Shown here: positions 1 through 64,000 of the stretch, in pieces
How the letters are laid out: every line of letters begins with the position of its first letter
Numbering within the stretch: position 1 is the stretch's first letter
Assembly (NCBI RefSeq): GCF_029502005.1
Contig: NZ_JAMQOT010000002.1
Coordinates: 124,001-188,000 of the forward strand
DNA: 64,000 nt
Source of the DNA: Natrinema salsiterrestre
GTDB lineage: Archaea > Halobacteriota > Halobacteria > Halobacteriales > Natrialbaceae
Reading direction: 5' to 3'
Notes under the pieces: model-generated
Databases searched by the model: none
Seen by the model: only the letters and a program-made list of their open reading frames with translations
Told to the model about the DNA's origin: nothing
Translations under genes and position numbers: made by a program

Positions 1-536
1 GTTTCGCCCTGGTTTACCAGCGTGACCGACGTGTCCAGCAGATCGTTGAACTCGTCGAGGAAGTCGTCGACCGCCTCGATCAGTTCCGCGTTGCCTTCCT
101 CGGTCCAGCGGGTGTCCGTGATCGTCCCGCTTGCGTCGGTTATCTCGCTTACGACGTCCTCGCCGTAGGGACCGCGCTGGTCCTCTAGATCCGACTCGAG
201 GTCCGAGAGGTCGCTCTCGATCTCGTCGTACCGCTCCTGTAGCTCTTCTTCCGGCGCGGGTTCCGCGTCTTCGTCTTCCTCGTCCTCGTCGGTCTCGGGC
301 GGCTCCGGCACCTCGACGCTCTCGAGTTCCGTTCGGAACGACTCGAGGTCGGCCTCGACGACGTCGAGGTCGTCCTCGGTCTCGGCGGCCTCGAGGTTCG
401 AGTCGAGTCCCTCGAGGTCGGCCGCGAGTGCGTCGAGGCGCTCTCGAACGGCCGCGAGATCGGCAGCCCCCTCGTTCTCGCCCGCTTCCTCCTCCTCGGC
501 GGCCCCGTCGTCACCGTTCGCCTCGTCCTCGCTCAT
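1..536 (-). CDS. Acidic coiled-coil N-terminal region of a protein running off the window (possible HEAT-repeat protein)
   Basis: The frame starts at ATG 536 and stays open to base 1, so only about 178 N-terminal residues are visible. The first 25 residues are almost all Asp/Glu/Ala/Gly. Two helical stretches with heptad-like Leu spacing follow, separated by a Pro/Glu/Asp-rich linker near residues 75-100, then a segment containing RGPYGEDVV and DTRWTEEG. There is no signal peptide or membrane segment. I associate this N-terminus with haloarchaeal HEAT-repeat proteins found beside pssA, but the repeats would lie outside the window, so that is a weak inference. It follows pssA on the same strand after 66 bases. 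Confidence 0.7.
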   Translation of the reverse strand, partial: MSEDEANGDDGAAEEEEAGENEGAADLAAVRERLDALAADLEGLDSNLEAAETEDDLDVVEADLESFRTELESVEVPEPPETDEDEEDEDAEPAPEEELQERYDEIESDLSDLESDLEDQRGPYGEDVVSEITDASGTITDTRWTEEGNAELIEAVDDFLDEFNDLLDTSVTLVNQGE

Positions 537-602
537 CGTACCACCCGGGGACGACGCCGACGCGTGACACTGTACATACTTGACGGTCGTGTCAGCACGG
601 CC

Positions 603-1328
603 CTAAGCGTTTCCATGCACGTCGACCGACGGCGACCGTTCCCGCTCGCCCCAGTACAACCAGGGGCTGAGCGTCATGTACGCCAGCCCGAGCGTCAGGA
701 GGGCGTACGGAAACGTCCGGCCGGCGAAATTCGGAACGAGGATCGCGAGGGCGTGGACGATACCCATGATCGCGGCGTCTCGAGCCAGGAGGTCGGGGTA
801 CTGGATCCGCGAGACCATCAGGTAACAGAACGCGCCGGTGACGGCGAGCACGAGCCACGGCCGCGTCTCGCCGGCGAGGATCGCCGCGCCGAGTATCGTG
901 GCGGCGAGGGTCGTCTGGACGCCCTCGGTGTAACTGCCGGAGATGTCGTAGGCGGTGTACATTCCCAGCCGGGTGACGGCCATCGCGACGAACAGCGCAC
1001 AGACGCCCGTCACGAGCAGGAGGTCGGCGGTGATCGCGCCGAAATCGATTCCGAGCCCCTCAGTGACGACGACGAACGACAGGACGGCGGGAGCGACGGC
1101 GAAGGAGGCGACGTCGGCGAGCGAGTCGAGGTAGGGACCGGCGTCGGTACCGCCGTAGCGGCGCGCGAGGATGCCGTCGAGTCCGTCCGCGATCGCCGCG
1201 AGGAGGATGAGCCGGGCGGCGAGGTCGATGTCGACGGTCGCCACGACGACCGCGACGAACCCCAGGGCGGCGTTCGCGATCGTCACCGCGTCGGCGACAC
1301 CCAGCCGACCGACGAACCGGGGGAGCAT
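603..1328 (-). CDS. pssA: Archaetidylserine synthase, CDP-alcohol phosphatidyltransferase family
   Basis: This 241-residue membrane enzyme should transfer serine to a CDP-activated archaeol lipid to give archaetidylserine. The family signature is visible near residues 48-70: DGILAR followed by GPYLDSLAD, with the metal-binding aspartates in the expected order, although the spacer after AR is one residue shorter than the textbook consensus. About six to seven hydrophobic segments follow. In haloarchaea this branch is linked to archaeosortase-dependent lipid attachment of surface proteins; no sortase is in the window. The start is ATG 1328, facing away from the divergent copper protein gene. 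The serine substrate is inferred from the haloarchaeal family; glycerol or inositol phosphate would be alternatives. Confidence 0.8.
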   Translation of the reverse strand: MLPRFVGRLGVADAVTIANAALGFVAVVVATVDIDLAARLILLAAIADGLDGILARRYGGTDAGPYLDSLADVASFAVAPAVLSFVVVTEGLGIDFGAITADLLLVTGVCALFVAMAVTRLGMYTAYDISGSYTEGVQTTLAATILGAAILAGETRPWLVLAVTGAFCYLMVSRIQYPDLLARDAAIMGIVHALAILVPNFAGRTFPYALLTLGLAYMTLSPWLYWGERERSPSVDVHGNA

Positions 1329-1407
1329 ATGCCCGGATTCGACGGGGAGCTACCTTACGTGTTTTCGTTTCCGGAGACCGCCGTTTTCGAGAACCGAACC
1401 GGGGCGG

Positions 1408-1413
1408 TTATAC
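1408..1413 (+). promoter_or_regulatory. TATA box of the blue copper lipoprotein gene
   Basis: TTATAC lies 24-29 bases before ATG 1437, the spacing expected for an archaeal leaderless transcript that begins at or next to the start codon. Confidence 0.5.
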
Positions 1414-1436
1414 CGCAACTCTCCCAAGGATCGCGT

Positions 1437-1871
1437 ATGCAACGGCGTGGCTATCTCGCCGCCGTCGGAACTGCGACAGCTGCGACGCTGGCCGGGTGTT
1501 CGTCGCTCCTCAGTTCGTTCGACGATAATCCCTGCGCCGGCGAGGACTGTCACATCGGAATGAGTCGCACCGAGTTCCACCCCGAGGTCTACGAGGTTTC
1601 GGTCGGTGACACTGTCGTCTGGCAGAACACGAGCGAGGCCGATCACACCGTCACGGCCTACGAGGACCTGATCCCCGAAGACGCCGAGTACTTCGCGTCC
1701 GGGGGCTACGAAAGCCAGACGGCGGCGTACGAGGCCTGGGACGACCGCGGCGGTCGACTCGGAACGCGCGACACGTACGAACACACCTTCGAAGTGCCGG
1801 GTTCCTACGAGTACTTCTGCATTCCCCACGAGGGTGCCGAAATGATCGGCGAGATCGTCGTCACCGAGTAA
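1437..1871 (+). CDS. Halocyanin/plastocyanin-like blue copper lipoprotein
   Basis: A 144-residue exported electron carrier. RR at residues 3-4 and the lipobox LAGC (Cys21) indicate a Tat-exported, lipid-anchored protein. The cupredoxin domain has all four type 1 copper ligands: His70 in ADHTVTA, then Cys128, His131 and Met136 in the C-terminal FCIPHEGAEM loop. It probably passes electrons on the outer membrane face to or from respiratory complexes. ATG 1437 was chosen because it gives an intact signal and sits about 27 bases after a TATA box; the frame is open further upstream but that part is antisense to pssA. It is divergent from pssA and not obviously in an operon. Confidence 0.92.
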   Translation: MQRRGYLAAVGTATAATLAGCSSLLSSFDDNPCAGEDCHIGMSRTEFHPEVYEVSVGDTVVWQNTSEADHTVTAYEDLIPEDAEYFASGGYESQTAAYEAWDDRGGRLGTRDTYEHTFEVPGSYEYFCIPHEGAEMIGEIVVTE

Positions 1872-1942
1872 CGCCTCGACCGGTACGGCTCGTGACCTGA
1901 CGGCCCACCGCGGCCTCGGCGTCGGTCTCCGGTGGGACCAGC

Positions 1943-1949
1943 TTTATTT
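1943..1949 (+). promoter_or_regulatory. TATA box of the ABM-domain gene
   Basis: TTTATTT, 27-33 bases upstream of ATG 1976, consistent with leaderless transcription. Confidence 0.45.
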
Positions 1950-1975
1950 CCCGACGGACGAATCATCTTCCCGTA

Positions 1976-2281
1976 ATGATCGTCATACACGCGAGTTTTC
2001 CGATCGACTCCGACAGCCGCGACGAAGCCCTCGACCTGATCGAGGATCTGGTGTCCGAATCGCAACAGGAAGACGGCATCATCGACTATCGGGCGGCGAC
2101 GGACGTCACTGACCCGAACGTCGTGCGCTTCTTCGAACAGTACGAGGACGAGGAGGCCTTCGTCGCACACACGCAGACCGATCACTTTCAGGAACTCGAG
2201 GCCGCGCTCCCGGAACTCCTCGCCGGCGAGCCCGAGGTCACCAAGTTCGACGTCGACTCGGCCGAAGAACTCGAACTCTGA
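1976..2281 (+). CDS. Antibiotic biosynthesis monooxygenase (ABM) domain protein, putative quinol monooxygenase
   Basis: A 101-residue single-domain protein with the ABM/dimeric alpha-beta barrel pattern: an N-terminal strand (MIVIHASFPID), a helix rich in acidic residues, a second strand ending in DYRAATDVTDPNVV, FFEQYEDEEAFVAHTQTDHF around residues 52-71, and a C-terminal strand. Such proteins dimerise and oxidise small quinols or act as cofactor-independent oxygenases, but many have no known substrate. There is no signal peptide, so it is cytosolic. It stands alone between the copper protein and a convergent coiled-coil gene. The family assignment is firm; the reaction is not. Confidence 0.8.
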   Translation: MIVIHASFPIDSDSRDEALDLIEDLVSESQQEDGIIDYRAATDVTDPNVVRFFEQYEDEEAFVAHTQTDHFQELEAALPELLAGEPEVTKFDVDSAEELEL

Positions 2282-2415
2282 GCGGTTTCCGCACCGATCT
2301 GCACCCCACTGTACCACTGACAATCAATACATACGACCGCATGCCGGCGGTATGATCCGTTTGTGAATCCGTTCTGTGGCTATTGTAGGCCCCGACAGCG
2401 TCCGCACAGAAGCGG

Positions 2416-3354
2416 TCACCGAGACTCGTCTTCACGGTCGTCTCCCGCGTCTTCCAGTGACGCTTCTACCGAGTTCCGCCACAGGGTCATATCGGCCGCG
2501 TGCGTCTCGAGCGCACCGACGTCGTCCTCCAGGGATTCGATCGACGACCGGAGTTCGTCGTCGAGGTCGTCGAGGTCCGACTGAACCGCCGACAGCTCCG
2601 ATTTCGTTCGCTCCTGGAGGATCGCGACCGCCTCCTCGATCGTGGCGTCGGTGTCATCGATCTGCCCCTCGAGGGTCGCCGCTCGCTCGTCGAGTCGGTC
2701 CTCGAGGTCGTCGATCCGATCCTCCACCTGTTCGATATCCCGTATCCGGGAGGCCAGCGCGGTCGTTCGCGTGTTGAGGTTCTTCTCGACGTGTCGAATC
2801 CGTCTGGCGACGTCGTCCTCGACTCGGTCCGTCGAGACGTCGGACGCCTCCCCGCTCCCGGAAACGTCGTCGAGGTCGAGCGTATCGCGTTTCGCGGCGG
2901 AGTCCGAACCGTCCTCGGGCGTCGATTCCTCGAGGCTCGCGAAGCGATCGGCCAGTTCGGTAACTGCCGTTTCGAGGTCGTCGAGCCGGCTCTCGAAGGC
3001 ACTGTCAATCGACTCGAGGGATTCGATCGCCGTTCGGAGCGTCGTCAGTTCGTCGATGACCGCGTCGAGGTCGGATCGAACGGCTCCGAGGGCGTCCCCG
3101 TCGCACTCCCCGGAATCCGTGTCGATATCGTCCGACAATTGCGCCACCGTCGATTCGAGCTCCGCGATCCGCTGGGGGTCCACACCGGCGGAGCGAGGCT
3201 CGTCGTCGAGTGCCCGCTTGAGGGCCTCCGTTCGGGCACCGCCCTGATCCGACCTGAGGGCCTCGAGCAGTGCGTCGAGGACGTTCGCTACCGACTGGTC
3301 GCCGGAATCCCCGGAGGACGAAGCCGATCGTTTGCCACTGTCATGTTTATTCAT
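2416..3354 (-). CDS. Long coiled-coil protein of unknown function
   Basis: A 312-residue soluble protein. ATG 3354 (MNKHDSGKRS) is preferred over the longer open frame because the upstream extension is basic and low-complexity, unlike the acidic body. After a Ser/Asp-rich head, almost the whole chain from about residue 45 to the end is predicted helical with Leu/Ile heptads interrupted by a linker near residues 155-180; the tail reads DMTLWRNSVEASLED before an acidic end. There is no signal peptide or membrane helix. Conserved haloarchaeal coiled-coil proteins of this layout exist, but I cannot name a function. It converges on the ABM-domain gene. Confidence 0.75.
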   Translation of the reverse strand: MNKHDSGKRSASSSGDSGDQSVANVLDALLEALRSDQGGARTEALKRALDDEPRSAGVDPQRIAELESTVAQLSDDIDTDSGECDGDALGAVRSDLDAVIDELTTLRTAIESLESIDSAFESRLDDLETAVTELADRFASLEESTPEDGSDSAAKRDTLDLDDVSGSGEASDVSTDRVEDDVARRIRHVEKNLNTRTTALASRIRDIEQVEDRIDDLEDRLDERAATLEGQIDDTDATIEEAVAILQERTKSELSAVQSDLDDLDDELRSSIESLEDDVGALETHAADMTLWRNSVEASLEDAGDDREDESR

Positions 3355-3702
3355 ACCACTTTCAGCGACGGGACGTGCCCCCGAACGTTCGATCGGTATC
3401 GCTTCGGAAGGGCGGTGGGGCCTCGTACAGCGAGTCGAGATCGCACAACCCACCGCCTCTCGCTCGAGTACCGCCCTCGTCGGTTTTTATCGCAAGCACA
3501 CCCCGATACTCCGATCCGCCGTTTGCGCTGTCGATATCGGTTAGCACGATTAATTCTACACGGTGAGATTTATTTAAATAAGTTACGGCCGTTCATCACT
3601 GTTCAATTCCCGTTCAGTCCCGAGAGCCGCGAACAGGCCGTCTCAGGCCATTATATCTGGTATTCATACGACCGGAAAAATGTACTTATAACAATCATCT
3701 AG

Positions 3703-3710
3703 TTTTAAAT
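3703..3710 (+). promoter_or_regulatory. TATA box of the 30-residue gene
   Basis: TTTTAAAT, 24-31 bases before ATG 3734, the normal haloarchaeal position for a leaderless transcript. Confidence 0.5.
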
Positions 3711-3716
3711 AAAAGG

Positions 3717-3730
3717 TGGCGAAATCGCCA
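3717..3730 (+). repeat. 14-base inverted repeat between promoter and start codon
   Basis: TGGCGA-AA-TCGCCA is a perfect inverted repeat between the TATA box and ATG 3734. It covers the expected transcription start and could be an operator. Confidence 0.45.
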
Positions 3731-3733
3731 TCG

Positions 3734-3826
3734 ATGTCCGAATCAGACAGCGATCAGGACATGGAGGACAGCGCGACGACCGACGGACTGCTCGACCGAA
3801 TCAAGCGACTGGTCACTCGAAGCTAA
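3734..3826 (+). CDS. Putative 30-residue small protein
   Basis: ATG 3734 opens a 30-codon frame ending in TAA at 3824-3826. The product has a typical haloarchaeal composition: an acidic Ser/Asp-rich first half (MSESDSDQDMEDS) and a short amphipathic basic tail (GLLDRIKRLVTRS). A TATA box sits about 27 bases upstream, and the DNA switches from AT-rich to coding-like GC-rich exactly at the start. I know no family for it. It could be a small regulatory or membrane-associated peptide; support is composition plus promoter spacing only. Confidence 0.5.
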   Translation: MSESDSDQDMEDSATTDGLLDRIKRLVTRS

Positions 3827-3870
3827 CTGCGGCGACGCGGCGCACAGTTTTCGGATTCCAGTGAGATAGC

Positions 3871-3898
3871 CGACCCTGCCCGCTCGCGGCAGGGGTCG
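3871..3898. terminator. Strong hairpin downstream of the small gene
   Basis: CGACCCTGCC pairs with GGCAGGGGTCG (one bulged G) around a 7-base loop. It lies 45 bases after the small gene's stop. There is no long T-run after it, so the terminator role is tentative. Confidence 0.35.
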
Positions 3899-4034
3899 TT
3901 CGCGAGTTGGGCAGCGAACCGGCTTACCGATCGCGTGGCTCCTGCGGATGGTCTAGGCGCAAACAGACGGGTCTCTGGCGACTTGTCCGGTAAAATAACG
4001 GCGTTAGCGAATCGACTGCGCCCGCCGATCGGAA

Positions 4035-4673
4035 TCAGTCCGCGGAGACGTCTTCTTCGTCGACGTCGACCGCCGTCGCTTCCTCTTCGGCGACTTCCTC
4101 GGGGTGGGCCTCGAGGGTCGTCTTCTGGATCTCGACGCGGCGCAGCGGGTAGATCGTCTTGGCCTCGCCGTAGATGGCGGAGGAGAGACGACCTTCGACG
4201 ACGCTGTCGGTGAGCTCCTCGAAGGAGCGCTCCTCGGCGGCCTCCTCGATCATCCGGACCATCTGCTCGCGGATGGCCTTCTCCTGGCTCGCGTCGGCCT
4301 TCTTGGTCGTGAAGGCGACGGGCTGGATCTGGACGCGGTAGTCGTCCGTCGTGAGGACGGTGACGTAGGCCTCGATCTTCGAGGCACCGCGGCGGACCAG
4401 CGAGCGCAGGTAGTCCCGCGTCAGGGAGTGTTCGACGAACTCCGTGTACGCGCTGTCGCTGCCCACGTCGTTGATCTTGAAGGTGAGCTTCGTGTTGTTC
4501 TCGCTCGCGTTGTTGTTGAGTTCGCCGAGCGTCGTCTCGAGCGTTCGGCCGTAGACTTTCTCCGGTTCGTCAGCGGGGGTTTCGCCGAGTTCCTGGCGGT
4601 CGAACTGCTCGGGTGCCAGGACGGTGTACCACCGCTTTTCCTGTTTCGCACGTGAAACTGATCGTTCACTCAT
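4035..4673 (-). CDS. rps3ae: 30S ribosomal protein S3Ae (eS1 family)
   Basis: A 212-residue small-subunit ribosomal protein of the archaeal/eukaryotic eS1 family. Recognisable parts are the basic head (MSERSVSRAKQEKRWYTVLAPEQF), ELGETPADEPEKVYGRTLE, and the core KLTFKINDVGSDSAYTEFVEHSLTRDYLRSLVRRG, followed by the RVEIQKTTLEAHPEE tail and an acidic end. The length is normal. It is the last gene of the rps15 - RecJ-like - pcc1 - rps3ae operon and its start overlaps the pcc1 stop by 8 bases, so the two are probably translationally coupled. Confidence 0.95.
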   Translation of the reverse strand: MSERSVSRAKQEKRWYTVLAPEQFDRQELGETPADEPEKVYGRTLETTLGELNNNASENNTKLTFKINDVGSDSAYTEFVEHSLTRDYLRSLVRRGASKIEAYVTVLTTDDYRVQIQPVAFTTKKADASQEKAIREQMVRMIEEAAEERSFEELTDSVVEGRLSSAIYGEAKTIYPLRRVEIQKTTLEAHPEEVAEEEATAVDVDEEDVSAD

Positions 4674-4992
4674 TGTGTGTTGTGTTGGTATCGTGATCGG
4701 ACACAGGTCCCGTGTCCGTCGGTTGATCGCACTGTGCGGTTCGCGTCTGCGACGCGACGTCGATCGCGACCTCGAGGTTGACGACGTAGTCGTCGACCGT
4801 CGACTGCAGGCCGCTCGTCGTCTCGCGGTCGATCCGCGTGACGATCGTCCCGGCGCGCTCGTCGCCCGCCGCGTCTGCAGCGTCGTCGCGTTCGACGGTC
4901 GTCGTCATCTCGTCGGTATTGTCCGGGCTGAGTGCCCGCGCGATGAGGGCCGCGTCGTCGTGTGCCGTCCGAATCGTCGCTCGCCGACTCAT
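4666..4992 (-). CDS. pcc1: KEOPS complex subunit Pcc1
   Basis: This 108-residue protein matches the small Pcc1 subunit of KEOPS, the complex that with Kae1/Bud32 makes the t6A modification at position 37 of ANN-decoding tRNAs; Pcc1 forms the dimer core. Visible features are the strand-helix pattern of the KH-like fold, the GTIVTRIDRETTSGLQSTVDDYVVNLEVA segment that forms the dimer helix, and a charged disordered tail. Its start overlaps the RecJ-like stop as ATGA (4989-4992) and its end overlaps rps3ae. Pcc1 beside these ribosomal genes is a known haloarchaeal arrangement. Confidence 0.88.
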   Translation of the reverse strand: MSRRATIRTAHDDAALIARALSPDNTDEMTTTVERDDAADAAGDERAGTIVTRIDRETTSGLQSTVDDYVVNLEVAIDVASQTRTAQCDQPTDTGPVSDHDTNTTHNE

Positions 4993-6215
4993 CGGAACTC
5001 CCTCACTGCCGCGATGATCGTCGAATTGTCCAAATCCGGGTCGTATCGCAGATAGCTACGCCGGTGGCCGACGTCGTACTCGACGCCGATCTCGGAGCCG
5101 TCTTCGAAAGCCGGTTCCGTCTCAGGCTCCGCACCAGCGAGTTCGCGAGCGACACCATCGACGGTCGCGCCGAGGGAGTCGGCCTCGCGCGTCGCGAGCG
5201 CCGCCTCGGCGTGTCCGATAGCGAGGACGACTGGCTCCGGTGACCGGGAGGCCGCCACGATCGTCGCGATCGTTTCGACGGGACCGTCGTCGACGTCGAC
5301 GACGAACAGTCCGTCGTAGCGACCGGTCGACGCGCTCGAGAGCGCAGCGTGAGCGCGGCGGCCGTGTTCGCGCCAGGCCTCGAGTGCGGTCTCGCGGACG
5401 TCGTGTCCCATCGCGAGCGCCGTGCCGGTGCCGGGTTCGGTCCGTGCCAGCGCCTCGAGCACGTCCGCGAAGCCGCCGAGCGTCGCGAACGCGTGGTCGG
5501 GCGTGGCGTACGGGCGAAGGAGCCGGCCGATCGACTCCGCCGTGGCGTCGGTCGCCTCGTCGGCACCGACGGCGTCGAGCGCGACGAGCGAACCGATCGC
5601 CCGATGGTCGTCCGCGTCGAGCGCGTCGGAATCGCCGTCGACGGCGTCCGAGAGCGCCTCGCGGGTCGCGTCGAGGTCTCCAGACCACGGCGCGCGCAGG
5701 CGCGTCGAGTGCGCGACGCCGTCGATCGGATCCGAAGTCGGTACCGCGACGCCGGGTCGCTGCTCGAGCAGTCCGCGTTCGATCGCGGTCTCGAGGAGCC
5801 ACTCGCTCTCGCCCGCACCGGGTTCGCTGCCGCCGGCGACGACGCCGGCCAGTGCGAGCACCGGATCCGGCGTCCCGCCGATCTCGCGGACGAGATCGAC
5901 GGCCTCGAGCGTGGCGGGTCGGTCGGTCGCTGGGAGTCGAATCACGTCGTCGGTATCGGCGGCCGCGTCGGCGGCCCCGACGACGATCGTCCGATCGTCC
6001 TCGTTCGTCGGTGGGTCGACGCGTGCGGATCGCTCCGCGATCGTCCGACCGACGGTCACCTGAAACGGCGTCTCCAGCTCTGCGAGGGCGCTCGCGATGA
6101 GGCCGCTCGCGGCGAGCCCGTCGCCGTCGGCGCGGGCGACGAGGCGGACGAAGCCGGCGCTCTCGAGCGCGCTCGTGGCGGACACCGGCTCGGCGGATCG
6201 ACCCTCGGTGGACAT
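4989..6215 (-). CDS. RecJ-like DHH-superfamily protein lacking catalytic motifs
   Basis: A 408-residue cytosolic protein of the archaeal RecJ/DHH type, encoded between S15 and Pcc1. The first motif is recognisable as ARADGDGLAASGLIASAL near residues 27-44, but the leading His of the canonical motif is missing. The later Asp motif and the DHH triad that bind manganese are also not apparent: the equivalent strand reads TIVVGAADAAADTDDV. The C-terminal half ends with a DHHA1-like segment. It is therefore probably non-catalytic or altered, perhaps a structural partner such as the RecJ-like proteins that bind GINS; that role is an inference. It starts at ATG 6215, 6 bases after the rps15 stop. Confidence 0.75.
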   Translation of the reverse strand: MSTEGRSAEPVSATSALESAGFVRLVARADGDGLAASGLIASALAELETPFQVTVGRTIAERSARVDPPTNEDDRTIVVGAADAAADTDDVIRLPATDRPATLEAVDLVREIGGTPDPVLALAGVVAGGSEPGAGESEWLLETAIERGLLEQRPGVAVPTSDPIDGVAHSTRLRAPWSGDLDATREALSDAVDGDSDALDADDHRAIGSLVALDAVGADEATDATAESIGRLLRPYATPDHAFATLGGFADVLEALARTEPGTGTALAMGHDVRETALEAWREHGRRAHAALSSASTGRYDGLFVVDVDDGPVETIATIVAASRSPEPVVLAIGHAEAALATREADSLGATVDGVARELAGAEPETEPAFEDGSEIGVEYDVGHRRSYLRYDPDLDNSTIIAAVREFR

Positions 6216-6221
6216 GTGACG

Positions 6222-6695
6222 TTACTCGGCGTCTTCGATGAGTTCCGTCGCGAACTCGGGCGTGTACGTGAAGTCCGGCTCGAGTTCGTCGCCGCGGTAG
6301 TACTTGACCAGGCGGCGAACCTTCGCTTCGGTGTTCTGCAGGGCGCGCTTGTTCTGGTAGTCCTGCTGGTTCCGCTGGACGTGCTCGCGCAGGCGCACGG
6401 CGCGCTCCATCAGGTTCCAGAGATCCTCGGGGATGTCCGCTCGCGCGTCGTTCTCCTCGAGGATTTCGGTGATCTTCTTCCCGGTCGCCAGCTTGACGTC
6501 GGGAACGGGCGTGCCGGTGACGCCTTCGTCACGCAGCTTCATCCCGATCTGGCTGGGGTCGTGGCCCTGCTCGGCTAGTTCGACGACCCGGTCTTCGATG
6601 TCTGCTGGGTCGACGTCGCTCCACTCCGGCGGTTCGTCTGCCGACGGCTTGTCCGAACCGGACGAGCCGCGACGGCGTGTGTGCATTCGTGCCAT
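6222..6695 (-). CDS. rps15: 30S ribosomal protein S15 (uS15)
   Basis: A 157-residue archaeal-type S15. ATG 6695 (MARMHTRRRGSSGSDKP) is the family start; the frame is open upstream but that extension does not fit. The N-terminal archaeal extension contains EWSDVDPADIEDRVVELAEQGHDPSQIG, and the conserved 16S-binding core follows (LWNLMERAVRLREHVQRN, then LQNTEAKVRRLVKYYR). It is the promoter-proximal gene of the operon leading into the RecJ-like gene, pcc1 and rps3ae, so translation and tRNA-modification genes are expressed together. Confidence 0.95.
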   Translation of the reverse strand: MARMHTRRRGSSGSDKPSADEPPEWSDVDPADIEDRVVELAEQGHDPSQIGMKLRDEGVTGTPVPDVKLATGKKITEILEENDARADIPEDLWNLMERAVRLREHVQRNQQDYQNKRALQNTEAKVRRLVKYYRGDELEPDFTYTPEFATELIEDAE

Positions 6696-6908
6696 TGTTG
6701 AGGATAGGAATCGCACTGACCGCGCGTGTCCACTGTCAGACGACAGTGGCGGCTCTCGCCGTGCACTTCCGCAATCCCAAGTCACCCGAAAGAGTGAGTG
6801 ACACAGTCGGATTTGCGGCCGTGCGCTTCCCACCGGTGATTCTCCCGTTGCGGTCAAAAGGGTTTCTACATCGGAGCGGGGCGAATCCGTTGCACGTGCG
6901 GTCCCCGT

Positions 6909-8984
6909 TCACACGAGGAGCGCGAAGAGGAGCACCGAGAGTCCGATCATGACGGCCGCGTGTTTCGCGCCCGCTCTGATGTCGCCCGTGCTTAGCTGGC
7001 CGGCGATCAGTCCCGAGAGCGAGCCCTGCACGAGCGCCGCGTGATAGAACAGCGTCGCGTAGGCGTCGGCGTCCGCGTCGGAGAGTCCGCCGAGTTCGTC
7101 GACGCCGGAGCCGGCTGCCAGTTCCGCCCCGCCGGTCGGAAGGTTCGGAAGCAGGTAGCCCGCGAGCACCCCGATAATGAAGAGGAAGACCAGAAACGAG
7201 ACGTAGACGACGACCATGTACTCGAGCATCGCCTGTCTGCGCTCGCGCTCGAGCCGGCGATCGGCCGCCGCCTGTCGCGCGGCGATCCGGAGCGTGGTCG
7301 CGAGGTTGCCGCTGGCGTTCATCGACTCGGTGAGCAGCGTGACCACGCGGGCGATCGATCGTGTCCCCACGCGCGCCTCGAACCGCCGGAGCGCCGTCTG
7401 GAGATCCGCACCCCACTGGACGTCGGCCCAGACCCGGTCGAGCTCGGCGCTGAGCGGCCCCAGATCCGAGTCGCGGACGCGATCGACCGCCGAGACGATC
7501 GACAGGCCGGCCTCGTTGACGCTGGCGAGGCGATCGAGCAGGTCCGGCACCGCGGCCTCGATCGCCTCGAGCCGCCGCCGATGGAGTTCGTACGCGATCG
7601 CGAAAACGGAGAGCGCTCCGAACGCACCGACGGCGACGGTGTCGTCGAGGGCAGTGACGTCGAATCCCCCCTCGAGCGCGGCGGGAACTCGGCCCGCGAT
7701 CGCCGCGAGGACGATCGGGAGGGTTACGACGAGCGTGAGCGACGGGTGCTCGACGAGCGTCCGAATCGGGTGGCCGAATCGCTCGCGGACGCCCTGCAGC
7801 CGGCGGTAGTACCGGACTCGTTCGACGTTCGGATGCGGCCGCGGTCCCGGTCCGTTGCTGGCGGCGGCCGCGGTTCGGTCCGGTCGATCCGCGGCGGGCG
7901 GGTCGATCGCGTCCGGTTCCCCGTCGACCCCGTTACTGGGATCGAGCTTGTCCGTCACCATGCTCAGGTACACCATGAACCCGACGTTCGCGACTGGCAA
8001 GAGCACGTAGACGATGACCTGTAACTGCCCGAACGTGTCGCCCGCGGCGATGCCGATCACGACGAGGATGGTGATGAGAAAGAGCGGGCCCGCGACCAGC
8101 ACCGTGACGTAGGCTTCGGCCAGCGTCGCGAGCAGGTCGAGGATGCTCTGCTGTTGGGACTCGGCTTCCTCGCGGTAATCCTGGTACTGGCGCTCGAGGA
8201 ACTCGGAGAGCCCCTGTCCGCTCTGGAGGACGCTGACCAGGTTCTCGGTGAACTCGCGGAACTGCGGGCTCGGCGAGCGACGCCCCATCGTCTGGAGGGC
8301 AGTGATGACGTCGGTCCCGAAGGTGTCCATCTGACGGACCGCGACGGAGAACTCCGCGGCGGCCTCGCCGTAGGTGTCTTCCTGCGCGGCGACGATCCTG
8401 ACGACCGTCGGGAACGCCATGCCGCTCTTCGAGAGCGCGTAGACGAACGCGACCGTCGCGGGCAACCCAGCTTCGATTCGGCGGGCTCGGCCGTCGGCGA
8501 CGTAGCTCGGGTACCACCATCGAAGCCAGTAGGTCCCACCGCCGGCCACGGCCCCCACCGTGAGCGAGGACCCGAGCAACAGGACGACGAGTTCGCCGAG
8601 CGACAGCGTCGGCACGCCTCCGAGACCGGCGAGGAACGCGAGGAACCCCGGCAGCGCCTCGCGCATCGTCTCGGGGTCGACCGAGAGCAGTTCCAGGAGC
8701 CCCCAGATCGCGTAGAGTCCGAACACTGCCCCGACGAGGACGGCGACGACGGTGTAGAGCAACGTCACCGATCCGTACTCGCGAACCGTCGTCGGCGCGT
8801 GTGCGGCCCGCAACGCCGCCTTCTTTCCGGACCACTCGCCTCGGAGCGCATCGACGTAGCTTCCGAAGGTCCGGATCGATATTCGGCACAGGACCCGCTC
8901 GAGCCGAGCCGAGTATCTCGCGAGGAGGAGGGGGAGACAGAGCAGCGCCGCACCGAGCAGCGGAACGACGGTAACGAGCCTCAT
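6909..8984 (-). CDS. Type II/IV secretion system F-family membrane protein (archaeal PilC/TadC-like)
   Basis: A 691-residue integral membrane protein with two T2SSF domains. The first spans roughly residues 165-310, with the ARRIEAGLPATVAFVYALSKSGM start typical of these domains; the second lies in the C-terminal third (AIEAAVPDLLDRLASVNEAGLSIVSAV). About eight to ten hydrophobic segments are present, with a Pro/Asp/Arg linker near residue 350. It is the platform protein on which the partner ATPase drives assembly of type IV pilus-like filaments. Its start overlaps the ATPase stop as ATGA (8981-8984). No pilin or prepilin peptidase gene is in the window. Confidence 0.9.
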   Translation of the reverse strand: MRLVTVVPLLGAALLCLPLLLARYSARLERVLCRISIRTFGSYVDALRGEWSGKKAALRAAHAPTTVREYGSVTLLYTVVAVLVGAVFGLYAIWGLLELLSVDPETMREALPGFLAFLAGLGGVPTLSLGELVVLLLGSSLTVGAVAGGGTYWLRWWYPSYVADGRARRIEAGLPATVAFVYALSKSGMAFPTVVRIVAAQEDTYGEAAAEFSVAVRQMDTFGTDVITALQTMGRRSPSPQFREFTENLVSVLQSGQGLSEFLERQYQDYREEAESQQQSILDLLATLAEAYVTVLVAGPLFLITILVVIGIAAGDTFGQLQVIVYVLLPVANVGFMVYLSMVTDKLDPSNGVDGEPDAIDPPAADRPDRTAAAASNGPGPRPHPNVERVRYYRRLQGVRERFGHPIRTLVEHPSLTLVVTLPIVLAAIAGRVPAALEGGFDVTALDDTVAVGAFGALSVFAIAYELHRRRLEAIEAAVPDLLDRLASVNEAGLSIVSAVDRVRDSDLGPLSAELDRVWADVQWGADLQTALRRFEARVGTRSIARVVTLLTESMNASGNLATTLRIAARQAAADRRLERERRQAMLEYMVVVYVSFLVFLFIIGVLAGYLLPNLPTGGAELAAGSGVDELGGLSDADADAYATLFYHAALVQGSLSGLIAGQLSTGDIRAGAKHAAVMIGLSVLLFALLV

Positions 8985-10879
8985 CGCTCCCGAGGTGCGT
9001 CGTCTCCGGTCTCGAGTTCGGTCGTCGCGCCGTTCCTCCGTTCGACCGCCCCTTCGTGCTCGCGTTCGACCGTCTCTCCGCGTTCGCGTTCGACTCGCGT
9101 CCCGGTCTCGTCGTCCGCGATCGTCTCGAGGACGCGGTCCGGATCGCTGTAGTACTCGTTGACCATCGCGGTGAACCGCTGGTAGTCGTCGATCCCGTTC
9201 GCGCGGAGGTACTCGAGGAACCGTTCGCGGTTCTCGACTTCGGTCAGCAACTCCTTCTGGCTCCAGCCGCGTTCGTCGCGGATCTCCGTGAGGACCTGAC
9301 TACCCGAACTCCGGAAGCTGTCGGTCTCGCCGTCCCAGGTGTAGGCGGTCGAGTAATCGAGTTCGCCGGTCCGCTGGTCGACGCCCTCGATTTCGGCGAG
9401 AACCTTGTTCCGGCGCACGCGCTGATCGCCCGACCGCGTCAGCGTCTGGACCGAGAGGATGTCGAGGCTCTGGACCATCGACCGGGGCACGTTGATCGGC
9501 TCGTTCTCGAGCCGGTTGATCGCCGTCTGCACCGAATCGGCGTGCATCGTCGAATAGGTGGTGTGACCGGTGTTCATCGCCTGAAAGAGGGTCATCGCCT
9601 CCTCGCCGCGGACCTCCCCGACGACGATGTACTCCGGTCGATGGCGAAGCGCGGAGCGAAGCAGGTCGTACATCGTCACGTCCGTGCCCTCGTGGAGGCG
9701 CTCGCGCGTGATCGAGGAGAGCCAGTTGTCGTGGGAGAGCTGGAGCTCGCGAGTGTCCTCGATCGTGACCACCTTCGACCGCGGCGGGATGAACATCGAG
9801 ATGGCGTTCATGCTCGTGGTCTTCCCCGACGCGGTCCCGCCCGCGAAGAGCAGGCTCTTGTTGTGCTCGATCGCGAGCCAGAGGTAGGCCAGCTGCTCGA
9901 CGCTGAACGTGCCGTACTCGAGCAGGTCGATCGGCGTGAACGGGTCCTCGGCGTACTTCCGGATCGTGAAGGCCGATCCCCGGGGCGTCACCTCTTCGCC
10001 CAGCGCGAGTTCGGCGCGCGAGCCGTCGGGGAGGGTCGTCTCGACCATCGGGTCGCCGATGGAGATGTGCCGACCGGAGTGTTGCGCGAGGCGGACGACG
10101 AACCGGTCGAGATCGGTCTTCCCGAAGGACACCGACGTCTCGATGTCGGTGTACTCGTCGTGGTAGACGAAGATCGGCAGGTCGTAGCCGTCACAGGAGA
10201 CGTCCTCGACGTGCGGGTCGCGCATGATCGGATCGAGCGGTCCGTATCCCCGGAAATCCCGGTAGATGTAATAGAAGAGGCGGTAGAACGTCGACGTCTC
10301 GATCTCGGCCCCGTATCGCTCGAGCGCATCGCGGATCGTCTCCCGCAGAAGGGTCTCGATGTCGGTCCCCTCGTCCTCGCGGTACAGCAGGGGATCCCGG
10401 ACGTCTTCGAACAGCGTCTCGAGCAGGATCGCTTCGTCCTCGCTGAGGGTCGGTTCGACGGTGTGATACCGGTGTTCGTTGGCGTCGTGATCGTAGCCGA
10501 TCGAGACGAACGAAAACGGGGCGTCGACCCAGTAGCGATCGACTTCCTCGAGACCGTCCGGGCCGTCGAACGCGACTAGCGGCCCGTGAGCGTCCGGATC
10601 GTAGTCGTCGATATCGACGGTCGAGCCGCGGACCGTCTCGACGAGGCGACGAACGGCGCGTCGAACGGCGGCGATCGTCGACTCGCCGCGCGGACCACCG
10701 GACGCGGCCGAGTTCGACTCGACGTCGGCGGGTGCCGTCGGATCGCCGTCGGAGACCGGTTCCGACTCGGCATCGGCTGCGGGGCCCGACTCGTCTCGAG
10801 CGGGCCCGTCGGCTCCGCTACCGCGTCCGAGGGCACCGTCCCGATCCGCGTCCGACTCGGTGGATGTTGGTGGTTCCAT
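8981..10879 (-). CDS. Type II/IV secretion system ATPase (PilB/TadA/GspE family)
   Basis: The cytosolic motor for pilus assembly, 632 residues from ATG 10879; an upstream TTG at 10912 is possible but less likely. A 90-residue acidic, disordered head is followed by the N-terminal domain and a RecA-like core. Visible motifs are the Walker A FAGGTASGKTTS, the Asp-box TIEDTREL, the Walker B region YIVVGEVRGEEAM and the His-box MNTGHTTYSTMHADS. It is translationally coupled to the T2SSF-domain gene. The pair resembles the haloarchaeal PilB-PilC sets; which pilin it serves cannot be told from here. Confidence 0.92.
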   Translation of the reverse strand: MEPPTSTESDADRDGALGRGSGADGPARDESGPAADAESEPVSDGDPTAPADVESNSAASGGPRGESTIAAVRRAVRRLVETVRGSTVDIDDYDPDAHGPLVAFDGPDGLEEVDRYWVDAPFSFVSIGYDHDANEHRYHTVEPTLSEDEAILLETLFEDVRDPLLYREDEGTDIETLLRETIRDALERYGAEIETSTFYRLFYYIYRDFRGYGPLDPIMRDPHVEDVSCDGYDLPIFVYHDEYTDIETSVSFGKTDLDRFVVRLAQHSGRHISIGDPMVETTLPDGSRAELALGEEVTPRGSAFTIRKYAEDPFTPIDLLEYGTFSVEQLAYLWLAIEHNKSLLFAGGTASGKTTSMNAISMFIPPRSKVVTIEDTRELQLSHDNWLSSITRERLHEGTDVTMYDLLRSALRHRPEYIVVGEVRGEEAMTLFQAMNTGHTTYSTMHADSVQTAINRLENEPINVPRSMVQSLDILSVQTLTRSGDQRVRRNKVLAEIEGVDQRTGELDYSTAYTWDGETDSFRSSGSQVLTEIRDERGWSQKELLTEVENRERFLEYLRANGIDDYQRFTAMVNEYYSDPDRVLETIADDETGTRVERERGETVEREHEGAVERRNGATTELETGDDAPRER

Positions 10880-11036
10880 TGCGGACAGGTTTCGTGACAC
10901 GTCCGGACGCAATCGGCATAAATGGGATGGCCGACCGGCGACCGGGCGCGGTCGTCTGGTTCGATGACGTCCCTCTCGGGCGGTATCCGTCGTGCGTTAC
11001 GTTCATACTGCGGGAGTCCGAAGGGCGACGTACGGA

Positions 11037-11507
11037 ATGAGGCGCGAGCACTTCACGTTAGACGTTACCAATATCGACTGGGTCGAAACCGGCGGCGAAC
11101 CCCAGAAACCCGCTGTATCGATCGATTTCACCGGCCCAGCAACGCTGCTCCGCGAGCGCCTGACTGGTCCCGACGGGAACGTTCTCGACGCGAGCGAAAC
11201 GGACGTCGCCCTTCGTCTCCAGGGGCCGCTCGGGAACGAGACCACGGGAGTAGTGAGCGTGACCAACCGCGTCACCGGCGAGTTCATCCTCGAACTCAAC
11301 GAGGACGCCGAGGACGTCCTCCAGTTCATCCGAGCGGCTCGGGGCTACGGTGAGGACGCCGGCGAGGACGACGGCCGGTACGAGGTGGCACTCACGCTCG
11401 ACGGCGACTCGTTCGTCACTTACGACAAAGGGACCTTTCTCGTCTACGACGAGGAGGGGAGTCTCCTCCGACAGCACAGTCTGATTCCGAGCGGCGTCGA
11501 ACTGTAA
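11037..11507 (+). CDS. Conserved haloarchaeal protein, probably the DUF5793 family
   Basis: A 156-residue acidic cytosolic protein. ATG 11037 (MRREHFTLDV) is taken as the start because the upstream in-frame GTG adds a poorly conserved basic stretch. It alternates short beta strands and turns: TLDVTNIDWVETGG, then KPAVSIDFTGPATLLRERL, GVVSVTNRVTGEFILELNED, a helix VLQFIRAARGYGE, and an end YDEEGSLLRQHSLIPSGVEL. I recall this end pattern from DUF5793, a haloarchaeal family without a known role. No catalytic residues are evident. It precedes the iron-type ABC ATPase by 109 bases but the operator and TATA between them suggest separate transcription. Confidence 0.7.
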   Translation: MRREHFTLDVTNIDWVETGGEPQKPAVSIDFTGPATLLRERLTGPDGNVLDASETDVALRLQGPLGNETTGVVSVTNRVTGEFILELNEDAEDVLQFIRAARGYGEDAGEDDGRYEVALTLDGDSFVTYDKGTFLVYDEEGSLLRQHSLIPSGVEL

Positions 11508-11556
11508 CCCCCGACGAGTCCTCGTTTCCTCCCGGCCGCTGGGACCGGACCGGCAA

Positions 11557-11562
11557 TTATAA
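11557..11562 (+). promoter_or_regulatory. TATA box of the ABC ATPase gene
   Basis: TTATAA placed just before the palindromic operator; transcription should begin near 11586-11589, about 30 bases before ATG 11617. A GGAG ribosome binding site at 11606-11609 fits a leadered mRNA. Confidence 0.6.
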
Positions 11563-11566
11563 GTGT

Positions 11567-11582
11567 TTTAGGCACGCCTAAA
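11567..11582 (+). promoter_or_regulatory. Palindromic operator resembling a DtxR/IdeR-family iron box
   Basis: TTTAGGC-AC-GCCTAAA is a 7+7 inverted repeat with a 2-base centre. The TTAGG/CCTAA arms match the style of DtxR-family (SirR/Idr in haloarchaea) binding sites. It lies between the TATA box and the expected transcription start, where a metal-loaded repressor would block initiation. Confidence 0.65.
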
Positions 11583-11616
11583 GGGAATAGACGGCGGCAG
11601 ACGCCGGAGTCGATTC

Positions 11617-12789
11617 ATGTCGAACGAACAACTACTCACGACGACGGCCGAAGGAAGGGATCGAGAACCGGCGACCGCAGATCCCGTTCTCGAACTCGAC
11701 GGAATCGCGAAAGGCTTCGGCAGTGAAGACGTCATCGGGGACCTGTCACTGTCCGTCCGCGACGGCGAGATCCTCACGCTACTCGGTCCGTCGGGCTGTG
11801 GCAAGACCACGACGCTCCGGCTGATCGCCGGGCTGGAGAAACCCGATACCGGACGAGTCCGGCTCCAGGACGAGACCGTCGCCGGTGAGGGGCGCTTCGT
11901 GCCGCCAGAGAAACGCGGCGTCGGCGTCGTTTTTCAGGATTTCGCGCTCTTTCCCCACCTGACTGCCCGCGAGAACATCGCCTTCGGGCTGCAAGACTGG
12001 AACGAGGCCGACCGGGACGAGCGCGTCGACGACCTCCTCGAGCTCGTCGGCCTCGCGGATCACGGCGAGGACTACCCCGACGAACTCTCGGGCGGGCAAC
12101 AACAGCGGATCGCCCTCGCGCGGTCGCTGGCACCCGAACCGGAGATGCTGTTGCTCGACGAGCCGTTCTCGAACCTGGACGTCGATCTGCGGGTCGAAAT
12201 GCGCGAGGAGGTCCGGCGGATCATCAAGGAGACCGGCGTCACCGCCGTCTCCGTCACGCACGATCAGGAGGAAGCGCTGTCGATCTCCGATCGAGTCGCC
12301 GTAATGAGCGACGGCGACATCGAACAGATCGATACCCCACAGCAGGTGTTCCAGCAACCGGAATCCCGGTTCGTCGCCGGCTTCCTCGGCCATGCCAGTT
12401 TCCTCTCCGGCGACGTCCGCGGCGACCACGTCGACACCGCGCTCGGGCGCGTGCTCCGCGACGACGTCAACGGGCTCGCCCACCAGTACGACGGCACCGC
12501 CGTCGACCTGCTCGTGCGCCCGGACGACGTGACGGCCTCCCCCGCCGAGGGATCGGAAGCCGACGGGCGGGTCGTCTACCGACGATACCTCGGTCCGACC
12601 GTCCTCTACCGCGTCGAGCTCGACGGCGGCGAAACCATCGAGTGCATGCACAACCACTCCGACCGGATCGACCTCGACGAGCGCGTCGGCGTGCGCGTCA
12701 CCGCCGACCACGACCTCGCGTGGTTCCCCGCGGATCACCGCGAGGAGATCGACGAGGGCGCCGACGCGACCGCTGCCGGAGCTGACTGA
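11617..12789 (+). CDS. ABC transporter ATP-binding protein, FbpC/PotA type, probably ferric iron
   Basis: A 390-residue ABC ATPase with a C-terminal TOBE region. Motifs in order: Walker A GPSGCGKTTT, Q-loop VFQDFALFPHL, signature LSGGQQQRIALARS, Walker B MLLLDEPFSNLD and H-loop VSVTHDQEEALS; the TOBE-like domain runs from about residue 285. It would power uptake of iron or a similar solute through partner permeases. No permease or binding protein is adjacent, so it is an orphan subunit. The DtxR-like operator at its promoter favours iron as the substrate; sequence alone would also allow sugar or polyamine importers. Confidence 0.85.
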   Translation: MSNEQLLTTTAEGRDREPATADPVLELDGIAKGFGSEDVIGDLSLSVRDGEILTLLGPSGCGKTTTLRLIAGLEKPDTGRVRLQDETVAGEGRFVPPEKRGVGVVFQDFALFPHLTARENIAFGLQDWNEADRDERVDDLLELVGLADHGEDYPDELSGGQQQRIALARSLAPEPEMLLLDEPFSNLDVDLRVEMREEVRRIIKETGVTAVSVTHDQEEALSISDRVAVMSDGDIEQIDTPQQVFQQPESRFVAGFLGHASFLSGDVRGDHVDTALGRVLRDDVNGLAHQYDGTAVDLLVRPDDVTASPAEGSEADGRVVYRRYLGPTVLYRVELDGGETIECMHNHSDRIDLDERVGVRVTADHDLAWFPADHREEIDEGADATAAGAD

Positions 12790-12895
12790 GCGGCCCCGTT
12801 CCCCCTCGAGAGCTGGCTTTTGCCCTCGTAACGCGCCGATCAGGTCAGTACGCAAAACAGTCACTTTGATACACAAGCACACTCGAACCAGTGAC

Positions 12896-13576
12896 ATGGC
12901 TAATCAGAAACGGATTGCGACGTACCGGGGAACCGCTACTCGGAAGCGGATCGCGACGTACTGTGGAATCGCCGCGGCGCTCGTCTCGCTGGGAGCGATC
13001 CTCCTCGCGACGCTCGTCGCACCACCCGAGACGTTCACCTGGCAGGGGAAGGCGCTCTCGGACATGGGTCGATACGGCGCCCCGACGTTCCCGATATTCA
13101 ACGGCGGACTGATTCTCAGCGGACTCCTCGGAGCCCCCTTCATCTGGCTGGTCTGGATCACGAGCCGAAACGCCCTCGAGCGCCTCGGCGTCGCCTTGCT
13201 CGCACTGGCGGTCGTCGGGATGATCGGTGTCGGGGTTTTCTTCCTCGATCACACGGCGGTTTACCTCGAGTCGAGCCTGCACGGGCTCGCCGCGCTGGCC
13301 GTATTCGGGATCGCACCGTTCGCGAGCTGGGTCTACGGAACCGGCGCCGCACTGGCCGGTGACGGTCGCCTCGCGATCGCATCGTTCTGGTTCGGAAACG
13401 TCCACCCACTCGCCTGGCTGGGATGGCTCTTCTCGGTCGGCGGCGCGTCCTCAAGCAGCGCGTGGTTCGCCGTCCCCGAGTTCGTCGTCTCCGTCGCCTT
13501 CTCCGGGTGGATCCTCTCGCTGGCGTTCACCATCCGCCGACGGGATGACGGGGAACTGGACGTACCGAACCGCTGA
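12896..13576 (+). CDS. DUF998-family membrane protein
   Basis: A 226-residue integral membrane protein with about six hydrophobic helices, matching the DUF998 layout: helix 1 GIAAALVSLGAILLATLVAP, a conserved LSDMGRYGAPTFPIFNGGLILSGLLGAPF segment, then paired helices with HGLAALAVFGIAPF and a C-terminal tail RRRDDGELD. The family function is unknown. ATG 12896 lies about 30 bases after a TTTGATAC element. Its N-terminus holds a recent-looking 12-codon tandem duplication (RIATY appears twice). It stands alone between the ABC ATPase and the UPF0058 gene. Confidence 0.8.
   Translation: MANQKRIATYRGTATRKRIATYCGIAAALVSLGAILLATLVAPPETFTWQGKALSDMGRYGAPTFPIFNGGLILSGLLGAPFIWLVWITSRNALERLGVALLALAVVGMIGVGVFFLDHTAVYLESSLHGLAALAVFGIAPFASWVYGTGAALAGDGRLAIASFWFGNVHPLAWLGWLFSVGGASSSSAWFAVPEFVVSVAFSGWILSLAFTIRRRDDGELDVPNR
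12911..12982 (+). repeat. Two tandem 36-base units at the start of the DUF998 gene
   Basis: Near-identical blocks start at 12911 and 12947; each encodes a RIATY-containing 12-residue segment before the first membrane helix. The frame is preserved. Confidence 0.55.
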
Positions 13577-13616
13577 GCGCTTCAGGTCGGTTTTGCGACC
13601 CGTGGCCACACAACGC

Positions 13617-13622
13617 TTAAAT
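13617..13622 (+). promoter_or_regulatory. TATA box of the UPF0058 gene
   Basis: TTAAAT, centred about 26 bases before ATG 13646, which favours that start over ATG 13640. Confidence 0.45.
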
Positions 13623-13645
13623 CGAAACCGTTCGTAACGATGCGT

Positions 13646-13924
13646 ATGCATAAAGACGAACTCCTCGAGCTCCACGAAGAACTCGTCGTCATTATGGAGT
13701 ACTTCTCGGATCGCGAGGAGGTCGACGAAACGCTGTTCGACCACTACCGCCAGCTCGACGTCGATCCCTCCCACGTCCACAAGTCCAAGAGCGAACACAA
13801 ACACGCCGTCTTCGTCCTCGGCAACGCCCTCGCGAGCGCGATGAGCGAAGACGAGTTCTCGAGCGCCGGTCGGATCGGCAAGCGCATGAAGGAACTCGCC
13901 GAGGACGCCGAATCGAAGATATAG
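13646..13924 (+). CDS. UPF0058 family protein
   Basis: A 92-residue, all-helical acidic protein of the archaeal UPF0058 family. Typical parts are the opening MHKDELLELHEELVVIMEYF, the middle HYRQLDVDPSHVHKSKSEHKHAVFVLGNALA with a cluster of histidines that could bind metal, and a final helix RIGKRMKELAEDAE. The role is unknown. Two ATGs six bases apart compete; ATG 13646 fits the promoter spacing. It lies 57 bases upstream of the 892-residue gene, which has its own TATA-like element, so the two may be separate units. Confidence 0.8.
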   Translation: MHKDELLELHEELVVIMEYFSDREEVDETLFDHYRQLDVDPSHVHKSKSEHKHAVFVLGNALASAMSEDEFSSAGRIGKRMKELAEDAESKI

Positions 13925-13935
13925 AAAATATAGAT

Positions 13936-13952
13936 CGTTTCTAGGCGAAACG
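13936..13952 (+). terminator. Short hairpin between UPF0058 and the 892-residue gene
   Basis: CGTTTC-TAGGC-GAAACG is a perfect 6-bp stem starting 12 bases after the UPF0058 stop and touching TATTTG (13953-13958), the likely TATA box of the next gene. It could terminate one gene or regulate the other. Confidence 0.4.
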
Positions 13953-13981
13953 TATTTGGTGTGGTTCCCGCTTGTTGACGT

Positions 13982-16660
13982 ATGGACTCGCGCACGCAAG
14001 AGCGCGTCGAGGAGTGGGACTCTCGCCCCTTCGACGGCGGTTTCGACGGACTCTCCGATCTCGCTGCGGCCGATTTCTCGGGTGCCGTCACCGCAGTCGG
14101 CACGTGGCTCTTTATGCTCAACGGCCGGATAATCGGCGTCGTAGACGGCGACATCGAGGATTTCGAAACAGCTTCTGGCACGCAGTACCAGGCGCCCCAT
14201 CCGTCGCTTCCCTTGCTCTGTGCGATGGAGGAACGCGGCGGCGAGACGCGGGCGAACTACTACACCAACGAAACGCCGCTTCGCGAAGTCGACACCACCC
14301 TCCAGAGCGGCTCGTTTACGGGCTACATCGAACTGAGCGAGAACGTGCTCAGCGGCGACTACTACGCCGTCTACTACGGCGGTCGCCGGATGGCCGCGGC
14401 CTACATCGGCAACGCCGAACGCCTGCTCACCGGCGACGAAGCCTTCGAGCGAGCGGCCGACGAGGTCGGCATCTACGAAGTTATCGACGTCGACATCACC
14501 GTCACCGACGTTCCGGGAACGGCGGGGGGCGCACCCGGTACCGATACCGATTCCGGGGTCGACTCGAGCCCGGACTCGGGGTCCTCGGTGGGAACCGGAC
14601 CCGGCGGGTCCGAGCCCGCCGTGTCCGGTCGGGACGCCGCGGGGACCGAACCGACCGCCGATCCGACGGACGCCGCGATCGATCCGATCGACGTCTCGAG
14701 TACCGATCCGGCCGACAGCGACCCGGTCGAGGACGTTACCGTGGACGACGAGTCGGCGCTCACGTCGGACATCGACCTCACGGGCGAGCATTCGGGCATC
14801 ACCGCGCCGGACGACGACGACGGGCCCGAACCGGAGCCGGCCTCGACCGGAATCACCGAGTCGGAGTCCGCCGCCGATCCCGATCCGACCCTCGATGCCG
14901 ATCCCGGATCGATCGCGTCGGGCGAGGAGGCCGAATCGACGGTCGAAAGCCCGACCGAACCGGCGGACGACGGGGCGGGCGCGTCCGGTGTCGACGATTC
15001 GTCGGCTCTGATCGACGAGCCCGCAGTCGGCGACTCGCCGGCAGACGAGTCTGCCGACTTCGACGTCGAATCAGCGACCGACGGTGCAAACGACCCGGCG
15101 TCCGCGACGACCTCGAGCGACGAAGCCGGAGCCGAAGCGGACACCGACACCGCTGGCTCGGACGAGACGACCGCCGGAACCGACACCGAACTCGTTTCGG
15201 GTTCGAACCCCGATTTCGAGGAAGTCAAGGCGGCGGCCGAGGAACTGGAGCGAAACGACATCTCCTGGGTCGACGACGAAGACGAGGACGACGTCACCGA
15301 CGAACCGGCTGACGACGCCGCTCCGTCGTCCGACGACGCAGCACCGGAGGACGAAGAGGGAGATCTCGAAGAGCAGTTCGAACGCGAGGAAGCGTGGCGA
15401 GAGACGCGACGCATTCCGTCGATCGATCCCGACAACAGTGACTCGTCGGACGCGGCGGACGCCAGCGCGAGCGGCCCTGACGAACGATCGAGTCAGTCGT
15501 CGCCGTCGACGGCGAGCGCGGAGTCCGTCGACTCCCCTCCATCGGGCGGCGCGGGGACCGACTCGAACGCCGCAGGGCGAACCGAATCGACCGCGTCGTC
15601 GGGTACACGGGAGACTCGATCCCGGACCCAGTCGAGCCAACGGAACGCGGAACGAACCCAGAGCGGAGAACCGGCCGCCGAACAGGGTCACGGCCAGGAT
15701 CAAAAGCGCGTCGCGGCTCTCTCGGAAAAAGTCGAAACCCTTCAGGAGCAACGCGACGCCCTCGTGGCAAAAGCCGAGGAGCTCGAGGCCGAACGCGATC
15801 GGCTGCGGTCGGAGAACGACGAGTTATCGTCGACGGTCGAGCGACTCCGGTCTCGAATCGACGAACTCGAAACGGAGCTAGAGCGCGCCCGCACGGGAGA
15901 TACCGACGCGACGGGGACCGGCACGACCGCCGGAACCCAGCTCTCGCCCGAACAGGCGCTTTCGGGGACGAACCTCTTCGTCCGGTACGCCTCGAAGAGT
16001 CGGCCGACCCTCGAGACCGCCCACGACGGCGACGCCGATCGCAGCGAGGTCGCATCGAACATCCAGCTCGAACACCACACGCAGTTCGACGCGGCCGACG
16101 CTGCGGTCGACGGAACGCCGTACGAGGACTTTCTCCCGTCGTCGATGGAACACCGGTTCGTCGACTGGCTCACCGAGATGCTCCTCTATGAAATCCGCGA
16201 CACCGGCAACGCGGACGGTCTGGGGGACCTCTACGACGCCATTCCGCGGATCGACCGGGCCGAGATCGGCGCGACCATCTCGCTCGAGGACGACGACACC
16301 GAGGACGTCCCCGATCAGGTGACGTTCGACATCGTCGCGTACGACAAGATGGGGAACCCGTTAGTCCTCGTCACGCTCAACGACTCGCGAGAGCCGGCGA
16401 CGGAGGGGATGCTCGAGCAACTGGAGGAAGCCGCCTCCGCGGTGAAGGCGAACTATCCGGACCTCGCGGCGGCGATCGCCGTCACGTCGAGTTACTTCGA
16501 ACCCGGCGCGCTCGAGGTGGCCGAGCAGGCGACGAGCGGCGGTCTCCTCAGTCGCGGCTCGAAGCTGAGTTACGTCAACCTCTCGCGCAAGGAGGGGTAC
16601 CACCTCTGTCTGGTCGAGTCACGCTCCGAAGGGTTCCACATGAACGTGCCCGAGTTGTAA
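13982..16660 (+). CDS. 892-residue two-domain protein with a long acidic linker and coiled coil; function unknown
   Basis: The N-terminal domain (about 1-170) is an alpha/beta module ending in GSFTGYIELSENVLSGDYYAVYYGG-type strands and a GDEAFERAADEVG helix, loosely like signalling domains of the DUF4388 kind. Residues about 175-580 are a low-complexity Asp/Ser/Glu/Thr linker. A coiled coil follows (about 590-650: KVETLQEQRDALVAKAEELEAERDR). The C-terminal domain (about 670-892) contains VTFDIVAYDKMGNPLVLVTLND, a helix, AIAVTSSYFEPGALEVAEQA and GYHLCLVESR, a pattern reminiscent of the PD-(D/E)XK nuclease-like fold but without a clear catalytic Lys. No signal peptide or membrane helix. It has been called a regulator in some genomes; I see no proof. 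Confidence 0.75.
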   Translation: MDSRTQERVEEWDSRPFDGGFDGLSDLAAADFSGAVTAVGTWLFMLNGRIIGVVDGDIEDFETASGTQYQAPHPSLPLLCAMEERGGETRANYYTNETPLREVDTTLQSGSFTGYIELSENVLSGDYYAVYYGGRRMAAAYIGNAERLLTGDEAFERAADEVGIYEVIDVDITVTDVPGTAGGAPGTDTDSGVDSSPDSGSSVGTGPGGSEPAVSGRDAAGTEPTADPTDAAIDPIDVSSTDPADSDPVEDVTVDDESALTSDIDLTGEHSGITAPDDDDGPEPEPASTGITESESAADPDPTLDADPGSIASGEEAESTVESPTEPADDGAGASGVDDSSALIDEPAVGDSPADESADFDVESATDGANDPASATTSSDEAGAEADTDTAGSDETTAGTDTELVSGSNPDFEEVKAAAEELERNDISWVDDEDEDDVTDEPADDAAPSSDDAAPEDEEGDLEEQFEREEAWRETRRIPSIDPDNSDSSDAADASASGPDERSSQSSPSTASAESVDSPPSGGAGTDSNAAGRTESTASSGTRETRSRTQSSQRNAERTQSGEPAAEQGHGQDQKRVAALSEKVETLQEQRDALVAKAEELEAERDRLRSENDELSSTVERLRSRIDELETELERARTGDTDATGTGTTAGTQLSPEQALSGTNLFVRYASKSRPTLETAHDGDADRSEVASNIQLEHHTQFDAADAAVDGTPYEDFLPSSMEHRFVDWLTEMLLYEIRDTGNADGLGDLYDAIPRIDRAEIGATISLEDDDTEDVPDQVTFDIVAYDKMGNPLVLVTLNDSREPATEGMLEQLEEAASAVKANYPDLAAAIAVTSSYFEPGALEVAEQATSGGLLSRGSKLSYVNLSRKEGYHLCLVESRSEGFHMNVPEL

Positions 16661-16892
16661 GCCGTCGAACGGCCGTCTCCGATTTTTCGGACACCAGTCA
16701 ACGGGAACAGCCCACTGCCCTCATCTACCGAGCGCTCGGCTCGCGCGAATCGACCCGCTCGTCGAGAGACACTTCTCGGAGTCGGAGCGGGACGCTCGAG
16801 CGCGCAAAAACGGCAAGAAGACACCTAACAGTCCGCCAGACATCGGCCGCTGGTCGCGGGGACGGGCGATAGCGTCCGAACCGGACGAGAGA

Positions 16893-17198
16893 CTATCCTT
16901 CGATCTCCGCGACGTCTTCGATCTTCATGCCGTCGAGCTTGTCGACGATGTCGTCGATCTTGCCGTCGAGTTCGTCGACGAACTCGGCGGTGCGCTCGGT
17001 CTTGATTGCGCCCTGGCTCGAGGGCTCGATCAGGTTCTCTTCCTCGAGGACCCGAAGCGAGTAGCGAACCTTGTGGTGTGGGTAGCCGGTCTCGTTAGAC
17101 ATTTTGACGATCCCGATCGGTTCGTTCTCGATGACCATCTTCAGGACCTGGAGATGACGTTCCAGCATATCGACTTCCTTCTCAAGTCTATCTATCAT
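16893..17198 (-). CDS. Winged-helix transcriptional regulator with coiled-coil ends (COG3432-like)
   Basis: A 101-residue DNA-binding protein. It opens with a coiled coil (MIDRLEKEVDMLERHLQVLKMVIEN), then a winged helix-turn-helix around residues 28-62 (GIVKMSNETGYPHHKVRYSLRVLEEENLIEPSSQGAI), and ends in a second helical dimerisation segment (VDELDGKIDDIVDKLDGM). This layout matches the small archaeal predicted regulators of COG3432. A TTTTAAA element about 30 bases upstream of ATG 17198 indicates leaderless expression. The target is unknown; purA is divergent on the other side of a 452-base gap. Confidence 0.8.
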   Translation of the reverse strand: MIDRLEKEVDMLERHLQVLKMVIENEPIGIVKMSNETGYPHHKVRYSLRVLEEENLIEPSSQGAIKTERTAEFVDELDGKIDDIVDKLDGMKIEDVAEIEG

Positions 17199-17454
17199 GG
17201 CATTTGTTAACTTGTCGTTGGACCCTTTAAAAGTTACCCTCGGCGATTGAATGGTCCACTCTCAACTAGATGTTCGTTCCTGTCAGTAGTTAACGTTTCC
17301 GATCTCGGCGATCGACGGGGCAGCAGAGGCGTCGGGTTCGGACGGTAACGCGAACCTGGCGTCGACCCGAGAGAGGAGGGTCGTCGATCGGCTCCCGGTC
17401 CGGACTCGGAAGCGGGGCGTCGGAGCCGTCTTCGTTGACCGTTCTCCCTGCTCG

Positions 17455-17464
17455 TATAAATATT
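17455..17464 (+). promoter_or_regulatory. Orphan TATA-like element
   Basis: TATAAATATT in GC-rich surroundings; it reads as a TATA box on either strand. On the plus strand it would start a transcript near 17485, about 165 bases before purA; on the minus strand near 17430. Confidence 0.4.
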
Positions 17465-17619
17465 GGTAGCCATGCCCCCCGCCGTTCCGCGGTGAATCGA
17501 TTCCCCGCGTTCGACGCCGAGCCCCGGAGCCGGAGAAGCGGTAGCCCGTCGAGAGGGAACATTCGATCGCTGTCCGCCGACCCTGTCGGTGGTGGCGTCC
17601 ACCCGTATACCGAAATCTG

Positions 17620-17625
17620 TTTATC
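17620..17625 (+). promoter_or_regulatory. TATA box of purA
   Basis: TTTATC, 26-31 bases upstream of ATG 17651; leaderless spacing. Confidence 0.45.
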
Positions 17626-17650
17626 GGCCCGGCAAGAATCCGCCGCTGTT

Positions 17651-19015
17651 ATGACCGTCACCATCGTCGGGTCGCAACTCGGCGACGAAGGCAAGGGTGG
17701 TGTCGTCGACCTCTACGGCGACGCCGCCGACGTCGTCGCCCGGTATCAGGGCGGGGACAACGCCGGACATACCGTCGTCCACGACGGTACGAAGTACAAA
17801 CTGTCGCTCGTCCCGTCGGGTGCCGTCCGAGGAAAAGTCGGCGTGCTCGGGAACGGCTGCGTCGTCAACCCCGAGACGCTGTTCGACGAGATCGACCAGC
17901 TCCGCGAACGCGGCCTCGAGCCCGACGTCCGCGTCGCCGAGCGCGCCCACGTCATTCTCCCCTATCACCGCGCGCTCGACGGCATCGAAGAGGAAAAGAA
18001 GGAGGATCTCGCCGCCGGCACGACCAAGCGCGGCATCGGACCGACGTACGAGGACAAGGCCGGCCGACGCGGCGTTCGGGTCGGCGACCTGCTCGACCCC
18101 GACGTGCTCCGCGAGCGCCTCGAGTACGTCGTTCCCCAGAAGCGAGTCCTCGCCGAGGAGGTTTTCGACAAGGAAACCGGCGAGGAGTTCGATATCGATC
18201 ACCTCTACGACACCTACCGCGAGTACGGCGAGCGGCTCGCGGAAGAGGACATGACCGTCGACTGCGGGACCTTCCTCCAGGAGCGGATCGACGCCGGCGA
18301 CAACGTCATGCTCGAGGGCGCGCAGGGAACGTCCCTCGACATCGACCACGGCGTCTACCCCTATGTCACGTCCTCGAACCCGACCGCGGGCGGCGCGACC
18401 GTCGGCACCGGCCTCGGTCCGACCGTTATCGGCGACGGCGAGGTCATCGGTATCGTCAAGGCCTACCTCTCCCGAGTCGGAACCGGCCCGCTGCCGACCG
18501 AACTGGGCGGTGTCGAGGATCAGACGCCCGGCTACGACGCCGACCGGCCCGAAAGCGACGACGAGGAGGAACTCGCCACGTACATCCGCGACGAGGGCGG
18601 GGAGTACGGCACCGTCACCGGCCGCCCGCGACGGGTCGGCTGGCTCGACATGCCCATGTTGCGCCACGCGGCCCGCGCGAACGGCTTTACGGGCCTCGCA
18701 GTCAATCACATCGACGTGCTGGCCGGCCTCGAGACGGTCGAGGTCGGACACAGCTACGAGTTCGATGGTGAGGAGATCCACACCATGCCCCCGACGACCG
18801 AACAGTGGGGCCGGTGCGAAGCGACGTTCAAATCGTTCGACGGCTGGCCCGAGGTCGACTGGGCCGCAGTCGCCGAGGACGGCTACGAGGCGATCCCCGA
18901 GAACGCCCGGACCTACCTCGAGTACGTCAGCGACGAACTCGACGCGCCGATCTACGCCGTCGGCGTCGGTCCCGGCCGCGAGGAAACCGTCGTCGTCGAG
19001 AACCCCTACGAATAG
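17651..19015 (+). CDS. purA: Adenylosuccinate synthetase
   Basis: Catalyses GTP-dependent joining of IMP and aspartate to adenylosuccinate, the first committed step to AMP. The 454-residue length is normal. Motifs: the N-terminal GSQLGDEGKGGVVDLYGD P-loop with the catalytic Asp, QGGDNAGHTVV carrying the catalytic His, GIGPTYEDKAGRRGVRVGDL, the GAQGTSLDIDHGVYPYVTSSNP IMP site, and the AVNHIDVLAG guanine-binding region (classical TKLDVL replaced). ATG 17651 gives the canonical MTVTIVGSQ start; a longer upstream frame exists but is not conserved in style. It has its own leaderless promoter. Confidence 0.96.
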   Translation: MTVTIVGSQLGDEGKGGVVDLYGDAADVVARYQGGDNAGHTVVHDGTKYKLSLVPSGAVRGKVGVLGNGCVVNPETLFDEIDQLRERGLEPDVRVAERAHVILPYHRALDGIEEEKKEDLAAGTTKRGIGPTYEDKAGRRGVRVGDLLDPDVLRERLEYVVPQKRVLAEEVFDKETGEEFDIDHLYDTYREYGERLAEEDMTVDCGTFLQERIDAGDNVMLEGAQGTSLDIDHGVYPYVTSSNPTAGGATVGTGLGPTVIGDGEVIGIVKAYLSRVGTGPLPTELGGVEDQTPGYDADRPESDDEEELATYIRDEGGEYGTVTGRPRRVGWLDMPMLRHAARANGFTGLAVNHIDVLAGLETVEVGHSYEFDGEEIHTMPPTTEQWGRCEATFKSFDGWPEVDWAAVAEDGYEAIPENARTYLEYVSDELDAPIYAVGVGPGREETVVVENPYE

Positions 19016-19091
19016 CCGCCGCGCGCGATCGCGGGCGATCCGCTCGCGACGTTCCCGAAACCTTTTGCTGCAGGCGGCAAGCCTACGTAGT

Positions 19092-19286
19092 ATGAAGGAG
19101 TCGTTGCTGGACATTCTCTGCTGCCCGCTCGACAAACACGATCTGGAACTCGAGGACGCCGAGTACGACGACGAGGAAGTCGTCGGCGGCGAACTCGTCT
19201 GTACCGAGTGCGGGGAAGCGTACCCGATCGAGGACGGGATTCCGAACCTGCTGCCGCCGGATATGCGCGAGGAGACACCGGCCTAA
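19092..19286 (+). CDS. Trm112-like zinc protein, methyltransferase activator
   Basis: A 64-residue single-domain protein of the Trm112/YcaR type. It begins MKESLLDILCCPLDKHDLEL and contains the second zinc knuckle VCTECGEAYPIEDGIPNLLP, the fold that binds one zinc and docks onto RNA or protein methyltransferases. In archaea Trm112 activates several SAM-dependent methyltransferases involved in tRNA, rRNA and release-factor modification. It follows purA by 76 bases and is 15 bases upstream of the next gene, so those two are likely co-transcribed. Confidence 0.88.
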   Translation: MKESLLDILCCPLDKHDLELEDAEYDDEEVVGGELVCTECGEAYPIEDGIPNLLPPDMREETPA

Positions 19287-19301
19287 TCGGCCTGACAGAC
19301 C

Positions 19302-19892
19302 GTGCCCGGGACAGAGGTTACCGTCCACGTCAATCGCGGGACAGCCACGCCACTCGAGGCGACGAGCGACGCCCTCGAGACGAGCGACTCGTTCGCACTC
19401 CTCCTGGAGGGTCACGAAACGCCCGCGCACGTTCACTGTCGCCTCGCCGGCGATCTCGAGGGGGTCGCATCGATCGGGGAGACCAACTACTACGTCGAAC
19501 CGGACAGCGTCACCGCCGTTCCGGTCACCGTCACGACCGACGGTCTCGACCGCCCCGTCGACGGCGACCTCGAGGTCGTCACCGGCTACGGGTCCGAATC
19601 GATCTCGATCGCCGTCACTGCCGTCCCCGGGCCGCCGAACGTCGACGTCGACGAGTCGCTCGCCGAACCGGCTCGGTCGGAGCCCGACCCGACGACGCTC
19701 GAACGACTGATCGGCCCGGTGGCCACAGCGGGCGGGTTCGATCCGGGGACGCTCGTGGTCCTCGCGCTCGGACTGGTGGCGATCGGTATCGCGACGGTGA
19801 CGACGGCGACGATCGGCGGCCCGATCGCCACGGCCGGGTTAGGAGTCGTCGCCGGCGGCGTTCTCGTCGCGCTGGTTCTGCTGCTCCGGTAG
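19302..19892 (+). CDS. Haloarchaeal protein with a C-terminal membrane anchor (probably DUF7524)
   Basis: A 196-residue protein starting at GTG 19302, 15 bases after the Trm112 gene. Residues 1-110 form a beta-rich domain (TVHVNRGTATPLEATSD, FALLLEGHETPAHVHCRLAGDL, NYYVEPDSVTAVPVTV) that looks like an extracytoplasmic immunoglobulin-like fold. Two hydrophobic helices end the chain (about 143-164 and 172-195). There is no N-terminal signal. I recall haloarchaeal DUF7524 proteins of this shape, with no known function. Its 3' end carries one copy of a 23-base direct repeat whose second copy lies just past the stop. Confidence 0.7.
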   Translation: MPGTEVTVHVNRGTATPLEATSDALETSDSFALLLEGHETPAHVHCRLAGDLEGVASIGETNYYVEPDSVTAVPVTVTTDGLDRPVDGDLEVVTGYGSESISIAVTAVPGPPNVDVDESLAEPARSEPDPTTLERLIGPVATAGGFDPGTLVVLALGLVAIGIATVTTATIGGPIATAGLGVVAGGVLVALVLLLR

Positions 19893-19920
19893 CGCACCGT
19901 CGCCGGCGGCGTTCTCGTCG
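19847..19920 (+). repeat. 23-base direct repeat spanning the end of the DUF7524-like gene
   Basis: Identical 23-base copies at 19847-19869 and 19898-19920, offset by 51 bases (17 codons); the second is after the stop codon. Confidence 0.6.
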
Positions 19921-19944
19921 GAAATTGGACGACGTCGCCCGCAC

Positions 19945-20352
19945 TCAGGCGACGTCGACGACCGCCCGATAACGGCGGCCGTCGTACCGGCTCGGCGTTT
20001 CGAACGACGTTTCGCTGTCGACCTGCGGATCGCGATCGACGTGGCGGGCGATCAGCTGGATGACCATTCGGAACGCCATCGTGATTCCCTGTTGCCCCGG
20101 AAGGGAGTCCCAGGTGACGTTCTCTTCGCTGTAGGATCCGGTTCGAGCCGCTTCTGCGACGATGTCTTCCTGAGTGGGTGCCAGTCCCAGCCTGTCGAAA
20201 TCGAGTCGGTCAGCCACCGGTTCGTCGCGCCCATCGGAGAAGGTGAGCGTGTAGGTGTCGCCCCTCGTCTCGTCTTCGTCGCTCGAGCACCCGGCGATCG
20301 CCGGGAGAGACGTCGTCGCCGTCGCGGTCGTGAGAAATGCGCGACGCTTCAC
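19945..20352 (-). CDS. Small Tat-type lipoprotein of unknown function
   Basis: A 135-residue secreted protein. KRR at residues 2-4 and the lipobox AIAGC (Cys22) mark it as a Tat-exported lipoprotein anchored outside the cell. The mature part is acidic and short: TYTLTFSDGRDEPVADRLDFDRLGLAPTQEDI, a region EENVTWDSLPGQQGITMAFRMVIQLIARHVD and a beta-rich end YDGRRYRAVVDVA. I do not recognise the family and see no metal-binding or catalytic motif. It is convergent with the DUF7524-like gene. Confidence 0.75.
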   Translation of the reverse strand: MKRRAFLTTATATTSLPAIAGCSSDEDETRGDTYTLTFSDGRDEPVADRLDFDRLGLAPTQEDIVAEAARTGSYSEENVTWDSLPGQQGITMAFRMVIQLIARHVDRDPQVDSETSFETPSRYDGRRYRAVVDVA

Positions 20353-20446
20353 GAACCGAACACGCGTCTACCGGACTACCAAGGTTGTGGCCGGCGGGCG
20401 AATCCTCGTGTGGTCGGCCTGTCGACGGAGACCGACGTGACGACCG

Positions 20447-21619
20447 CTACTCGTCGACCTGCCTCGCTCCGAGATTCCCGTCGTCGTCGAACCGCTTGGC
20501 TCGGAGGTAGCGCGCGCGATAGCGGTTCGCGCCGTCGTACACGTCGGCCTCGCGGATCTCGTCGGTGCGACCGTCCGCGACCGCGTCGATCAGCTCCTCG
20601 AGCTGATTCAGCTCGCTGGTGGTCAACTCGAGTTCGTACGTGTGTTCCGTCTCGGACTCGAGGGTCGTCCACTTGCGAGCGGCGGCGACCACGAGCGAGC
20701 ACGGCTCGCGACAGGGGAAGGGACCGTCACCGCCGTCGGCGTCGAGCTCGTCGCCCTCCTCGTACTGCCACTCCCGGCGGCGGAGACACTGCGAGTCGAC
20801 GCAGCAGGCTTCGGCCATCCACTCGACCGCCTCCCGCGGGAGTTCGTCGATCACGTCGTAGATCCCCGTCTGTCGCTCGGCCGTCTCGAGCCAGTGGTCG
20901 ACGTCGAGGTTCCCCCGCAGCTCGCGGTGCCAGTTGGCGACCGTCGCGGGATAGAAGAACTCGACCGTCTCGACGAGGTCGGCTCCCGACAGTCCCGTAA
21001 ACGCCCAGCCGGCGGGGAGCGTCGGCGCAGTCTTCAGCGGCCGATACCGGCCGTCGTCGTCGTAGGTCGCGAGCTCGCGCGCATCGCGGGGGTCGTCGTA
21101 GACCTCCAACTCCGCGATGTCGCTGTCGGCGTCGTCGACGTGCCACAGGTCGTAGACGCGTTCGCCGTCCGGATCCTCGACGTCGACGAAGCGGGCCGTG
21201 ACGGACAACTGCCCCCACTCGCGGTCGATGCCGTCGCGGAGCGCGTCGTAGCGCTCGGGCACGGCGAGGGAGTCTTGGCCGGCGTTCGCATCGCCCTCCC
21301 CGCTCTCGCTCCATGGCCCGGTCGTCGCGTCGTCGGACTCGGCGTCCGCGAGCGGCGCTCGCTCGCACCAGCGGAGGAACGCGCGGCGAGCCGTCCCCTC
21401 CCCGCCGACTCGCTCCTGCCAGTAGCGCCAGTTCGTCACGTACTCGTCGGCCGCGTCGAGCGCGCGCCGCAGTTCGTCCTCGTCGAGACCGGTCCATTCG
21501 TTCGCGGGCGTCTCGAGGCTGTAGCCGTCGTCCGATTCCTCGATACACAGGCCGTCGAACGCGATACCCGAGGCTGCGCGGTCGAGCAGCGTCTCGAGAT
21601 CGTCCGTCGCCACCGTCAC
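20447..21619 (-). CDS. DR2241 family protein with predicted 4Fe-4S domain, partner of CbiX
   Basis: A 390-residue cytosolic protein beginning at GTG 21619, only 3 bases after the cbiX stop. Around residues 270-310 it has the cysteine set expected for the DR2241 iron-sulfur domain: ACCVDSQCLRRREW and, further on, GPFPCREPCSLVVAAARKW. The N-terminal part is an acidic helical domain; the C-terminal part corresponds to the DR2241 stabilising domain. DR2241 proteins recur beside cobaltochelatase genes, so a role in sirohydrochlorin cobalt insertion or handling is inferred from context; the chemistry is not established. Confidence 0.8.
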   Translation of the reverse strand: MTVATDDLETLLDRAASGIAFDGLCIEESDDGYSLETPANEWTGLDEDELRRALDAADEYVTNWRYWQERVGGEGTARRAFLRWCERAPLADAESDDATTGPWSESGEGDANAGQDSLAVPERYDALRDGIDREWGQLSVTARFVDVEDPDGERVYDLWHVDDADSDIAELEVYDDPRDARELATYDDDGRYRPLKTAPTLPAGWAFTGLSGADLVETVEFFYPATVANWHRELRGNLDVDHWLETAERQTGIYDVIDELPREAVEWMAEACCVDSQCLRRREWQYEEGDELDADGGDGPFPCREPCSLVVAAARKWTTLESETEHTYELELTTSELNQLEELIDAVADGRTDEIREADVYDGANRYRARYLRAKRFDDDGNLGARQVDE

Positions 21620-21622
21620 GCG

Positions 21623-22522
21623 TTAGTCCCCCGCACCCGCTCCCGCGCTCGGTTCCGGATCGGCGACCGAGGCGGCCAGTTCGCGAACCGCCTCGCGGGC
21701 GTCGCCGATGTCGGCCCCGGCGTCGGCCGCCCGCTCGAGGACGACGTCCGCCATCAGGTCCTCGGTGCCGACCGCGCCGGTGTACCAGACCCGGTGGCCG
21801 TCGACGTCGGCCGGCACGTCCCACCCGAGCCGGTAGTCCTCGGTCAGGCCCATGTCTTCGGGGATGTCCTCCTGCGTGTGGTAGCCGTCGGCGATGAAGA
21901 GCGGAACGACGACGATGTCCTCGCTCTCGAAGTAGTCCGTCACGTCGTCGACTTCCGGCTCCTCGTCCATGAACAGCGCCTTCACCTCGTCGAAGCGGTC
22001 TCGCTCGGCGATTCGGTCGCTGTGGTACTCGATGGCCTTCGCGGAGTTCTCGTTTCGGTCGGTGCCGTGGCCGACGACGGACAGGCCAAAGCCCTCGCCG
22101 ACGTCCGGATCCTCCGTCGCGGTCTCGGCGCGCTGGACGATCACGTCGGTCATCGCGTCGTGGGTCCCGACCGGCCCGCAGTAGTGGATCGTCTTCCCCA
22201 CGTCCTCGGCCTCGACGGTGGCCTGTGACGCGCTGGTGCCGTCGGACTCCCACTTGTCGGGATCCCAGTCCTCGAAGCGGAGTTCCCGGGGAATGACCTC
22301 CTCGGTGAAGTAGCCCTCGCTGATGAAGAGCGGGACGACGAACACTTCGTCGGACTCGAGGGTGCGGATCACCTCGCGGAAGTGCGGTTCTTCCTTCCAG
22401 AACGCCTCGCGGACCTCGTCGAACGCGCCCGTCTCGCGGATCGTATCCGCGTGGGCGTAGGTCGGATCCGAGGCGTCCGGATTCAGGTGCGATCCGTGTG
22501 CCGCGATGACCAGCGCTTGCAT
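21623..22522 (-). CDS. cbiX: Sirohydrochlorin cobaltochelatase, two-domain CbiX
   Basis: A 299-residue long-form CbiX that should insert cobalt into sirohydrochlorin early in anaerobic cobalamin synthesis. Two homologous chelatase halves are visible: the first starts MQALVIAAHGSHLNPDASDP with the active-site His, followed by EVFVVPLFISEGYFTEEVIPREL; the second starts near residue 150 (GFGLSVVGHGTDRN) with IVVVPLFIADGYHTQEDIPEDM. Both halves keep a His in the first strand. It is upstream of and coupled to the DR2241 gene. Siroheme ferrochelation is a possible alternative metal reaction. Confidence 0.9.
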   Translation of the reverse strand: MQALVIAAHGSHLNPDASDPTYAHADTIRETGAFDEVREAFWKEEPHFREVIRTLESDEVFVVPLFISEGYFTEEVIPRELRFEDWDPDKWESDGTSASQATVEAEDVGKTIHYCGPVGTHDAMTDVIVQRAETATEDPDVGEGFGLSVVGHGTDRNENSAKAIEYHSDRIAERDRFDEVKALFMDEEPEVDDVTDYFESEDIVVVPLFIADGYHTQEDIPEDMGLTEDYRLGWDVPADVDGHRVWYTGAVGTEDLMADVVLERAADAGADIGDAREAVRELAASVADPEPSAGAGAGD

Positions 22523-22614
22523 GGACGCCGCTTAGGATGGAGACGGTATATGGACTTCGCTGCCGGTTCGCGTCGCCGGGTCCGGTGAGCGCGGGGCGAG
22601 CTGATCGAGGCCGA

Positions 22615-22959
22615 TCAGGGGGGGACCGACACGTCGGTTCGGGCGTCGCAGGTCGCGTCCTGCGCCCGCAACTCCGCGATCGCGGTGTACTCGCCGGGGT
22701 CCGGATCGGACCACTCGGCTTCGTACGTCGCCGCTTCTCCGGAACCGAGCGTCTCCGAACTGAGCACCTGGGCGAACATGCGGCCCTCGGTAAATCGCCA
22801 GACCTCCTCCGCGTCGTCTTCGACCACGAACTCCGCCTTGCACGAGTCCGAAAACTGGAGGTCGACCGGCTCGTCGCTCGTATTGGTGACGGTGAACACG
22901 AACATCACCGCGTCTCTGCCGCCGTCCGCCGCCGTCTCGAGTGCTCCCTCGAGGCTCAT
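22615..22959 (-). CDS. BsuPI-like intracellular proteinase inhibitor domain protein
   Basis: A 114-residue beta-sandwich protein resembling the BsuPI family. Diagnostic parts are VMFVFTVTNTSDEPVDLQFSDSCKAEFVV, EEVWRFTEGRMFAQVLSSETLGSGEAATYEAEW and PGEYTAIAELRA. No signal peptide is present, which suits a cytosolic location. BsuPI inhibits an intracellular serine protease in Bacillus, but for most homologues the target is unknown and the domain may simply be a binding module. It is divergent from the DUF2797 gene. Confidence 0.8.
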   Translation of the reverse strand: MSLEGALETAADGGRDAVMFVFTVTNTSDEPVDLQFSDSCKAEFVVEDDAEEVWRFTEGRMFAQVLSSETLGSGEAATYEAEWSDPDPGEYTAIAELRAQDATCDARTDVSVPP

Positions 22960-23135
22960 GGGCCCGTGGTTCGACCCGCTCGCTGATAGGTCTTTTCCGT
23001 CCGCTGGCGACGAAAGAATCGGTTCGGTACTCGCACCCGATTCGGACTGAGAGACGCGTCGGGGGCGAGCGACCGGTCGCTCGCTCGGAATCCGAGAGCG
23101 CTACGCCTATTTGCGCCCGACTCGAAGCCCGAGTC

Positions 23136-23888
23136 GTGCAACTGGTCGGCTACCACCCGAGCGGACGGGGGTCGGCGCTGCTCGTGAGCGACGGCGGCGA
23201 CGTCGAGGCGCGCCCGCTCGAGTCCGGCGACGAGCTCGCCTACTCGCTGGGCGACCGCCACTGTGCCGGCACCGTCGACGACGGCGAGCACGTCCCCTGC
23301 GACCGGGAGTCGACGCCGTACTGCGATTTCCACACCAGTACGTGGGTGTGCGCGCGCTGTACCGGCACCTGCCTGAAAGACGAGATGGACTGCCACGAGG
23401 AGCACGCCGTCTACGTCGCCGCCTTCGCCCCCGATACGTTCAAAGTCGGCGTCACGAAGCGCCGGCGACTCGAGACCCGACTGCGCGAGCAGGGAGCCGA
23501 CCGCGGCGCGCACGTCCACACCGTCTCGAACGGCAGGATCGCCCGCGAACTCGAGGCCGAGATCGCGACCCGACTGGTCGACCGCGTTCGAACCGGCCCC
23601 AAGGTCGCGTCCCTCGCGGCCGCGGTCGACGGCGACGCCTGGGAGTCCGCCCTCGCGGAGTTCGACGTCATCGACCGCTACGAGTTCGACTACGGGATCG
23701 ATCTCGAGGCCCGACCGGTCCGAGAGACGATGGCATCGGGAACCGTCGTCGGCGTGAAGGGGAGACTCCTCGTCCTCGCGAACGGCGGGACGATCTACGC
23801 CGTCGACATGCGCGACCTGGTCGGCTACGATCTCGAGACGGGAGCGACGAGCCGAACCCTCCAGTCGTCGCTCGGGTCGTTCGGATAG
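23136..23888 (+). CDS. DUF2797 family protein with zinc-like cysteines and a GIY-YIG-like segment
   Basis: A 250-residue cytosolic protein. GTG 23136 (VQLVGYHPSG) is preferred; the frame is open further upstream but overlaps the divergent gene. Residues about 45-90 contain a Cys/His cluster (HCAGT, VPCDRES, YCDFHTSTWVCARCTGTCLKDEMDCHEEH). Next comes VYVAAFAPDTFKVGVTKRRRLETRLREQGA, which follows the GIY-YIG nuclease pattern (two beta strands, then Arg in a helix), then a C-terminal beta-rich part. DUF2797 has no firmly known function; nuclease activity is an inference from the pattern. Confidence 0.8.
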   Translation: MQLVGYHPSGRGSALLVSDGGDVEARPLESGDELAYSLGDRHCAGTVDDGEHVPCDRESTPYCDFHTSTWVCARCTGTCLKDEMDCHEEHAVYVAAFAPDTFKVGVTKRRRLETRLREQGADRGAHVHTVSNGRIARELEAEIATRLVDRVRTGPKVASLAAAVDGDAWESALAEFDVIDRYEFDYGIDLEARPVRETMASGTVVGVKGRLLVLANGGTIYAVDMRDLVGYDLETGATSRTLQSSLGSFG

Positions 23889-24018
23889 CGCTCTTCTCGT
23901 CGGTACCGTCGGCCGATGCTAGGTAGGGCGGGATCGCTCGAGCGACGGGCGGCCCGGCGCTCGCGGGTCTCCCGCGAATCCTGCACCGCTAAGTGTCCGC
24001 GTCCCAGAGGACGTGGTA

Positions 24019-25170
24019 ATGAACGGCAACCGCTTCGGTCGCCTCTTTCAGGTGACCACGTTCGGCGAGAGCCACGGGGAGGCGATGGGCTGTACGGTCT
24101 CGGGCTGTCCCGCCGGCCTCGAGCTCACCGAGGAGGACATTCAGGCGGATCTCGACCGGCGAAAGCCGGGCCAGTCGATGATCACGACCAGCCGCGGCGA
24201 ACCCGACGCCGTCTCGATCAAGTCGGGGATTCAGGACGGCTACACGACGGGAACGCCGATCGGGCTGGTCATCCAGAACAAGGACGCGCGCTCGGGCAAG
24301 TACGAGCCCTTCATCACCGCGCCCCGGCCCAGCCACGGCGACTTCACCTACTCCGCCAAGTTCGGCACGCGTAACTGGGGCGGCGGCGGCCGCTCCTCGG
24401 CCCGCGAGACGGTCAACTGGGTCGCGGCCGGCGCGATCGCGAAGAAGATCCTCGCTCGAGAGGGAGTCGAACTCAAGGCCCACGTCAACCAGATCGGCGA
24501 CATCGAAGCGCCGGACGTGAGCTTCGAGGAGATCAAGGAACACAGCGAGGAAAACGACGTCCGCTGTGCGCATCCCGAGACCGCCGAGCGGATGCAAGAC
24601 CGGATCGCGGAGTACCAGGAGGAAGGCGACTCGATCGGCGGCAGCATCTACTTCGAGGCGCAGGGCGTCCCCGTCGGCCTCGGCGCGCCTCGGTTCGATT
24701 CGCTGTCGTCCCGGCTGGGACAGGCGATGATGTCGGTGCCGGCGACGACGGCCTTCGAGTTCGGCCTCGGGACCGACGCCGCCGAGTGGACCGGCAAGGA
24801 GCGAAACGACGACTGGGAGTTCGACGACGATGGCAACCCGGTTCCCGTCGAGAACGACCACGGCGGCATCCAGGGCGGGATCAGCTCCGGCGAGCCGATC
24901 TACGGCGAAGTGACGCTCCACGCGCCGACGTCGATCCCCAAGTCCCAGCAGACCGCCGACTGGGAGACCGGCGAACTCAAAGAGGAACAGGTCATCGGTC
25001 GCCACGACCCCGTCCTCCCGCCCCGCGGCGTCCCCGTCGTCGAGGCGATGCTCGCGCTGACGCTGGTCGACTTCATGCTCCTGTCGGGCCGGATCAACCC
25101 CGACCGCGTCGACGACCGGCCCGGCGAGTACGACACGGACTACCACCCGAGCAGCCCGCGAAACGAGTAG
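24019..25170 (+). CDS. aroC: Chorismate synthase
   Basis: Converts 5-enolpyruvylshikimate 3-phosphate to chorismate with reduced FMN, the last step of the shikimate pathway. The 383-residue protein has the family signatures GESHGEAMGC near residue 17, RPSHGDFTYSAKFGTRNWGGGGRSSARET around residues 105-135, and GGISSGEPIYGEV. The start ATG 24019 gives the standard MNGNRFGRLFQVTTFG; an in-frame GTG six bases upstream is an alternative. It is monocistronic here, convergent with the LUD gene. Confidence 0.96.
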   Translation: MNGNRFGRLFQVTTFGESHGEAMGCTVSGCPAGLELTEEDIQADLDRRKPGQSMITTSRGEPDAVSIKSGIQDGYTTGTPIGLVIQNKDARSGKYEPFITAPRPSHGDFTYSAKFGTRNWGGGGRSSARETVNWVAAGAIAKKILAREGVELKAHVNQIGDIEAPDVSFEEIKEHSEENDVRCAHPETAERMQDRIAEYQEEGDSIGGSIYFEAQGVPVGLGAPRFDSLSSRLGQAMMSVPATTAFEFGLGTDAAEWTGKERNDDWEFDDDGNPVPVENDHGGIQGGISSGEPIYGEVTLHAPTSIPKSQQTADWETGELKEEQVIGRHDPVLPPRGVPVVEAMLALTLVDFMLLSGRINPDRVDDRPGEYDTDYHPSSPRNE

Positions 25171-25308
25171 CTCGCCGGTCAGGACGCTCTCTCGTCCGTT
25201 CGGTTCTCGGACATCTGCGGTAGGCGGTACTAGAAGTGTTGAAACGGACCGAATCGTCTCGAGTGCCGTCCCTGTACTGCAGAGACCCGCGTCCCGAGCG
25301 CGACCGAG

Positions 25309-25965
25309 TTAGTATCCCAGCTGCTCGCGGATCAGAACGACGGTCGTGCGACCCTCTTCGAGTTCCCGTCGGAAGATGAGTTGCTTGGCGATCGCGGAAT
25401 CGACGCCGTAGGCCTCCTGCGCTCGTTCGTTCTCGAGGGGATAGGCGACCGACTCGAGGCGCTCGAGCGCGTCGTCGAGCGTCGGTACGATCTTGTTGAC
25501 GCCGCTGACGATGACGAGGTTGCCCGCGGCGAAGGGATACGCGCCGATTCGACTGCCGGAGCGATCGGCCGCGACGAGTTCGCCGGTCTGAGCGATCGCG
25601 TTGATGCCGCCGAGGAAGTAGTCGGCGGTCTGTGACTCGCGGCGAGCGGTCTGGCGCTCTGCATCGTCGTCGATACTCCAGATCTCGTCCGCCAGGCTCT
25701 CCCACTCGTGGTCGCCCTCGGAGAGGTAGTCGGCGAAGCCGATCTCCTCGAGCGTCGTGGAGTGGCCGTTCATCACCGACGCGCCGGCGGGGATGTGCGA
25801 CTGAACCGTTTCGAGGGCCTCCTCGGCGGAGTCGGCGACGACGACCTCGAAACCGTTGGCCTCGAGGTTTTCGACGGTCTCCTCGATGGCCGCATCGGTC
25901 GGGAGGTCGTCGAGCTGTGCGTCGATTTCCGTATCGGCGACGTAATCTGATTTCTGTTGTGACAT
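25309..25965 (-). CDS. LUD domain protein (LutC/YkgG-like)
   Basis: A 218-residue cytosolic protein of the LUD family, associated with lactate utilisation complexes. Visible family features are HIPAGASVMNGHSTTLEEIG, the central DYFLGGINAIAQTGELVAAD, and GNLVIVSGVNKIVPTLDDALERLESVAYPLENERAQ. It resembles the stand-alone LutC type; LutA and LutB are not adjacent. A role in lactate oxidation is therefore possible but unproven, since many archaeal single LUD proteins are uncharacterised. An AT-containing gap separates it from the divergent PHP gene. Confidence 0.85.
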   Translation of the reverse strand: MSQQKSDYVADTEIDAQLDDLPTDAAIEETVENLEANGFEVVVADSAEEALETVQSHIPAGASVMNGHSTTLEEIGFADYLSEGDHEWESLADEIWSIDDDAERQTARRESQTADYFLGGINAIAQTGELVAADRSGSRIGAYPFAAGNLVIVSGVNKIVPTLDDALERLESVAYPLENERAQEAYGVDSAIAKQLIFRRELEEGRTTVVLIREQLGY

Positions 25966-26182
25966 TTCGGATGTGTCTGTACGTTCGTCTCGGGGAGAGA
26001 CCGACTTAAGCGCTCGCGGATACCGGGGTTAGCTGATTACTACGGTGTTACTCCGTCCGTTCAGCGAGCTATCCGCATCGTCTGACGGGAACCGAAAACG
26101 CCGTCTCACCGCCCGCGGATCTCAGGATTCGGACGCGTTCCGCGAGCAAAACGACTAACACGCCGCCCGTGGTCGAGAGCGT

Positions 26183-26959
26183 ATGCGGGATTTTCACGTC
26201 CACTCGAACTACTCGGACGGGGACTTTCTCAGATCGATGGTTCGGGCCGCGGAATCGGCCGGTCTCGAGGGGGTCGGCTTCGCGGACCACTGCAACGTCG
26301 CCCGACGCGAGCGCCCGGAATCGATGCGGAGCGTCTACGGGTTCAACCTCGACCTCACCTACGAACGGCGCCGACGGGGAATCGAACGGCTGCGGGACGA
26401 CTCCGAGATCGAGATCTACGACGCCGTCGAGATGGACTACGATCCCCGCGACGAACCGGCCATCGACGGCTTTCTCTCGGAAGCGGATTTCGACTACGCG
26501 ATCGGGAGCGTGCACGACGTCGACGGACACAACGTACAGATCGCCTCGCACTTCGAAGACATGTCCGACGCCGAACGCGATGCGGTCGTCGACGGGTACT
26601 TCGACCGACTCGTCGCGCTCGTCGAGTCGGAACTGTTCGATATCGCGGCTCACGTGGACTTGCTCGAGCGGACGCCGCCGTTACGGGGGCGGGCGACCGA
26701 GGACCACTACCGGCGAGTGGCACAGGCAGTTGCCGACTCGCGGACGGTTCCGGAGGTCAACGCCGGACGAGCGCTGGCCGACGCCGCCGTCGTCCATCCG
26801 TCCGAGTCGTTCCTGACCGTCCTCCGCGAACACGACGTCGCCGTGACCGTCGGCACGGACTCACACCACCCGGCCGAAATCCCCGACCGCGTCGACTTTC
26901 TCACCGACTTCTTCGACGAAACCGGCCTCGAGCCGGCCGTGCCGGACGGTCTCGAGTGA
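26183..26959 (+). CDS. PHP domain phosphoesterase (histidinol-phosphatase-like)
   Basis: A 258-residue metal-dependent hydrolase of the PHP superfamily. Metal ligands are visible in order: HVHSNYSDGD at the N-terminus (His5, His7, Asp12), GFADHCNV (Asp/His), a Glu in DAVEMDYD, IGSVHDVDG, HVDLLER and, near the end, GTDSHHP. It could hydrolyse histidinol phosphate or another phosphomonoester; archaeal family members vary. ATG 26183 directly begins MRDFHVHS. It stands alone, upstream of porA by 234 bases. Confidence 0.87.
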   Translation: MRDFHVHSNYSDGDFLRSMVRAAESAGLEGVGFADHCNVARRERPESMRSVYGFNLDLTYERRRRGIERLRDDSEIEIYDAVEMDYDPRDEPAIDGFLSEADFDYAIGSVHDVDGHNVQIASHFEDMSDAERDAVVDGYFDRLVALVESELFDIAAHVDLLERTPPLRGRATEDHYRRVAQAVADSRTVPEVNAGRALADAAVVHPSESFLTVLREHDVAVTVGTDSHHPAEIPDRVDFLTDFFDETGLEPAVPDGLE

Positions 26960-27063
26960 TACTATGACACGGCGTCGCGCGCGTCACGTTCAACCGGCGG
27001 AAACGCGACAGCAGTTCCCCACAGTTGTAGACAATTATGAACGCGTTTCCCTCCAATAGTAAT

Positions 27064-27112
27064 GATCTTTCATACATATTCTTCAATGGATGTCCATTCT
27101 TCACGAAAGATC
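27064..27112 (+). repeat. Nested inverted repeats upstream of porA
   Basis: The outer arms GATCTTTC (27064-27071) and GAAAGATC (27105-27112) enclose an inner inverted repeat AATGGA-TG-TCCATT (27085-27098) in an AT-rich island. It may be a structured upstream RNA or a protein-binding region. Confidence 0.45.
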
Positions 27113-27134
27113 CTTGGTAATCTATAGCAAAGGC

Positions 27135-27145
27135 TTTAGGCACGG
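27135..27145 (+). promoter_or_regulatory. Half-site like the iron-box operator, upstream of porA
   Basis: TTTAGGCACGG matches the left arm and centre of the palindrome at 11567, without the right arm. It is 49 bases before the porA ATG. Confidence 0.25.
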
Positions 27146-27193
27146 TAGTGCGAAATTCCGGGTACGGTTGGCCCATCGGCCACTGATCCATCT

Positions 27194-29095
27194 ATGAGCG
27201 ACGAACTCATCTGGCGAATCGCGGGCGGTTCCGGCGACGGAATCGACTCGACGAGCCAGAACTTCGCCAAGGCGCTGATGCGCTCGGGGCTGGACGTATT
27301 CACACACCGCCACTATCCGTCGCGGATCCGCGGTGGCCACACGTACGTCGAGATCCGAGCCGCAGACCGCGAGGTACAGTCACGCGGTGACGGCTACAAC
27401 TTCCTGCTCTCGCTGGGCGACTCGTTCGCCCGCAATCCCCAGGAAGAGGCCTACTACGGGAACGAAGAGATCAAACCCCTGTCGGAGAACCTCGACGACC
27501 TCCGAGAGGGCGGGATCATCGTCTACGACGAGGGTCTCGTCAGCGAGGAGGACGTCGAAGCGATCGATCTCGAGGCCCGCGCCGAGGAGAACGACTGGCA
27601 CGTCTTCCCGATGGACCTCCGCGGGCTCGCCCGGGAACACGGCCGCGAGGTCATGCGCAACACCGCCGGCGTCGGCGTGACGGCGGCGCTGCTCGACATG
27701 GACCTCGAGCACATCGAGGACCTGATGTCGGACGCCATGGGCGGCGACGTCCTCGAGGCGAACCTCGAGATCCTCCACGAGGCCTACGAGACGACCAGGG
27801 AGGAGTACGAGTTCGAACACGAACTGCGCGCCCCCGAAGGCTCTCACGAGACCGAACAGGCGCTCCTGTCGGGCTCGAACGCGATCGCCTACGGCGCGAT
27901 CGACGCCGGCTGCCGGTTCATCGCCGGCTACCCGATGACGCCGTGGACGGACGTGTTCACCATCCTCGCCCAGAACTTCCCCGACATGGGCGGCGTCTCC
28001 GAGCAGGTCGAAGACGAGATCGCCGCTGCCGCGCTCGCACTCGGCGCGAGCCACGCTGGTGCGAAAGCCATGTCCGGTTCCTCCGGCGGTGGCTTCGCGC
28101 TCATGTCCGAACCGCTCGGACTCGCGGAGATGACCGAGACCCCGCTCGTCCTCGTCGAATCGATGCGGGCCGGCCCCTCGACCGGGATGCCGACGAAACC
28201 CGAACAGGGCGACCTCGAGTTCGTCCTCTACACGAGTCAGGGCGACTCGTCTCGAGTCGTCTTCGCTCCCAGCAGCATCGAGGAGGCCTACGAGCAGACC
28301 AGACTCGCCTTCGAGATCGCGTGGGACTACCAGCTGCCGGCGATCGTCATCTACGACCAGAAGCTCTCCGGCGAGAACAAGAACGTCGACGTCGAGTTCT
28401 TCGACCGCGAACCCGAGCCGGATCTGGGCGCGACGCTGACCGAAGACGAACTCGCGGAGGCCGCCCACGACGCGAGCGGCAAGTTCAAGCGGTTCAATTA
28501 CGAGGACGCCGAGAACAACGTCGCGCCGCGGTCGCTGCCCGGCCAGAAGGGCGGGCGCTACCTCGCGACCGGGAACGAGCACTCGCCCGTCGGCCACATC
28601 AGCGAGGACCCCGACAACCGCGTCGCACAGATGACGCGGCGCATCGAGAAGCTCGACTCCATCCGGGCGGAGCTCGACGAGGAACACGACTCCAACCAGA
28701 CGTACTTCGGCGACGAGACGGCCGATTACGGCATCATCACGTGGGGCTCGTCCCATGGTGCCGTCAACGAAGCCGTCGAGCGGCTCAACGAGAACGGCCA
28801 CTCCGTCAAGGGAGTCAGCGTCTCCGACATGATGCCGTTCCCCGAGGCCGAGATGACCGAGTTCCTCGAGAGCGTCGACGAGGCGATGGTCGTCGAGATG
28901 AACGCCACCGCGCAGTTCCGCGGCCTGATCCAGAAGGAACTGGGCCGGTACGGCGAGAAGATGACCAGCCTGCTGAAGTACAACGGCAACCCCTTCGAGC
29001 CCGCCGAGATCGTCGAGGGCTACGAGGTCAACGTCGCCGACGAGGACCGCCAGCCGACCGCACAGGTACGAATCGAACCCGCTGCAGGTGACTGA
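27194..29095 (+). CDS. porA: Pyruvate (2-oxoacid):ferredoxin oxidoreductase, alpha subunit
   Basis: A 633-residue subunit fusing the gamma-type and alpha-type domains, as in haloarchaeal two-subunit oxidoreductases. The gamma-like domain (1-200) opens RIAGGSGDGIDSTSQNFAKAL and has HYPSRIRGGHTYVEIR. The alpha-like domain (about 225-600) contains GSNAIAYGAIDAGCRFIAGYPMTP, EDEIAAAALALGASHAGAKAMSGSSGGGFALM and ESMRAGPSTGMPTKPEQGD. With PorB it decarboxylates a 2-oxoacid to the acyl-CoA, reducing ferredoxin. Length fits the pyruvate enzyme (about 631 residues in Halobacterium) better than the 2-oxoglutarate enzyme (about 588). porB starts 3 bases later. Confidence 0.85.
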   Translation: MSDELIWRIAGGSGDGIDSTSQNFAKALMRSGLDVFTHRHYPSRIRGGHTYVEIRAADREVQSRGDGYNFLLSLGDSFARNPQEEAYYGNEEIKPLSENLDDLREGGIIVYDEGLVSEEDVEAIDLEARAEENDWHVFPMDLRGLAREHGREVMRNTAGVGVTAALLDMDLEHIEDLMSDAMGGDVLEANLEILHEAYETTREEYEFEHELRAPEGSHETEQALLSGSNAIAYGAIDAGCRFIAGYPMTPWTDVFTILAQNFPDMGGVSEQVEDEIAAAALALGASHAGAKAMSGSSGGGFALMSEPLGLAEMTETPLVLVESMRAGPSTGMPTKPEQGDLEFVLYTSQGDSSRVVFAPSSIEEAYEQTRLAFEIAWDYQLPAIVIYDQKLSGENKNVDVEFFDREPEPDLGATLTEDELAEAAHDASGKFKRFNYEDAENNVAPRSLPGQKGGRYLATGNEHSPVGHISEDPDNRVAQMTRRIEKLDSIRAELDEEHDSNQTYFGDETADYGIITWGSSHGAVNEAVERLNENGHSVKGVSVSDMMPFPEAEMTEFLESVDEAMVVEMNATAQFRGLIQKELGRYGEKMTSLLKYNGNPFEPAEIVEGYEVNVADEDRQPTAQVRIEPAAGD

Positions 29096-29098
29096 ACT

Positions 29099-30034
29099 AT
29101 GAGTGCATTCAACGCCATCGGAGAGGAACGCGAGATCGACCGGGACGAGTTCACCCCCGGCGTCGAACCGCAGCCGACCTGGTGTCCGGGCTGTGGCGAC
29201 TTCGGCGTCCTGAAGTCGCTCAAACAGGCCCTGCCGGAAGTCGGCAAGACGCCCGAAGAAGTGCTGACCGTCACCGGGATCGGCTGTTCCGGCAAGCTGA
29301 ACAGCTATCTCGACACGTACGGCTTCCACACGATCCACGGCCGCTCGCTGCCCGTGGCCCGCGCCGCCAAACTGGCGAACACGGACCTCGAGGTCATCGC
29401 CGCCGGCGGTGACGGCGACGGCTACGGGATCGGTGGAAACCACTTCATCCACACGGCCCGGGAGAACCACGACATGACCTACATCGTGTTCAACAACGAG
29501 ATCTTCGGCCTGACGAAGGGCCAGACCTCGCCCACGAGCCCGAAGGGTCACAAGTCCAAGACCCAGCCCTCGGGCAGCGCGAAGACGCCGCTGCGGCCGC
29601 TCTCGCTGTCGCTGAACGCCGGCGCGAGCTACATCGCCCGCACCGCCGCCGTCAATCCGAACCAGGCCAAGGAGATCATCGCCGAGGCAATCGAACACGA
29701 CGGCTTCGCCCACGTCGACTTCCTGACCCAGTGTCCGACCTGGAACAAGGACGCGCGGCAGTACGTCCCCTACATCGACGTTCAGGAGTCCGACGACTAC
29801 GACTTCGACGTGACGGACCGGCGCGAGGCCGCCGAGATGATGTACGAGACCGAGGACGTGCTCAACGAGGGCACCGTCCTGACCGGCCGCTACTACGTCG
29901 ACGAGGACCGCCCGTCCTATCAGGAAGAGAAGGCCGCCGTCGGCGAGCTGCCGGAACAGCCACTCGCCGAGCGCTACTTCGACGAGGACGCCGAGTGGGA
30001 GCGCAGTTACGACCTGCTCGAGCGTCACACCTGA
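29099..30034 (+). CDS. porB: Pyruvate (2-oxoacid):ferredoxin oxidoreductase, beta subunit
   Basis: A 311-residue subunit carrying thiamine diphosphate and one [4Fe-4S] cluster. Cluster cysteines lie in WCPGCGDFGVL (residues about 28-31), GIGCSGKLNSY and, late in the chain, LTQCPTW. The TPP-magnesium motif is GGDGDGYGIGGNHFIHTARENHDMTYIVFNNEIFGLTKGQ. Its size matches Halobacterium PorB (312) rather than KorB (288). It begins 3 bases after the porA stop, so both are made from one mRNA. The likely electron acceptor is a 2Fe-2S halophilic ferredoxin, known for this family. Confidence 0.88.
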   Translation: MSAFNAIGEEREIDRDEFTPGVEPQPTWCPGCGDFGVLKSLKQALPEVGKTPEEVLTVTGIGCSGKLNSYLDTYGFHTIHGRSLPVARAAKLANTDLEVIAAGGDGDGYGIGGNHFIHTARENHDMTYIVFNNEIFGLTKGQTSPTSPKGHKSKTQPSGSAKTPLRPLSLSLNAGASYIARTAAVNPNQAKEIIAEAIEHDGFAHVDFLTQCPTWNKDARQYVPYIDVQESDDYDFDVTDRREAAEMMYETEDVLNEGTVLTGRYYVDEDRPSYQEEKAAVGELPEQPLAERYFDEDAEWERSYDLLERHT

Positions 30035-30208
30035 GCGCGCCGACTCGCGACCCGTCCGTCCCATAGCCGACGGTCGGCGGCCCGGCCCCGACCGTCATCT
30101 GCAGTTCGGATTTCGTTTTCGATACACCGTTTCGTCGGTCTGAGCGGTGAATTCGGCCCCGTGAGCGCGTCGCTCCGTCAGCGTCCCGCGAGGAGCGAAC
30201 TGGCCCGA

Positions 30209-30523
30209 TCACTCACCGGCACCCAATCCGCCGGCGAACAGCTTCGAGAGATAACTCAGAACGAGCAAGGCGACGATCAACCCGGCGAGCAGACGGGGCT
30301 GGAACCCGTAAATCGTCTCGCGGACGCCGTAGGCGACGACGAGCAGTCCCATGAGGAGGGCCGTGCCGCCGGCCCACCGCGAAACGTGTGCCGGGTCGAC
30401 CGACTCGTCGTAGTTCGCGTGCAGGTCCGCCCGCCCGCGAAACGCGATCAGGTAGCCCAGACCCAGAATCGCGAGCCCACAGACGATCCAGACGGTACCG
30501 CTGACGAGGTTCGGATCGACCAT
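30209..30523 (-). CDS. Small three-helix membrane protein (DUF3784-like)
   Basis: A 104-residue membrane protein with three hydrophobic helices: residues about 8-28 (VSGTVWIVCGLAILGLGYLI), 47-67 and 76-95. The loop HANYDESVDPAHVSRWAGG resembles the short conserved loop of DUF3784 proteins. No function is known. It lies between the convergent porB and the divergent Lrp regulator, with its own start at ATG 30523. Confidence 0.6.
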   Translation of the reverse strand: MVDPNLVSGTVWIVCGLAILGLGYLIAFRGRADLHANYDESVDPAHVSRWAGGTALLMGLLVVAYGVRETIYGFQPRLLAGLIVALLVLSYLSKLFAGGLGAGE

Positions 30524-30649
30524 TTCGATGCCGAACGTCGGCCCAGCGGGAGAATAAGTCCGGCGGTCGCGCGATCCGAGTTACGGATTCTCGAACCCGG
30601 CAGTCGGCCGTCTTCCGTTCGGATATCCGTCGTTTTCGTATACAAAAGA

Positions 30650-30656
30650 TATTTTT
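30650..30656 (+). promoter_or_regulatory. TATA box of the Lrp-type regulator
   Basis: TATTTTT, centred 27 bases before ATG 30680; leaderless. A GTATAC palindrome just upstream (30638-30643) may be part of an autoregulatory site. Confidence 0.45.
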
Positions 30657-30679
30657 CCGCCCGAGCAAAACATACTCTC

Positions 30680-31108
30680 ATGAGTACCCAGGCGACGGAA
30701 GATCGCATTCTCGATGTTCTCGAAGAGGACGCACAGGCGTCCTATGCGGAGATCGCGGAGCGGGCGAACGTGTCGAAACCGACCGTCCGAAAGTACATCA
30801 ATCAGCTCGAGGAGGAGGGCGTCATCGTCGGCTATTCGGCCGACGTCGACCCCAAGAAGCTCTCGAGCCAGACGATCGCGCTGGTCGGGATCGACGTGGC
30901 GAGCGAGCGCTACGTCAAGGCGACGAAGGCGCTGAAGGATCTCGAGGAGGTCGAGGCGCTGTACAGCTCCAGCGGCGACCACATGCTGATGGCAGAAGTA
31001 CGCGCCGAGGACGGCGACGCCCTCGGCGAAACGATCTCCGAGGCGATCCTCGAGATCGAGGGCGTCACCGCCGCCCATCCCTCTTTCCTGCAAGAGCGGC
31101 TGAAGTAA
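30680..31108 (+). CDS. Lrp/AsnC family transcriptional regulator
   Basis: A 142-residue regulator with an N-terminal winged helix (residues about 7-55: ILDVLEEDAQASYAEIAERANVSKPTVRKYINQLEEEGVIVGYSADVD) and a C-terminal RAM ligand-binding domain (LVGIDVASERYVKATKALKDLEEVEALYSSSGDHMLMAEVRAEDG). These proteins form octamers and respond to amino acids or related metabolites; the haloarchaeal LrpA1 type regulates aminotransferase and ferredoxin-oxidoreductase-linked genes. The closeness to porAB (about 650 bases) makes a link plausible but unproven. The start ATG 30680 fits a leaderless promoter. Confidence 0.9.
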   Translation: MSTQATEDRILDVLEEDAQASYAEIAERANVSKPTVRKYINQLEEEGVIVGYSADVDPKKLSSQTIALVGIDVASERYVKATKALKDLEEVEALYSSSGDHMLMAEVRAEDGDALGETISEAILEIEGVTAAHPSFLQERLK

Positions 31109-31184
31109 CCCCGCGGAATCGACCCGTCGTCACCCATCGTTGGGATTCACGTTTTCCGGCTGGCCCTCGTACGGAGAGCTACAG

Positions 31185-31664
31185 ATGCAGACGTACGAAC
31201 GCGAAACGACCGTCGACTCCCCGTTCGAGGAGGTCTGGGCGTTCAACTCGCGAATTTCCGGACTCGAGGCGGTGACCCCCGACTGGATGAACCTGCGCGT
31301 CGAACGCGTGATCGGGCCGGACGGCGCGCCGGACCCGGACGTGCTCGAGCCCGGATCGGAGATCGCGCTGTCGATGCGGCCGTTCGGCGTGGGACCGCGC
31401 CAGCACTGGACCTCGGTGATCACGGCTCGCGAGCGCGAGGACGGCTCGGCGTACTTCCGCGACGAGATGGTCCACGGCCCGTTCGATCACTGGGAGCACA
31501 CCCACACCTTCCACGCCGACGGCGATCGGACGAGGCTCCGGGACCGCGTCGAGTACGAACTCCCGCTGGGTGAGCTCGGCGATGCGGTCGCACCCGTTTC
31601 GAAGATCGGGTTCGAAGCCATGTTCCGAGCGCGCCACCGGCTGGCGAAAGCGAAGTTAGAGTGA
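31185..31664 (+). CDS. SRPBCC (START-like) family protein
   Basis: A 159-residue ligand-binding fold. ATG 31185 (MQTYERETTVDSPFEEVWAFNSR) gives the canonical first strand and helix; a longer frame begins 45 bases earlier. A GGAG element at 31172-31175 supports this start. The middle reads PGSEIALSMRPFGVGPRQHWTSVITAREREDGSAYFRDEMVHGPFDHWEHTHTF and the end is the long helix characteristic of the fold. Such proteins bind hydrophobic molecules or act as cyclases; the ligand is unknown. It may be co-transcribed with nosL after 91 bases. Confidence 0.82.
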   Translation: MQTYERETTVDSPFEEVWAFNSRISGLEAVTPDWMNLRVERVIGPDGAPDPDVLEPGSEIALSMRPFGVGPRQHWTSVITAREREDGSAYFRDEMVHGPFDHWEHTHTFHADGDRTRLRDRVEYELPLGELGDAVAPVSKIGFEAMFRARHRLAKAKLE

Positions 31665-31755
31665 CCGAACAGTCACACTGCCGAACCGAACGGCGGCCGT
31701 CGGATTCGAGAGGCGTACCACGATCGTTTTGATAGCTGGGCCGCTAACGGAGAGT

Positions 31756-32364
31756 ATGACCGAACGCGAGGGACTCGAGCGGCGGGGGCTGCTGGGCACG
31801 CTGGGCGCGGGGATCGCCACCGGTATCGCGGGCTGTCTCGGCGGTACCCAGCCCGAACGCGACGAGGACGACACTGACGACGAACCCCCGGCACAGGTGT
31901 ACGAACCCTCGCTCGAGGACGTCACTGAGGGCCCCTTCGAGATCCCCGACGGACATCGCTGTGCGGTCTGTGGCATGACTGCGAACGATTACTTCGGGAA
32001 GGGCCAGCTCGTCCACGAGAACGGGCTGGCAGCGGTCTTCGACTCGCCGGGGTGTCTGTTCGCGTACACGGTCTCGTCGACGCCCGATTCGCCGGTCGCC
32101 GGTGCCTGGATAACCGACTATGGAACGGGCGACCTCATCGACGCCACCGGTGCTCACTTCGTTCTCATCACCGACGAGGAGGCCGCCGAGGACCCCATGG
32201 GAATCGATCCGCGCCCGTACGCCGACCGCGAGGCTGCGGTCTCGTTTCTCGAGGAGTGGGCGGCCGAGGACCTCTCCCCGGAGGAGGACATCATCATCGG
32301 ACTCGACGAGGTCGACCTCGAGCTCGCCTCGATCTACCGGGGAACGCGCCTGCCGGACGAATAG
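31756..32364 (+). CDS. NosL family copper-binding lipoprotein
   Basis: A 202-residue exported lipoprotein. RR at residues 9-10 and the lipobox IAGC (Cys27) indicate Tat export. The NosL signature HRCAVCGMTANDYFGKGQLV (Cys69, Cys72, Met74) binds Cu(I). NosL normally delivers copper to nitrous oxide reductase, yet no nos genes are in the window; it could serve another extracellular copper protein, for example the blue copper proteins encoded at 1.4 and 34 kb. That link is an inference. The start ATG 31756 gives the intact Tat signal. Confidence 0.88.
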   Translation: MTEREGLERRGLLGTLGAGIATGIAGCLGGTQPERDEDDTDDEPPAQVYEPSLEDVTEGPFEIPDGHRCAVCGMTANDYFGKGQLVHENGLAAVFDSPGCLFAYTVSSTPDSPVAGAWITDYGTGDLIDATGAHFVLITDEEAAEDPMGIDPRPYADREAAVSFLEEWAAEDLSPEEDIIIGLDEVDLELASIYRGTRLPDE

Positions 32365-32483
32365 GGAGCGATTCGAACCGCTATTGCGGCCGGCGGGCTC
32401 GACCACGGCGAAGTCAGCCACTGCGGACCCCTCTTGCGCCGGTTTCGGAACCCGTTTGACCGCGCAGACGAGTGCGATAGCAC

Positions 32484-33386
32484 GTGAACGTCGACCTCGA
32501 GGTCACGCCGGCGCTCGCGCTCGCGTTCGCGGTCTTCGCGGCGAGCACCAGCGCGATCCTCGTGCGCTGGAGCGCGGCGCCGAGTTCGGTGGCGGCCTTC
32601 TACCGCGTGCTCTTCACGACGGTACTGGTCGCTCCGATCGCCCTGACTCGTCATCGCGCGGCCTTCGCGCGGCTGTCGCGACGCGACCTCGCCGGTGCCG
32701 TCGTCGCCGGCGTCGCGCTGGCGATCCACTTCGCCGCCTGGTTCGAGAGCCTCTCGCACACCAGCGTCGCCGCGAGCGTCACGATCGTTCAGGTCCAGCC
32801 GGTTTTCGTGGCCCTCGGTGCGGGCCTCTTCCTGGGCGAACGGATCAACCGCGCGACGGTGGTCGGCATCGTCGTCTCGATCGCCGGGGCCGCCGCGATG
32901 TCGCTGGGCGGTGCGGACCACGCGGCCCTCTCCGGTGCGACGGTGTACGGCAATTCGCTCGCGTTGCTGGGCGCGGTGACCGTCGCCTGCTACACCCTCG
33001 CCGGCCGCTCGATCCGCCAGCGCGTTCCGGTGTTTCCCTACGTGACCGTCGTCTACGGCGCCTGCGTGCTCACCCTGTTCCTCCTCGTGGGCGTGCAAGG
33101 TCACTCCTACGTCGGCTACCCCCCTCGAGAGTGGCTCCTCTTCCTCGGGCTGGCCGTCGGTCCGGGGGTCCTCGGCCACACGGTGAGCAACTGGGCGCTG
33201 GAGCACCTCGAGTCGGTCGTCGTCAGCGTCGCCTGGCTCGGCGAACCGGTGGGCGCGACCCTGCTCGCGCTCCTCTTGCTCGCGGAGGTCCCCGACGCGA
33301 TCACGGTCGGCGGCGGCGTCGTCGTGATCGCGGGGGTCGCCGTGACGACGCTCGAGCGCGAGAGCCGCGGCGAGCCGGCGGACTGA
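32484..33386 (+). CDS. DMT superfamily transporter (EamA family)
   Basis: A 300-residue inner-membrane carrier with ten predicted transmembrane helices in two EamA repeats: the first repeat ends near residue 135 (LFLGERINRATVVGIVVSIAGAAAMSLGG), the second near 290 (GEPVGATLLALLLLAEVPDAITVGGGVVVIAGVAV). Conserved EamA pieces such as ASTSAILVRWS and the glycine/alanine-rich helices are visible. These carriers export amino acids, nucleosides or other metabolites; the substrate is unknown. Translation starts at GTG 32484. Confidence 0.88.
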   Translation: MNVDLEVTPALALAFAVFAASTSAILVRWSAAPSSVAAFYRVLFTTVLVAPIALTRHRAAFARLSRRDLAGAVVAGVALAIHFAAWFESLSHTSVAASVTIVQVQPVFVALGAGLFLGERINRATVVGIVVSIAGAAAMSLGGADHAALSGATVYGNSLALLGAVTVACYTLAGRSIRQRVPVFPYVTVVYGACVLTLFLLVGVQGHSYVGYPPREWLLFLGLAVGPGVLGHTVSNWALEHLESVVVSVAWLGEPVGATLLALLLLAEVPDAITVGGGVVVIAGVAVTTLERESRGEPAD

Positions 33387-33488
33387 CGCAGTCGGTCCGA
33401 AATCGTTCGATCCGTTCGTGACGGGGGGCGGTAGTCGTTCGTCCCACTTTCATTACCGTGGGACTCAAACACGTGGGTGGTGGAACTA

Positions 33489-33788
33489 ATGTCCAACCGG
33501 GAGTTGACCGACTTCCTGATACTGCGATCGCTCGACGAACCGATCACTGAGGACGAACTCGAGGCCGCGGGCGAACAGTCCGGACGGGCGCTGGAAGAAC
33601 TCCGGGACGAGGGGACGGAGATCCGCTGGGTCGAATCAGAGGTGATGACGAACGAGGACGGACGGGTCACCGGCACGTTCTGCCACTACCAAGCCGAGGG
33701 TGAGGATGCGATCCGCGAACACGCCGATCGAGCCGGCCTCCCCGCGACGCGAATCGATCGGCGAGGGGAGCCCCTCGAGGGTGAATAA
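33489..33788 (+). CDS. DUF4242 family (SCO4226-like nickel-binding type) protein
   Basis: A 99-residue ferredoxin-like-fold protein. The pattern LDEPITEDELEAAGEQSGRALEELRDEGTEIRWVESEVMTNEDGRVTGTFCHYQAEGEDAIREHADRAGLPATRI matches DUF4242, whose Streptomyces member SCO4226 binds nickel. I place the start at ATG 33489 (MSNRELTDF); GTG codons at 33477 and 33480 are alternatives. The role is unknown. It is convergent with the cupredoxin gene, 55 bases away. Confidence 0.75.
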   Translation: MSNRELTDFLILRSLDEPITEDELEAAGEQSGRALEELRDEGTEIRWVESEVMTNEDGRVTGTFCHYQAEGEDAIREHADRAGLPATRIDRRGEPLEGE

Positions 33789-33842
33789 ACGGAAAAGCGA
33801 TCCCCGGAGCGGTCGCGACCGCCCGTTTCGGTTTCGCTTCGA

Positions 33843-35231
33843 CTACCCTGTCTCGTTACCGCTCGTCTCGTTGCCGTCCGCCGCGATCGTCTCGTTGCCA
33901 CCGATTCCATCCGTCTCGTTGCCACTGACTCCGTCCGTCTCGTTGCCACCGATTCCATCCGTCTCGTTGCCACCGATTCCGTCCGTCTCGTTGCCACTGA
34001 CTCCGTCCGTCTCGTTGCCACTGACTCCGTCCGTCTCGTTGCCGTCCGTAGCGTCCGTTTCGACCGTCACGTCGCCCGCGTCGGTCGTCGACTCCCCGCT
34101 GACGGAGAGGTCGCCAACGGCGTCGAGTTGCGACTGATCCAGATAGACGCCCATTTCCTCTTTCGCGACGAATTTGACCGTCTGTGTCTCGCCCACGGCG
34201 TCGGTGAAGTCCGATCGGACGTACGTGTTCCACTCGTTGGTGTCGCCGTCGCTGGCGATCACGAAGTTGTGACCGGGGAGCGGTTCGTAGAACCTGTTTT
34301 CTCCCTCCGGATCGAGGCGACCGATCGCGTTCTCCCACTCGACGGTGTAGGATTCGCCCGCCTCGAGTTCGAGCGTCGGATTCGTCTCGTCGGCGATCGC
34401 GTCGGGGTGCTGACCGACCCACTGGCCCTCCTCGAGGCGCATCGAGTAGGTGGCGGCCGGTTCGCTCGGATCGGTGGTCGGCACCGTGACGGTGACTTCC
34501 TGATCGCCGCCGTCGATCGTTACCGTGTCCGTAACCCGTTCGTGGCCGTACGTCCAGACTTCGAGTTCGTACTCGCCGTCCTCGAGCATGTCGAAGCGGG
34601 CGACCGCCATCTCGTCTTCCGCCTGCTCCGTCGGGTCCGGTCGAGCGGCGATGTTCGAGAACGAGTGCGTCCCATCGATGAACACTTCCGCCCCGAGGGG
34701 CTCGCCCGCTTCGTTCTCGACGTGGACCACCAGTTCGTGGACGTCGCCGGGCTGAATCAGTTCGACCGGGCCGCGCATCTGGGCCGGATGAGGCGCACAG
34801 AAGTACTCCTCCATCTCCTCGCTCGCGGTGAACTCGAGCGACGTCGTCTCGCCCTGTTCGGTCAGCGACTCGGTGGCCTCGAGTACCTCGGCGTCGTCGT
34901 CGAGCGCGCTGCCGGCGGTGATGTTGAAGTTGTGCGTCGAGCCGTCGCCGTTCGTCCAGACGACCTCGTGTCGTTCGCCCTCGATCAGCCGGAGCGTCGG
35001 GTTGGACTTGGCGTCGATCTCGTGGGGTGCGACGCCGACCCAGCCGCCGACGATGCCGAGTATCTGGAACGTCCGCCCCTCGCCGTCGTTCTGCGTCGCC
35101 GGGAGCAGGAAGTCGATCTCGTCGCGGTACGCGCTCGCCGACCCGACGGCAGCCGTTCCGGCGAGCGCCGCCGTCCCTTGCAATAGCCTGCGGCGCGAGA
35201 CGTCGTCGCGTGAACGTTGTTCGTTCGTCAT
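33843..35231 (-). CDS. Tat-exported double-cupredoxin protein with a C-terminal N-glycosylation sequon array
   Basis: A 462-residue exported protein. The Tat signal is SRRRLLQGTAALAG (residues 12-25). Cupredoxin 1 (about 40-160) has full type 1 copper ligands: His100, Cys145, His148 and Met152 in FCAPHPAQM. A beta-sandwich spacer (160-255) follows. Domain 2 (about 260-375) repeats the WVG..P...A...NPTL and HNF motifs of domain 1 but lacks the Cys-His-Met loop, so it is a degenerate copy. The tail (about 395-462) contains nine NET sequons in 8-residue repeats. It starts 30 bases after the PQQ dehydrogenase stop and is probably its electron acceptor. Confidence 0.88.
   Translation of the reverse strand: MTNEQRSRDDVSRRRLLQGTAALAGTAAVGSASAYRDEIDFLLPATQNDGEGRTFQILGIVGGWVGVAPHEIDAKSNPTLRLIEGERHEVVWTNGDGSTHNFNITAGSALDDDAEVLEATESLTEQGETTSLEFTASEEMEEYFCAPHPAQMRGPVELIQPGDVHELVVHVENEAGEPLGAEVFIDGTHSFSNIAARPDPTEQAEDEMAVARFDMLEDGEYELEVWTYGHERVTDTVTIDGGDQEVTVTVPTTDPSEPAATYSMRLEEGQWVGQHPDAIADETNPTLELEAGESYTVEWENAIGRLDPEGENRFYEPLPGHNFVIASDGDTNEWNTYVRSDFTDAVGETQTVKFVAKEEMGVYLDQSQLDAVGDLSVSGESTTDAGDVTVETDATDGNETDGVSGNETDGVSGNETDGIGGNETDGIGGNETDGVSGNETDGIGGNETIAADGNETSGNETG
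33846..34047 (-). repeat. Tandem 24-base coding repeats encoding NET sequons
   Basis: Within the cupredoxin gene, 24-base units encode GNETDGVS or GNETDGIG. Nine NET (N-x-T) sites occur, the central six in perfect 8-residue register. The unit consensus on the plus strand reads GTCTCGTTGCCA plus a variable half. Confidence 0.9.
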
Positions 35232-35261
35232 GGTTGTGTCGTATATTCGCTTGGTCGTCAG

Positions 35262-36971
35262 TCAGTTCCCCATCGAGAACACGGCGAGGGTGTCGCCGCG
35301 CGGTCCCTGTCGGAGCCAGCCGCTGCCGCCGACCTGAACGGCGACGTACTGCTTCTCCTCGCCGGGGTCGTACCAGCTCATCGGCGAGGCGCTGATCGGC
35401 ACGTCGAACCCGTGCTCCCAGAGGCGCTCGCCGCTCTCGCCGTCGTAGGCGACGAGGTTGCCGTTCTGGGTGCCGTTGAACACGAGTCCCGTCGCGGTCG
35501 ACAGCGATCCGCCCCACATGTAAAGGTCGTCCTCGCTCTCGATCCAGTCGCGCCAGACGCGTTCGCCCGTCGCCGGATCGACCGCTGCGAAGGCGGTGAT
35601 CGCGCCGTTCCACTCGTCCGGGAACTCGCTGGCCGGATCGTCCAGCCCGCCGCCCCAGTAGGGATTCCCCTGATCGAACTCCTCGTAGCGCCAGTAGAGG
35701 TCCTGCGGGTAGTTCTGGTGGACGACGTACACGAGCCCCGTCGCCGGGTTGTACGACGGCGGCTGCCAGTCGTTGCCCCCCGGCGCGCCGGGAACGAACG
35801 GCGTCCGTTCGTCCTGGCTAATGTGGGGAATCATCTCCCACATATTGATGTGCTGGCAGATCTCCTGACTGCGCTCGTGGAGCTGACCCGACTCGGCGTC
35901 CATCATGTAGACCCATCCGGTCTTGTCGGAGCCGGCGACGATGTCCATCGAGTCGCCCTCGACCTCCACGTCGCGAACTAGCACGCGCGGCGCGACCGAG
36001 TCGTAGTCCCAGACGTCGTGAGGACTGCTCTGGAAGCCCCACTGGAACTCCCCGCTCTCGAGGTCCAGCGAGATCGTGCCGCACGTGGGGAAGTTCGGTC
36101 CCGGACGGACCGTGCCGTCGAAGTCCGGCCCGGGATTCGCGACCGCCGTGTAGAGGACCTCCCGGTCCTCGTCGATCGTCGGCGTCATCCAGGTCGTGCC
36201 GCAGCCGTGCTCCCGGCTCGCGCCGACCCACTCGTCCTCCGGCAGCGTATCGGTCTGCCACTGTATCTCGCCGCTCTCGGCGTCGAGGGCGGCGACGAAC
36301 CCGAGCACGCCGTACTCACCGCCGGCGCTGCCCGTGTACAGCGTCCCGTCGCGGATCACCGGTGCCCACGTCGCGGAGTACCCTTCCGTGTGATCTGCGG
36401 TGCTCGTGTGCCAGACTTCCTCACCGGTGTAGCGGTCCAGCGCGACGACCCCCGAATCGAGCGTCGTCATGTACACCGTGTCGCCGAGAACGGCCGCCCC
36501 GCGGTTGTTGTCGTCACAACAGAGTTCGACGCCGATCGGGGGCGCGTACGTGTAACTCCAGAGGACCTCCCCCTCGCGGGGATCGATCGCCTTCATGTGG
36601 TTCGGCCCGTTCGTCTGGTACATGACCGGCGGGTCGCCCGGAACGACGATGGGCGTCCCCTCCATGCTCGAGCCCGTCCCGACCGACAGCTCGTACTCGA
36701 GCTCGAGGTCACCGACGTTCTCGGGCGTGATGGTGTCGGCGGTCGTCGCGCGGTGTTGTTCGTAGTTCCCGCCGTACATGAGCCACGACTCGGGATCGTC
36801 GCCCGTGTCGCTCAGCATCTCCTGATCGACGTCGACCTCCGGAATGCGGTCGGTGTCGTGTTGTTGGGTAACCGATTCCTCTGGCCCCCCAACCAGCGTG
36901 TAGCCGTCGTCGATCTCTCTCAGTTCGATGTCGCGTGCGGCCTGAACGGCCCTGTCGTTGCGTAGTGCCAT
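35262..36971 (-). CDS. PQQ-dependent alcohol dehydrogenase (methanol/ethanol dehydrogenase family) with lanthanide-type Asp
   Basis: A 569-residue beta-propeller quinoprotein. Key residues: vicinal cysteines 151-152 in ELCCDDNNRG (the disulfide that abuts PQQ), Glu219 in GGEYGVLGF and Asn279 in ANPGPDFDG as metal ligands, Trp261 in GTTWM stacking on PQQ, catalytic Asp322 and the extra Asp324 in HDVWDYD, and Lys350 in SDKTGWVYM. Asp two residues after the catalytic Asp is the mark of lanthanide enzymes (XoxF, PedH); calcium enzymes have Ala or Ser. No signal peptide is visible. A strong ribosome binding site spans the upstream gene's stop codon, so translation is coupled to it. Alcohol substrate unknown; methanol possible. 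Confidence 0.9.
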   Translation of the reverse strand: MALRNDRAVQAARDIELREIDDGYTLVGGPEESVTQQHDTDRIPEVDVDQEMLSDTGDDPESWLMYGGNYEQHRATTADTITPENVGDLELEYELSVGTGSSMEGTPIVVPGDPPVMYQTNGPNHMKAIDPREGEVLWSYTYAPPIGVELCCDDNNRGAAVLGDTVYMTTLDSGVVALDRYTGEEVWHTSTADHTEGYSATWAPVIRDGTLYTGSAGGEYGVLGFVAALDAESGEIQWQTDTLPEDEWVGASREHGCGTTWMTPTIDEDREVLYTAVANPGPDFDGTVRPGPNFPTCGTISLDLESGEFQWGFQSSPHDVWDYDSVAPRVLVRDVEVEGDSMDIVAGSDKTGWVYMMDAESGQLHERSQEICQHINMWEMIPHISQDERTPFVPGAPGGNDWQPPSYNPATGLVYVVHQNYPQDLYWRYEEFDQGNPYWGGGLDDPASEFPDEWNGAITAFAAVDPATGERVWRDWIESEDDLYMWGGSLSTATGLVFNGTQNGNLVAYDGESGERLWEHGFDVPISASPMSWYDPGEEKQYVAVQVGGSGWLRQGPRGDTLAVFSMGN

Positions 36972-36987
36972 GGAGGATCACCTCAGT
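36972..36987 (-). promoter_or_regulatory. Extended Shine-Dalgarno of the PQQ dehydrogenase gene
   Basis: On the minus strand GAGGTGATCC, almost fully complementary to the 3' end of 16S rRNA, overlaps the TGA stop of the upstream gene and ends 5 bases before ATG 36971. Confidence 0.7.
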
Positions 36988-37877
36988 TCGCTCGGCGCGC
37001 GCATGTCGTCGGTGATGTAGAAGACGTCGTGCAGCAGGTCTTCCTGACTGACGATCTGAACGGCCGCGCCAGCGGTGAACGCGGCGGTCAACTGTTCGTC
37101 CGTGAACCGGCCGTCCCCGGCGAGATCGCACGCGGCTGTCGCCGAGACGAACAGTCCGCCCAGCATCGCCTTCACGTAGCCGACCGCGTCATCGAGGATC
37201 TCGTCGGTAATCATCACCTCGTTCTGCCAGAGGTGTCTGTCGAGTCCGCGGATCCACAGCAGCGTCCCGCCCATCGCGCGCTGATGGAGCGGCGGGACGG
37301 TTTCGGTCTCGAACTCGACCCCCTCTGGAATCTGGTTCGACGGCACCCAACGGGCGAGTCGCTCGTCGTTGTTCGCGACCGCCGTCAGCAGCGCCGTCTT
37401 CTCCGCTTCGTCGAACCCGACGTCGTCGAGCGCCGACGACAGGGGGTCCGCGAGGATCAGTTCGCGCGTCGTGGTCTCGATCTGGTCCGCCGCGAACCGC
37501 GGCAGGTTCTCGTCGAGACTCTCGAAGAACCCGACCTCGAGCAGGTGGTCGTAGAGACGCCACCCCGGTTCGGCAACCGTCGTATACGGCCCGTCCGGTC
37601 CGTCGGGCACGCCGACATCGCGAACGGCCGGCAAGCGACCGATTTCGTTCGCGATGGTCTCTCGTTCCCGCTCGAGTACGTCGCGATCGAGTCGGCCGGC
37701 CAGATCGGTCCGAATCGCCTCGCCCCGCGAGCCGAACGCCGAATCGCCCCGCGGTTGGACCTGCCCCGCGAGCAGGTCCCACGTTACGTCCCCGCTTTCG
37801 GGCGCATCGACGCCGAGCGTCGTCGCCAGATCACGGTGGTCCGCGCTCGTCGCGTCTGGTATGGTGTATTCTACCAT
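36978..37877 (-). CDS. Unknown 299-residue protein encoded first in the PQQ dehydrogenase operon
   Basis: I do not recognise a family. The protein is acidic, cytosolic by appearance, and mostly helical: an N-terminal third with GDVTWDLLAGQVQPRGDSAFGSRGEAIRTDL, a middle with EPGWRLYDHLLEVGFFESLDENLPRF, and a C-terminal part VPPLHQRAMGGTLLWIRGLDRHLWQNEVMITDEILDDAVGYVKAMLGGLFVSATAACDLAG. Conserved-looking His residues (HQR, DRHLW) could bind a cofactor. Its stop overlaps the ribosome binding site of the PQQ dehydrogenase, and the next gene is the cupredoxin, so a role in that enzyme's maturation, PQQ handling or electron transfer is inferred from position only. Confidence 0.75.
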   Translation of the reverse strand: MVEYTIPDATSADHRDLATTLGVDAPESGDVTWDLLAGQVQPRGDSAFGSRGEAIRTDLAGRLDRDVLERERETIANEIGRLPAVRDVGVPDGPDGPYTTVAEPGWRLYDHLLEVGFFESLDENLPRFAADQIETTTRELILADPLSSALDDVGFDEAEKTALLTAVANNDERLARWVPSNQIPEGVEFETETVPPLHQRAMGGTLLWIRGLDRHLWQNEVMITDEILDDAVGYVKAMLGGLFVSATAACDLAGDGRFTDEQLTAAFTAGAAVQIVSQEDLLHDVFYITDDMRAPSELR

Positions 37878-37911
37878 GGTATAGGACCACGTGCTACTCC
37901 AGTGGCAGATT

Positions 37912-37919
37912 TGATAATA
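37912..37919 (-). promoter_or_regulatory. TATA-like element of the PQQ dehydrogenase operon
   Basis: TATTATCA on the minus strand, 35-42 bases upstream of ATG 37877; the start of transcription would leave a short leader. Confidence 0.4.
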
Positions 37920-37938
37920 CTTACCAATGATACCCGCA

Positions 37939-37957
37939 TTTAGGCACGATATCTAAA
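37939..37957 (-). promoter_or_regulatory. Inverted-repeat site upstream of the PQQ dehydrogenase promoter
   Basis: TTTAG-9 bases-CTAAA; its left half TTTAGGCACG equals that of the 11567 operator. It lies upstream of the TATA box, a position more typical of activators. Confidence 0.3.
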
Positions 37958-38094
37958 CCGATATGCTTGAAACAGAAATGAATCTCAGTGAAGATGTGCT
38001 ATAGACACTATATTTCAAATTTATCTGTAGATGCGATCCGTCGAACGACGGTTGCGTCAGCCGGCCGCTCCGACGCGAACCCGCCGCCGCGGAG

Positions 38095-40023
38095 TCAGTC
38101 GTCGCCCGATGCAGTCACACCACCCTCACTGCTGACGCCGGTTCCGGGTCCGACCTCGATCCCGAGCTCGTCGAGTTTCTCGTCGGGAACGACGCCGTCG
38201 ACCCAGCCGCGGTAGTCGTAGTACTCCTCTTTCATCTCCGCGAGTTCGCAGTACTCGCCCTCGCTTGCACCCTGGCCGCGGATGCCGTCCTCGAGGAAGC
38301 GCTCTGGCAGCGAGTCGTCGCTGCCGTCGAAGCCGACGAGGTTGTTGTAGTAGCGCTCGAGGTTGTAGACGCGTTCGCCGGCCTCGAGGAGTTCGTCCTC
38401 GGAGACGTCCCGGCCGGTCATCCCGTTGTACTGGGTGACGTACTCCTCGATGCCCTCCGCGAAGGCGTTGAACTTGCAGATGTCGAAGGAGTCGCTGATG
38501 GCGTGGAGGTCCTGGAACTGGGCGGTGAGCTCGCCCTTGCCCTCCCACTCGTACGGGTCGACCTTCTCCGGAATGCCGAGGATCTCCGCGGCGGGGGTGT
38601 ATCCTCGCAGGTGGCAGGCCCCGCGGTTCGAGGTCGCGTAACCGATGCCCATGCCCTTCATACAGCGGGGATCGTAGGCAGCGATGGTCTCGCCTTTGAC
38701 GTCCAGTCGGGAGTCGTGCGCGTCGAACGCCTCGCCGATCCGTTCTGCACCCTCACCCAGCGTGTGCGCGAGGTCGTCCTCGCGGTGGGCGATCCGCTCG
38801 ATCATGTCGATCATCTGCTCGGGGTCGCCCCAGTCGATGTCCTCGTCGATGTATCCCTTCTCGCTCATCTCCATGGCCATCGCGAGGATGTTGCCCGTAT
38901 CGATGGTGTCCATCCCGAAGTCGTTACACCGGTCGATCATGACGGCGATCTTGTCTCGGTCGTCGTTCGCCGAGTTGGTCCCGAGCGCCCACGCGGACTC
39001 GTACTCGTAGGACTCCATCCGGACGTTCATCTCCTCGCCCTTGTGCATCACGTCGACCTCGACCTCCTTCTTGCAGGCGACGGGACAGGAGTGACAGGTC
39101 GGCTCGTCCACGAGGATGTTCTCGCGGACGTTCTCGCCGCTGATGCGCTCCGCGTCGAGGTCGTGCGGTCGGTCCGCTTCGCCCTCGTTGTAAGAATCGC
39201 CGGAGGTGTAGACGCCGTTCTTCGTCGGATGCCCGTCCATCTCCTCGGTGATGTTCATGAGGACGTTCGTCCCGTACATCGAGAGGCCGCCCTCGTTGGG
39301 CGCGGTGACCTCCGACTCCTGAATGGCCTGCATCGCCTGCATGTGCCCCTCCTTGAACGTCTCCTGATCCGCCGGTTTGGGCATTCTCGTGCCCGATTTG
39401 ACGACGACCGCTTTGAGCTTCTTCGACCCGGCGACACAGCCCGTGCCGCCGCGTCCCGAAGCGCGGTCGTCCTCGTTCATGATGTTGCCGTATCGGACCA
39501 GGTTCTCGCCCGCGGTCCCGATCCCCATGATGCTCAGGTTCTTGCCGTATGAGCCCTCTACCTCCTCTTCGATCGCATCGCGGGTCTCGTGGAACCCCTT
39601 CCCCCAGAGGTGGGAGGCGTCTCGCAGTTCCACTTCGCCGTCCTCGACGTAGGCGTAGACCGGCTCGTCGGCCTGCCCTTCGAACAACAATCCGTCGAAG
39701 CCGGCCCACTTGAGCCGGGCACCGGACCAGCCGCCGTGGTGGCTGTCGGTGACCGTGCCGGTCAGCGGCGACTTCGTACAGATGGCGATCCGACCGCTCA
39801 TCGTCACCTGCGTCCCCGACAACGGCCCGTTCATGAAGGCGAGCAGGTTGTCCGGCCCGAGCGGATCGACGTCCGGTCCCTGATCGAAGACGTACTTCAC
39901 CCCGAGTCCCCGTGCCCCGATATACTTCTTCGCGTCCTCGTCCGGGATCGACTCGTAGGCGACGTCCCCGTCCGAGAGATCGATTCGTGCGACGCGGTCC
40001 TGGAAACCGCCGAGTTCAGTCAT
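38095..40023 (-). CDS. Aldehyde:ferredoxin oxidoreductase (tungsten AOR family)
   Basis: A 642-residue cytosolic enzyme oxidising aldehydes to acids with ferredoxin. The N-terminal pterin-binding domain has GARGLGVKYVFDQGPDVDPLGPDN, TMSGRIAICTKSPLTGTVTDSHHGG and GRGGTGCVAGSKKLKAVVV (about 189-208). The [4Fe-4S] ligands are Cys310, Cys313 and Cys317 in CHSCPVACKKE plus a late Cys in DSFDICKFNAF. Length is normal. Substrate cannot be read from sequence; formaldehyde or acetaldehyde from the neighbouring PQQ dehydrogenase would fit. A TTAACATAG element about 35 bases upstream of ATG 40023 is the likely TATA box. The 276-base gap upstream is AT-rich and otherwise empty. Confidence 0.92.
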   Translation of the reverse strand: MTELGGFQDRVARIDLSDGDVAYESIPDEDAKKYIGARGLGVKYVFDQGPDVDPLGPDNLLAFMNGPLSGTQVTMSGRIAICTKSPLTGTVTDSHHGGWSGARLKWAGFDGLLFEGQADEPVYAYVEDGEVELRDASHLWGKGFHETRDAIEEEVEGSYGKNLSIMGIGTAGENLVRYGNIMNEDDRASGRGGTGCVAGSKKLKAVVVKSGTRMPKPADQETFKEGHMQAMQAIQESEVTAPNEGGLSMYGTNVLMNITEEMDGHPTKNGVYTSGDSYNEGEADRPHDLDAERISGENVRENILVDEPTCHSCPVACKKEVEVDVMHKGEEMNVRMESYEYESAWALGTNSANDDRDKIAVMIDRCNDFGMDTIDTGNILAMAMEMSEKGYIDEDIDWGDPEQMIDMIERIAHREDDLAHTLGEGAERIGEAFDAHDSRLDVKGETIAAYDPRCMKGMGIGYATSNRGACHLRGYTPAAEILGIPEKVDPYEWEGKGELTAQFQDLHAISDSFDICKFNAFAEGIEEYVTQYNGMTGRDVSEDELLEAGERVYNLERYYNNLVGFDGSDDSLPERFLEDGIRGQGASEGEYCELAEMKEEYYDYRGWVDGVVPDEKLDELGIEVGPGTGVSSEGGVTASGDD

Positions 40024-40299
40024 GGTTCCTCTGACTCGGACACTTGATTCCGTACTATGTTAATTGTTACCACAAACCAATAATAACCTACCGTTTCGTT
40101 CACTAATACTACACTGTTTGAGACATTCGTGTGGCCATATCGCGTTATAAAGTAACGACGAGGTTCGGAATCCCGTCGTGAGCGGCGCGGGACTCGAGTC
40201 AGCGGGAGCATACCGGGCGTTCGGACCCGGTTCTGCGGGCGCACTCGGGCGAAGGCGTTTTTTGGTCCATCTCCACGTACCGTACTGCAGTGATCGCCG

Positions 40300-41139
40300 G
40301 TGATCGACATCCCGGATACGCTCGCGCATCTCGAGCAACCCGAGTACACCGGTGAAAATCGGTGTTTGCCGTGTACGGCGGTTAACGTCGTCCTCGGGCT
40401 CGCCCTGGCGGTCGGCCTCGGCGTTGCGGTCTCCGTCCCCGTCGGCGCTCTCGCGTTCGCAGCGGCGCTCCTCCTCATCCGCGTTCGGGGCTATCTGGTC
40501 CCGGGGACGCCGACGCTCACCCGGCGCTATCTTCCCGAGCGCGCGCTCGAGTTATTCGACAAGTCGCCGCGGACGGGTCCGACGATCGAGACGGTGTCGC
40601 CCGACGAACTGGCAGCGGTTCTCACCGCCGCCGACGTCGCGACCGCTCGAGGCGAATCCATCCGGCTGAGCGCCGGCTTCGAGACCCGATGGGACGAACG
40701 ACTCTCGAGCGGAGGCGCAGCGGAACCGGGTTCCGATGAGTTGCAATCGATGCTCGGTGCGGAGGAGGTCGACCGCCTCGACGACGTAGCCTTCGTTCTC
40801 GACGGCATCAGGCGGATCCGGTGGGAATCGACGGCAGCGCTCGCGGCGGACACGGCCGCAGCGCCCGAGCTCCGTTCTCGAATCGACGGCTGGGACGACC
40901 TCGGGGTCGACGAGCGCCGCGACCTCCTGACGGGGCTGCGACTGCTCCGCGAGCGCTGCCCGGGCTGTGGGAGCGAGGTGAGGACGACGGCGGAGCGCCT
41001 CGAGCACTGCTGTCGACGGCCCCGGATCGGGATCAGCTCGGTCTGTGCGGGGTGTAACGAACCGGTTGTCGAACTCGTCGCGTCCGAATCGAGCGCCGAC
41101 CCGTGGCTCGAGCTGGCCGGTGTATCGGACGGCCCGTGA
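40300..41139 (+). CDS. Membrane protein with C-terminal zinc ribbon, unknown function
   Basis: A 279-residue protein from GTG 40300. Residues about 24-60 form two hydrophobic helices (AVNVVLGLALAVGLGVAVSV, GALAFAAALLLIRVRG). A basic-acidic cytosolic region follows, and the C-terminus holds two zinc knuckles: CPGCGSEVRTTAERLEHCC and VCAGCNEPVV. An N-terminal CLPC motif (about residues 22-25) precedes the first helix. It is convergent with formate dehydrogenase (20 bases) and divergent from AOR. No family name is known to me; the zinc ribbon suggests protein or nucleic-acid contact. Confidence 0.65.
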   Translation: MIDIPDTLAHLEQPEYTGENRCLPCTAVNVVLGLALAVGLGVAVSVPVGALAFAAALLLIRVRGYLVPGTPTLTRRYLPERALELFDKSPRTGPTIETVSPDELAAVLTAADVATARGESIRLSAGFETRWDERLSSGGAAEPGSDELQSMLGAEEVDRLDDVAFVLDGIRRIRWESTAALAADTAAAPELRSRIDGWDDLGVDERRDLLTGLRLLRERCPGCGSEVRTTAERLEHCCRRPRIGISSVCAGCNEPVVELVASESSADPWLELAGVSDGP

Positions 41140-41159
41140 AACGGAGGCGCGACGAGGCG

Positions 41160-43343
41160 TCAGTCGTCCTCGGCCGCGGGATCGGCGGTCTCGTCGAGCG
41201 GTTCGATATCGACGTCGATCTCCGCGGCGGCGGCCTTGTACTCGGGGATCTTCGCCCGGTCGTCGAGCACGTGGTTCGTGAGCTTGTTCGCCGACGCGGC
41301 GGCGAAGTGCGGCGTCGTCCAGACGACGCCCTCCTTGGTGTCCTCGGTGACCTGTGCCTCGAGCGTGATCTCCCCCCGCCGCGAGCGGAGCCGGATGTAC
41401 TCGCCGTCCTCGATGCCGTAGCGCTCGGCGTCGGCAGGGTGGACGTCGACGAAGTTCTCCGGCGTCTGCTTGTTGAGCGTCGGCGAGCGCGTGCTCATCG
41501 TGCCGGTGTTGTAGTGTTCCTCGAGCCGGGCCGTCGTGAGGATCAGCGGGTACTCGTCGTCCGGCGTCTCGGCGGGCGGCTGGTGATCGACGCCCTCGAT
41601 ATGGCCGCGGCCGCTCTCCGTGTCGAACTCGTGTTCGTAGAGGAACGGATCGCCCTCGTCGCCGGGTTCGTAGCAGGGCCAGTGCAGCCCCTCCTCGCCC
41701 AGCAGCTCGTAGGTCATTCCGTGGTAGCTCGGGCAGACCTGCCGGAGCTCCTCGAAGATCTCCTCCGGATCCTCGAAGTCGAATTTCCCGCCGGACTCCG
41801 TCCGGCTCTCCGAGGAGCTTCGCTCCTCGCTGCCGAACAGACGCGTCCCGATCTCGCTCAGGATCTCGCGGTCGTGCTTCGTGTTCTCGTGGACTTTCCC
41901 CACGCCGCGCATCCGCTGGACCCGGCGGTCGGTGTTGGTGACGGTGCCGCCGCGTTCGGCCCAGGTCGTCGCGGGCAGAATGACGTCCGCGTACTCCGCC
42001 GTCTCGGTCATGAAGATGTCCTGGACGACCGTGAACTCGAGTTCTTTCAGGCGTTCGGCGACGGCGTTGGCGTCGGGCTCGCTCATCACGGGGTTCTCGC
42101 CCATGACGTAGAGTCCCTTGATCGAGTCGCCGGCCTCGTAGGAGATCTCGACGTTCGTCAGGCCGGGCTCGTCCGGAATGTCGAAGCCCCAGACCTCCTC
42201 GACCGACTCGCGGGCCTCGTCGTCGTCGACCAGCTGATAGCCCGGCAGCACGTTCGGCATCGCACCGACGTCGCAGGTCCCCTGAACGTTGTTCTGGCCC
42301 CGCAGCGGGTTCACGCCCGTTCCGGGTCGCCCGAGGTTGCCCGTGATCAGCGCGAGGTTGATCTCGTTTTGGACGTTGTCGACGCCGCAGGCGTGCTGGC
42401 TCATTCCCATCCCGGTGAAGATGGCCGCGTTGTCCGCCGTCGCGTACTTCTCTGCCGCCAGTTCGATCTCCTCGAGCGGGACGCCACACTCCTCGGCCGC
42501 CGCTCGCTTGTCGAAGTCCTCGAGCGTCTCTTTCAGGTGATCGAACCCCTCCGTCCGTTCCTCGATGAACTCCTCGTCGATCCAGCCGTCCTCGGGGTTC
42601 TCCTCGTGGTGCTCGAGGATCGTTTTGAGGACGATATTGAGCAGCGGGATGTCCGTTCCCGGGTTCAACTGCAGGTGCTGGTGGCGGTCGGTGTCGTCGA
42701 TCTGGAACGACCGCGTCGTCTTGTTCGCGTGGGGATCGACCTGAATGACGGTCGCGCCCTCCAGCACCGCCTGCCGGAAGTACTGGCTGTTGGCGATGGG
42801 GTGTTGCTCGCCGGGATTCGCCCCCTGAATCCAGAACACGTCGGCCTCCTCGCGGAGGTCCCGCATGCTGTTCGTCATCGCCCCCGCGCCGAGGCTCGTG
42901 CGCAGCGCCCAGACCGTCGAGGCGTGGCACATCCGCGTGCAGTTGTCGACGTTGTTCGTGCCGTAGCGACGGGCCAGCTTCTGGAGGAGGTAGTTCTCCT
43001 CGTTCATCACCTTCGAGGAACCGAAAAAGCCCATCGCGTCCGGGCCGTACTCGTCGCGAATCCGCTCGAGTTCGCCCACGATGTACTCGTAGACCTCCTC
43101 CCAGGACGCCTCGCGGAACTCGCCGTCTTCCTCGATCAGCGGGTCGGTCAGTCGATCCTCGTGGTCGACCACCTCCGTCGCCGCCCCGCCTTTGATACAG
43201 ATCCGTCCCTCGTTGACCGGGGCGTCGCCCCAGGGCATGAACTGGACGTCGCCTGGTTCGTCACCGGGCTGTACTTTGATTCCGCACCCGACACCGCAGT
43301 ACGGACAGATCGTCTTGACCGGCTCTCGTTGATCGCTGGACAT
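41160..43343 (-). CDS. Formate dehydrogenase alpha subunit (molybdopterin oxidoreductase, Cys type)
   Basis: A 727-residue bis-MGD enzyme oxidising formate to CO2. The [4Fe-4S] cluster is bound by Cys13, Cys16, Cys20 and Cys49 with Lys51 relaying electrons. The metal-ligating Cys139 followed by His140 (NCTRMCHAST) aligns with selenocysteine 140-His141 of E. coli FdhF; that Cys-His pair separates it from assimilatory nitrate reductases, which lack the His. The MGD-binding domains include GANPGEQHPIAN, GMGMSQHACG and GNLGRPGTGVNPLRGQNNVQG. No beta subunit or FdhD is adjacent. mobA and yqeC lie nearby and suit its cofactor needs. Confidence 0.9.
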   Translation of the reverse strand: MSSDQREPVKTICPYCGVGCGIKVQPGDEPGDVQFMPWGDAPVNEGRICIKGGAATEVVDHEDRLTDPLIEEDGEFREASWEEVYEYIVGELERIRDEYGPDAMGFFGSSKVMNEENYLLQKLARRYGTNNVDNCTRMCHASTVWALRTSLGAGAMTNSMRDLREEADVFWIQGANPGEQHPIANSQYFRQAVLEGATVIQVDPHANKTTRSFQIDDTDRHQHLQLNPGTDIPLLNIVLKTILEHHEENPEDGWIDEEFIEERTEGFDHLKETLEDFDKRAAAEECGVPLEEIELAAEKYATADNAAIFTGMGMSQHACGVDNVQNEINLALITGNLGRPGTGVNPLRGQNNVQGTCDVGAMPNVLPGYQLVDDDEARESVEEVWGFDIPDEPGLTNVEISYEAGDSIKGLYVMGENPVMSEPDANAVAERLKELEFTVVQDIFMTETAEYADVILPATTWAERGGTVTNTDRRVQRMRGVGKVHENTKHDREILSEIGTRLFGSEERSSSESRTESGGKFDFEDPEEIFEELRQVCPSYHGMTYELLGEEGLHWPCYEPGDEGDPFLYEHEFDTESGRGHIEGVDHQPPAETPDDEYPLILTTARLEEHYNTGTMSTRSPTLNKQTPENFVDVHPADAERYGIEDGEYIRLRSRRGEITLEAQVTEDTKEGVVWTTPHFAAASANKLTNHVLDDRAKIPEYKAAAAEIDVDIEPLDETADPAAEDD

Positions 43344-43370
43344 GGTGTGGTACCTCTAGGTGCCGCACCC

Positions 43371-43381
43371 GTTAGGCTAAC
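43371..43381 (-). promoter_or_regulatory. Iron-box-like palindrome in the formate dehydrogenase leader
   Basis: GTTAGGCTAAC is a perfect inverted repeat about a central base and equals the core of the IdeR/DtxR iron box. It lies about 30 bases before ATG 43343, just after the start predicted from the TATA-like element. Confidence 0.4.
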
Positions 43382-43413
43382 CCCACGACCTGTGCGTGCA
43401 TGAGGTTTTCTAC

Positions 43414-43421
43414 CATACAAA
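43414..43421 (-). promoter_or_regulatory. TATA-like element of formate dehydrogenase
   Basis: TTTGTATG on the minus strand, about 71 bases upstream of ATG 43343, implying a leader of about 45 bases that contains the palindrome at 43371. Confidence 0.35.
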
Positions 43422-43523
43422 CGGTAAGTAGTATCGAGCGAGGGATCGAGCGCCGGCGCGTGTCCGCGGGCCGACCCCCGTGAACCCATGCGGGTCGTCC
43501 CCTATCGACAGGGAAACGCTGAC

Positions 43524-43558
43524 GAGCTCGCGTGTGAAACACCCACACGATGGAGCTC
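43524..43558 (+). repeat. Hairpin with the start codon in its internal loop
   Basis: GAGCTC-G-CGTGTG pairs with CACACG-ATG-GAGCTC around a 7-base loop. The unpaired ATG on the right side is the start codon at 43550. Confidence 0.5.
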
Positions 43559-44104
43559 ACGCGTTCGCTCGTGGACTCTCGGGCCCGCGAGTATCGGGAG
43601 GAAGAACCCCTGTACGCGGTCGAAGAGGAGCAACTCGAGACCCTTCCGGCCGCGTTCACGTCGGGCGAGTACGGCCGACGGGACGCGGCCTGGGTCGTCA
43701 GGTGGTACTACCGCCGGTTCCTGGGTGATTATCCGGACAGGGACCGACGGGACGCGGAGGACCGCTTCTGGGGCAACGACTTCGAAGCTGTCCGGGACGC
43801 CATCGCCGGGGCCGTCGACGCGACCGACGCCGCCGACGGAATCGACTCGCTGACCGCCCTCGAGGCGGTCGACGTTCCCGTCGCATCGGCGTTTCTCATG
43901 TTCGTCGACCCCGAGGAGTACGTCGTCGTCGGCCCCCGCGAGTGGGCGGCGCTCCGGGAGGCCGGGGAACTCTCCCGGCGGTATCCCGATCCGCTGTCGG
44001 TCTCGGAGTACGAGACCTACCTCGAGCGCTGCCGGTCGCTCGCCGGCCGTCTCGAGTGCGACCTGTGGACGCTCTACCGAGCGCTCTGGCGGCTGTCGAA
44101 ATAG
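43550..44104 (+). CDS. Conserved-looking helical protein of unknown function, possibly helix-hairpin-helix type
   Basis: A 184-residue acidic, helical cytosolic protein. Notable parts: GEYGRRDAAWVVRWYYRRFLG near residue 40, EDRFWGNDFEAVRDAIAGA, and VDVPVASAFLMFVDPEEYVVVGPREWAALREAGEL around residues 105-140. The last segment follows the pattern of proteins built around a helix-hairpin-helix (glycosylase-like) core, in which a hydrophobic helix is followed by a Pro and a charged strand; catalytic residues are not evident. The gene lies between formate dehydrogenase and mobA. I cannot name a family. Confidence 0.65.
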   Translation: MELTRSLVDSRAREYREEEPLYAVEEEQLETLPAAFTSGEYGRRDAAWVVRWYYRRFLGDYPDRDRRDAEDRFWGNDFEAVRDAIAGAVDATDAADGIDSLTALEAVDVPVASAFLMFVDPEEYVVVGPREWAALREAGELSRRYPDPLSVSEYETYLERCRSLAGRLECDLWTLYRALWRLSK

Positions 44105-44172
44105 GCAGCCGCCGTCGATCCCGCCGGGAACTCGCCCGGGTACTTTTCCCGCCGGTCGACGAACGATCGATC

Positions 44173-44832
44173 ATGTCCCAGGAGAGCGGCGGAGACGAGC
44201 GCGCGGGCGTAGTCCTCGCGGGCGGCCACTCGACCCGCTTCGGCGCAGAGGACAAGGCCGTCGTCGACCTCGCCGGGACGCCCATGATCCGTCGCGTCGT
44301 CGACCGGATCGAGTCAGTCGTCGACGAGCTCGTCGTCAACTGCCGGGAAGAGCAGGTGCCGGCGATCCGCAACGCGCTCGAGGGCGGGCCGACCGCGTCC
44401 TTCGCAGTCGATCCGGTTCCCGACCGCGGGCCGATGGCGGGGATCATGACCGGACTCCGAGCGGGCGACGGTGAGTACGCGTTCGTCGTCGCCTGCGACA
44501 TGCCGTTCGTCGATCCCGCCCTCGTCGATCACCTCTTCGACCGAGCGGCGGGCCACGAGGCCGCGGTCCCGCGGCTGGACGATCAGTGGTTCCAGACGAC
44601 TCAGGCGGTCTATCGAGCCGGACCGATGATCGAGGCCTGCGAACGCGCCCTCGAGCGGGACGAGCGGCGAGTCGTCGAACCGCTGTTCGACCTCGACTAC
44701 GTCGTCGTCGACGAGGACGAAATCCGCGACCACGCCGCGCTCGAGACCTTCGAGAACGTCAACACCCGCGAGGAGTTCGAGGACGCGACCGAGCGGCTCG
44801 AAGGGGAGCGATCCGGCTATAGTAGTCGTTGA
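44173..44832 (+). CDS. mobA: Molybdenum cofactor guanylyltransferase
   Basis: A 219-residue nucleotidyltransferase that adds GMP to molybdopterin to form the MGD cofactor used by formate dehydrogenase-type enzymes. The N-terminal signature is VVLAGGHSTRFGAEDKAVVDLAG, followed by a GPMAGIMTGL loop and VVACDMPFVDPALVDHLF with the metal-binding Asp. ATG 44173 gives a short acidic leader before the signature. Its last codons (AGT AGT CGT TGA) lie inside the left arm of the inverted repeat shared with yqeC. Location beside formate dehydrogenase and AOR matches its role. Confidence 0.88.
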   Translation: MSQESGGDERAGVVLAGGHSTRFGAEDKAVVDLAGTPMIRRVVDRIESVVDELVVNCREEQVPAIRNALEGGPTASFAVDPVPDRGPMAGIMTGLRAGDGEYAFVVACDMPFVDPALVDHLFDRAAGHEAAVPRLDDQWFQTTQAVYRAGPMIEACERALERDERRVVEPLFDLDYVVVDEDEIRDHAALETFENVNTREEFEDATERLEGERSGYSSR

Positions 44833-44888
44833 AAGTCATTGCACTCCCGCTCGCACTCGAGCGGTGAGTAAATCGTTTCAACGACTAC
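44822..44888. terminator. Composite inverted repeat at the convergent ends of mobA and yqeC
   Basis: Outer arms GTAGTCGTTGAAA (44822-44834) and TTTCAACGACTAC (44876-44888) are a perfect 13-base inverted repeat. Inside sits a second perfect stem CCGCTCG (44847-44853)/CGAGCGG (44858-44864). Both stop codons lie in the arms. It should fold on either strand and act as a bidirectional terminator; a small mobile element origin is an alternative. Confidence 0.65.
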
Positions 44889-45639
44889 CAGAGGGTTCGA
44901 GCACGTCGACGATCGGTTCGTCGGCGACCATCCGCGCTAACACGACTCGCTTCACGGCGGGCGCGCGCTCGAGGAGGCCCGTCGCGATCTCCTCGGCGAC
45001 GGCCCGCCGACCGGCGTCGTCGACCTTGTTGAGCAGCGGGACGACGGTCGCGCCGTCGGGAACGCCTTTCAACCCGCCTCGCTCGCTCGCGAGCACGCGA
45101 GCCACGTCCTCGGGCCGGATCGTCTCGCCGCGTTCGCGGCCGGTGATCGCCCCCACTCGCTCCGGTCGGTGGACGTGCTCGGCCGAGAGCGGTTTTCCGA
45201 CGGCTCGGACGCTCGCGATCGGAACCACTGTATCGGCAGTTCGGGGCAGCTGCGGTTCGTGATCCCCCGGCGCTTTGAATTCGCGCGTCCGCGCACCGTC
45301 GGCCTTTACCAGCACGAGGTCGGCGACGTCGGCCGCCGCGATGTCGTCGATCACCGCCGGTTCGTATCCCGCGTATCGATCCTCGCCCTCACGCGCCGGG
45401 ACGACGCCGAGCGGCCACTCCGCCGCTCGCTCGAGCGTCGTCACCGGGTCGTCGGTCACGACGACCTCGCTCACGCGCCGATCGAAGACGGGAATCCGGA
45501 CCGTCGCCGTCACGACCGCTCGACGGCCCGCATCGGAGGCGGCGCGCTCGGCGAGGGTATAGAGCGTCGTCTTTTTCCCACCGGCACCGACCACTGCGAC
45601 GACGCCCGAATCCGCACGAAGCGCCTCGAAAAGGTCCAT
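44878..45639 (-). CDS. yqeC: YqeC-family molybdenum hydroxylase accessory protein
   Basis: A 253-residue P-loop protein. The nucleotide-binding loop is VVAVVGAGGKKTTLYTLAE near residues 13-31, followed by strands VVVTDDP, DLVLVKADGARTREFKAPGDHEPQLP, and VVPLLNKVDDAGRRAVAEEI, matching the YqeC family. In bacteria YqeC goes with selenium-dependent molybdenum hydroxylases; here no such hydroxylase is in view, so it may serve the nearby molybdenum or tungsten enzymes. It ends convergently with mobA inside the inverted repeat. Confidence 0.8.
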   Translation of the reverse strand: MDLFEALRADSGVVAVVGAGGKKTTLYTLAERAASDAGRRAVVTATVRIPVFDRRVSEVVVTDDPVTTLERAAEWPLGVVPAREGEDRYAGYEPAVIDDIAAADVADLVLVKADGARTREFKAPGDHEPQLPRTADTVVPIASVRAVGKPLSAEHVHRPERVGAITGRERGETIRPEDVARVLASERGGLKGVPDGATVVPLLNKVDDAGRRAVAEEIATGLLERAPAVKRVVLARMVADEPIVDVLEPSGSR

Positions 45640-45896
45640 ACCGGCGCTACCACGGGAACGCGCTAATCGTTTGGGTACGACACCGTCCCTCGGCCGAGCG
45701 ACCGTGTACTCTCGACCCCCCGAAACGCTGCTCGTCTCGATTTCGGGGTCATCCCCCGTTTCGGTCGCCGCCGTTGCACACCTCGAGCCGGGACCGTCGT
45801 GGCCTCGATCCGCTCGGCGGGACGGTGGTAACCCGCGCGTCTCCCGGTGACGCGAACGCGAGCAAACGATTCAAGGGGTGGCTCCCTAGAACGGCC

Positions 45897-46859
45897 ATGT
45901 CACTGCACACGCCCGGACTCCATCACGTCACCGCGATCGCCGGCGACCCGCAGGCGAACGCCGACTTCTACGTCGGCACGCTCGGACTCCGATTCGTGAA
46001 GAAAACGGTCAACCACGACGACACGGGCACCTATCACTTCTACTTCGGCGACGGGGAGGGCGCTCCCGGGACGAACATCACCTTCTTCCCGTGGACGGAT
46101 CAGGGCCGGGAGGGCCGATTCGGTGCCGGCCAGACGCAGACGACCGCCTACGCGATTCCGCCCGAATCGGTCGAGTACTGGTGCGACCGCCTCGAGTCCG
46201 AGGGAGTCGACGTCGAGTCGGAAACGCGATTCGACGAGACCGTCCTCCGATTCGCGGATCCGGACGGGATCGAACTCGAGCTGGTCGCGGCCGACGATGC
46301 CGAACTCGACGCCACGCCATGGGAGGACGGGCCGGTTCCGACCGACCACCAGCTGCGCGGGTTCTACAACGTCACGCTGGCCGTCGACGAGGTCGGTCCC
46401 ACCGAGACGATCCTGACCGACGTGCTCGGGTACGACCTCGAGGGGGAGACCGACGGCCGGCGTCGCTACCGGAGCGCGACCGGCGGTCCCGGCTCGATCG
46501 TCGATCTGGTCGAAACCGACGCCGGACGCGGGCGAATGGGCGTCGGAACGGTCCACCACGTCGCGTTCGTCGCCGAGAGCGTCGAGGAACAGGAACAGTG
46601 GCGCGAGGCCTACGCCGATGCGGGACTGTCCCCCTCGGAGGTCATCGACCGGACGTACTTCCAGTCGATCTACACCCGCGAACCCGGCGGGATCCTCTTC
46701 GAGATGGCGACGACCGGTCCCGGCTTTACCGAAGACGAGGCCCTCGACGAACTGGGCGAGCGGCTCGCGCTTCCGGAGTGGCTCGAGGACGAGCGCGAAC
46801 AGATCGAAGCGAAACTACCGGCGTTCGACGGCCCGCGGATCGACTCGAGCGCCGACTGA
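45897..46859 (+). CDS. Ring-cleaving dioxygenase family protein (VOC superfamily, MhqO-like)
   Basis: A 320-residue protein with two tandem glyoxalase/VOC modules. The first begins PGLHHVTAIAGDPQANADFYVGTLGLRFVKKTVN with a metal His; the second begins QLRGFYNVTLAVDEVGPTETILTDVLGYDLEGE, and later VGTVHHVAFVAESVEEQEQWR and EPGGILFEMATTGPGF carry further His and Glu ligands. The family includes hydroquinone-specific dioxygenases, but the substrate here is unknown. ATG 45897 starts MSLHTPGLHHV. It is 59 bases upstream of the PanE-like gene and may be co-transcribed. Confidence 0.88.
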   Translation: MSLHTPGLHHVTAIAGDPQANADFYVGTLGLRFVKKTVNHDDTGTYHFYFGDGEGAPGTNITFFPWTDQGREGRFGAGQTQTTAYAIPPESVEYWCDRLESEGVDVESETRFDETVLRFADPDGIELELVAADDAELDATPWEDGPVPTDHQLRGFYNVTLAVDEVGPTETILTDVLGYDLEGETDGRRRYRSATGGPGSIVDLVETDAGRGRMGVGTVHHVAFVAESVEEQEQWREAYADAGLSPSEVIDRTYFQSIYTREPGGILFEMATTGPGFTEDEALDELGERLALPEWLEDEREQIEAKLPAFDGPRIDSSAD

Positions 46860-46918
46860 CCCGTCCCGCCGGAAATCGGCCCCACAACCTCTTTGAGCGC
46901 CCTATCCGTACGACGCGT

Positions 46919-47842
46919 ATGAAATTCGCTGTCTTCGGTGCCGGCGGCGTCGGCGGCTATCTCGGTGCGCGACTCGCCGACGCGGGCCACGAGGTCCACC
47001 TCGTGGCGAGGGGCGACCACCTCGCCGCGCTCGAGGCCGACGGGATGCGCGTCGAGAGCGTCCACGGGGATACGGCGGTCGATCTGCCCGCGACCGACGA
47101 CCCGGCCGACATCGGTCCCTGTGACTACGTCCTGTTCTGCGTGAAGGCTCACGATACGAGAGACGCAGCGGCGGATCTCGAGCCCCTGCTCGGCGACGAC
47201 ACGGCCGTCGTCTCGTTCCAGAACGGCGTGGACAACGAACGGTGGCTCGCCGAGGAGATCGGCGACGAACACGTCGTCGGCGGCGTGGCCTACATCTTCT
47301 CGACCATCGGCGACCCCGGCGTCGTCGAACACACCGGCGGCCCGGCCAGATTCCTCTACGGCGAACTCGACGGCGAACGGACGGATCGGATCGAAGCGCT
47401 CGACGACGCGCTGTCCGCAAGCGAGGGAATCGACGCGGTGCTCGCGGCGGACATCGCCGTCGAGCTCTGGCGGAAGTTCGCGTTCATCTGCGCGCAGGCC
47501 GGGATGACCGCCGCGAGCCGGCTTCCGATCGGAGAGCTCCGCGAGACCGACGCGTCGTGGGCGATGTACCGCCGGATCATCGAGGAGGTCTGTACCGTCG
47601 GCAGCGCGGAAGGGATCGACCTCCCCGGCAACACCGTCGACGAGTGGCTCGCGTTCGCGCGCGATCTCGATCCGGAGATGTACTCGTCGCTGCACTACGA
47701 CCTGACCCACGACAAGCGACTGGAACTCGAGGCCCTCCACGGCTCCGTCGTTCGACACGCGGACGACGTCGGCGTCGACGTGCCGATGAACGAGGCCGTC
47801 AACGCGATTCTGCGTCCGTGGGCCGACCGAAGCGAGCGGTAG
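46919..47842 (+). CDS. 2-dehydropantoate 2-reductase family protein
   Basis: A 307-residue NADP-dependent reductase. The Rossmann motif is FGAGGVGGYLGARLADAGHEVHLVARG at the N-terminus, followed by LFCVKAHDT and VSFQNGVDNE with the NADP/substrate-binding Asn. The catalytic Lys is in WRKFAFICA, and the C-terminal helical domain has the expected length. It would make pantoate for coenzyme A if it is PanE. Paralogues with other keto substrates exist, so the reaction is likely but not certain. Confidence 0.85.
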   Translation: MKFAVFGAGGVGGYLGARLADAGHEVHLVARGDHLAALEADGMRVESVHGDTAVDLPATDDPADIGPCDYVLFCVKAHDTRDAAADLEPLLGDDTAVVSFQNGVDNERWLAEEIGDEHVVGGVAYIFSTIGDPGVVEHTGGPARFLYGELDGERTDRIEALDDALSASEGIDAVLAADIAVELWRKFAFICAQAGMTAASRLPIGELRETDASWAMYRRIIEEVCTVGSAEGIDLPGNTVDEWLAFARDLDPEMYSSLHYDLTHDKRLELEALHGSVVRHADDVGVDVPMNEAVNAILRPWADRSER

Positions 47843-47934
47843 ACACGCGCCGGTGAATCGGCGCCGGCGGGAACGACCGCGAGCGAATCGCCGGAGATCA
47901 CGCCTTTAACACGCGGCGATCCGTACGGGAGTCC

Positions 47935-49161
47935 ATGACACGATCCGAGTCGAGCGACCGCGACCGCGCGTTCCGATTCGAGTACGAGCCCGCGACAATC
48001 CGATTCGGTACCGGCTCTGTCGCCGATCTCGAGGCCGAACTCGCGAAACGGGGCCTCGAGCGCGCGCTGGTCGTTTGTGGCTCGACCGTCGGCAACACGC
48101 CCGCGGTGATCGACCCGGTCAGGACGGGACTGGGCGATCGGCTGGTCGGCGTGTTCGACGAGACGACGCCGAAAAAGCGACTCGCGACGGCGATCGACGG
48201 GCGCGAGCGGCTGCGGATGGACGACGCCGACGTACTCGTCAGTCTCGGCGGCGGCAGCAGCCTCGACGTCGCGAAAATCATCAGCACCCTCGCGGCGAGC
48301 GACCGCACGGCTCGGGAGGTGGCCGCCGAGTTCGCCGAAACGGGGACGATTTCGGTCCCCGAGGAGGGGCTGGTTCCGATCGTCGCGATCCCGACGACGC
48401 TCGCCGGTGCCGACCTCTCGACAGTCGCCGGGGTCACCGCCGCGCCCGAGTCGGGAGTGGTCGACGAGGAAATCGGTGGCGGCGTCTCCGACCCGGGACT
48501 GATGCCCGAAGCCGCGGTCTACGATCCGGACCTGGTCGCGACGACGCCCGAATCGGTGCTCGCGGGCTCGGCCATGAACGGCTTCGACAAGGGCCTCGAG
48601 ACCGTCTACGCGAGCAACGCGACGCCCGTTACCGACGCGACGGCGAGACACGGCCTCGAGAAGCTCGAGGACGGACTCCGAGCCTTCGGCGACGGCGACC
48701 GCGATACCGAGACCTTCGAGACGATCCTCGAGGGAATCGTGCTCGTCCAGTACGGCATCTCGCGACCCGGCGAGACGACGCTCTCGATCGTCCACGCGTT
48801 CGGCCACGGTCTGACGCGGACGTACGACGTCCAGCAGGGGGCCGCCCACGGCGTCGTCGTCCCCCACGTCCTCGAGTATCTCTTCGAGCAGGAGGACGTG
48901 GACGCGCGGTCGGGGCTGCTCGCGAACGCGCTCGGCGTCGACGACGCCGCGGATCACGAGGCCGCGGTCGTCGAGGCGGTGGCCGAGATCCGGGACGGGC
49001 TCGGGCTCCCGTCGCGCCTGCGGGACGTCGAGGGACCGAAACCCGAGGCGTTCACGGCGGTCGCGGAAGCGATCCTCGCCGATCCGTTCATGGCGAACGC
49101 CCCGCCGGGGCTGGATCCCACCGTCGACGAACTCGAGGGCGTCCTCGAGGCGGCGTGGTAG
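47935..49161 (+). CDS. Iron-containing alcohol dehydrogenase family protein with an altered metal site
   Basis: A 408-residue protein of the Fe-ADH/glycerol dehydrogenase-like superfamily. The NAD motif is SLGGGSSLDVAKII near residues 102-115. Metal ligands are partly conserved: an Asp in GFDKGLETVYA, then His residues in HAFGHGL and AAHGVVVPHVL. The His usually four residues after the Asp is replaced (DKGLE has Glu there), so the metal or the reaction may differ. It is not near other alcohol genes; its natural substrate is unknown. Confidence 0.82.
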   Translation: MTRSESSDRDRAFRFEYEPATIRFGTGSVADLEAELAKRGLERALVVCGSTVGNTPAVIDPVRTGLGDRLVGVFDETTPKKRLATAIDGRERLRMDDADVLVSLGGGSSLDVAKIISTLAASDRTAREVAAEFAETGTISVPEEGLVPIVAIPTTLAGADLSTVAGVTAAPESGVVDEEIGGGVSDPGLMPEAAVYDPDLVATTPESVLAGSAMNGFDKGLETVYASNATPVTDATARHGLEKLEDGLRAFGDGDRDTETFETILEGIVLVQYGISRPGETTLSIVHAFGHGLTRTYDVQQGAAHGVVVPHVLEYLFEQEDVDARSGLLANALGVDDAADHEAAVVEAVAEIRDGLGLPSRLRDVEGPKPEAFTAVAEAILADPFMANAPPGLDPTVDELEGVLEAAW

Positions 49162-49170
49162 CCCGGTAGC

Positions 49171-49659
49171 TCAGCCGTCGCCCCCGCCGGTCGGTGGTTC
49201 GGTCTCGACGGCCGTCGGCGGGTCGGCCCCGCGCCGCGGCGGCTCGAGACCGGGGTGAAGCGGCGAGCAGAGCCTGACGAGGTAGATCAGCAGGACCGTT
49301 CCGCCGGCGGTGAGGACGAACAGGACCGTTTGATCGGCGACGTGAATGGCCCTGAGAACGGTGAAACCGAACCCGCCGGCCAGGAGGGAGACGACCTGCC
49401 CGATGGAGACCCACTCGGGAATCCGCTCGACGACCGCGGTTCGATAGGAGGTCGCGTAGAGGAAGCCACACTAGACGCCGAGGATCGCCGCCGGCCGGTT
49501 CTCGGCGACCCGGGGAAGCCCCGCATCGAAATGGACGTATACGGCGAGCGCCGGGAGGCAGATACCCAGCGCGACGAGTTCGCCGCGGCGTCCCTCCGGT
49601 GACTGCCAGCCTCCGTCCTCGTCTCGAAACCACTCGAGCAGCCGATGCCGGCGGGCCAT
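49171..49659 (-). pseudogene. Membrane protein gene interrupted by an in-frame amber codon
   Basis: From ATG 49659 the frame reads 62 residues (MARRHRLLEWFRDEDGGWQ and a hydrophobic helix LGICLPALAVYVHFD), meets TAG at 49471-49473, then continues without another stop for 99 codons to TGA at 49171-49173. The continuation begins CGFLYATSYRTAVVERIPEW and has two further hydrophobic helices and a Pro/Glu tail. The two halves look like one three-to-four-helix membrane protein broken by a single nonsense codon. A sequencing error or read-through are alternatives. Family unknown. Confidence 0.65.
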
Positions 49660-49739
49660 CGAAATTCGATTCACTCCTCGGAAACGTGAATCTTTTTATC
49701 GGATTCCGACTGCTTCCGAGTCAGGACGGCGCTCGAGGG

Positions 49740-50042
49740 TCACCGCGACGGCGCGTCGAGATCGAAGCGTTCGGCGACGGCCCGAGCAGCCTCGTCCTCA
49801 CTGTTCGCGGGCCGTTCGAACGCCGCTTCCGTCGATTCGAGGAGGTCGTCGATGATGTCGTCGGCCAGTCGCTCGAGTCGGTCGCGGTCGGCGGCCGTGA
49901 GGTCGCGCTGGGAATCGATCCGCGAGAGCGCCTCCTCGAGTTCGTCGCGTTTGACGGCCTCTGCTCGCCGGCGGAGCCGACACTCCACGGTCCGGGCATC
50001 GAGCTCGGACGCCGTCGGCGGCCCGTCCCGCTCGGTGAACAC
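49740..50042 (-). CDS. Stand-alone protein resembling the glutamyl-tRNA reductase (HemA) C-terminal dimerisation domain
   Basis: GTG 50042 starts a 100-residue helical protein (MFTERDGPPTASELDARTVECRLRRRAEAV). The remainder, KRDELEEALSRID, DLTAADRDRLERLADDIIDDLLESTEAAFERPANSEDEAARAVAERFDL, has the helix-turn-helix spacing of the HemA dimerisation domain, where a Leu-rich helix and a DxIxxLLxxP-like element end the enzyme. The conserved Pro after DLL is replaced (LLEST). No catalytic or NADPH domain is present. It lies 143 bases downstream of queC. The homology is by eye only. Confidence 0.5.
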   Translation of the reverse strand: MFTERDGPPTASELDARTVECRLRRRAEAVKRDELEEALSRIDSQRDLTAADRDRLERLADDIIDDLLESTEAAFERPANSEDEAARAVAERFDLDAPSR

Positions 50043-50184
50043 GTTCGGCGATGTGAGCGATACCGACGAAGGGGCGCTTCCGAATCGGTTCGCCCCTCGG
50101 GGTCTCGAGCCTCGAGGTACTGCGAGTCGGCCGCGAAGGAACCGGCGTTTGGACGCGAAAACCGATCCCTCGGGGCGCGACTCG

Positions 50185-50925
50185 CTACGCGTCGTCGACG
50201 TACGACGGCCGCTCGGCGTACTCGATCGGATCGCGGACGCCGATGTTCTGGAACGCCTGCAGGCGGAACGCACAGGCGTCGCAGGTGCCACAGGCGGGCT
50301 CGTTCTCGCGGTAGCAACTCCAGGTGTGTTCGTAGGGGACTTCGAGGTCCACCCCGCGGTCGGCGATGTCGGTCTTCGACCATTCGACGAAGGGCGCTTC
50401 GATCGCGATCTCGGTCTCGGGCTTCGTCCCGACGTCGACCACTCGTTCGAAGGCGTCGAAGAATTCGGGACGGCAGTCGGGATATCCCGAGAAGTCCTCG
50501 CTGTGTGCGCCGATGAAGACGGCCTCGCAGTCGTTGGCCTCGGCGTAGGAGACCGCCATCGAGAGCAGGTTCGCGTTCCGGAACGGGACGTAGGAGGTGG
50601 GAATCTCGTCGCTCTCCATGTCGGCGTCGGCGACGGCCATCTCGTCGTCGGTCAGGCTCGAGGCACCGATCGCCGAGAGGTGTCCCGTCTCGATTCGCAG
50701 GAAATCGGCGGCGTCGAAGTGATCGGCGAGGCGGCGGGCGCACTCGAGTTCGCGGTCCTCGGTGCGCTGGCCGTAGGAGGTGTGAAGGCAATAGAGCTCG
50801 TAGCCCCGGTCGCGGGCCTCGGCGGCGGCGGTGGCGCTGTCCATCCCCCCCGACAGGAGGACGACGGCGCGCTTGGAAGTCGATGCGTCGGTCGCGGAAT
50901 CGGTGGTCGTGGTGGTTTCGGTCAT
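50185..50925 (-). CDS. queC: 7-cyano-7-deazaguanine (preQ0) synthase
   Basis: A 246-residue ATP-dependent enzyme that turns 7-carboxy-7-deazaguanine into preQ0, the precursor of archaeosine in tRNA. The N-terminal ATP-pyrophosphatase loop is VVLLSGGMDSATAAAEAR near residue 20; the zinc cysteines are in the C-terminal SCYRENEPACGTCDACAFRLQAF. ATG 50925 begins a short Thr-rich leader. It is the third gene of queD-queE-queC, 17 bases after the queE stop. Confidence 0.95.
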   Translation of the reverse strand: MTETTTTTDSATDASTSKRAVVLLSGGMDSATAAAEARDRGYELYCLHTSYGQRTEDRELECARRLADHFDAADFLRIETGHLSAIGASSLTDDEMAVADADMESDEIPTSYVPFRNANLLSMAVSYAEANDCEAVFIGAHSEDFSGYPDCRPEFFDAFERVVDVGTKPETEIAIEAPFVEWSKTDIADRGVDLEVPYEHTWSCYRENEPACGTCDACAFRLQAFQNIGVRDPIEYAERPSYVDDA

Positions 50926-50942
50926 CGTGGATCGAGCGGTGA

Positions 50943-51746
50943 TTACGTCTCGGGCGCGTCGTTCCAGAGGTCGACGTGGAGCCGCGGCGTGTACCGGAAG
51001 CCGTACTCCATCGCCAGCTCGGCGACGCGGGTGCGCGTCTCCGCGAGGCGCTCCCGGGTCGCTCCCTCGGGCATCAACAGGACGTCGTCGTCCCTGACCG
51101 GACCGTCGGCGGCGTCGCGGAGGTCCGCGAGCAGGTCGAGGATCTCCGGCATGTCTCCGTCGTCGGTCACGACGAACTTCAGCTGGAACTCGTAGTCCTC
51201 GACCAGCCGAGCGAGCGAGTCCGTGTCGATTCGGTCGCGCTCGTGGCGTTCTTCCCACTCGCCCTCGCCCGTCGGATCTCGGTCCGGCGTCGGCGTGCTG
51301 CTCGCTAACTTCGGGCTCACGGAGGCGAGATCGATGGGCGCGTCCCGGTAGATCGTGCCGTTGGTCTCGACGGTCGTGTGATACCCGCGGTCGTCGAGGG
51401 CCTCGAGCAGGCCGACGCTCTCCTCGTGGAGCAGCGGCTCCCCGCCGGTGAGGACCACGTGATCGGCGTCGTGGGACTCGATCTCGGCGAGGATGTCCTC
51501 GAGGTCCAGCCAGGCGTGGGTCGGTTCCCAGGAGGTGTGATACGAGTCGCAGAACCAACACCGGAGGTTGCAGCCGCTCGTGCGGACGAACACCGACGGC
51601 ACGCCGGCGAGGGTTCCCTCGCCCTGCAGGGAGTAGAACAGTTCGTTGATCGGTAGTCCGTCCGTCGGTTCCGCACCCTCGTCTTCGGTTCCGGCGGTCT
51701 CGGAAGCGGCTCCGGGCCCGCGATCGACCGAATCGGAGACGGGCAT
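50943..51746 (-). CDS. queE: 7-carboxy-7-deazaguanine synthase
   Basis: A 267-residue radical-SAM enzyme that rearranges 6-carboxytetrahydropterin to 7-carboxy-7-deazaguanine. The [4Fe-4S] cysteines are Cys59, Cys63 and Cys66 in CNLRCWFCDS, with GGEPLLHEE and ETNGTIY as SAM-binding elements. The upstream FYSLQGEGTLAG is diagnostic for QueE. An acidic 28-residue head precedes the core. It starts one base after the queD stop. Confidence 0.95.
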   Translation of the reverse strand: MPVSDSVDRGPGAASETAGTEDEGAEPTDGLPINELFYSLQGEGTLAGVPSVFVRTSGCNLRCWFCDSYHTSWEPTHAWLDLEDILAEIESHDADHVVLTGGEPLLHEESVGLLEALDDRGYHTTVETNGTIYRDAPIDLASVSPKLASSTPTPDRDPTGEGEWEERHERDRIDTDSLARLVEDYEFQLKFVVTDDGDMPEILDLLADLRDAADGPVRDDDVLLMPEGATRERLAETRTRVAELAMEYGFRYTPRLHVDLWNDAPET

Positions 51747-51747
51747 C

Positions 51748-52236
51748 TCAGACCTCGCTCCCGCCGCAGAGTTCGCTCGTCTCGCTGACCTGGACTGCGA
51801 CGTCGGTGACCGTCTCGGGGAGGGCCGCCTCGAGTTTCCGCTCCAGGAGCACGCTCATCACTTCGGCCGTCGGCGGGTGCTCGAGGACGACCACGCCGTC
51901 GTCGTCACCGGCCGCTTCGAAGGCGTCGACGAGGGGATCGGTGTCCTCGAGCAGGAACATGTGGTCCCACTCGGAGATCACGTCAGTAATATCTCCTTTG
52001 TCCGCGATCCACCCTTCCTCCGTCAGTTCGCCCGCGACGGTGACGGCGATCTCGTAGTTGTGACCGTGGGGGCGCGAACACTTGCCGTCGTGGTGCTGGA
52101 TCCGATGGCCAGCGCTGATCCGTATCGGTCGGTCGCGTCCGACGTGGAGGACGCGCCGGGTTCCGACCACCGAGTCGTCGACGGAACCGCCGTCGACTGC
52201 CTCTTCGGTCGCTCGGCTTCCGATGGGTTGAGTCAT
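51748..52236 (-). CDS. queD: 6-carboxytetrahydropterin synthase family protein
   Basis: A 162-residue PTPS-fold enzyme making 6-carboxytetrahydropterin from dihydroneopterin triphosphate. The zinc histidines are His44 (SAGHRIQHH) and the pair His57 and His59 (RPHGHNYEI), with catalytic Cys53 in GKCSRPHGH and GDITDVISEWDHMFLLEDTDP downstream. An N-terminal extension of about 25 acidic residues is present. First gene of the preQ0 operon; transcription is expected to start almost at ATG 52236 within two palindromes. Confidence 0.93.
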   Translation of the reverse strand: MTQPIGSRATEEAVDGGSVDDSVVGTRRVLHVGRDRPIRISAGHRIQHHDGKCSRPHGHNYEIAVTVAGELTEEGWIADKGDITDVISEWDHMFLLEDTDPLVDAFEAAGDDDGVVVLEHPPTAEVMSVLLERKLEAALPETVTDVAVQVSETSELCGGSEV

Positions 52237-52260
52237 ACTCGAGTATTCTTTCGAGAATAC
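52235..52260 (-). promoter_or_regulatory. Overlapping palindromes over the queD start
   Basis: ATACTCGAGTAT (52235-52246) is a perfect palindrome that includes two bases of the start codon; GTATTCT-TTCG-AGAATAC (52243-52260) is a 7+7 inverted repeat next to the TATA element TTTTAA (52261-52266). A repressor bound here would cover the transcription start. Confidence 0.6.
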
Positions 52261-52452
52261 TTAAAACTGGAGGATCGAGCACGGGGATGTCCGGGCCGAG
52301 TCGATCAGTCCTGCCGGGTCGGGTCGATGGCGTTTCGGTTCGTGCGGGGGCATCTCGCGCCAGAATCAGCTGGGTGGTGCAGTTCGTTCGAACACGACTT
52401 CGACCGACGACGACCGTATGGAAGAGCGGCCACGCGGGGCTCGGATTCGGAC

Positions 52453-52809
52453 TCAATCCTCGAGTTGATCCTGTAGCCTGTTCTTGGCCTCGGTGCGGCG
52501 TTTCCGCGAGAACGTGGGGACCTCGTCTGAAAAGTCGATTTCGATCTTATCGAGCGTTCGTCGATAGATATTCGTTCGTCGGCCCTCGTCGGAGAGCTGG
52601 CGACCTTCGCAGGTCAACAGGCCGGCGTCGACGAGTTCTTCGATCCGGCGATAGCAGGTCGCGATCGGGATCTCGATATCGTCGCTCAGCGCCTGTGCCG
52701 ACTTCGGCGTTCCAGCCGCACAGAGGATCTCTGCGCTGTATTTACTGCCCAATGCAGAGAGAACCGTCGCCGAATCCGCGTCGTCGTTTTCTGTCCGACT
52801 CCGAGACAT
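52453..52809 (-). CDS. Winged-helix transcriptional regulator (ArsR-like)
   Basis: A 118-residue DNA-binding protein. The helix-turn-helix core is VLSALGSKYSAEILCAAGTPKSAQALSDDIEIPIATCYRRIEELVDAGLLTCEGRQLSDEGRRTNIYRR (about 16-83), a winged helix with a wing strand. The tail is basic and helical (KRRTEAKNRLQDQLED). A Cys pair (C30 and C52) might sense metal or redox, but this is speculative. Two GGTAAC elements in its upstream region, 27 bases apart, could be autoregulatory. It is divergent from the CinA-type gene. Confidence 0.82.
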   Translation of the reverse strand: MSRSRTENDDADSATVLSALGSKYSAEILCAAGTPKSAQALSDDIEIPIATCYRRIEELVDAGLLTCEGRQLSDEGRRTNIYRRTLDKIEIDFSDEVPTFSRKRRTEAKNRLQDQLED

Positions 52810-52993
52810 ACTGTCTCCGTTACCAATTATCAGAATTGAATCTTATGGTTACCGAGAGTACTACTTTATATGATAGTCCGGCAAAAATGATAATATATCT
52901 GATGGATAGATCGGCGGCCGGAGACTGTGACGGAATCGGAGCGACACCACCGATGGCGAGACGCATTTGAGGTCCCGGCTCGAACGAATCGGT

Positions 52994-53677
52994 ATGAACG
53001 TCGCGGTCGTGACTGTCGGGGACGAACTGCTCGCCGGGCGAACCACGGATACGAACGCCACGTGGCTCTGCGAACGGCTCGCCGATCGCGGCGTCACCGT
53101 CGAACGCGTGACCACCGTCCCGGATCGAGTCGCCGACATCGCTCGCGTCGTCAACGAGTACCGCGCCGAGTACGACGCCGTCATCGTCACCGGCGGGCTC
53201 GGGCCGACCCACGACGACGTCACCATGGACGGCGTCGCGGCCGCACTCGGTCGATCAGTCGAAGAACACGACGCTGCCCTCGCCTGGCTCGAGGAGGACG
53301 GCTACACCCGCGACGACCTCGCATCGGGGACGGCGGACCTGCCGGCGGGCGCGCGAGCGTTGCACAACGAGGCGGGCGTCGCGCCCGGTGCGGCCCTCGA
53401 GGGCGTCTACGTGCTCCCCGGCGTCCCCTCGGAGATGAAAGCGATGTTCGAGTCGATCGCCGCGGAGTTCACCGGCACCGCGACCTATCGGGACGCGGTC
53501 GTCGCCGACGAGCCCGAAAGTGCGCTGCTCGATCGGATCGCCGAACTCCGCGAGCGGTTCGACGTCTCGGTCGGAAGCTATCCGGGCGAGTCGGTCCGGA
53601 TCGAACTCGAGGGACCCGACGAGGCGACCGTCGCGGAGGCGGCCGTCTGGCTCCGAGAGCGAGTCGAATCTCCGTGA
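52994..53677 (+). CDS. CinA-like molybdopterin-binding domain protein
   Basis: A 227-residue cytosolic protein made only of the N-terminal CinA/MoaB-like domain. It begins MNVAVVTVGDELLAGRTTDTNATWLCERLADRG, contains TGGLGPTHDDVTMDGVAAALGR with the family TGGLGPT.DD motif, and YVLPGVPSEMKAMFES. In bacteria this domain is an ADP-ribose pyrophosphatase linked to nicotinamide nucleotide salvage; here the C-terminal deamidase domain is absent. ATG 52994 gives the standard start. Confidence 0.9.
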   Translation: MNVAVVTVGDELLAGRTTDTNATWLCERLADRGVTVERVTTVPDRVADIARVVNEYRAEYDAVIVTGGLGPTHDDVTMDGVAAALGRSVEEHDAALAWLEEDGYTRDDLASGTADLPAGARALHNEAGVAPGAALEGVYVLPGVPSEMKAMFESIAAEFTGTATYRDAVVADEPESALLDRIAELRERFDVSVGSYPGESVRIELEGPDEATVAEAAVWLRERVESP

Positions 53678-53687
53678 CGAAGGTCGC

Positions 53688-53816
53688 TCAGCGGTAGAGC
53701 GAGGCCGCCCAGGCCGTCGTCACCGCCACCGCGAGGAGGAGCGTCCCCCAGCCGACGGCGCTCATCGGCAACTCCGTTTCCGTCGCGAGAACCGCAGCGT
53801 CGATCAATTCGTTCAT
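53688..53816 (-). CDS. 42-residue single-helix membrane protein
   Basis: ATG 53816 to TGA at 53688 encodes 42 residues: a short acidic leader (MNELIDAAVLATETELP) and one hydrophobic helix (WGTLLLAVAVTTAWAASL) ending YR. It is convergent with the CinA-type gene, 10 bases away. Coding-like composition and the clean membrane helix support it. The function is unknown. Confidence 0.55.
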   Translation of the reverse strand: MNELIDAAVLATETELPMSAVGWGTLLLAVAVTTAWAASLYR

Positions 53817-53975
53817 ACCCGGCGATCGGTTCGCGTCCCTCTTAATCTTTCAGAAACCGAGCGAGTCGCCTGCAGACCCGACCCCGGTCGACGACGAGTC
53901 GATCGCGCGTTCGGGAGCCGAGACCCGCGAACGCGCTGCGATACGGCTTTGCCACTGGCGTCCCCATATCGCGCC

Positions 53976-55124
53976 ATGGAGTCCATCGGTGTCGTCGTGA
54001 ACCCGATCGCGGGGATGGGGGGTCGGGTCGGATTGAAAGGGACCGACGGAAAACTCGAGGAGGCTCGCCGGCGCGGTGCCGAACCGCGAGCACCGGATCG
54101 AGCGCGCGAGGCGTTGCGATCGCTGCACCGTCGCGCACCCGACGTCACCGTCTACGCGGCTGCGGGCGTCATGGGCGAACGCGCGGCTCGAGACGCCGGC
54201 TACGAGCCGACCGTCGTCTACGATCCCGCGGATCGAACCGACCGGTCATCCCCGACCGCCAGCGACCCCGCGGCCGCGGACACGACGGCAGCCGATACGC
54301 GGGCGGCCGTCGAGGCGCTGCTCGAGTGCGACGTCGACCTCGTCCTCTTCGTCGGCGGCGACGGGACCGCGGTCGACGTCGCCGCGGTCATCGAGGAGGG
54401 CGACGGCGACACCCCGATGCTCGGCGTCCCGGCGGGCGTCAAGATCTACTCGTCTGTGTTCGGCGTGACGCCGGCGGACACCGGCCGAATCGCCGCCGAG
54501 TTCGATCGCGTCGAACCCCGCGAAGTCAACGATATCGACGAAGACGCGTATCGCGAGGGGGAGGTCAGGACGGAGCTTCGGGCGGTCGTCACCGTCCCCG
54601 TCGCGCCGGCGGTCCAGTCGGGCAAACAGGTCTCGAGCGGCAGCGTCGACTCGCTGGCCGCGGGGTTCGCACGCGAGGTCGAACCCGGTCGAACCTACGT
54701 CTTCGGACCCGGCAGTACGGTCGGCGCGATCGAGCGGGAACTGGGACTCGATCCGTCGCCGCTCGGTGTGGACGTCTGGCGCGCGGGCCCCGAACCGGAC
54801 GACGGCGGGGCAGCGGGGCGCGGAGAACTGCTCGCTCGCGACGCCGCCGAATCGGATATTCTCGAGGTACTCACTGACCCGGTGACGATCGTCGTCTCGC
54901 CGATCGGCGGGCAGGGGTTCATCTTCGGCCGCGGCAATCACCAGATTTCGCCCGCAGTGATCCGGCAAGCGGACGAGATCGCGGTCGTCGCCGCCGGCGA
55001 GAAACTCGACGACATCGATTCGTTGCGCGTCGATACCGACGACGAAGACGTCGACGACCGACTCCGGGGCTGGCTACAGGTCAGGACGGGCCGCTTTACT
55101 ACCCGACTCGTCAACGTCGTCTGA
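53976..55124 (+). CDS. ATP-NAD kinase family protein
   Basis: A 382-residue cytosolic protein with the diacylglycerol/NAD kinase fold. Diagnostic parts are the N-terminal GVVVNPIAGMGGRVGLKGTDG, the catalytic LFVGGDGTAVDVAAV near residues 124-138, GVPAGVKIYSSVFGVTP, and PIGGQGFIFGRGNHQISP. It resembles the archaeal COG3199 branch rather than the classic NadK; the substrate is uncertain. ATG 53976 gives the canonical MESIGVVVNPIAG. It has no obvious operon partner. Confidence 0.85.
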   Translation: MESIGVVVNPIAGMGGRVGLKGTDGKLEEARRRGAEPRAPDRAREALRSLHRRAPDVTVYAAAGVMGERAARDAGYEPTVVYDPADRTDRSSPTASDPAAADTTAADTRAAVEALLECDVDLVLFVGGDGTAVDVAAVIEEGDGDTPMLGVPAGVKIYSSVFGVTPADTGRIAAEFDRVEPREVNDIDEDAYREGEVRTELRAVVTVPVAPAVQSGKQVSSGSVDSLAAGFAREVEPGRTYVFGPGSTVGAIERELGLDPSPLGVDVWRAGPEPDDGGAAGRGELLARDAAESDILEVLTDPVTIVVSPIGGQGFIFGRGNHQISPAVIRQADEIAVVAAGEKLDDIDSLRVDTDDEDVDDRLRGWLQVRTGRFTTRLVNVV

Positions 55125-55273
55125 GGCGGTCCGGACGATCTAGGGACTACCCCAGAGACCCCATTATTTAAGGAGCGGTCCGAGACCGTCACTGAAATCA
55201 ATCATATAACGATTCGTTCTTTGATAATGAGCATATAGTCAAGATTAAGGTCGGGTCGATCCTAGAGCCTCGT

Positions 55274-56305
55274 ATGGAAACGCGGAAAGTGCAACGACTC
55301 GGTCCGTCGACGCTCGCGATGACCCTCCCCGCGGAATGGGCGTCCGAACACGGCGTCGAGAAAGGTGACGAGGTCTCGCTCCGAACCAGCGGGAAGGGGA
55401 CCCTGACCGTCATGCCCGAGTCCGCGAGCTCGGAGGAGACCGAAGCGATCATTCACACCGACGATCTCGACGCCGACGCCGTCGAGCGCGCGATCGTCGC
55501 CCAGTACGTCCTCGGGCGACGCATCATCCGCATCGAGCGCGAGGACGGCGCGCTCGAGTCCGATCACATCAACGCGGTCTACCAGGCCGAAACGCAACTG
55601 ATGGGACTGGGCGTCATCGAGGAGACGCCCGAGAGCATCTCGATCCGCTGTTCGGTCGATCCCGAGGACTTCACGCTCGACAACCTGCTCGAGCGCCTCG
55701 AGCGAACCGGGCAGACGATGCGCGGCGAGGGGATCAAGGCGCTGGCCCACGGCAACCCCGATCTGGCCCAGCGCGCCCTGAACCGCGAACGGCAGGCGAA
55801 CAAGATCTTCGTCCTCCTCCTGCGGCTGATCTTCACGGCCTACCAGAACCCGAACCTCGCGCGAGCCGTCGGCCTCAACACCGGCTTCCCGCTGATCGGC
55901 TACCGCTCGATCGCGAAGAACCTCGAGTTGACCGCCGACAACGGCGAGGACATCGCCGACATCGTCATCGAGACCGAGGGCCACAGCCTCAACGTCGACA
56001 GCTCGGTCATGCGCCAGATCCGAGAGCTGAACGAACTGGTCGACGAGATCACGTCTCGAGCCGTCGAGGCGGCCGTCGAACGCGATTACGACAAGTCCAA
56101 CGAGGTCCGGGCGCTGTTCCACGAGATCTCCGACCTCGAGCAGGAGATCCTCTCGGGGCTCCCGGAGATGGACAACGAGGACCTGCTGCGGGTCCGGGAA
56201 GTGCTCGTCAGCCTCCAGCAGACCGCACAGTACGCGATGCGAAACGCCGAAATCGCGGCGAACCTGGCGCTCAACGAGGAGTCCGAGCACACGACGATCA
56301 AGTGA
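55274..56305 (+). CDS. PhoU-type phosphate uptake regulator with AbrB-like N-terminal domain
   Basis: A 343-residue cytosolic regulator. The N-terminal SpoVT/AbrB-like domain is METRKVQRLGPSTLAMTLPAEWASEHGVEKGDEVSLR (about 1-45). Two PhoU helical repeats follow, with LAQRALNRERQANKIFVLLLRLIFTAYQNPNLA and DKSNEVRALFHEISDLEQEI. The family controls phosphate transport signalling in archaea. The 149-base region upstream is AT-rich with TATTTAAG near 55165 and CATATAAC near 55202 as promoter candidates. Confidence 0.9.
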   Translation: METRKVQRLGPSTLAMTLPAEWASEHGVEKGDEVSLRTSGKGTLTVMPESASSEETEAIIHTDDLDADAVERAIVAQYVLGRRIIRIEREDGALESDHINAVYQAETQLMGLGVIEETPESISIRCSVDPEDFTLDNLLERLERTGQTMRGEGIKALAHGNPDLAQRALNRERQANKIFVLLLRLIFTAYQNPNLARAVGLNTGFPLIGYRSIAKNLELTADNGEDIADIVIETEGHSLNVDSSVMRQIRELNELVDEITSRAVEAAVERDYDKSNEVRALFHEISDLEQEILSGLPEMDNEDLLRVREVLVSLQQTAQYAMRNAEIAANLALNEESEHTTIK

Positions 56306-56439
56306 TCTCCTCGCGAGGGATCGTCGGGCGGTTCTCCGCGGCCCGATCGAGCCGTCAAAGATCCGGGGTTGCCGGCCGCTCGATGTGACTGTTCCTCGGA
56401 ATGAGTGAAGTTAAGAGACCCCACACACAAGCCTCGGGC

Positions 56440-56625
56440 ATGGCTACGGAATCCGAGACGACGGACAAGGGCGTCGGACTGACGCTCGCACTGAGCGCGC
56501 TCGCGGTGATCGGCGCACTGTTGATGCTAACTGGCGCACCGGAGGTGACGGCGGCGTGGGGTTTCGCCGCGGCCGTTCTCTTTAGCTCGCTGGCGGTTGT
56601 CGGCATCCACCTCTACTGGGAGTGA
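56440..56625 (+). CDS. Small two-helix membrane protein (probably DUF7525)
   Basis: A 61-residue membrane protein. ATG 56440 (MATESETTDKGVG) is chosen because the 13-residue upstream extension does not fit. Two hydrophobic helices follow: VGLTLALSALAVIGALLMLTG and TAAWGFAAAVLFSSLAVVGIHLYW. I recall haloarchaeal DUF7525 proteins of this pattern, function unknown. It is 95 bases upstream of the HTH gene. Confidence 0.7.
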   Translation: MATESETTDKGVGLTLALSALAVIGALLMLTGAPEVTAAWGFAAAVLFSSLAVVGIHLYWE

Positions 56626-56720
56626 CGTCCGACGCGATGGATCGCACTGGCGGCACCGAGCAGTGCCGTATCCGCCGTCAAGAGTTAAGACCACTGACCA
56701 CCTAGGCCGACGCACGGACG

Positions 56721-56945
56721 ATGACCGACTACTCCGACGAAGAGCAGCGAATTCTCTCGTATCTCCGCGAGAGTGCCGCCCGCGGCGAGCAGTACTTCCG
56801 GTCGAAAAACATCGCGGACGCGATCGGACTCTCGTCGAAACAGGTCGGCGTTCGCCTCCCCCACCTCGCGGAGAAAGCAGACGAAGTCGACATCGAAAAA
56901 TGGGGCCGAGCTCGGTCGACGACCTGGAAAGTGACGATCAGTTAA
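56721..56945 (+). CDS. Small winged-helix protein (probably DUF7123)
   Basis: A 74-residue DNA-binding-like protein. The helix-turn-helix spans most of the length: EEQRILSYLRESAARGEQYFRSKNIADAIGLSSKQVGVRLPHLAEKADEVDIEKWGRARSTTWKVTIS, with a clear recognition helix and a wing strand at the end. It is a typical small haloarchaeal regulator of the DUF7123 type; the target is unknown. Confidence 0.75.
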   Translation: MTDYSDEEQRILSYLRESAARGEQYFRSKNIADAIGLSSKQVGVRLPHLAEKADEVDIEKWGRARSTTWKVTIS

Positions 56946-57076
56946 TCGAGGTCGACGAAGCGACCGCCCACGTCTTCCCCCGCCCGGTCGGTGCGCCGAT
57001 CAGCACCGCTCGGACGGGAGCGGGCTATCGCCCGCGGTCCACGGTCTTTTTATCCGACAATCGCTCACGTACGGGC

Positions 57077-57511
57077 ATGACTGTACGGGTCGACCGGTCG
57101 TTCGACGTGGCGGCGCCGCCCGAGCGGGTCTGGGAGTTCATCGCCGATCCGGAAAACCGCGCCCGGGCGATCAGTGTCGTTCAGGAGTTCTCGGTGGACG
57201 ATCCGGAGGGGCGGCGCGTCACCTGGCAGGTGAAACTCCCGATTCCGCTCGTCCGAAAGACGGTGACCGTAAACACCGAAGACGTCACGCGGCGACCGCC
57301 GGAGTACGTCAAATTCGTCGGGAAATCCAAAGTCATGACCGTCACCGGCGAACACGAGATCGTCGAGACCGACGACGGGACCCGCCTCGAGAATCACTTC
57401 GTCGTCGACGGCAAGCTGCCGGGCGTCGAGAAGTTCTTCAAACGCAATCTCGATTCGGAACTCGAGAACCTCCAGCGCGCGCTCGAGCGGGACGTGCAGA
57501 CGACACAGTAA
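57077..57511 (+). CDS. SRPBCC family protein
   Basis: A 144-residue START-like fold. ATG 57077 (MTVRVDRSFDVAAPPERVWEFIADPENRAR) gives the canonical first strand and helix. Further parts are RRVTWQVKLPIPLVRKTVTVNTEDVTRRPPEYVKFVGK, EHEIVETDDGTRLENHFVVDGKLPGVEKFFKRNLDSELENLQRALE. It probably binds a hydrophobic ligand; no substrate is known. A TTTTTATCC element about 30 bases upstream is the likely TATA box. The nitrilase gene follows after 27 bases. Confidence 0.82.
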   Translation: MTVRVDRSFDVAAPPERVWEFIADPENRARAISVVQEFSVDDPEGRRVTWQVKLPIPLVRKTVTVNTEDVTRRPPEYVKFVGKSKVMTVTGEHEIVETDDGTRLENHFVVDGKLPGVEKFFKRNLDSELENLQRALERDVQTTQ

Positions 57512-57538
57512 CGGTGGTTGGGTGGCCACAGTGTGAAC

Positions 57539-58384
57539 ATGGCAGACGACGCGGATACCGACGGCGACGCCGGTGACTCACTCACGCTCGCGCTCGCACA
57601 GATTCAGGTCGAAGCCGGCGAGATCGAGGCGAACGTCGACCGGGCGCTCGAGGCGATATCCCGGGCCGCCGACCGCGGCGCGGACCTGGTCGCGCTGCCG
57701 GAACTGTTCAACGTGGGCTACTTCGCGTTCGACCTCTACGCGCGCAACGCGGAGCCGTTCGCCGGCGAGACCTTCACGAGGCTCCGAGCGGCGGCGGCCG
57801 ACCACGATATCGCCGTCCTCGCGGGCAGCATCGTCGAGGACCTCGCGGCGACCGAAACGGTCGCGACGCCCGGGGACGAGGGGCTCGCGAACACCGCCGC
57901 GCTGTTCGACGCCGAGGGCGAGTGTCGCCTCGTCTATCGCAAACGGCACCTGTTCGGCTACGAATCGGCCGAGTCCCAGCTGCTCGTTCCCGGCGAACGG
58001 CTCGAGACGGCGACGATCGGCGACTTCACCGTCGGCGTGACGACCTGCTACGACCTTCGATTCCCCGAACTCTACCGACGATTGGTCGACGACGGCGTCG
58101 AACTGGTCCTCGTCCCGAGCGCGTGGCCCTACCCGCGCATCGAACACTGGAAGACGCTCTCGCGAGCCCGCGCGATCGAGAACCAGGCGTACGTGGCGAC
58201 GATCAACGGCTCCGGTGAGTTCGACGACGCCACGCTACTCGGTCGCTCGAGCGTCTACGACCCGTGGGGCGTCTCGCTGGCCTCGAGCGGCGACGAGCCG
58301 GCGCTGGTCACGGCCGAACTCGAGCCGGACGCGGTCGCGGACGTTCGGGAGGAGTTTCCGGCGCTGCGAGATCGTCGGCTGTAA
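57539..58384 (+). CDS. Carbon-nitrogen hydrolase (nitrilase superfamily)
   Basis: A 281-residue amidase-type enzyme. The catalytic triad is visible: Glu in LVALPELFNVGY (about residue 60), Lys in RLVYRKRHLFG (about 140) and Cys in GVTTCYDLRFPELYR (about 170). It would hydrolyse an amide, carbamoyl or similar C-N bond; the specific substrate is not readable. An acidic 14-residue leader precedes the core. The start ATG 57539 is 27 bases after the SRPBCC gene stop, so co-transcription is likely. Confidence 0.9.
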   Translation: MADDADTDGDAGDSLTLALAQIQVEAGEIEANVDRALEAISRAADRGADLVALPELFNVGYFAFDLYARNAEPFAGETFTRLRAAAADHDIAVLAGSIVEDLAATETVATPGDEGLANTAALFDAEGECRLVYRKRHLFGYESAESQLLVPGERLETATIGDFTVGVTTCYDLRFPELYRRLVDDGVELVLVPSAWPYPRIEHWKTLSRARAIENQAYVATINGSGEFDDATLLGRSSVYDPWGVSLASSGDEPALVTAELEPDAVADVREEFPALRDRRL

Positions 58385-58636
58385 CGGCCACGGTATCGCG
58401 GTCACGTTCCGGACGCCGACCGCTGACTTTTTACTTCGCCATGTCTTTGTTACCGATGCCGGCACAGGCGCTTTTCACGTCTACCCGGCATAGCGCGTCG
58501 CTCCGGCCCGTCGCGCGCTCGGTTCCCGGGAACCGAGCGACCACACCCGCGCCCGTCTCCTCGCCTCGTCCCACCTTTCGTCTCGATTTCAGTGATGGTC
58601 GCTCGAGAGAGCGCCGCTCGGCGATCTCCCTCGCCG

Positions 58637-59395
58637 CTAGAACGGGAAGCCGCCGTAGCGGAGGTAGACCATATCGAGGATCAAGAGCAACTGGAAGAAC
58701 CCCTGCACGCCGCCGAGCATCGCGTTCTGTTTGCCGATCGCGGCGATGACCGAGTGATCCGGGTTCGCCGACCGCATTTCCCTGTACATTCGGAGTTCGC
58801 CGGGCAGCAGGAAGCCGAAGCCTTGCACGGAGAGGATCGTCACGATGCCGAGCGCGACGGCGACCGTCGGTTCGGTCATCGCGAACTCGCCCGCGGTGGA
58901 CGCGACCCAGACCAGCGAACCGACGGTCGCGAGGGCGAAGGGGGCCTGCCAGCGCCGATCGCGCCACGCGTTCAATCGCCACCCGAGGAGCAGGAGGATC
59001 GGAATCAGGTTCGCCGCGGTAAACAGCGCCAACCACGGTTCAGCGTGCGGGAAAATCTCGATCCGCTGGGCGAGCGTGATGCCGCCCGCGATGGTGACGA
59101 ACGCCAGCGACGGGAGCAGAAACGCCGTCTTCGGCGTGAGACGCTGGAAGACGGCCGAACTCTGCTCGTCGTCGAGCCCGCCGATGACCGGCCCGAGTAC
59201 GGCCCCAATGAAGATGTCGATGCCCGTCCAGAGGACCCCGGCCATCACGTGGACGTACGTGTGTTGCTCGACCGTTGCGATCGTCAGCGCGTAGCCGAGT
59301 GCGGCCACCGGAAGCAACACGACGGCCGCGGCGAAGGCCGGATTCGCCCGCTCACCCATTCCCCTGATCGTTCCGCGAACGGTCGCCGTCGACAT
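58637..59395 (-). CDS. Six-to-seven-helix membrane protein, DUF2269-like
   Basis: A 252-residue integral membrane protein. Conserved-looking residues include EQHTYVHVMAGVLWTGIDIFIGAVLGPVIGGLD near residues 43-75 with a His and Trp-Thr-Gly motif common to small cytochrome/heme-related or DUF2269-type membrane proteins, and AVALGIVTILSVQGFGFLLPGELRMYREM. A CTATTTG element about 30 bases before ATG 59395 fits a leaderless start. The function is unknown. The 252-base gap on its 3' side shows nothing further. Confidence 0.7.
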   Translation of the reverse strand: MSTATVRGTIRGMGERANPAFAAAVVLLPVAALGYALTIATVEQHTYVHVMAGVLWTGIDIFIGAVLGPVIGGLDDEQSSAVFQRLTPKTAFLLPSLAFVTIAGGITLAQRIEIFPHAEPWLALFTAANLIPILLLLGWRLNAWRDRRWQAPFALATVGSLVWVASTAGEFAMTEPTVAVALGIVTILSVQGFGFLLPGELRMYREMRSANPDHSVIAAIGKQNAMLGGVQGFFQLLLILDMVYLRYGGFPF

Positions 59396-59524
59396 GTATG
59401 CTTGTTAGATTTTACCACTGACAAATAGATGATGGCCGTCGATCACCTGCGACCTGATGCACCTCAGTGTCCCAGTATCGAATTACACCAGTGCTCGAGG
59501 GAGGTCACCGTTCCGCTCGAACCC

Positions 59525-60715
59525 TTACCGATCCCGCTCGACGGTTTCGCCGGGGCGGGTAGTCACACCGGACTCGAGTTTCAGGCCGGGCGTCAGACTC
59601 GTGTTGATACCGGTCTTCGCCCCGTCACCGGCGACGACCCCGAACTTCCGGCGCCCCGTCGTGACGCGCTCGCCCTTGACGGTGAATTTGATATCCGCAT
59701 CGTCGTGTCTGAGGTTCGCGACGTTCGTCCCCGCACCGAGGTTGACGTCTCGCCCGAGAACGCTGTCGCCGACGTAGGAGAGGTGACTGACCGACGTCCC
59801 GCGCGAAACCACGCTGTTCTTGATCTCGACGGCGTGACCGACCTCCGCATCAGGTCCGACCAGCGTCGCGCCCCGCACGTAGGCGTTCGGCCCGACGTCC
59901 GCACCCTCGCGGATCAGCGCCGGTCCCTCGATCACGACGCCCGGCTCGACCGTCGCGCCGTCCTCGACGACGACGTCGCCCTCGAGCGTCGCGTCCTCGC
60001 TCACGTCGCCGTCGATTCGCCGGTCGAGGTCCGCGAGTTTCCACTCGTTGGCTTCGAGTAACTCCCAGGGGCGGCCGACGTCGAGCCACCGCTCGAGGGT
60101 GACGGGCGTCATCTCGTAGGCCTCGATGACCCGCGCGACGACGTCGGTGATCTCGTGTTCGCCGCGCTCGCTCGCGGGCACCTCGAGCCACTCGCGGGCC
60201 TCGGCCGGGAATGCGTACGCGCCGGCGTTGGCGAGGTTCGTCGGCGGCTCGGCGGGTTTCTCGACGATTCCCGTTACGTAGTCGCCGCCGCTCTCGTCGG
60301 TGCTGAGAACGCCGTAATTGCTCGGCTCGTCGACCTCGATCGCGCAGACGGCCGGGCACGCCTCGAACAGCCGATCGATAGCGGCCTGATCGTAGAGATT
60401 GTCGCCGTTGAGGACGGCGAAGGGGCCGTCGAGGTGGGCTCGAGCGGCGTTGACGGCGTCGGCGGTTCCGGTCTGTTCGTCCTGAACGGCGTAGGAGACC
60501 GGAGTACCACGGTATTCGGAACCGAAGTAGTCGCGAACCGTCTCGCCTTCGTAGCCGATCACGAGGACGATTTCGTCGGCGCCTGCGGTGATCGCCGCGT
60601 CGACGGTGTGTGCCACGAGCGGCCGATCGGCGACCGGGAGCATCGGCTTCGGAACCGACTCCGACAGTGGTCGCATCCGTGTCCCCTGGCCCGCCGCGAG
60701 AACGACTGCCTTCAT
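59525..60715 (-). CDS. glmU: Bifunctional GlmU-type nucleotidyltransferase/acetyltransferase
   Basis: A 396-residue protein predicted to make UDP-N-acetylglucosamine. The N-terminal nucleotidyltransferase domain has VVLAAGQGTRMRPLSESVPKPMLPV and VLNGDNLY, with the metal Asp. From about residue 235 a left-handed beta-helix acetyltransferase domain follows (GDVSEDATLEGDVVVEDGATVEPGVVIEGPALIREGADVGPNAYVRGATLVGPDAEVGHAVEIKNSVV), ending in the hexapeptide repeats. Related enzymes use other sugars, so the exact nucleotide sugar is likely, not proven. Confidence 0.88.
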   Translation of the reverse strand: MKAVVLAAGQGTRMRPLSESVPKPMLPVADRPLVAHTVDAAITAGADEIVLVIGYEGETVRDYFGSEYRGTPVSYAVQDEQTGTADAVNAARAHLDGPFAVLNGDNLYDQAAIDRLFEACPAVCAIEVDEPSNYGVLSTDESGGDYVTGIVEKPAEPPTNLANAGAYAFPAEAREWLEVPASERGEHEITDVVARVIEAYEMTPVTLERWLDVGRPWELLEANEWKLADLDRRIDGDVSEDATLEGDVVVEDGATVEPGVVIEGPALIREGADVGPNAYVRGATLVGPDAEVGHAVEIKNSVVSRGTSVSHLSYVGDSVLGRDVNLGAGTNVANLRHDDADIKFTVKGERVTTGRRKFGVVAGDGAKTGINTSLTPGLKLESGVTTRPGETVERDR

Positions 60716-60823
60716 GTACTCGCCCCTTCCACGAATCGCCGGATAAGCGATTCGTTCGCGAGTAGAAACTGAGACTCGAGCGGGAACGAGACAGCGGCGT
60801 CGTCGCTCGCCCGACGGGACCGA

Positions 60824-62365
60824 TCAGTCGTCGCCGTCGCTCGAGGTCTTGATGTCCGCCGACAGCCCCTGTGCCATCTCGATCTCTGTCGAGTTGTTCA
60901 GCGTCCAGGCGGTGCGCTCGGTGACGGCCTCGATGGCCTCGCGCGCGCTCGGGTAGCCGTTGCCGGACTTCTTGACGCCGCCGAAGGGAAGCTGGACCTC
61001 GGCACCGATACACGGCAGGTTCGCGTACGCGAGGCCGAGGTCGGCGCGGTCGCGGAAGTAGTTGATCTGGCGGTAGTCTTCGGAGATGATCGCCCCGGCG
61101 AGGCCGTACGGCGTGTCGTTGTGAATGTCGACCGCGTCCTCGATATCGCCCGAGTACTCGAGCAGGGCGACGTGCGGGCCGAAACACTCCTCGTTCAGAC
61201 AGCGCAGATCGGACTCGTAGTCGATCTCGTAGACGAACGGGCCGACCCAGTGGCCGTCTCCGTGACCGTCTGGGATCTCGCTGTCCTCGAGTTCGAACCG
61301 ATCGACGAGGACGGTCGCGCCTTCCTCGCGGGCGAGGTCGTTATGCCGGCTGATCTTCTCGACGTGCTCGGCCTCGATGGCCGGCCCCATGAACGTGTCC
61401 TCCTCGAGCGGATCGCCGACGGCGATGTCCTCGGCGATGTCGACGAATCGCTCTTTGAACTCGTCGTAGACGTCTTCGTGGACGATCAGGCGCTCGCTCG
61501 AGACGCAGCGCTGGCCGGTCGTCTTGAAGCTCGACATCACCGCCGAGTGGACGGCGAGGTCCAGATCGGCTTCCTCGGTGATGACGATCCCGTTCTTGCC
61601 GCCCATCTCGCAGGCCGCGAGCTTGCCGGGTTCGCCGCCGACCTTGCTTGCGATCTCGTGGCCGACCTCCGCGGAGCCGGTGAAGAGGACGGTGTCGACG
61701 CGTCCGTCGTCCGAGAGCGCCGCACCGGCGTCGCCGAAGCCCTGGACCATGTTGAAGACGCCGTCCGGGATGCCGGCGTCTTCGAACATCTCGGCGATGA
61801 TCTGCCCGCACCACGGCGTCTGCTCGGCCGGCTTCCAGACGACGGTATTCCCCTCGACGAGGGCGATCGCCATGTGCCAGAAGGGGATCGCGACCGGGAA
61901 GTTCCAGGGCGTGATACAGCCGACGACGCCCCGCGGTTTGCGCCGCATGTACGCGTCCTTGCCCGCGACCTCGGAGGGGACCAGATCGCCGTGGGGATGT
62001 CGTGCGTTGCCCGCCGCCCACTCGACCATGTGCCAGGCCTCGGTGACGTCGGCTTTCCCCTCCGAAATCTCCTTGCCGCACTCCTTCGAGACGATCTCCC
62101 CGAGTTCCTCGTGTCGCTCCCGCAGCTCGTGATAGATGTCCCAGAGGTACTCCGCGCGGTCGATGTACGACAGGGAGCGCCACTCGTCGAAGGCGTCCTC
62201 GGCCGCCTCGAGCGCCGCGTCGACGTCGGCCGCCGTCCCGCGCTGGAAGGTCGCCAGCGTCTCACCCGTCGCGGGGTTCTCGCTCTCGAACGTCTCTTCC
62301 GCAGTGTCAGTCCACTCGCCGCCGATGTAGTGGCCGTGTACCTGTTCGGTGATTTGCTGACTCAT
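60824..62365 (-). CDS. Aldehyde dehydrogenase family protein
   Basis: A 513-residue NAD(P)-dependent enzyme. The catalytic Cys is in TTGQRCVSSERLIV (about residue 290) and the general-base Glu in ACEMGGKNGIV (about 256), with the Rossmann GSAEVGHEIASKV. Upstream, PWNFPVAIPFWHMAIALVEGNTVVWKPAEQTP is the substrate-channel region. Length is usual. Haloarchaeal relatives include semialdehyde dehydrogenases of sugar pathways; the substrate is not determined. It is 108 bases from glmU on the same strand and has no gene partner in the window. Confidence 0.9.
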   Translation of the reverse strand: MSQQITEQVHGHYIGGEWTDTAEETFESENPATGETLATFQRGTAADVDAALEAAEDAFDEWRSLSYIDRAEYLWDIYHELRERHEELGEIVSKECGKEISEGKADVTEAWHMVEWAAGNARHPHGDLVPSEVAGKDAYMRRKPRGVVGCITPWNFPVAIPFWHMAIALVEGNTVVWKPAEQTPWCGQIIAEMFEDAGIPDGVFNMVQGFGDAGAALSDDGRVDTVLFTGSAEVGHEIASKVGGEPGKLAACEMGGKNGIVITEEADLDLAVHSAVMSSFKTTGQRCVSSERLIVHEDVYDEFKERFVDIAEDIAVGDPLEEDTFMGPAIEAEHVEKISRHNDLAREEGATVLVDRFELEDSEIPDGHGDGHWVGPFVYEIDYESDLRCLNEECFGPHVALLEYSGDIEDAVDIHNDTPYGLAGAIISEDYRQINYFRDRADLGLAYANLPCIGAEVQLPFGGVKKSGNGYPSAREAIEAVTERTAWTLNNSTEIEMAQGLSADIKTSSDGDD

Positions 62366-62519
62366 ACTCGGACGGACGACGGGAACTGTGAAAAATCATA
62401 CTGGTCGTTTACAGATTTCGAGTGAATTACCGAGTTTGTGACACTGTACCAGTCGATTCGTCCATCGACACCGCTGGCAGGTCGACGTATGTATGAACGC
62501 GAAAGTGAGCCGCGCCGTC

Positions 62520-63041
62520 CTATCGGTCCTCCTCCTCACCGCGATCTTTCGTCACGGTTCGGTCGCCCTCCGGCGGGGCCTGCTCGGTATCCGGGTGCCG
62601 CTCCCCACCTGACTCGGTCATCCCTTCCTCCGACGGCTCGAGACCCTCTCCCGTCCGGCCCTCCGCATCCGCCGCCGGTTCGTCCGGCGTCCCGGAGGGC
62701 GGTCCCATGGTCCGCTGCTCGTCGCCGTCGTCCTGCTGTTCCGTGCTCTCGGTTCGCTCGATGACGGGATCGGTACCCGCCTCGGCCGGTTCGTCCGGCG
62801 ACGATCGGTCGTCTTCGAGCCGTATCGTCGTCTCGGTGATCTCGCTCACGGCGCTCGCGCCCATCGGGACGATATCCTCGTCGGTCTCCCACTCGAGGAT
62901 CGCTCGTATCGTATCCCTCGCGTCGTCGTTCGCGTCGACGTACGCCGTGTCCGGCTCGGTCAGTTTGACGGTGCCGAGCGGGTCGCCGCTCGCGGTTTCG
63001 ACCCGCTTGCCGACGTCGTCGTCGGTGAACGGTGGGCACAT
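62520..63041 (-). CDS. PRC-barrel-like protein with long acidic tail
   Basis: A 173-residue cytosolic protein. The N-terminal 75 residues have the PRC-barrel pattern: FTDDDVGKRVETASGDPLGTVKLTEPDTAYVDAND and later ITETTIRLEDD. The remaining 100 residues are a low-complexity tail of Asp, Glu, Pro, Gly and Ser. Haloarchaeal PRC-barrel proteins of this type are common but have no known role. It is 83 bases downstream of the RIO-like kinase gene. Confidence 0.65.
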   Translation of the reverse strand: MCPPFTDDDVGKRVETASGDPLGTVKLTEPDTAYVDANDDARDTIRAILEWETDEDIVPMGASAVSEITETTIRLEDDRSSPDEPAEAGTDPVIERTESTEQQDDGDEQRTMGPPSGTPDEPAADAEGRTGEGLEPSEEGMTESGGERHPDTEQAPPEGDRTVTKDRGEEEDR

Positions 63042-63124
63042 GCGCGGCCGTAGCGCTCCCTCGCGAAAGCGCGTGGTGCCTGCACTGGCCTGTCGGACGG
63101 CGACCGATCGCCGTCCGATTCCGG

Positions 63125-63934
63125 TTACCCTCCGCCCAGATCGGCCGCCTTCTCGAGTTCGCTGCGCAAGGTCGTCGAATCGAACTCGTGATCCGGCCGG
63201 AGTCGGACGAAGTCCAGGAACTCCCGCGCGGAGAGCAACGCGTCAGGTTCGTAGGCCGTCGCAGCCGCGTTGACGGCCTCCCGCGGGCCGATGCGGGGCT
63301 CGAGGACGGCCAGCGCACAGGCCAGGTCGTAGGCCGTCGTCTCGTCGGCGCGGTCGTCGTGAACGCTGGTCGCGTCGATGAAGTAGAACTCGCCGTCACA
63401 GAGTAAGATGTTCTCCGCCCGCAGATCGCCGTGGGCGAGCCCGTGGTCGTGAAGGGTCGCGAGCATCGAGAAGAGCTCCGGCGCTCGCTCCGTCACGACG
63501 TCGTCGGAGACGTCGCCGAGGGACCGGAACTCCGGCAGGTACTCGAGGACGAGGACGCCGAGCCCGTTGACCTCGAAGGCGTCGATCGGCCGCGGGGCGT
63601 TGATGCCGATCTCCTGCATCCGCTCGGTCGCCTCGTACTCGTGTTCGACCATCTCACGGGGGGTGTCGAACCGATCGAAGAAGCCCTCGGTTCCCGAGGA
63701 GAACGCGCCGACGTTCCGGCCGGTCGTCAGTACGGCGTGTACCAGGGCGTTCTGCCGGGAGACGATCTTGACGAACCACTCGTCGTCGATGACGCAGGGC
63801 GTCGAGAGCCAGTTGTCCGCCTCGAGAAACTCGACCCGGACCTCCTCGCGGTCGTAGCGATCCGCCAGCGTGCGGACGACACGCTCGATGCGGCTCCACT
63901 CGATGGATCCTCGTGCGAGCCGGCGGATGTCCAT
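63125..63934 (-). CDS. RIO-like serine/threonine protein kinase
   Basis: A 269-residue atypical protein kinase. The ATP-binding Lys is in EWFVKIVSRQN (about residue 55), the catalytic loop in LHDHGLAHGDLRAENILL (Asp and Asn about 168-174), and the metal-binding Asp in EFYFIDATSV. The N-terminal segment is a winged-helix-like extension. It belongs with the RIO1/Bud32-like family; the target could be a ribosome or tRNA-modification factor, but this is not shown. An ATTTAACG element about 25-30 bases before ATG 63934 is a leaderless TATA box. Confidence 0.82.
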   Translation of the reverse strand: MDIRRLARGSIEWSRIERVVRTLADRYDREEVRVEFLEADNWLSTPCVIDDEWFVKIVSRQNALVHAVLTTGRNVGAFSSGTEGFFDRFDTPREMVEHEYEATERMQEIGINAPRPIDAFEVNGLGVLVLEYLPEFRSLGDVSDDVVTERAPELFSMLATLHDHGLAHGDLRAENILLCDGEFYFIDATSVHDDRADETTAYDLACALAVLEPRIGPREAVNAAATAYEPDALLSAREFLDFVRLRPDHEFDSTTLRSELEKAADLGGG

Positions 63935-63956
63935 ACGGAACGTATCTCCGGTCGGC

Positions 63957-63963
63957 GTTAAAT
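63957..63963 (-). promoter_or_regulatory. TATA box of the RIO-like kinase
   Basis: ATTTAAC on the minus strand, 24-30 bases before ATG 63934. Confidence 0.45.
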
Positions 63964-64000
63964 GCTCCTCGAAGTGTTATCGGGGAGAGAGATCGCGTTC

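Follow-up and report, generated by a model that had tools for sequence, protein, structure and literature searches.

A haloarchaeal PQQ alcohol dehydrogenase-like protein with an invariant second active-site aspartate and a linked partner protein of no known family

The window, a stretch of 64,000 nucleotides from Natrinema salsiterrestre, encodes a protein with the predicted fold of PQQ alcohol dehydrogenases, a complete PQQ and metal site and an invariant second aspartate, which belongs to a separate haloarchaeal clade. Its gene is almost universally accompanied by that of a 299-residue partner protein and adjoins a cupredoxin gene, and PqqC is absent from the Halobacteria genomes searched. 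The best explanation, to which we give about an even chance as a whole, is that the gene product acts as catalytic subunit in a quinoprotein alcohol dehydrogenase of haloarchaea, an exported, cupredoxin-linked complex that would scavenge PQQ and would probably use a lanthanide. It is somewhat unlikely that the protein represents the first archaeal lanthanide-dependent enzyme, of another build than the bacterial ones: signal-less, exported by Tat in folded form by a partner of new fold, loaded with PQQ beyond the host's own making and wired to a cupredoxin in place of cytochrome c. The features are collected in Table 1.

Table 1. Features of the dehydrogenase operon, in positions of the window
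Feature	Position	Strand	Remark
PQQ alcohol dehydrogenase-like protein	35262..36971	-	569 aa, ATG to stop, eight-bladed propeller family
Cys151-Cys152, vicinal disulfide stacking on PQQ in relatives	36516..36521	-	alignment
Glu219, metal ligand by homology	36315..36317	-	alignment
Trp261, PQQ-stacking Trp by homology	36189..36191	-	alignment
Asn279, metal ligand by homology	36135..36137	-	alignment
HDVWDYD, residues 318-324 (catalytic-type Asp322 and extra Asp324)	36000..36020	-	both Asp invariant in haloarchaea
Lys350, PQQ partner by homology	35922..35924	-	alignment
Partner protein of no known family, 299 aa, all-helical	36978..37877	-	stop codon 6 nt before dehydrogenase start
Tat-exported cupredoxin, 462 aa	33843..35231	-	PF00127 3.3e-13; 30 nt downstream of dehydrogenase
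Cupredoxin Tat signal SRRRLLQGTAALAGTAAVGSASA	35130..35198	-	motif and hydrophobicity rule
Copper-ligand loop CAPHPAQM, residues 145-152	34776..34799	-	C-x2-H-x3-M kept in 14/14 close orthologues
Cupredoxin C-terminal tail, residues 398-461, nine N-E-T sequons	33846..34040	-	possible N-glycosylated surface tail

The start of the dehydrogenase is secure, because the open frame (571 residues, with a stop two codons upstream of the start) is merely two codons longer, and in the alignment the N-terminus MALRNDrAVqAA is common to the close orthologues from the first residue onwards. The protein has no signal peptide. Plus-strand open frames across the gene, such as 36018-36965, were taken as GC-rich shadows. 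In the family search the dehydrogenase matches PF01011 (PQQ propeller) at 3e-51, and its top NCBIfam model is TIGR03075 (methanol/ethanol family), at 370.5 bits under a curated cut-off of 480.05; the NCBIfam “acido-empty-quinoprotein” group is matched at 283 bits, also under its cut-off. The best PDB sequence matches are the lanthanide enzymes PedH (6zcv/6zcw) and XoxF (4mae). The AlphaFold2 model (pLDDT 89.0, pTM 0.92) has the propeller fold of the PQQ alcohol dehydrogenase superfamily, with a TM of about 0.8 to many members, and Foldseek ranks PedH (E 3.2e-46) and then europium XoxF (E 3.2e-44) first among PDB structures, at a TM of about 0.81-0.82. The fold alone cannot tell the metal, because calcium enzymes rank closely behind these two. 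The initial annotation likened the protein to XoxF and PedH, and the tree places it with neither: in the IQ-TREE phylogeny, which has a midpoint root only, the haloarchaeal dehydrogenases come together on a single branch supported at 100/100, distinct from XoxF/MxaF (100/100), from PedH/ExaA and from the quinohaemoproteins.

All active-site residues that had been named from the translation (Cys151-Cys152, Glu219, Trp261, Asn279, Asp322, Asp324 and Lys350) are exact, and in the alignment the PQQ and metal residue set (Cys-Cys, Glu, Arg, Trp, Asn, Asp, Lys/Arg) is complete. An alignment of 27 diverse haloarchaeal homologues, with a mean column identity of 41%, has 47 invariant columns, and Asp322, Asp324, Asn279, Trp261 and Lys350 belong to these, so the second aspartate is not there by chance. 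An alignment of 76 rows includes PDB references, and both positions 322 and 324 are Asp in all 48 of its haloarchaeal rows, that of the window included; in the other 47 homologues, down to about 35% identity, they are thus unchanged. In a long-branch haloarchaeal clade (L161 and L163), WDRD replaces WDYD and a distant 299-residue homologue is divergently transcribed. The Cys-Cys pair is kept in the clade of the window and the nearest clades and lost in distant haloarchaeal groups, and Glu219 is lost in the most distant group. Members of the window's clade retain the full set of PQQ and metal residues, and the set agrees with XoxF at every column but that of Lys350, which is common to actinobacterial and quinohaemoprotein relatives and is Arg in XoxF, PedH, MxaF and ExaA.

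The extra Asp is present, as had been proposed, in XoxF (WDYD in 4mae, 6dam and 7o6z, WDFD in 6oc5) and in PedH (WDFD), and the calcium enzymes indeed differ, with WDYA in MxaF (4tqo) and WDFS in ExaA (1flg). The quinohaemoprotein alcohol dehydrogenases in the PDB have WDYT (1kb0/1yiq) or WDFT (1kv9). Among the methanol/ethanol-type PDB sequences compared, all D-x-D members are lanthanide enzymes and all calcium members have Ala, Ser or Thr two residues past the catalytic Asp, where the window dehydrogenase has Asp324. D-x-D also occurs in all actinobacterial, planctomycete and proteobacterial homologues aligned, most marine PQQ dehydrogenases carry it according to Voutsinos et al. (PMC11996626), and it is reported for the membrane glucose dehydrogenase (mGDH) of E. 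coli (PMC11996626). As D-x-D is the common state among relatives and is reported for mGDH, the extra Asp is no sure sign of lanthanide dependence. The lanthanide-type reading of the initial annotation thus stands as far as the complete site, the second Asp and the fold nearest to lanthanide enzymes are concerned; it gives way in that the extra Asp extends beyond XoxF and PedH and that the protein has a clade of its own. It is weakened further by the lack of PqqC in the host and the other Halobacteria, which would leave even PQQ to an outside source, and by the earlier record of archaeal DYD quinoproteins in marine Thaumarchaeota (PMC7300363). D-x-D in the haloarchaeal dehydrogenase is a strong hint, though no proof, of lanthanide use, which is likely for the enzyme of the window.

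The dehydrogenase gene is carried by 69 of 391 Halobacteria genomes. PqqC (TIGR02111) has no match at cut-off in any of the 391, the host included, and none in five haloarchaeal genomes run beside positive controls; strong PqqC matches were obtained on an S. fredii megaplasmid and in 5/5 of the actinobacterial genomes in which the nearest bacterial dehydrogenase homologues occur. The host gives sub-cut-off matches to PqqE and PqqB, which were attributed to other proteins of the radical-SAM and metallo-beta-lactamase kinds; in 14/14 control genomes, too, PqqE-profile matches appear under cut-off. Without PqqC in Halobacteria, PQQ would have to come from the surroundings, and many Gram-negative bacteria do use PQQ made by others (PMC12124388). 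Scavenging is assumed here, the supply itself being part of the assumption, and another synthesis route is conceivable.

The partner, labelled a hypothetical protein in GenBank, lies directly upstream of the dehydrogenase in 60/60 whole-genome loci, including copies at 35% identity. In a second collection, scanned with the dehydrogenase alignment as query, 62 of the 65 haloarchaeal loci have it upstream in the same orientation; no partner was found at L120, and at L161 and L163 it is on the divergent strand. The total of 122/125 haloarchaeal loci pools two sets with species in common, which are therefore not independent of each other. Extra dehydrogenase copies without an adjacent partner are a second copy at L104 and a partial one at L119. 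Partner and dehydrogenase occur in the identical 69 of 391 Halobacteria genomes, with one further genome that has a 54-residue fragment of the partner alone. This fragment (G193:C1:1281453-1281614) is in a dehydrogenase-less genus-mate and is likely a gene relic of operon loss. A phylum-wide draw of 393 genomes gave seven partner matches, all from Halobacteria among the known carriers; there was no match among 198 genomes of the actinobacterial class, and none of 18 bacterial loci with homologous dehydrogenases has the partner. The near-constant linkage and the shared genome distribution are therefore strong evidence that partner and dehydrogenase form a functional unit.

The window's partner has no match in Pfam, NCBIfam or PDB sequences. 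Its AlphaFold2 model (pLDDT 91.9, pTM 0.91) is all helical and finds no fold match in the PDB (best E 0.34, probability 0.11). Going by this predicted model, the partner is structurally new, and it is the least explained element of the system. The conserved residues sit in the body of the protein, outside the signal. Many relatives' partners start with a Tat-like signal, for example DEDRREFLKALGVIGGGAVAGA, in which an RR-x-FLK-like motif precedes a hydrophobic stretch, and PF10518 (TAT_signal) matches 16 of 53 partner family members. In the window's partner the Tat motif is degenerate or lost, and in its clade a Tat signal is found only on the cupredoxin, the gene of which, directly downstream of the dehydrogenase, encodes one in 14/14 close-orthologue loci. 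These Tat calls were made by a simple rule on motif and hydrophobicity rather than by a trained predictor, and by the same rule no Tat signal of its own was recognised on the dehydrogenase at any locus examined. At most loci of the sister clade (58-66% identity), neither the partner nor the next gene shows a Tat signal. Given this and the lost motif of the window's partner, the sister-clade dehydrogenases, and to a degree that of the window, may possibly act in the cytoplasm. The distant signal-less dehydrogenases L042, L043, L055 and L172 end in PGF-CTERM-like surface anchors, and such tails would be sensible only with export by a partner.

The cupredoxin adjoins the dehydrogenase in 14/14 close-orthologue loci. 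A complete set of type-1 copper ligands (His100, Cys145, His148, Met152) occurs once in it; another cupredoxin-like domain lacks the Cys. In one distant haloarchaeal group (L050, L051, L053, L054), a cupredoxin domain with C-x2-H-x3-M is fused to the N-terminus of the dehydrogenase. The adjacent Tat cupredoxin and the fused domains point to a cupredoxin that replaces cytochrome c as acceptor, so that the cupredoxin is the likely electron acceptor of the dehydrogenase. The tail of the cupredoxin contains the eight-residue repeat GNETDGVS, which gives its nine N-E-T sequons, and orthologue tails hold 0 to 10 sequons; the Pfam match Gp5_trimer_C was rejected because it covers this NETDG repeat tail.

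Several other genes surround the operon. A NosL-type protein (copper chaperone family) is encoded near the cupredoxin gene (31729-32364, plus strand). An SCO4226-like small protein (33477-33788, plus strand) has homologues near several other copies of the dehydrogenase locus (L066, L090, L091 and L093). A 279-residue protein without Pfam match (40300-41139, plus strand) is also found near many dehydrogenase loci. Genes for an aldehyde ferredoxin oxidoreductase and a formate dehydrogenase alpha subunit (38095-40023 and 41160-43343, minus strand) lie upstream of the operon; a methanol-to-CO2 pathway through these two enzymes was considered and dropped, because the neighbourhood is kept in few loci only, which makes a tie to alcohol oxidation doubtful.

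The working model may be put as follows. The enzyme would fold in the cytoplasm together with the 299-residue partner and leave by Tat on the signal of a partner, which would be the 299-residue protein itself in many relatives and only the cupredoxin in the window's clade. PQQ, taken up from the surroundings, would sit with the Cys-Cys disulfide on one side and Trp261 on the other. It would bind a trivalent lanthanide coordinated by Glu219, Asn279, Asp322 and Asp324, with Asp322 also acting as base. Outside the cell, the two electrons of each alcohol would be handed one by one to the cupredoxin's type-1 copper and from there to the respiratory chain. Counting against this model are the presence of D-x-D in proteins not known to use lanthanides and, as reported, in mGDH (PMC11996626), the lost Tat motif of the window's partner together with the mostly signal-less sister clade, the assumed PQQ supply where PqqC is absent, and the TIGR03075 score below cut-off.

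Two alternatives concern the metal and the cofactor. The protein could be a PQQ dehydrogenase of this build that works with Ca2+ or Mg2+ in vivo, its second Asp being inherited and lanthanide-tolerant rather than lanthanide-requiring. The mGDH of E. coli works with Mg2+ and brines are rich in both Ca2+ and Mg2+, which count for this alternative, as do the usual occurrence of D-x-D among aligned relatives and its reported presence in mGDH (PMC11996626). It is nevertheless unlikely: the D-x-D members among the methanol/ethanol-type PDB sequences compared are all lanthanide enzymes, with Ala, Ser or Thr in the calcium ones, and the haloarchaeal Asp is invariant. An improbable alternative is that the protein does not work as a PQQ enzyme at all, but takes up a different quinone, or no quinone, and has a structural or binding role; the absence of PqqC from 391 Halobacteria, the sub-cut-off “acido-empty-quinoprotein” match and the loss of Cys-Cys and Glu219 in distant haloarchaeal groups would agree with it. 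Against it, the window's clade retains the whole XoxF-like residue set save for Lys350, and use of PQQ without its synthesis is frequent in bacteria (PMC12124388).

The other two concern location and the role of the partner. A dehydrogenase that stays inside, with the cupredoxin alone exported and a regulatory linkage, is unlikely. The lack of a signal on the dehydrogenase and the partner of the window, the mostly signal-less nearest sister clade and the upstream tungsten-type aldehyde oxidoreductase and formate dehydrogenase alpha genes favour this arrangement, but the cupredoxin fusions and PGF-CTERM-like tails of signal-less relatives indicate the outside, and the two upstream genes are not generally conserved with the operon. 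That the 299-residue protein is a chaperone or cofactor-loading protein, rather than a Tat-bearing subunit, is less likely than not but a serious candidate: the window's clade strictly keeps a signal-less partner and the conserved residues are in its body, whereas in many relatives the partner starts with a Tat-like signal, as a co-exported subunit should.

The known biology of lanthanides is bacterial, and an archaeal case open to biochemistry, if true, would extend it to another domain of life and to brines. The haloarchaeal dehydrogenase is a good place to seek the first rare-earth enzyme of archaea, and its carriers include several named species in culture, from Natrinema, Natrialba, Haloterrigena and Natronococcus. 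The system raises two questions, the source of PQQ in haloarchaea and the role of the strictly linked 299-residue partner. A search confined to a library of open-access papers brought up none that deals with haloarchaeal quinoproteins or lanthanides.

Among known systems, PedH/ExaF (6zcv, 6zcw) is the top sequence and fold match and shares the fold, Cys-Cys, Glu, Asn and Asp-x-Asp, but it has 28% identity to the window dehydrogenase, belongs to another clade and has Arg at the position of Lys350, and the 299-residue partner is in none of the bacterial loci examined. XoxF (4mae, 6dam, 6oc5, 7o6z) shares the WDYD or WDFD motif and the PQQ and metal residues, whereas the window dehydrogenase is outside the XoxF/MxaF clade, has no signal peptide and has a cupredoxin neighbour. 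The actinobacterial PQQ dehydrogenases of Amycolatopsis, Pseudonocardia and Prauserella are among the nearest bacterial sequences (34-35% identity) and have WDYD, Cys-Cys and Lys at position 350; unlike the haloarchaeal ones, their loci are without the 299-residue partner and their genomes have PqqC. Gluconate 2-dehydrogenase-type small subunits are helical and Tat-bearing and are encoded beside a signal-less catalytic flavoprotein. This arrangement is similar to that of the 299-residue partner, which differs in having no family match; there the catalytic neighbour is a flavoprotein. The quinoproteins of heterotrophic marine Thaumarchaeota, compared by description, are also archaeal, some have DYD, and blue copper proteins have been proposed as their acceptors (PMC7300363). 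They are reported to differ in that Cys-Cys is absent, signal peptides occur in 15 of 21 families and a PQQ synthase is present (PMC7300363).
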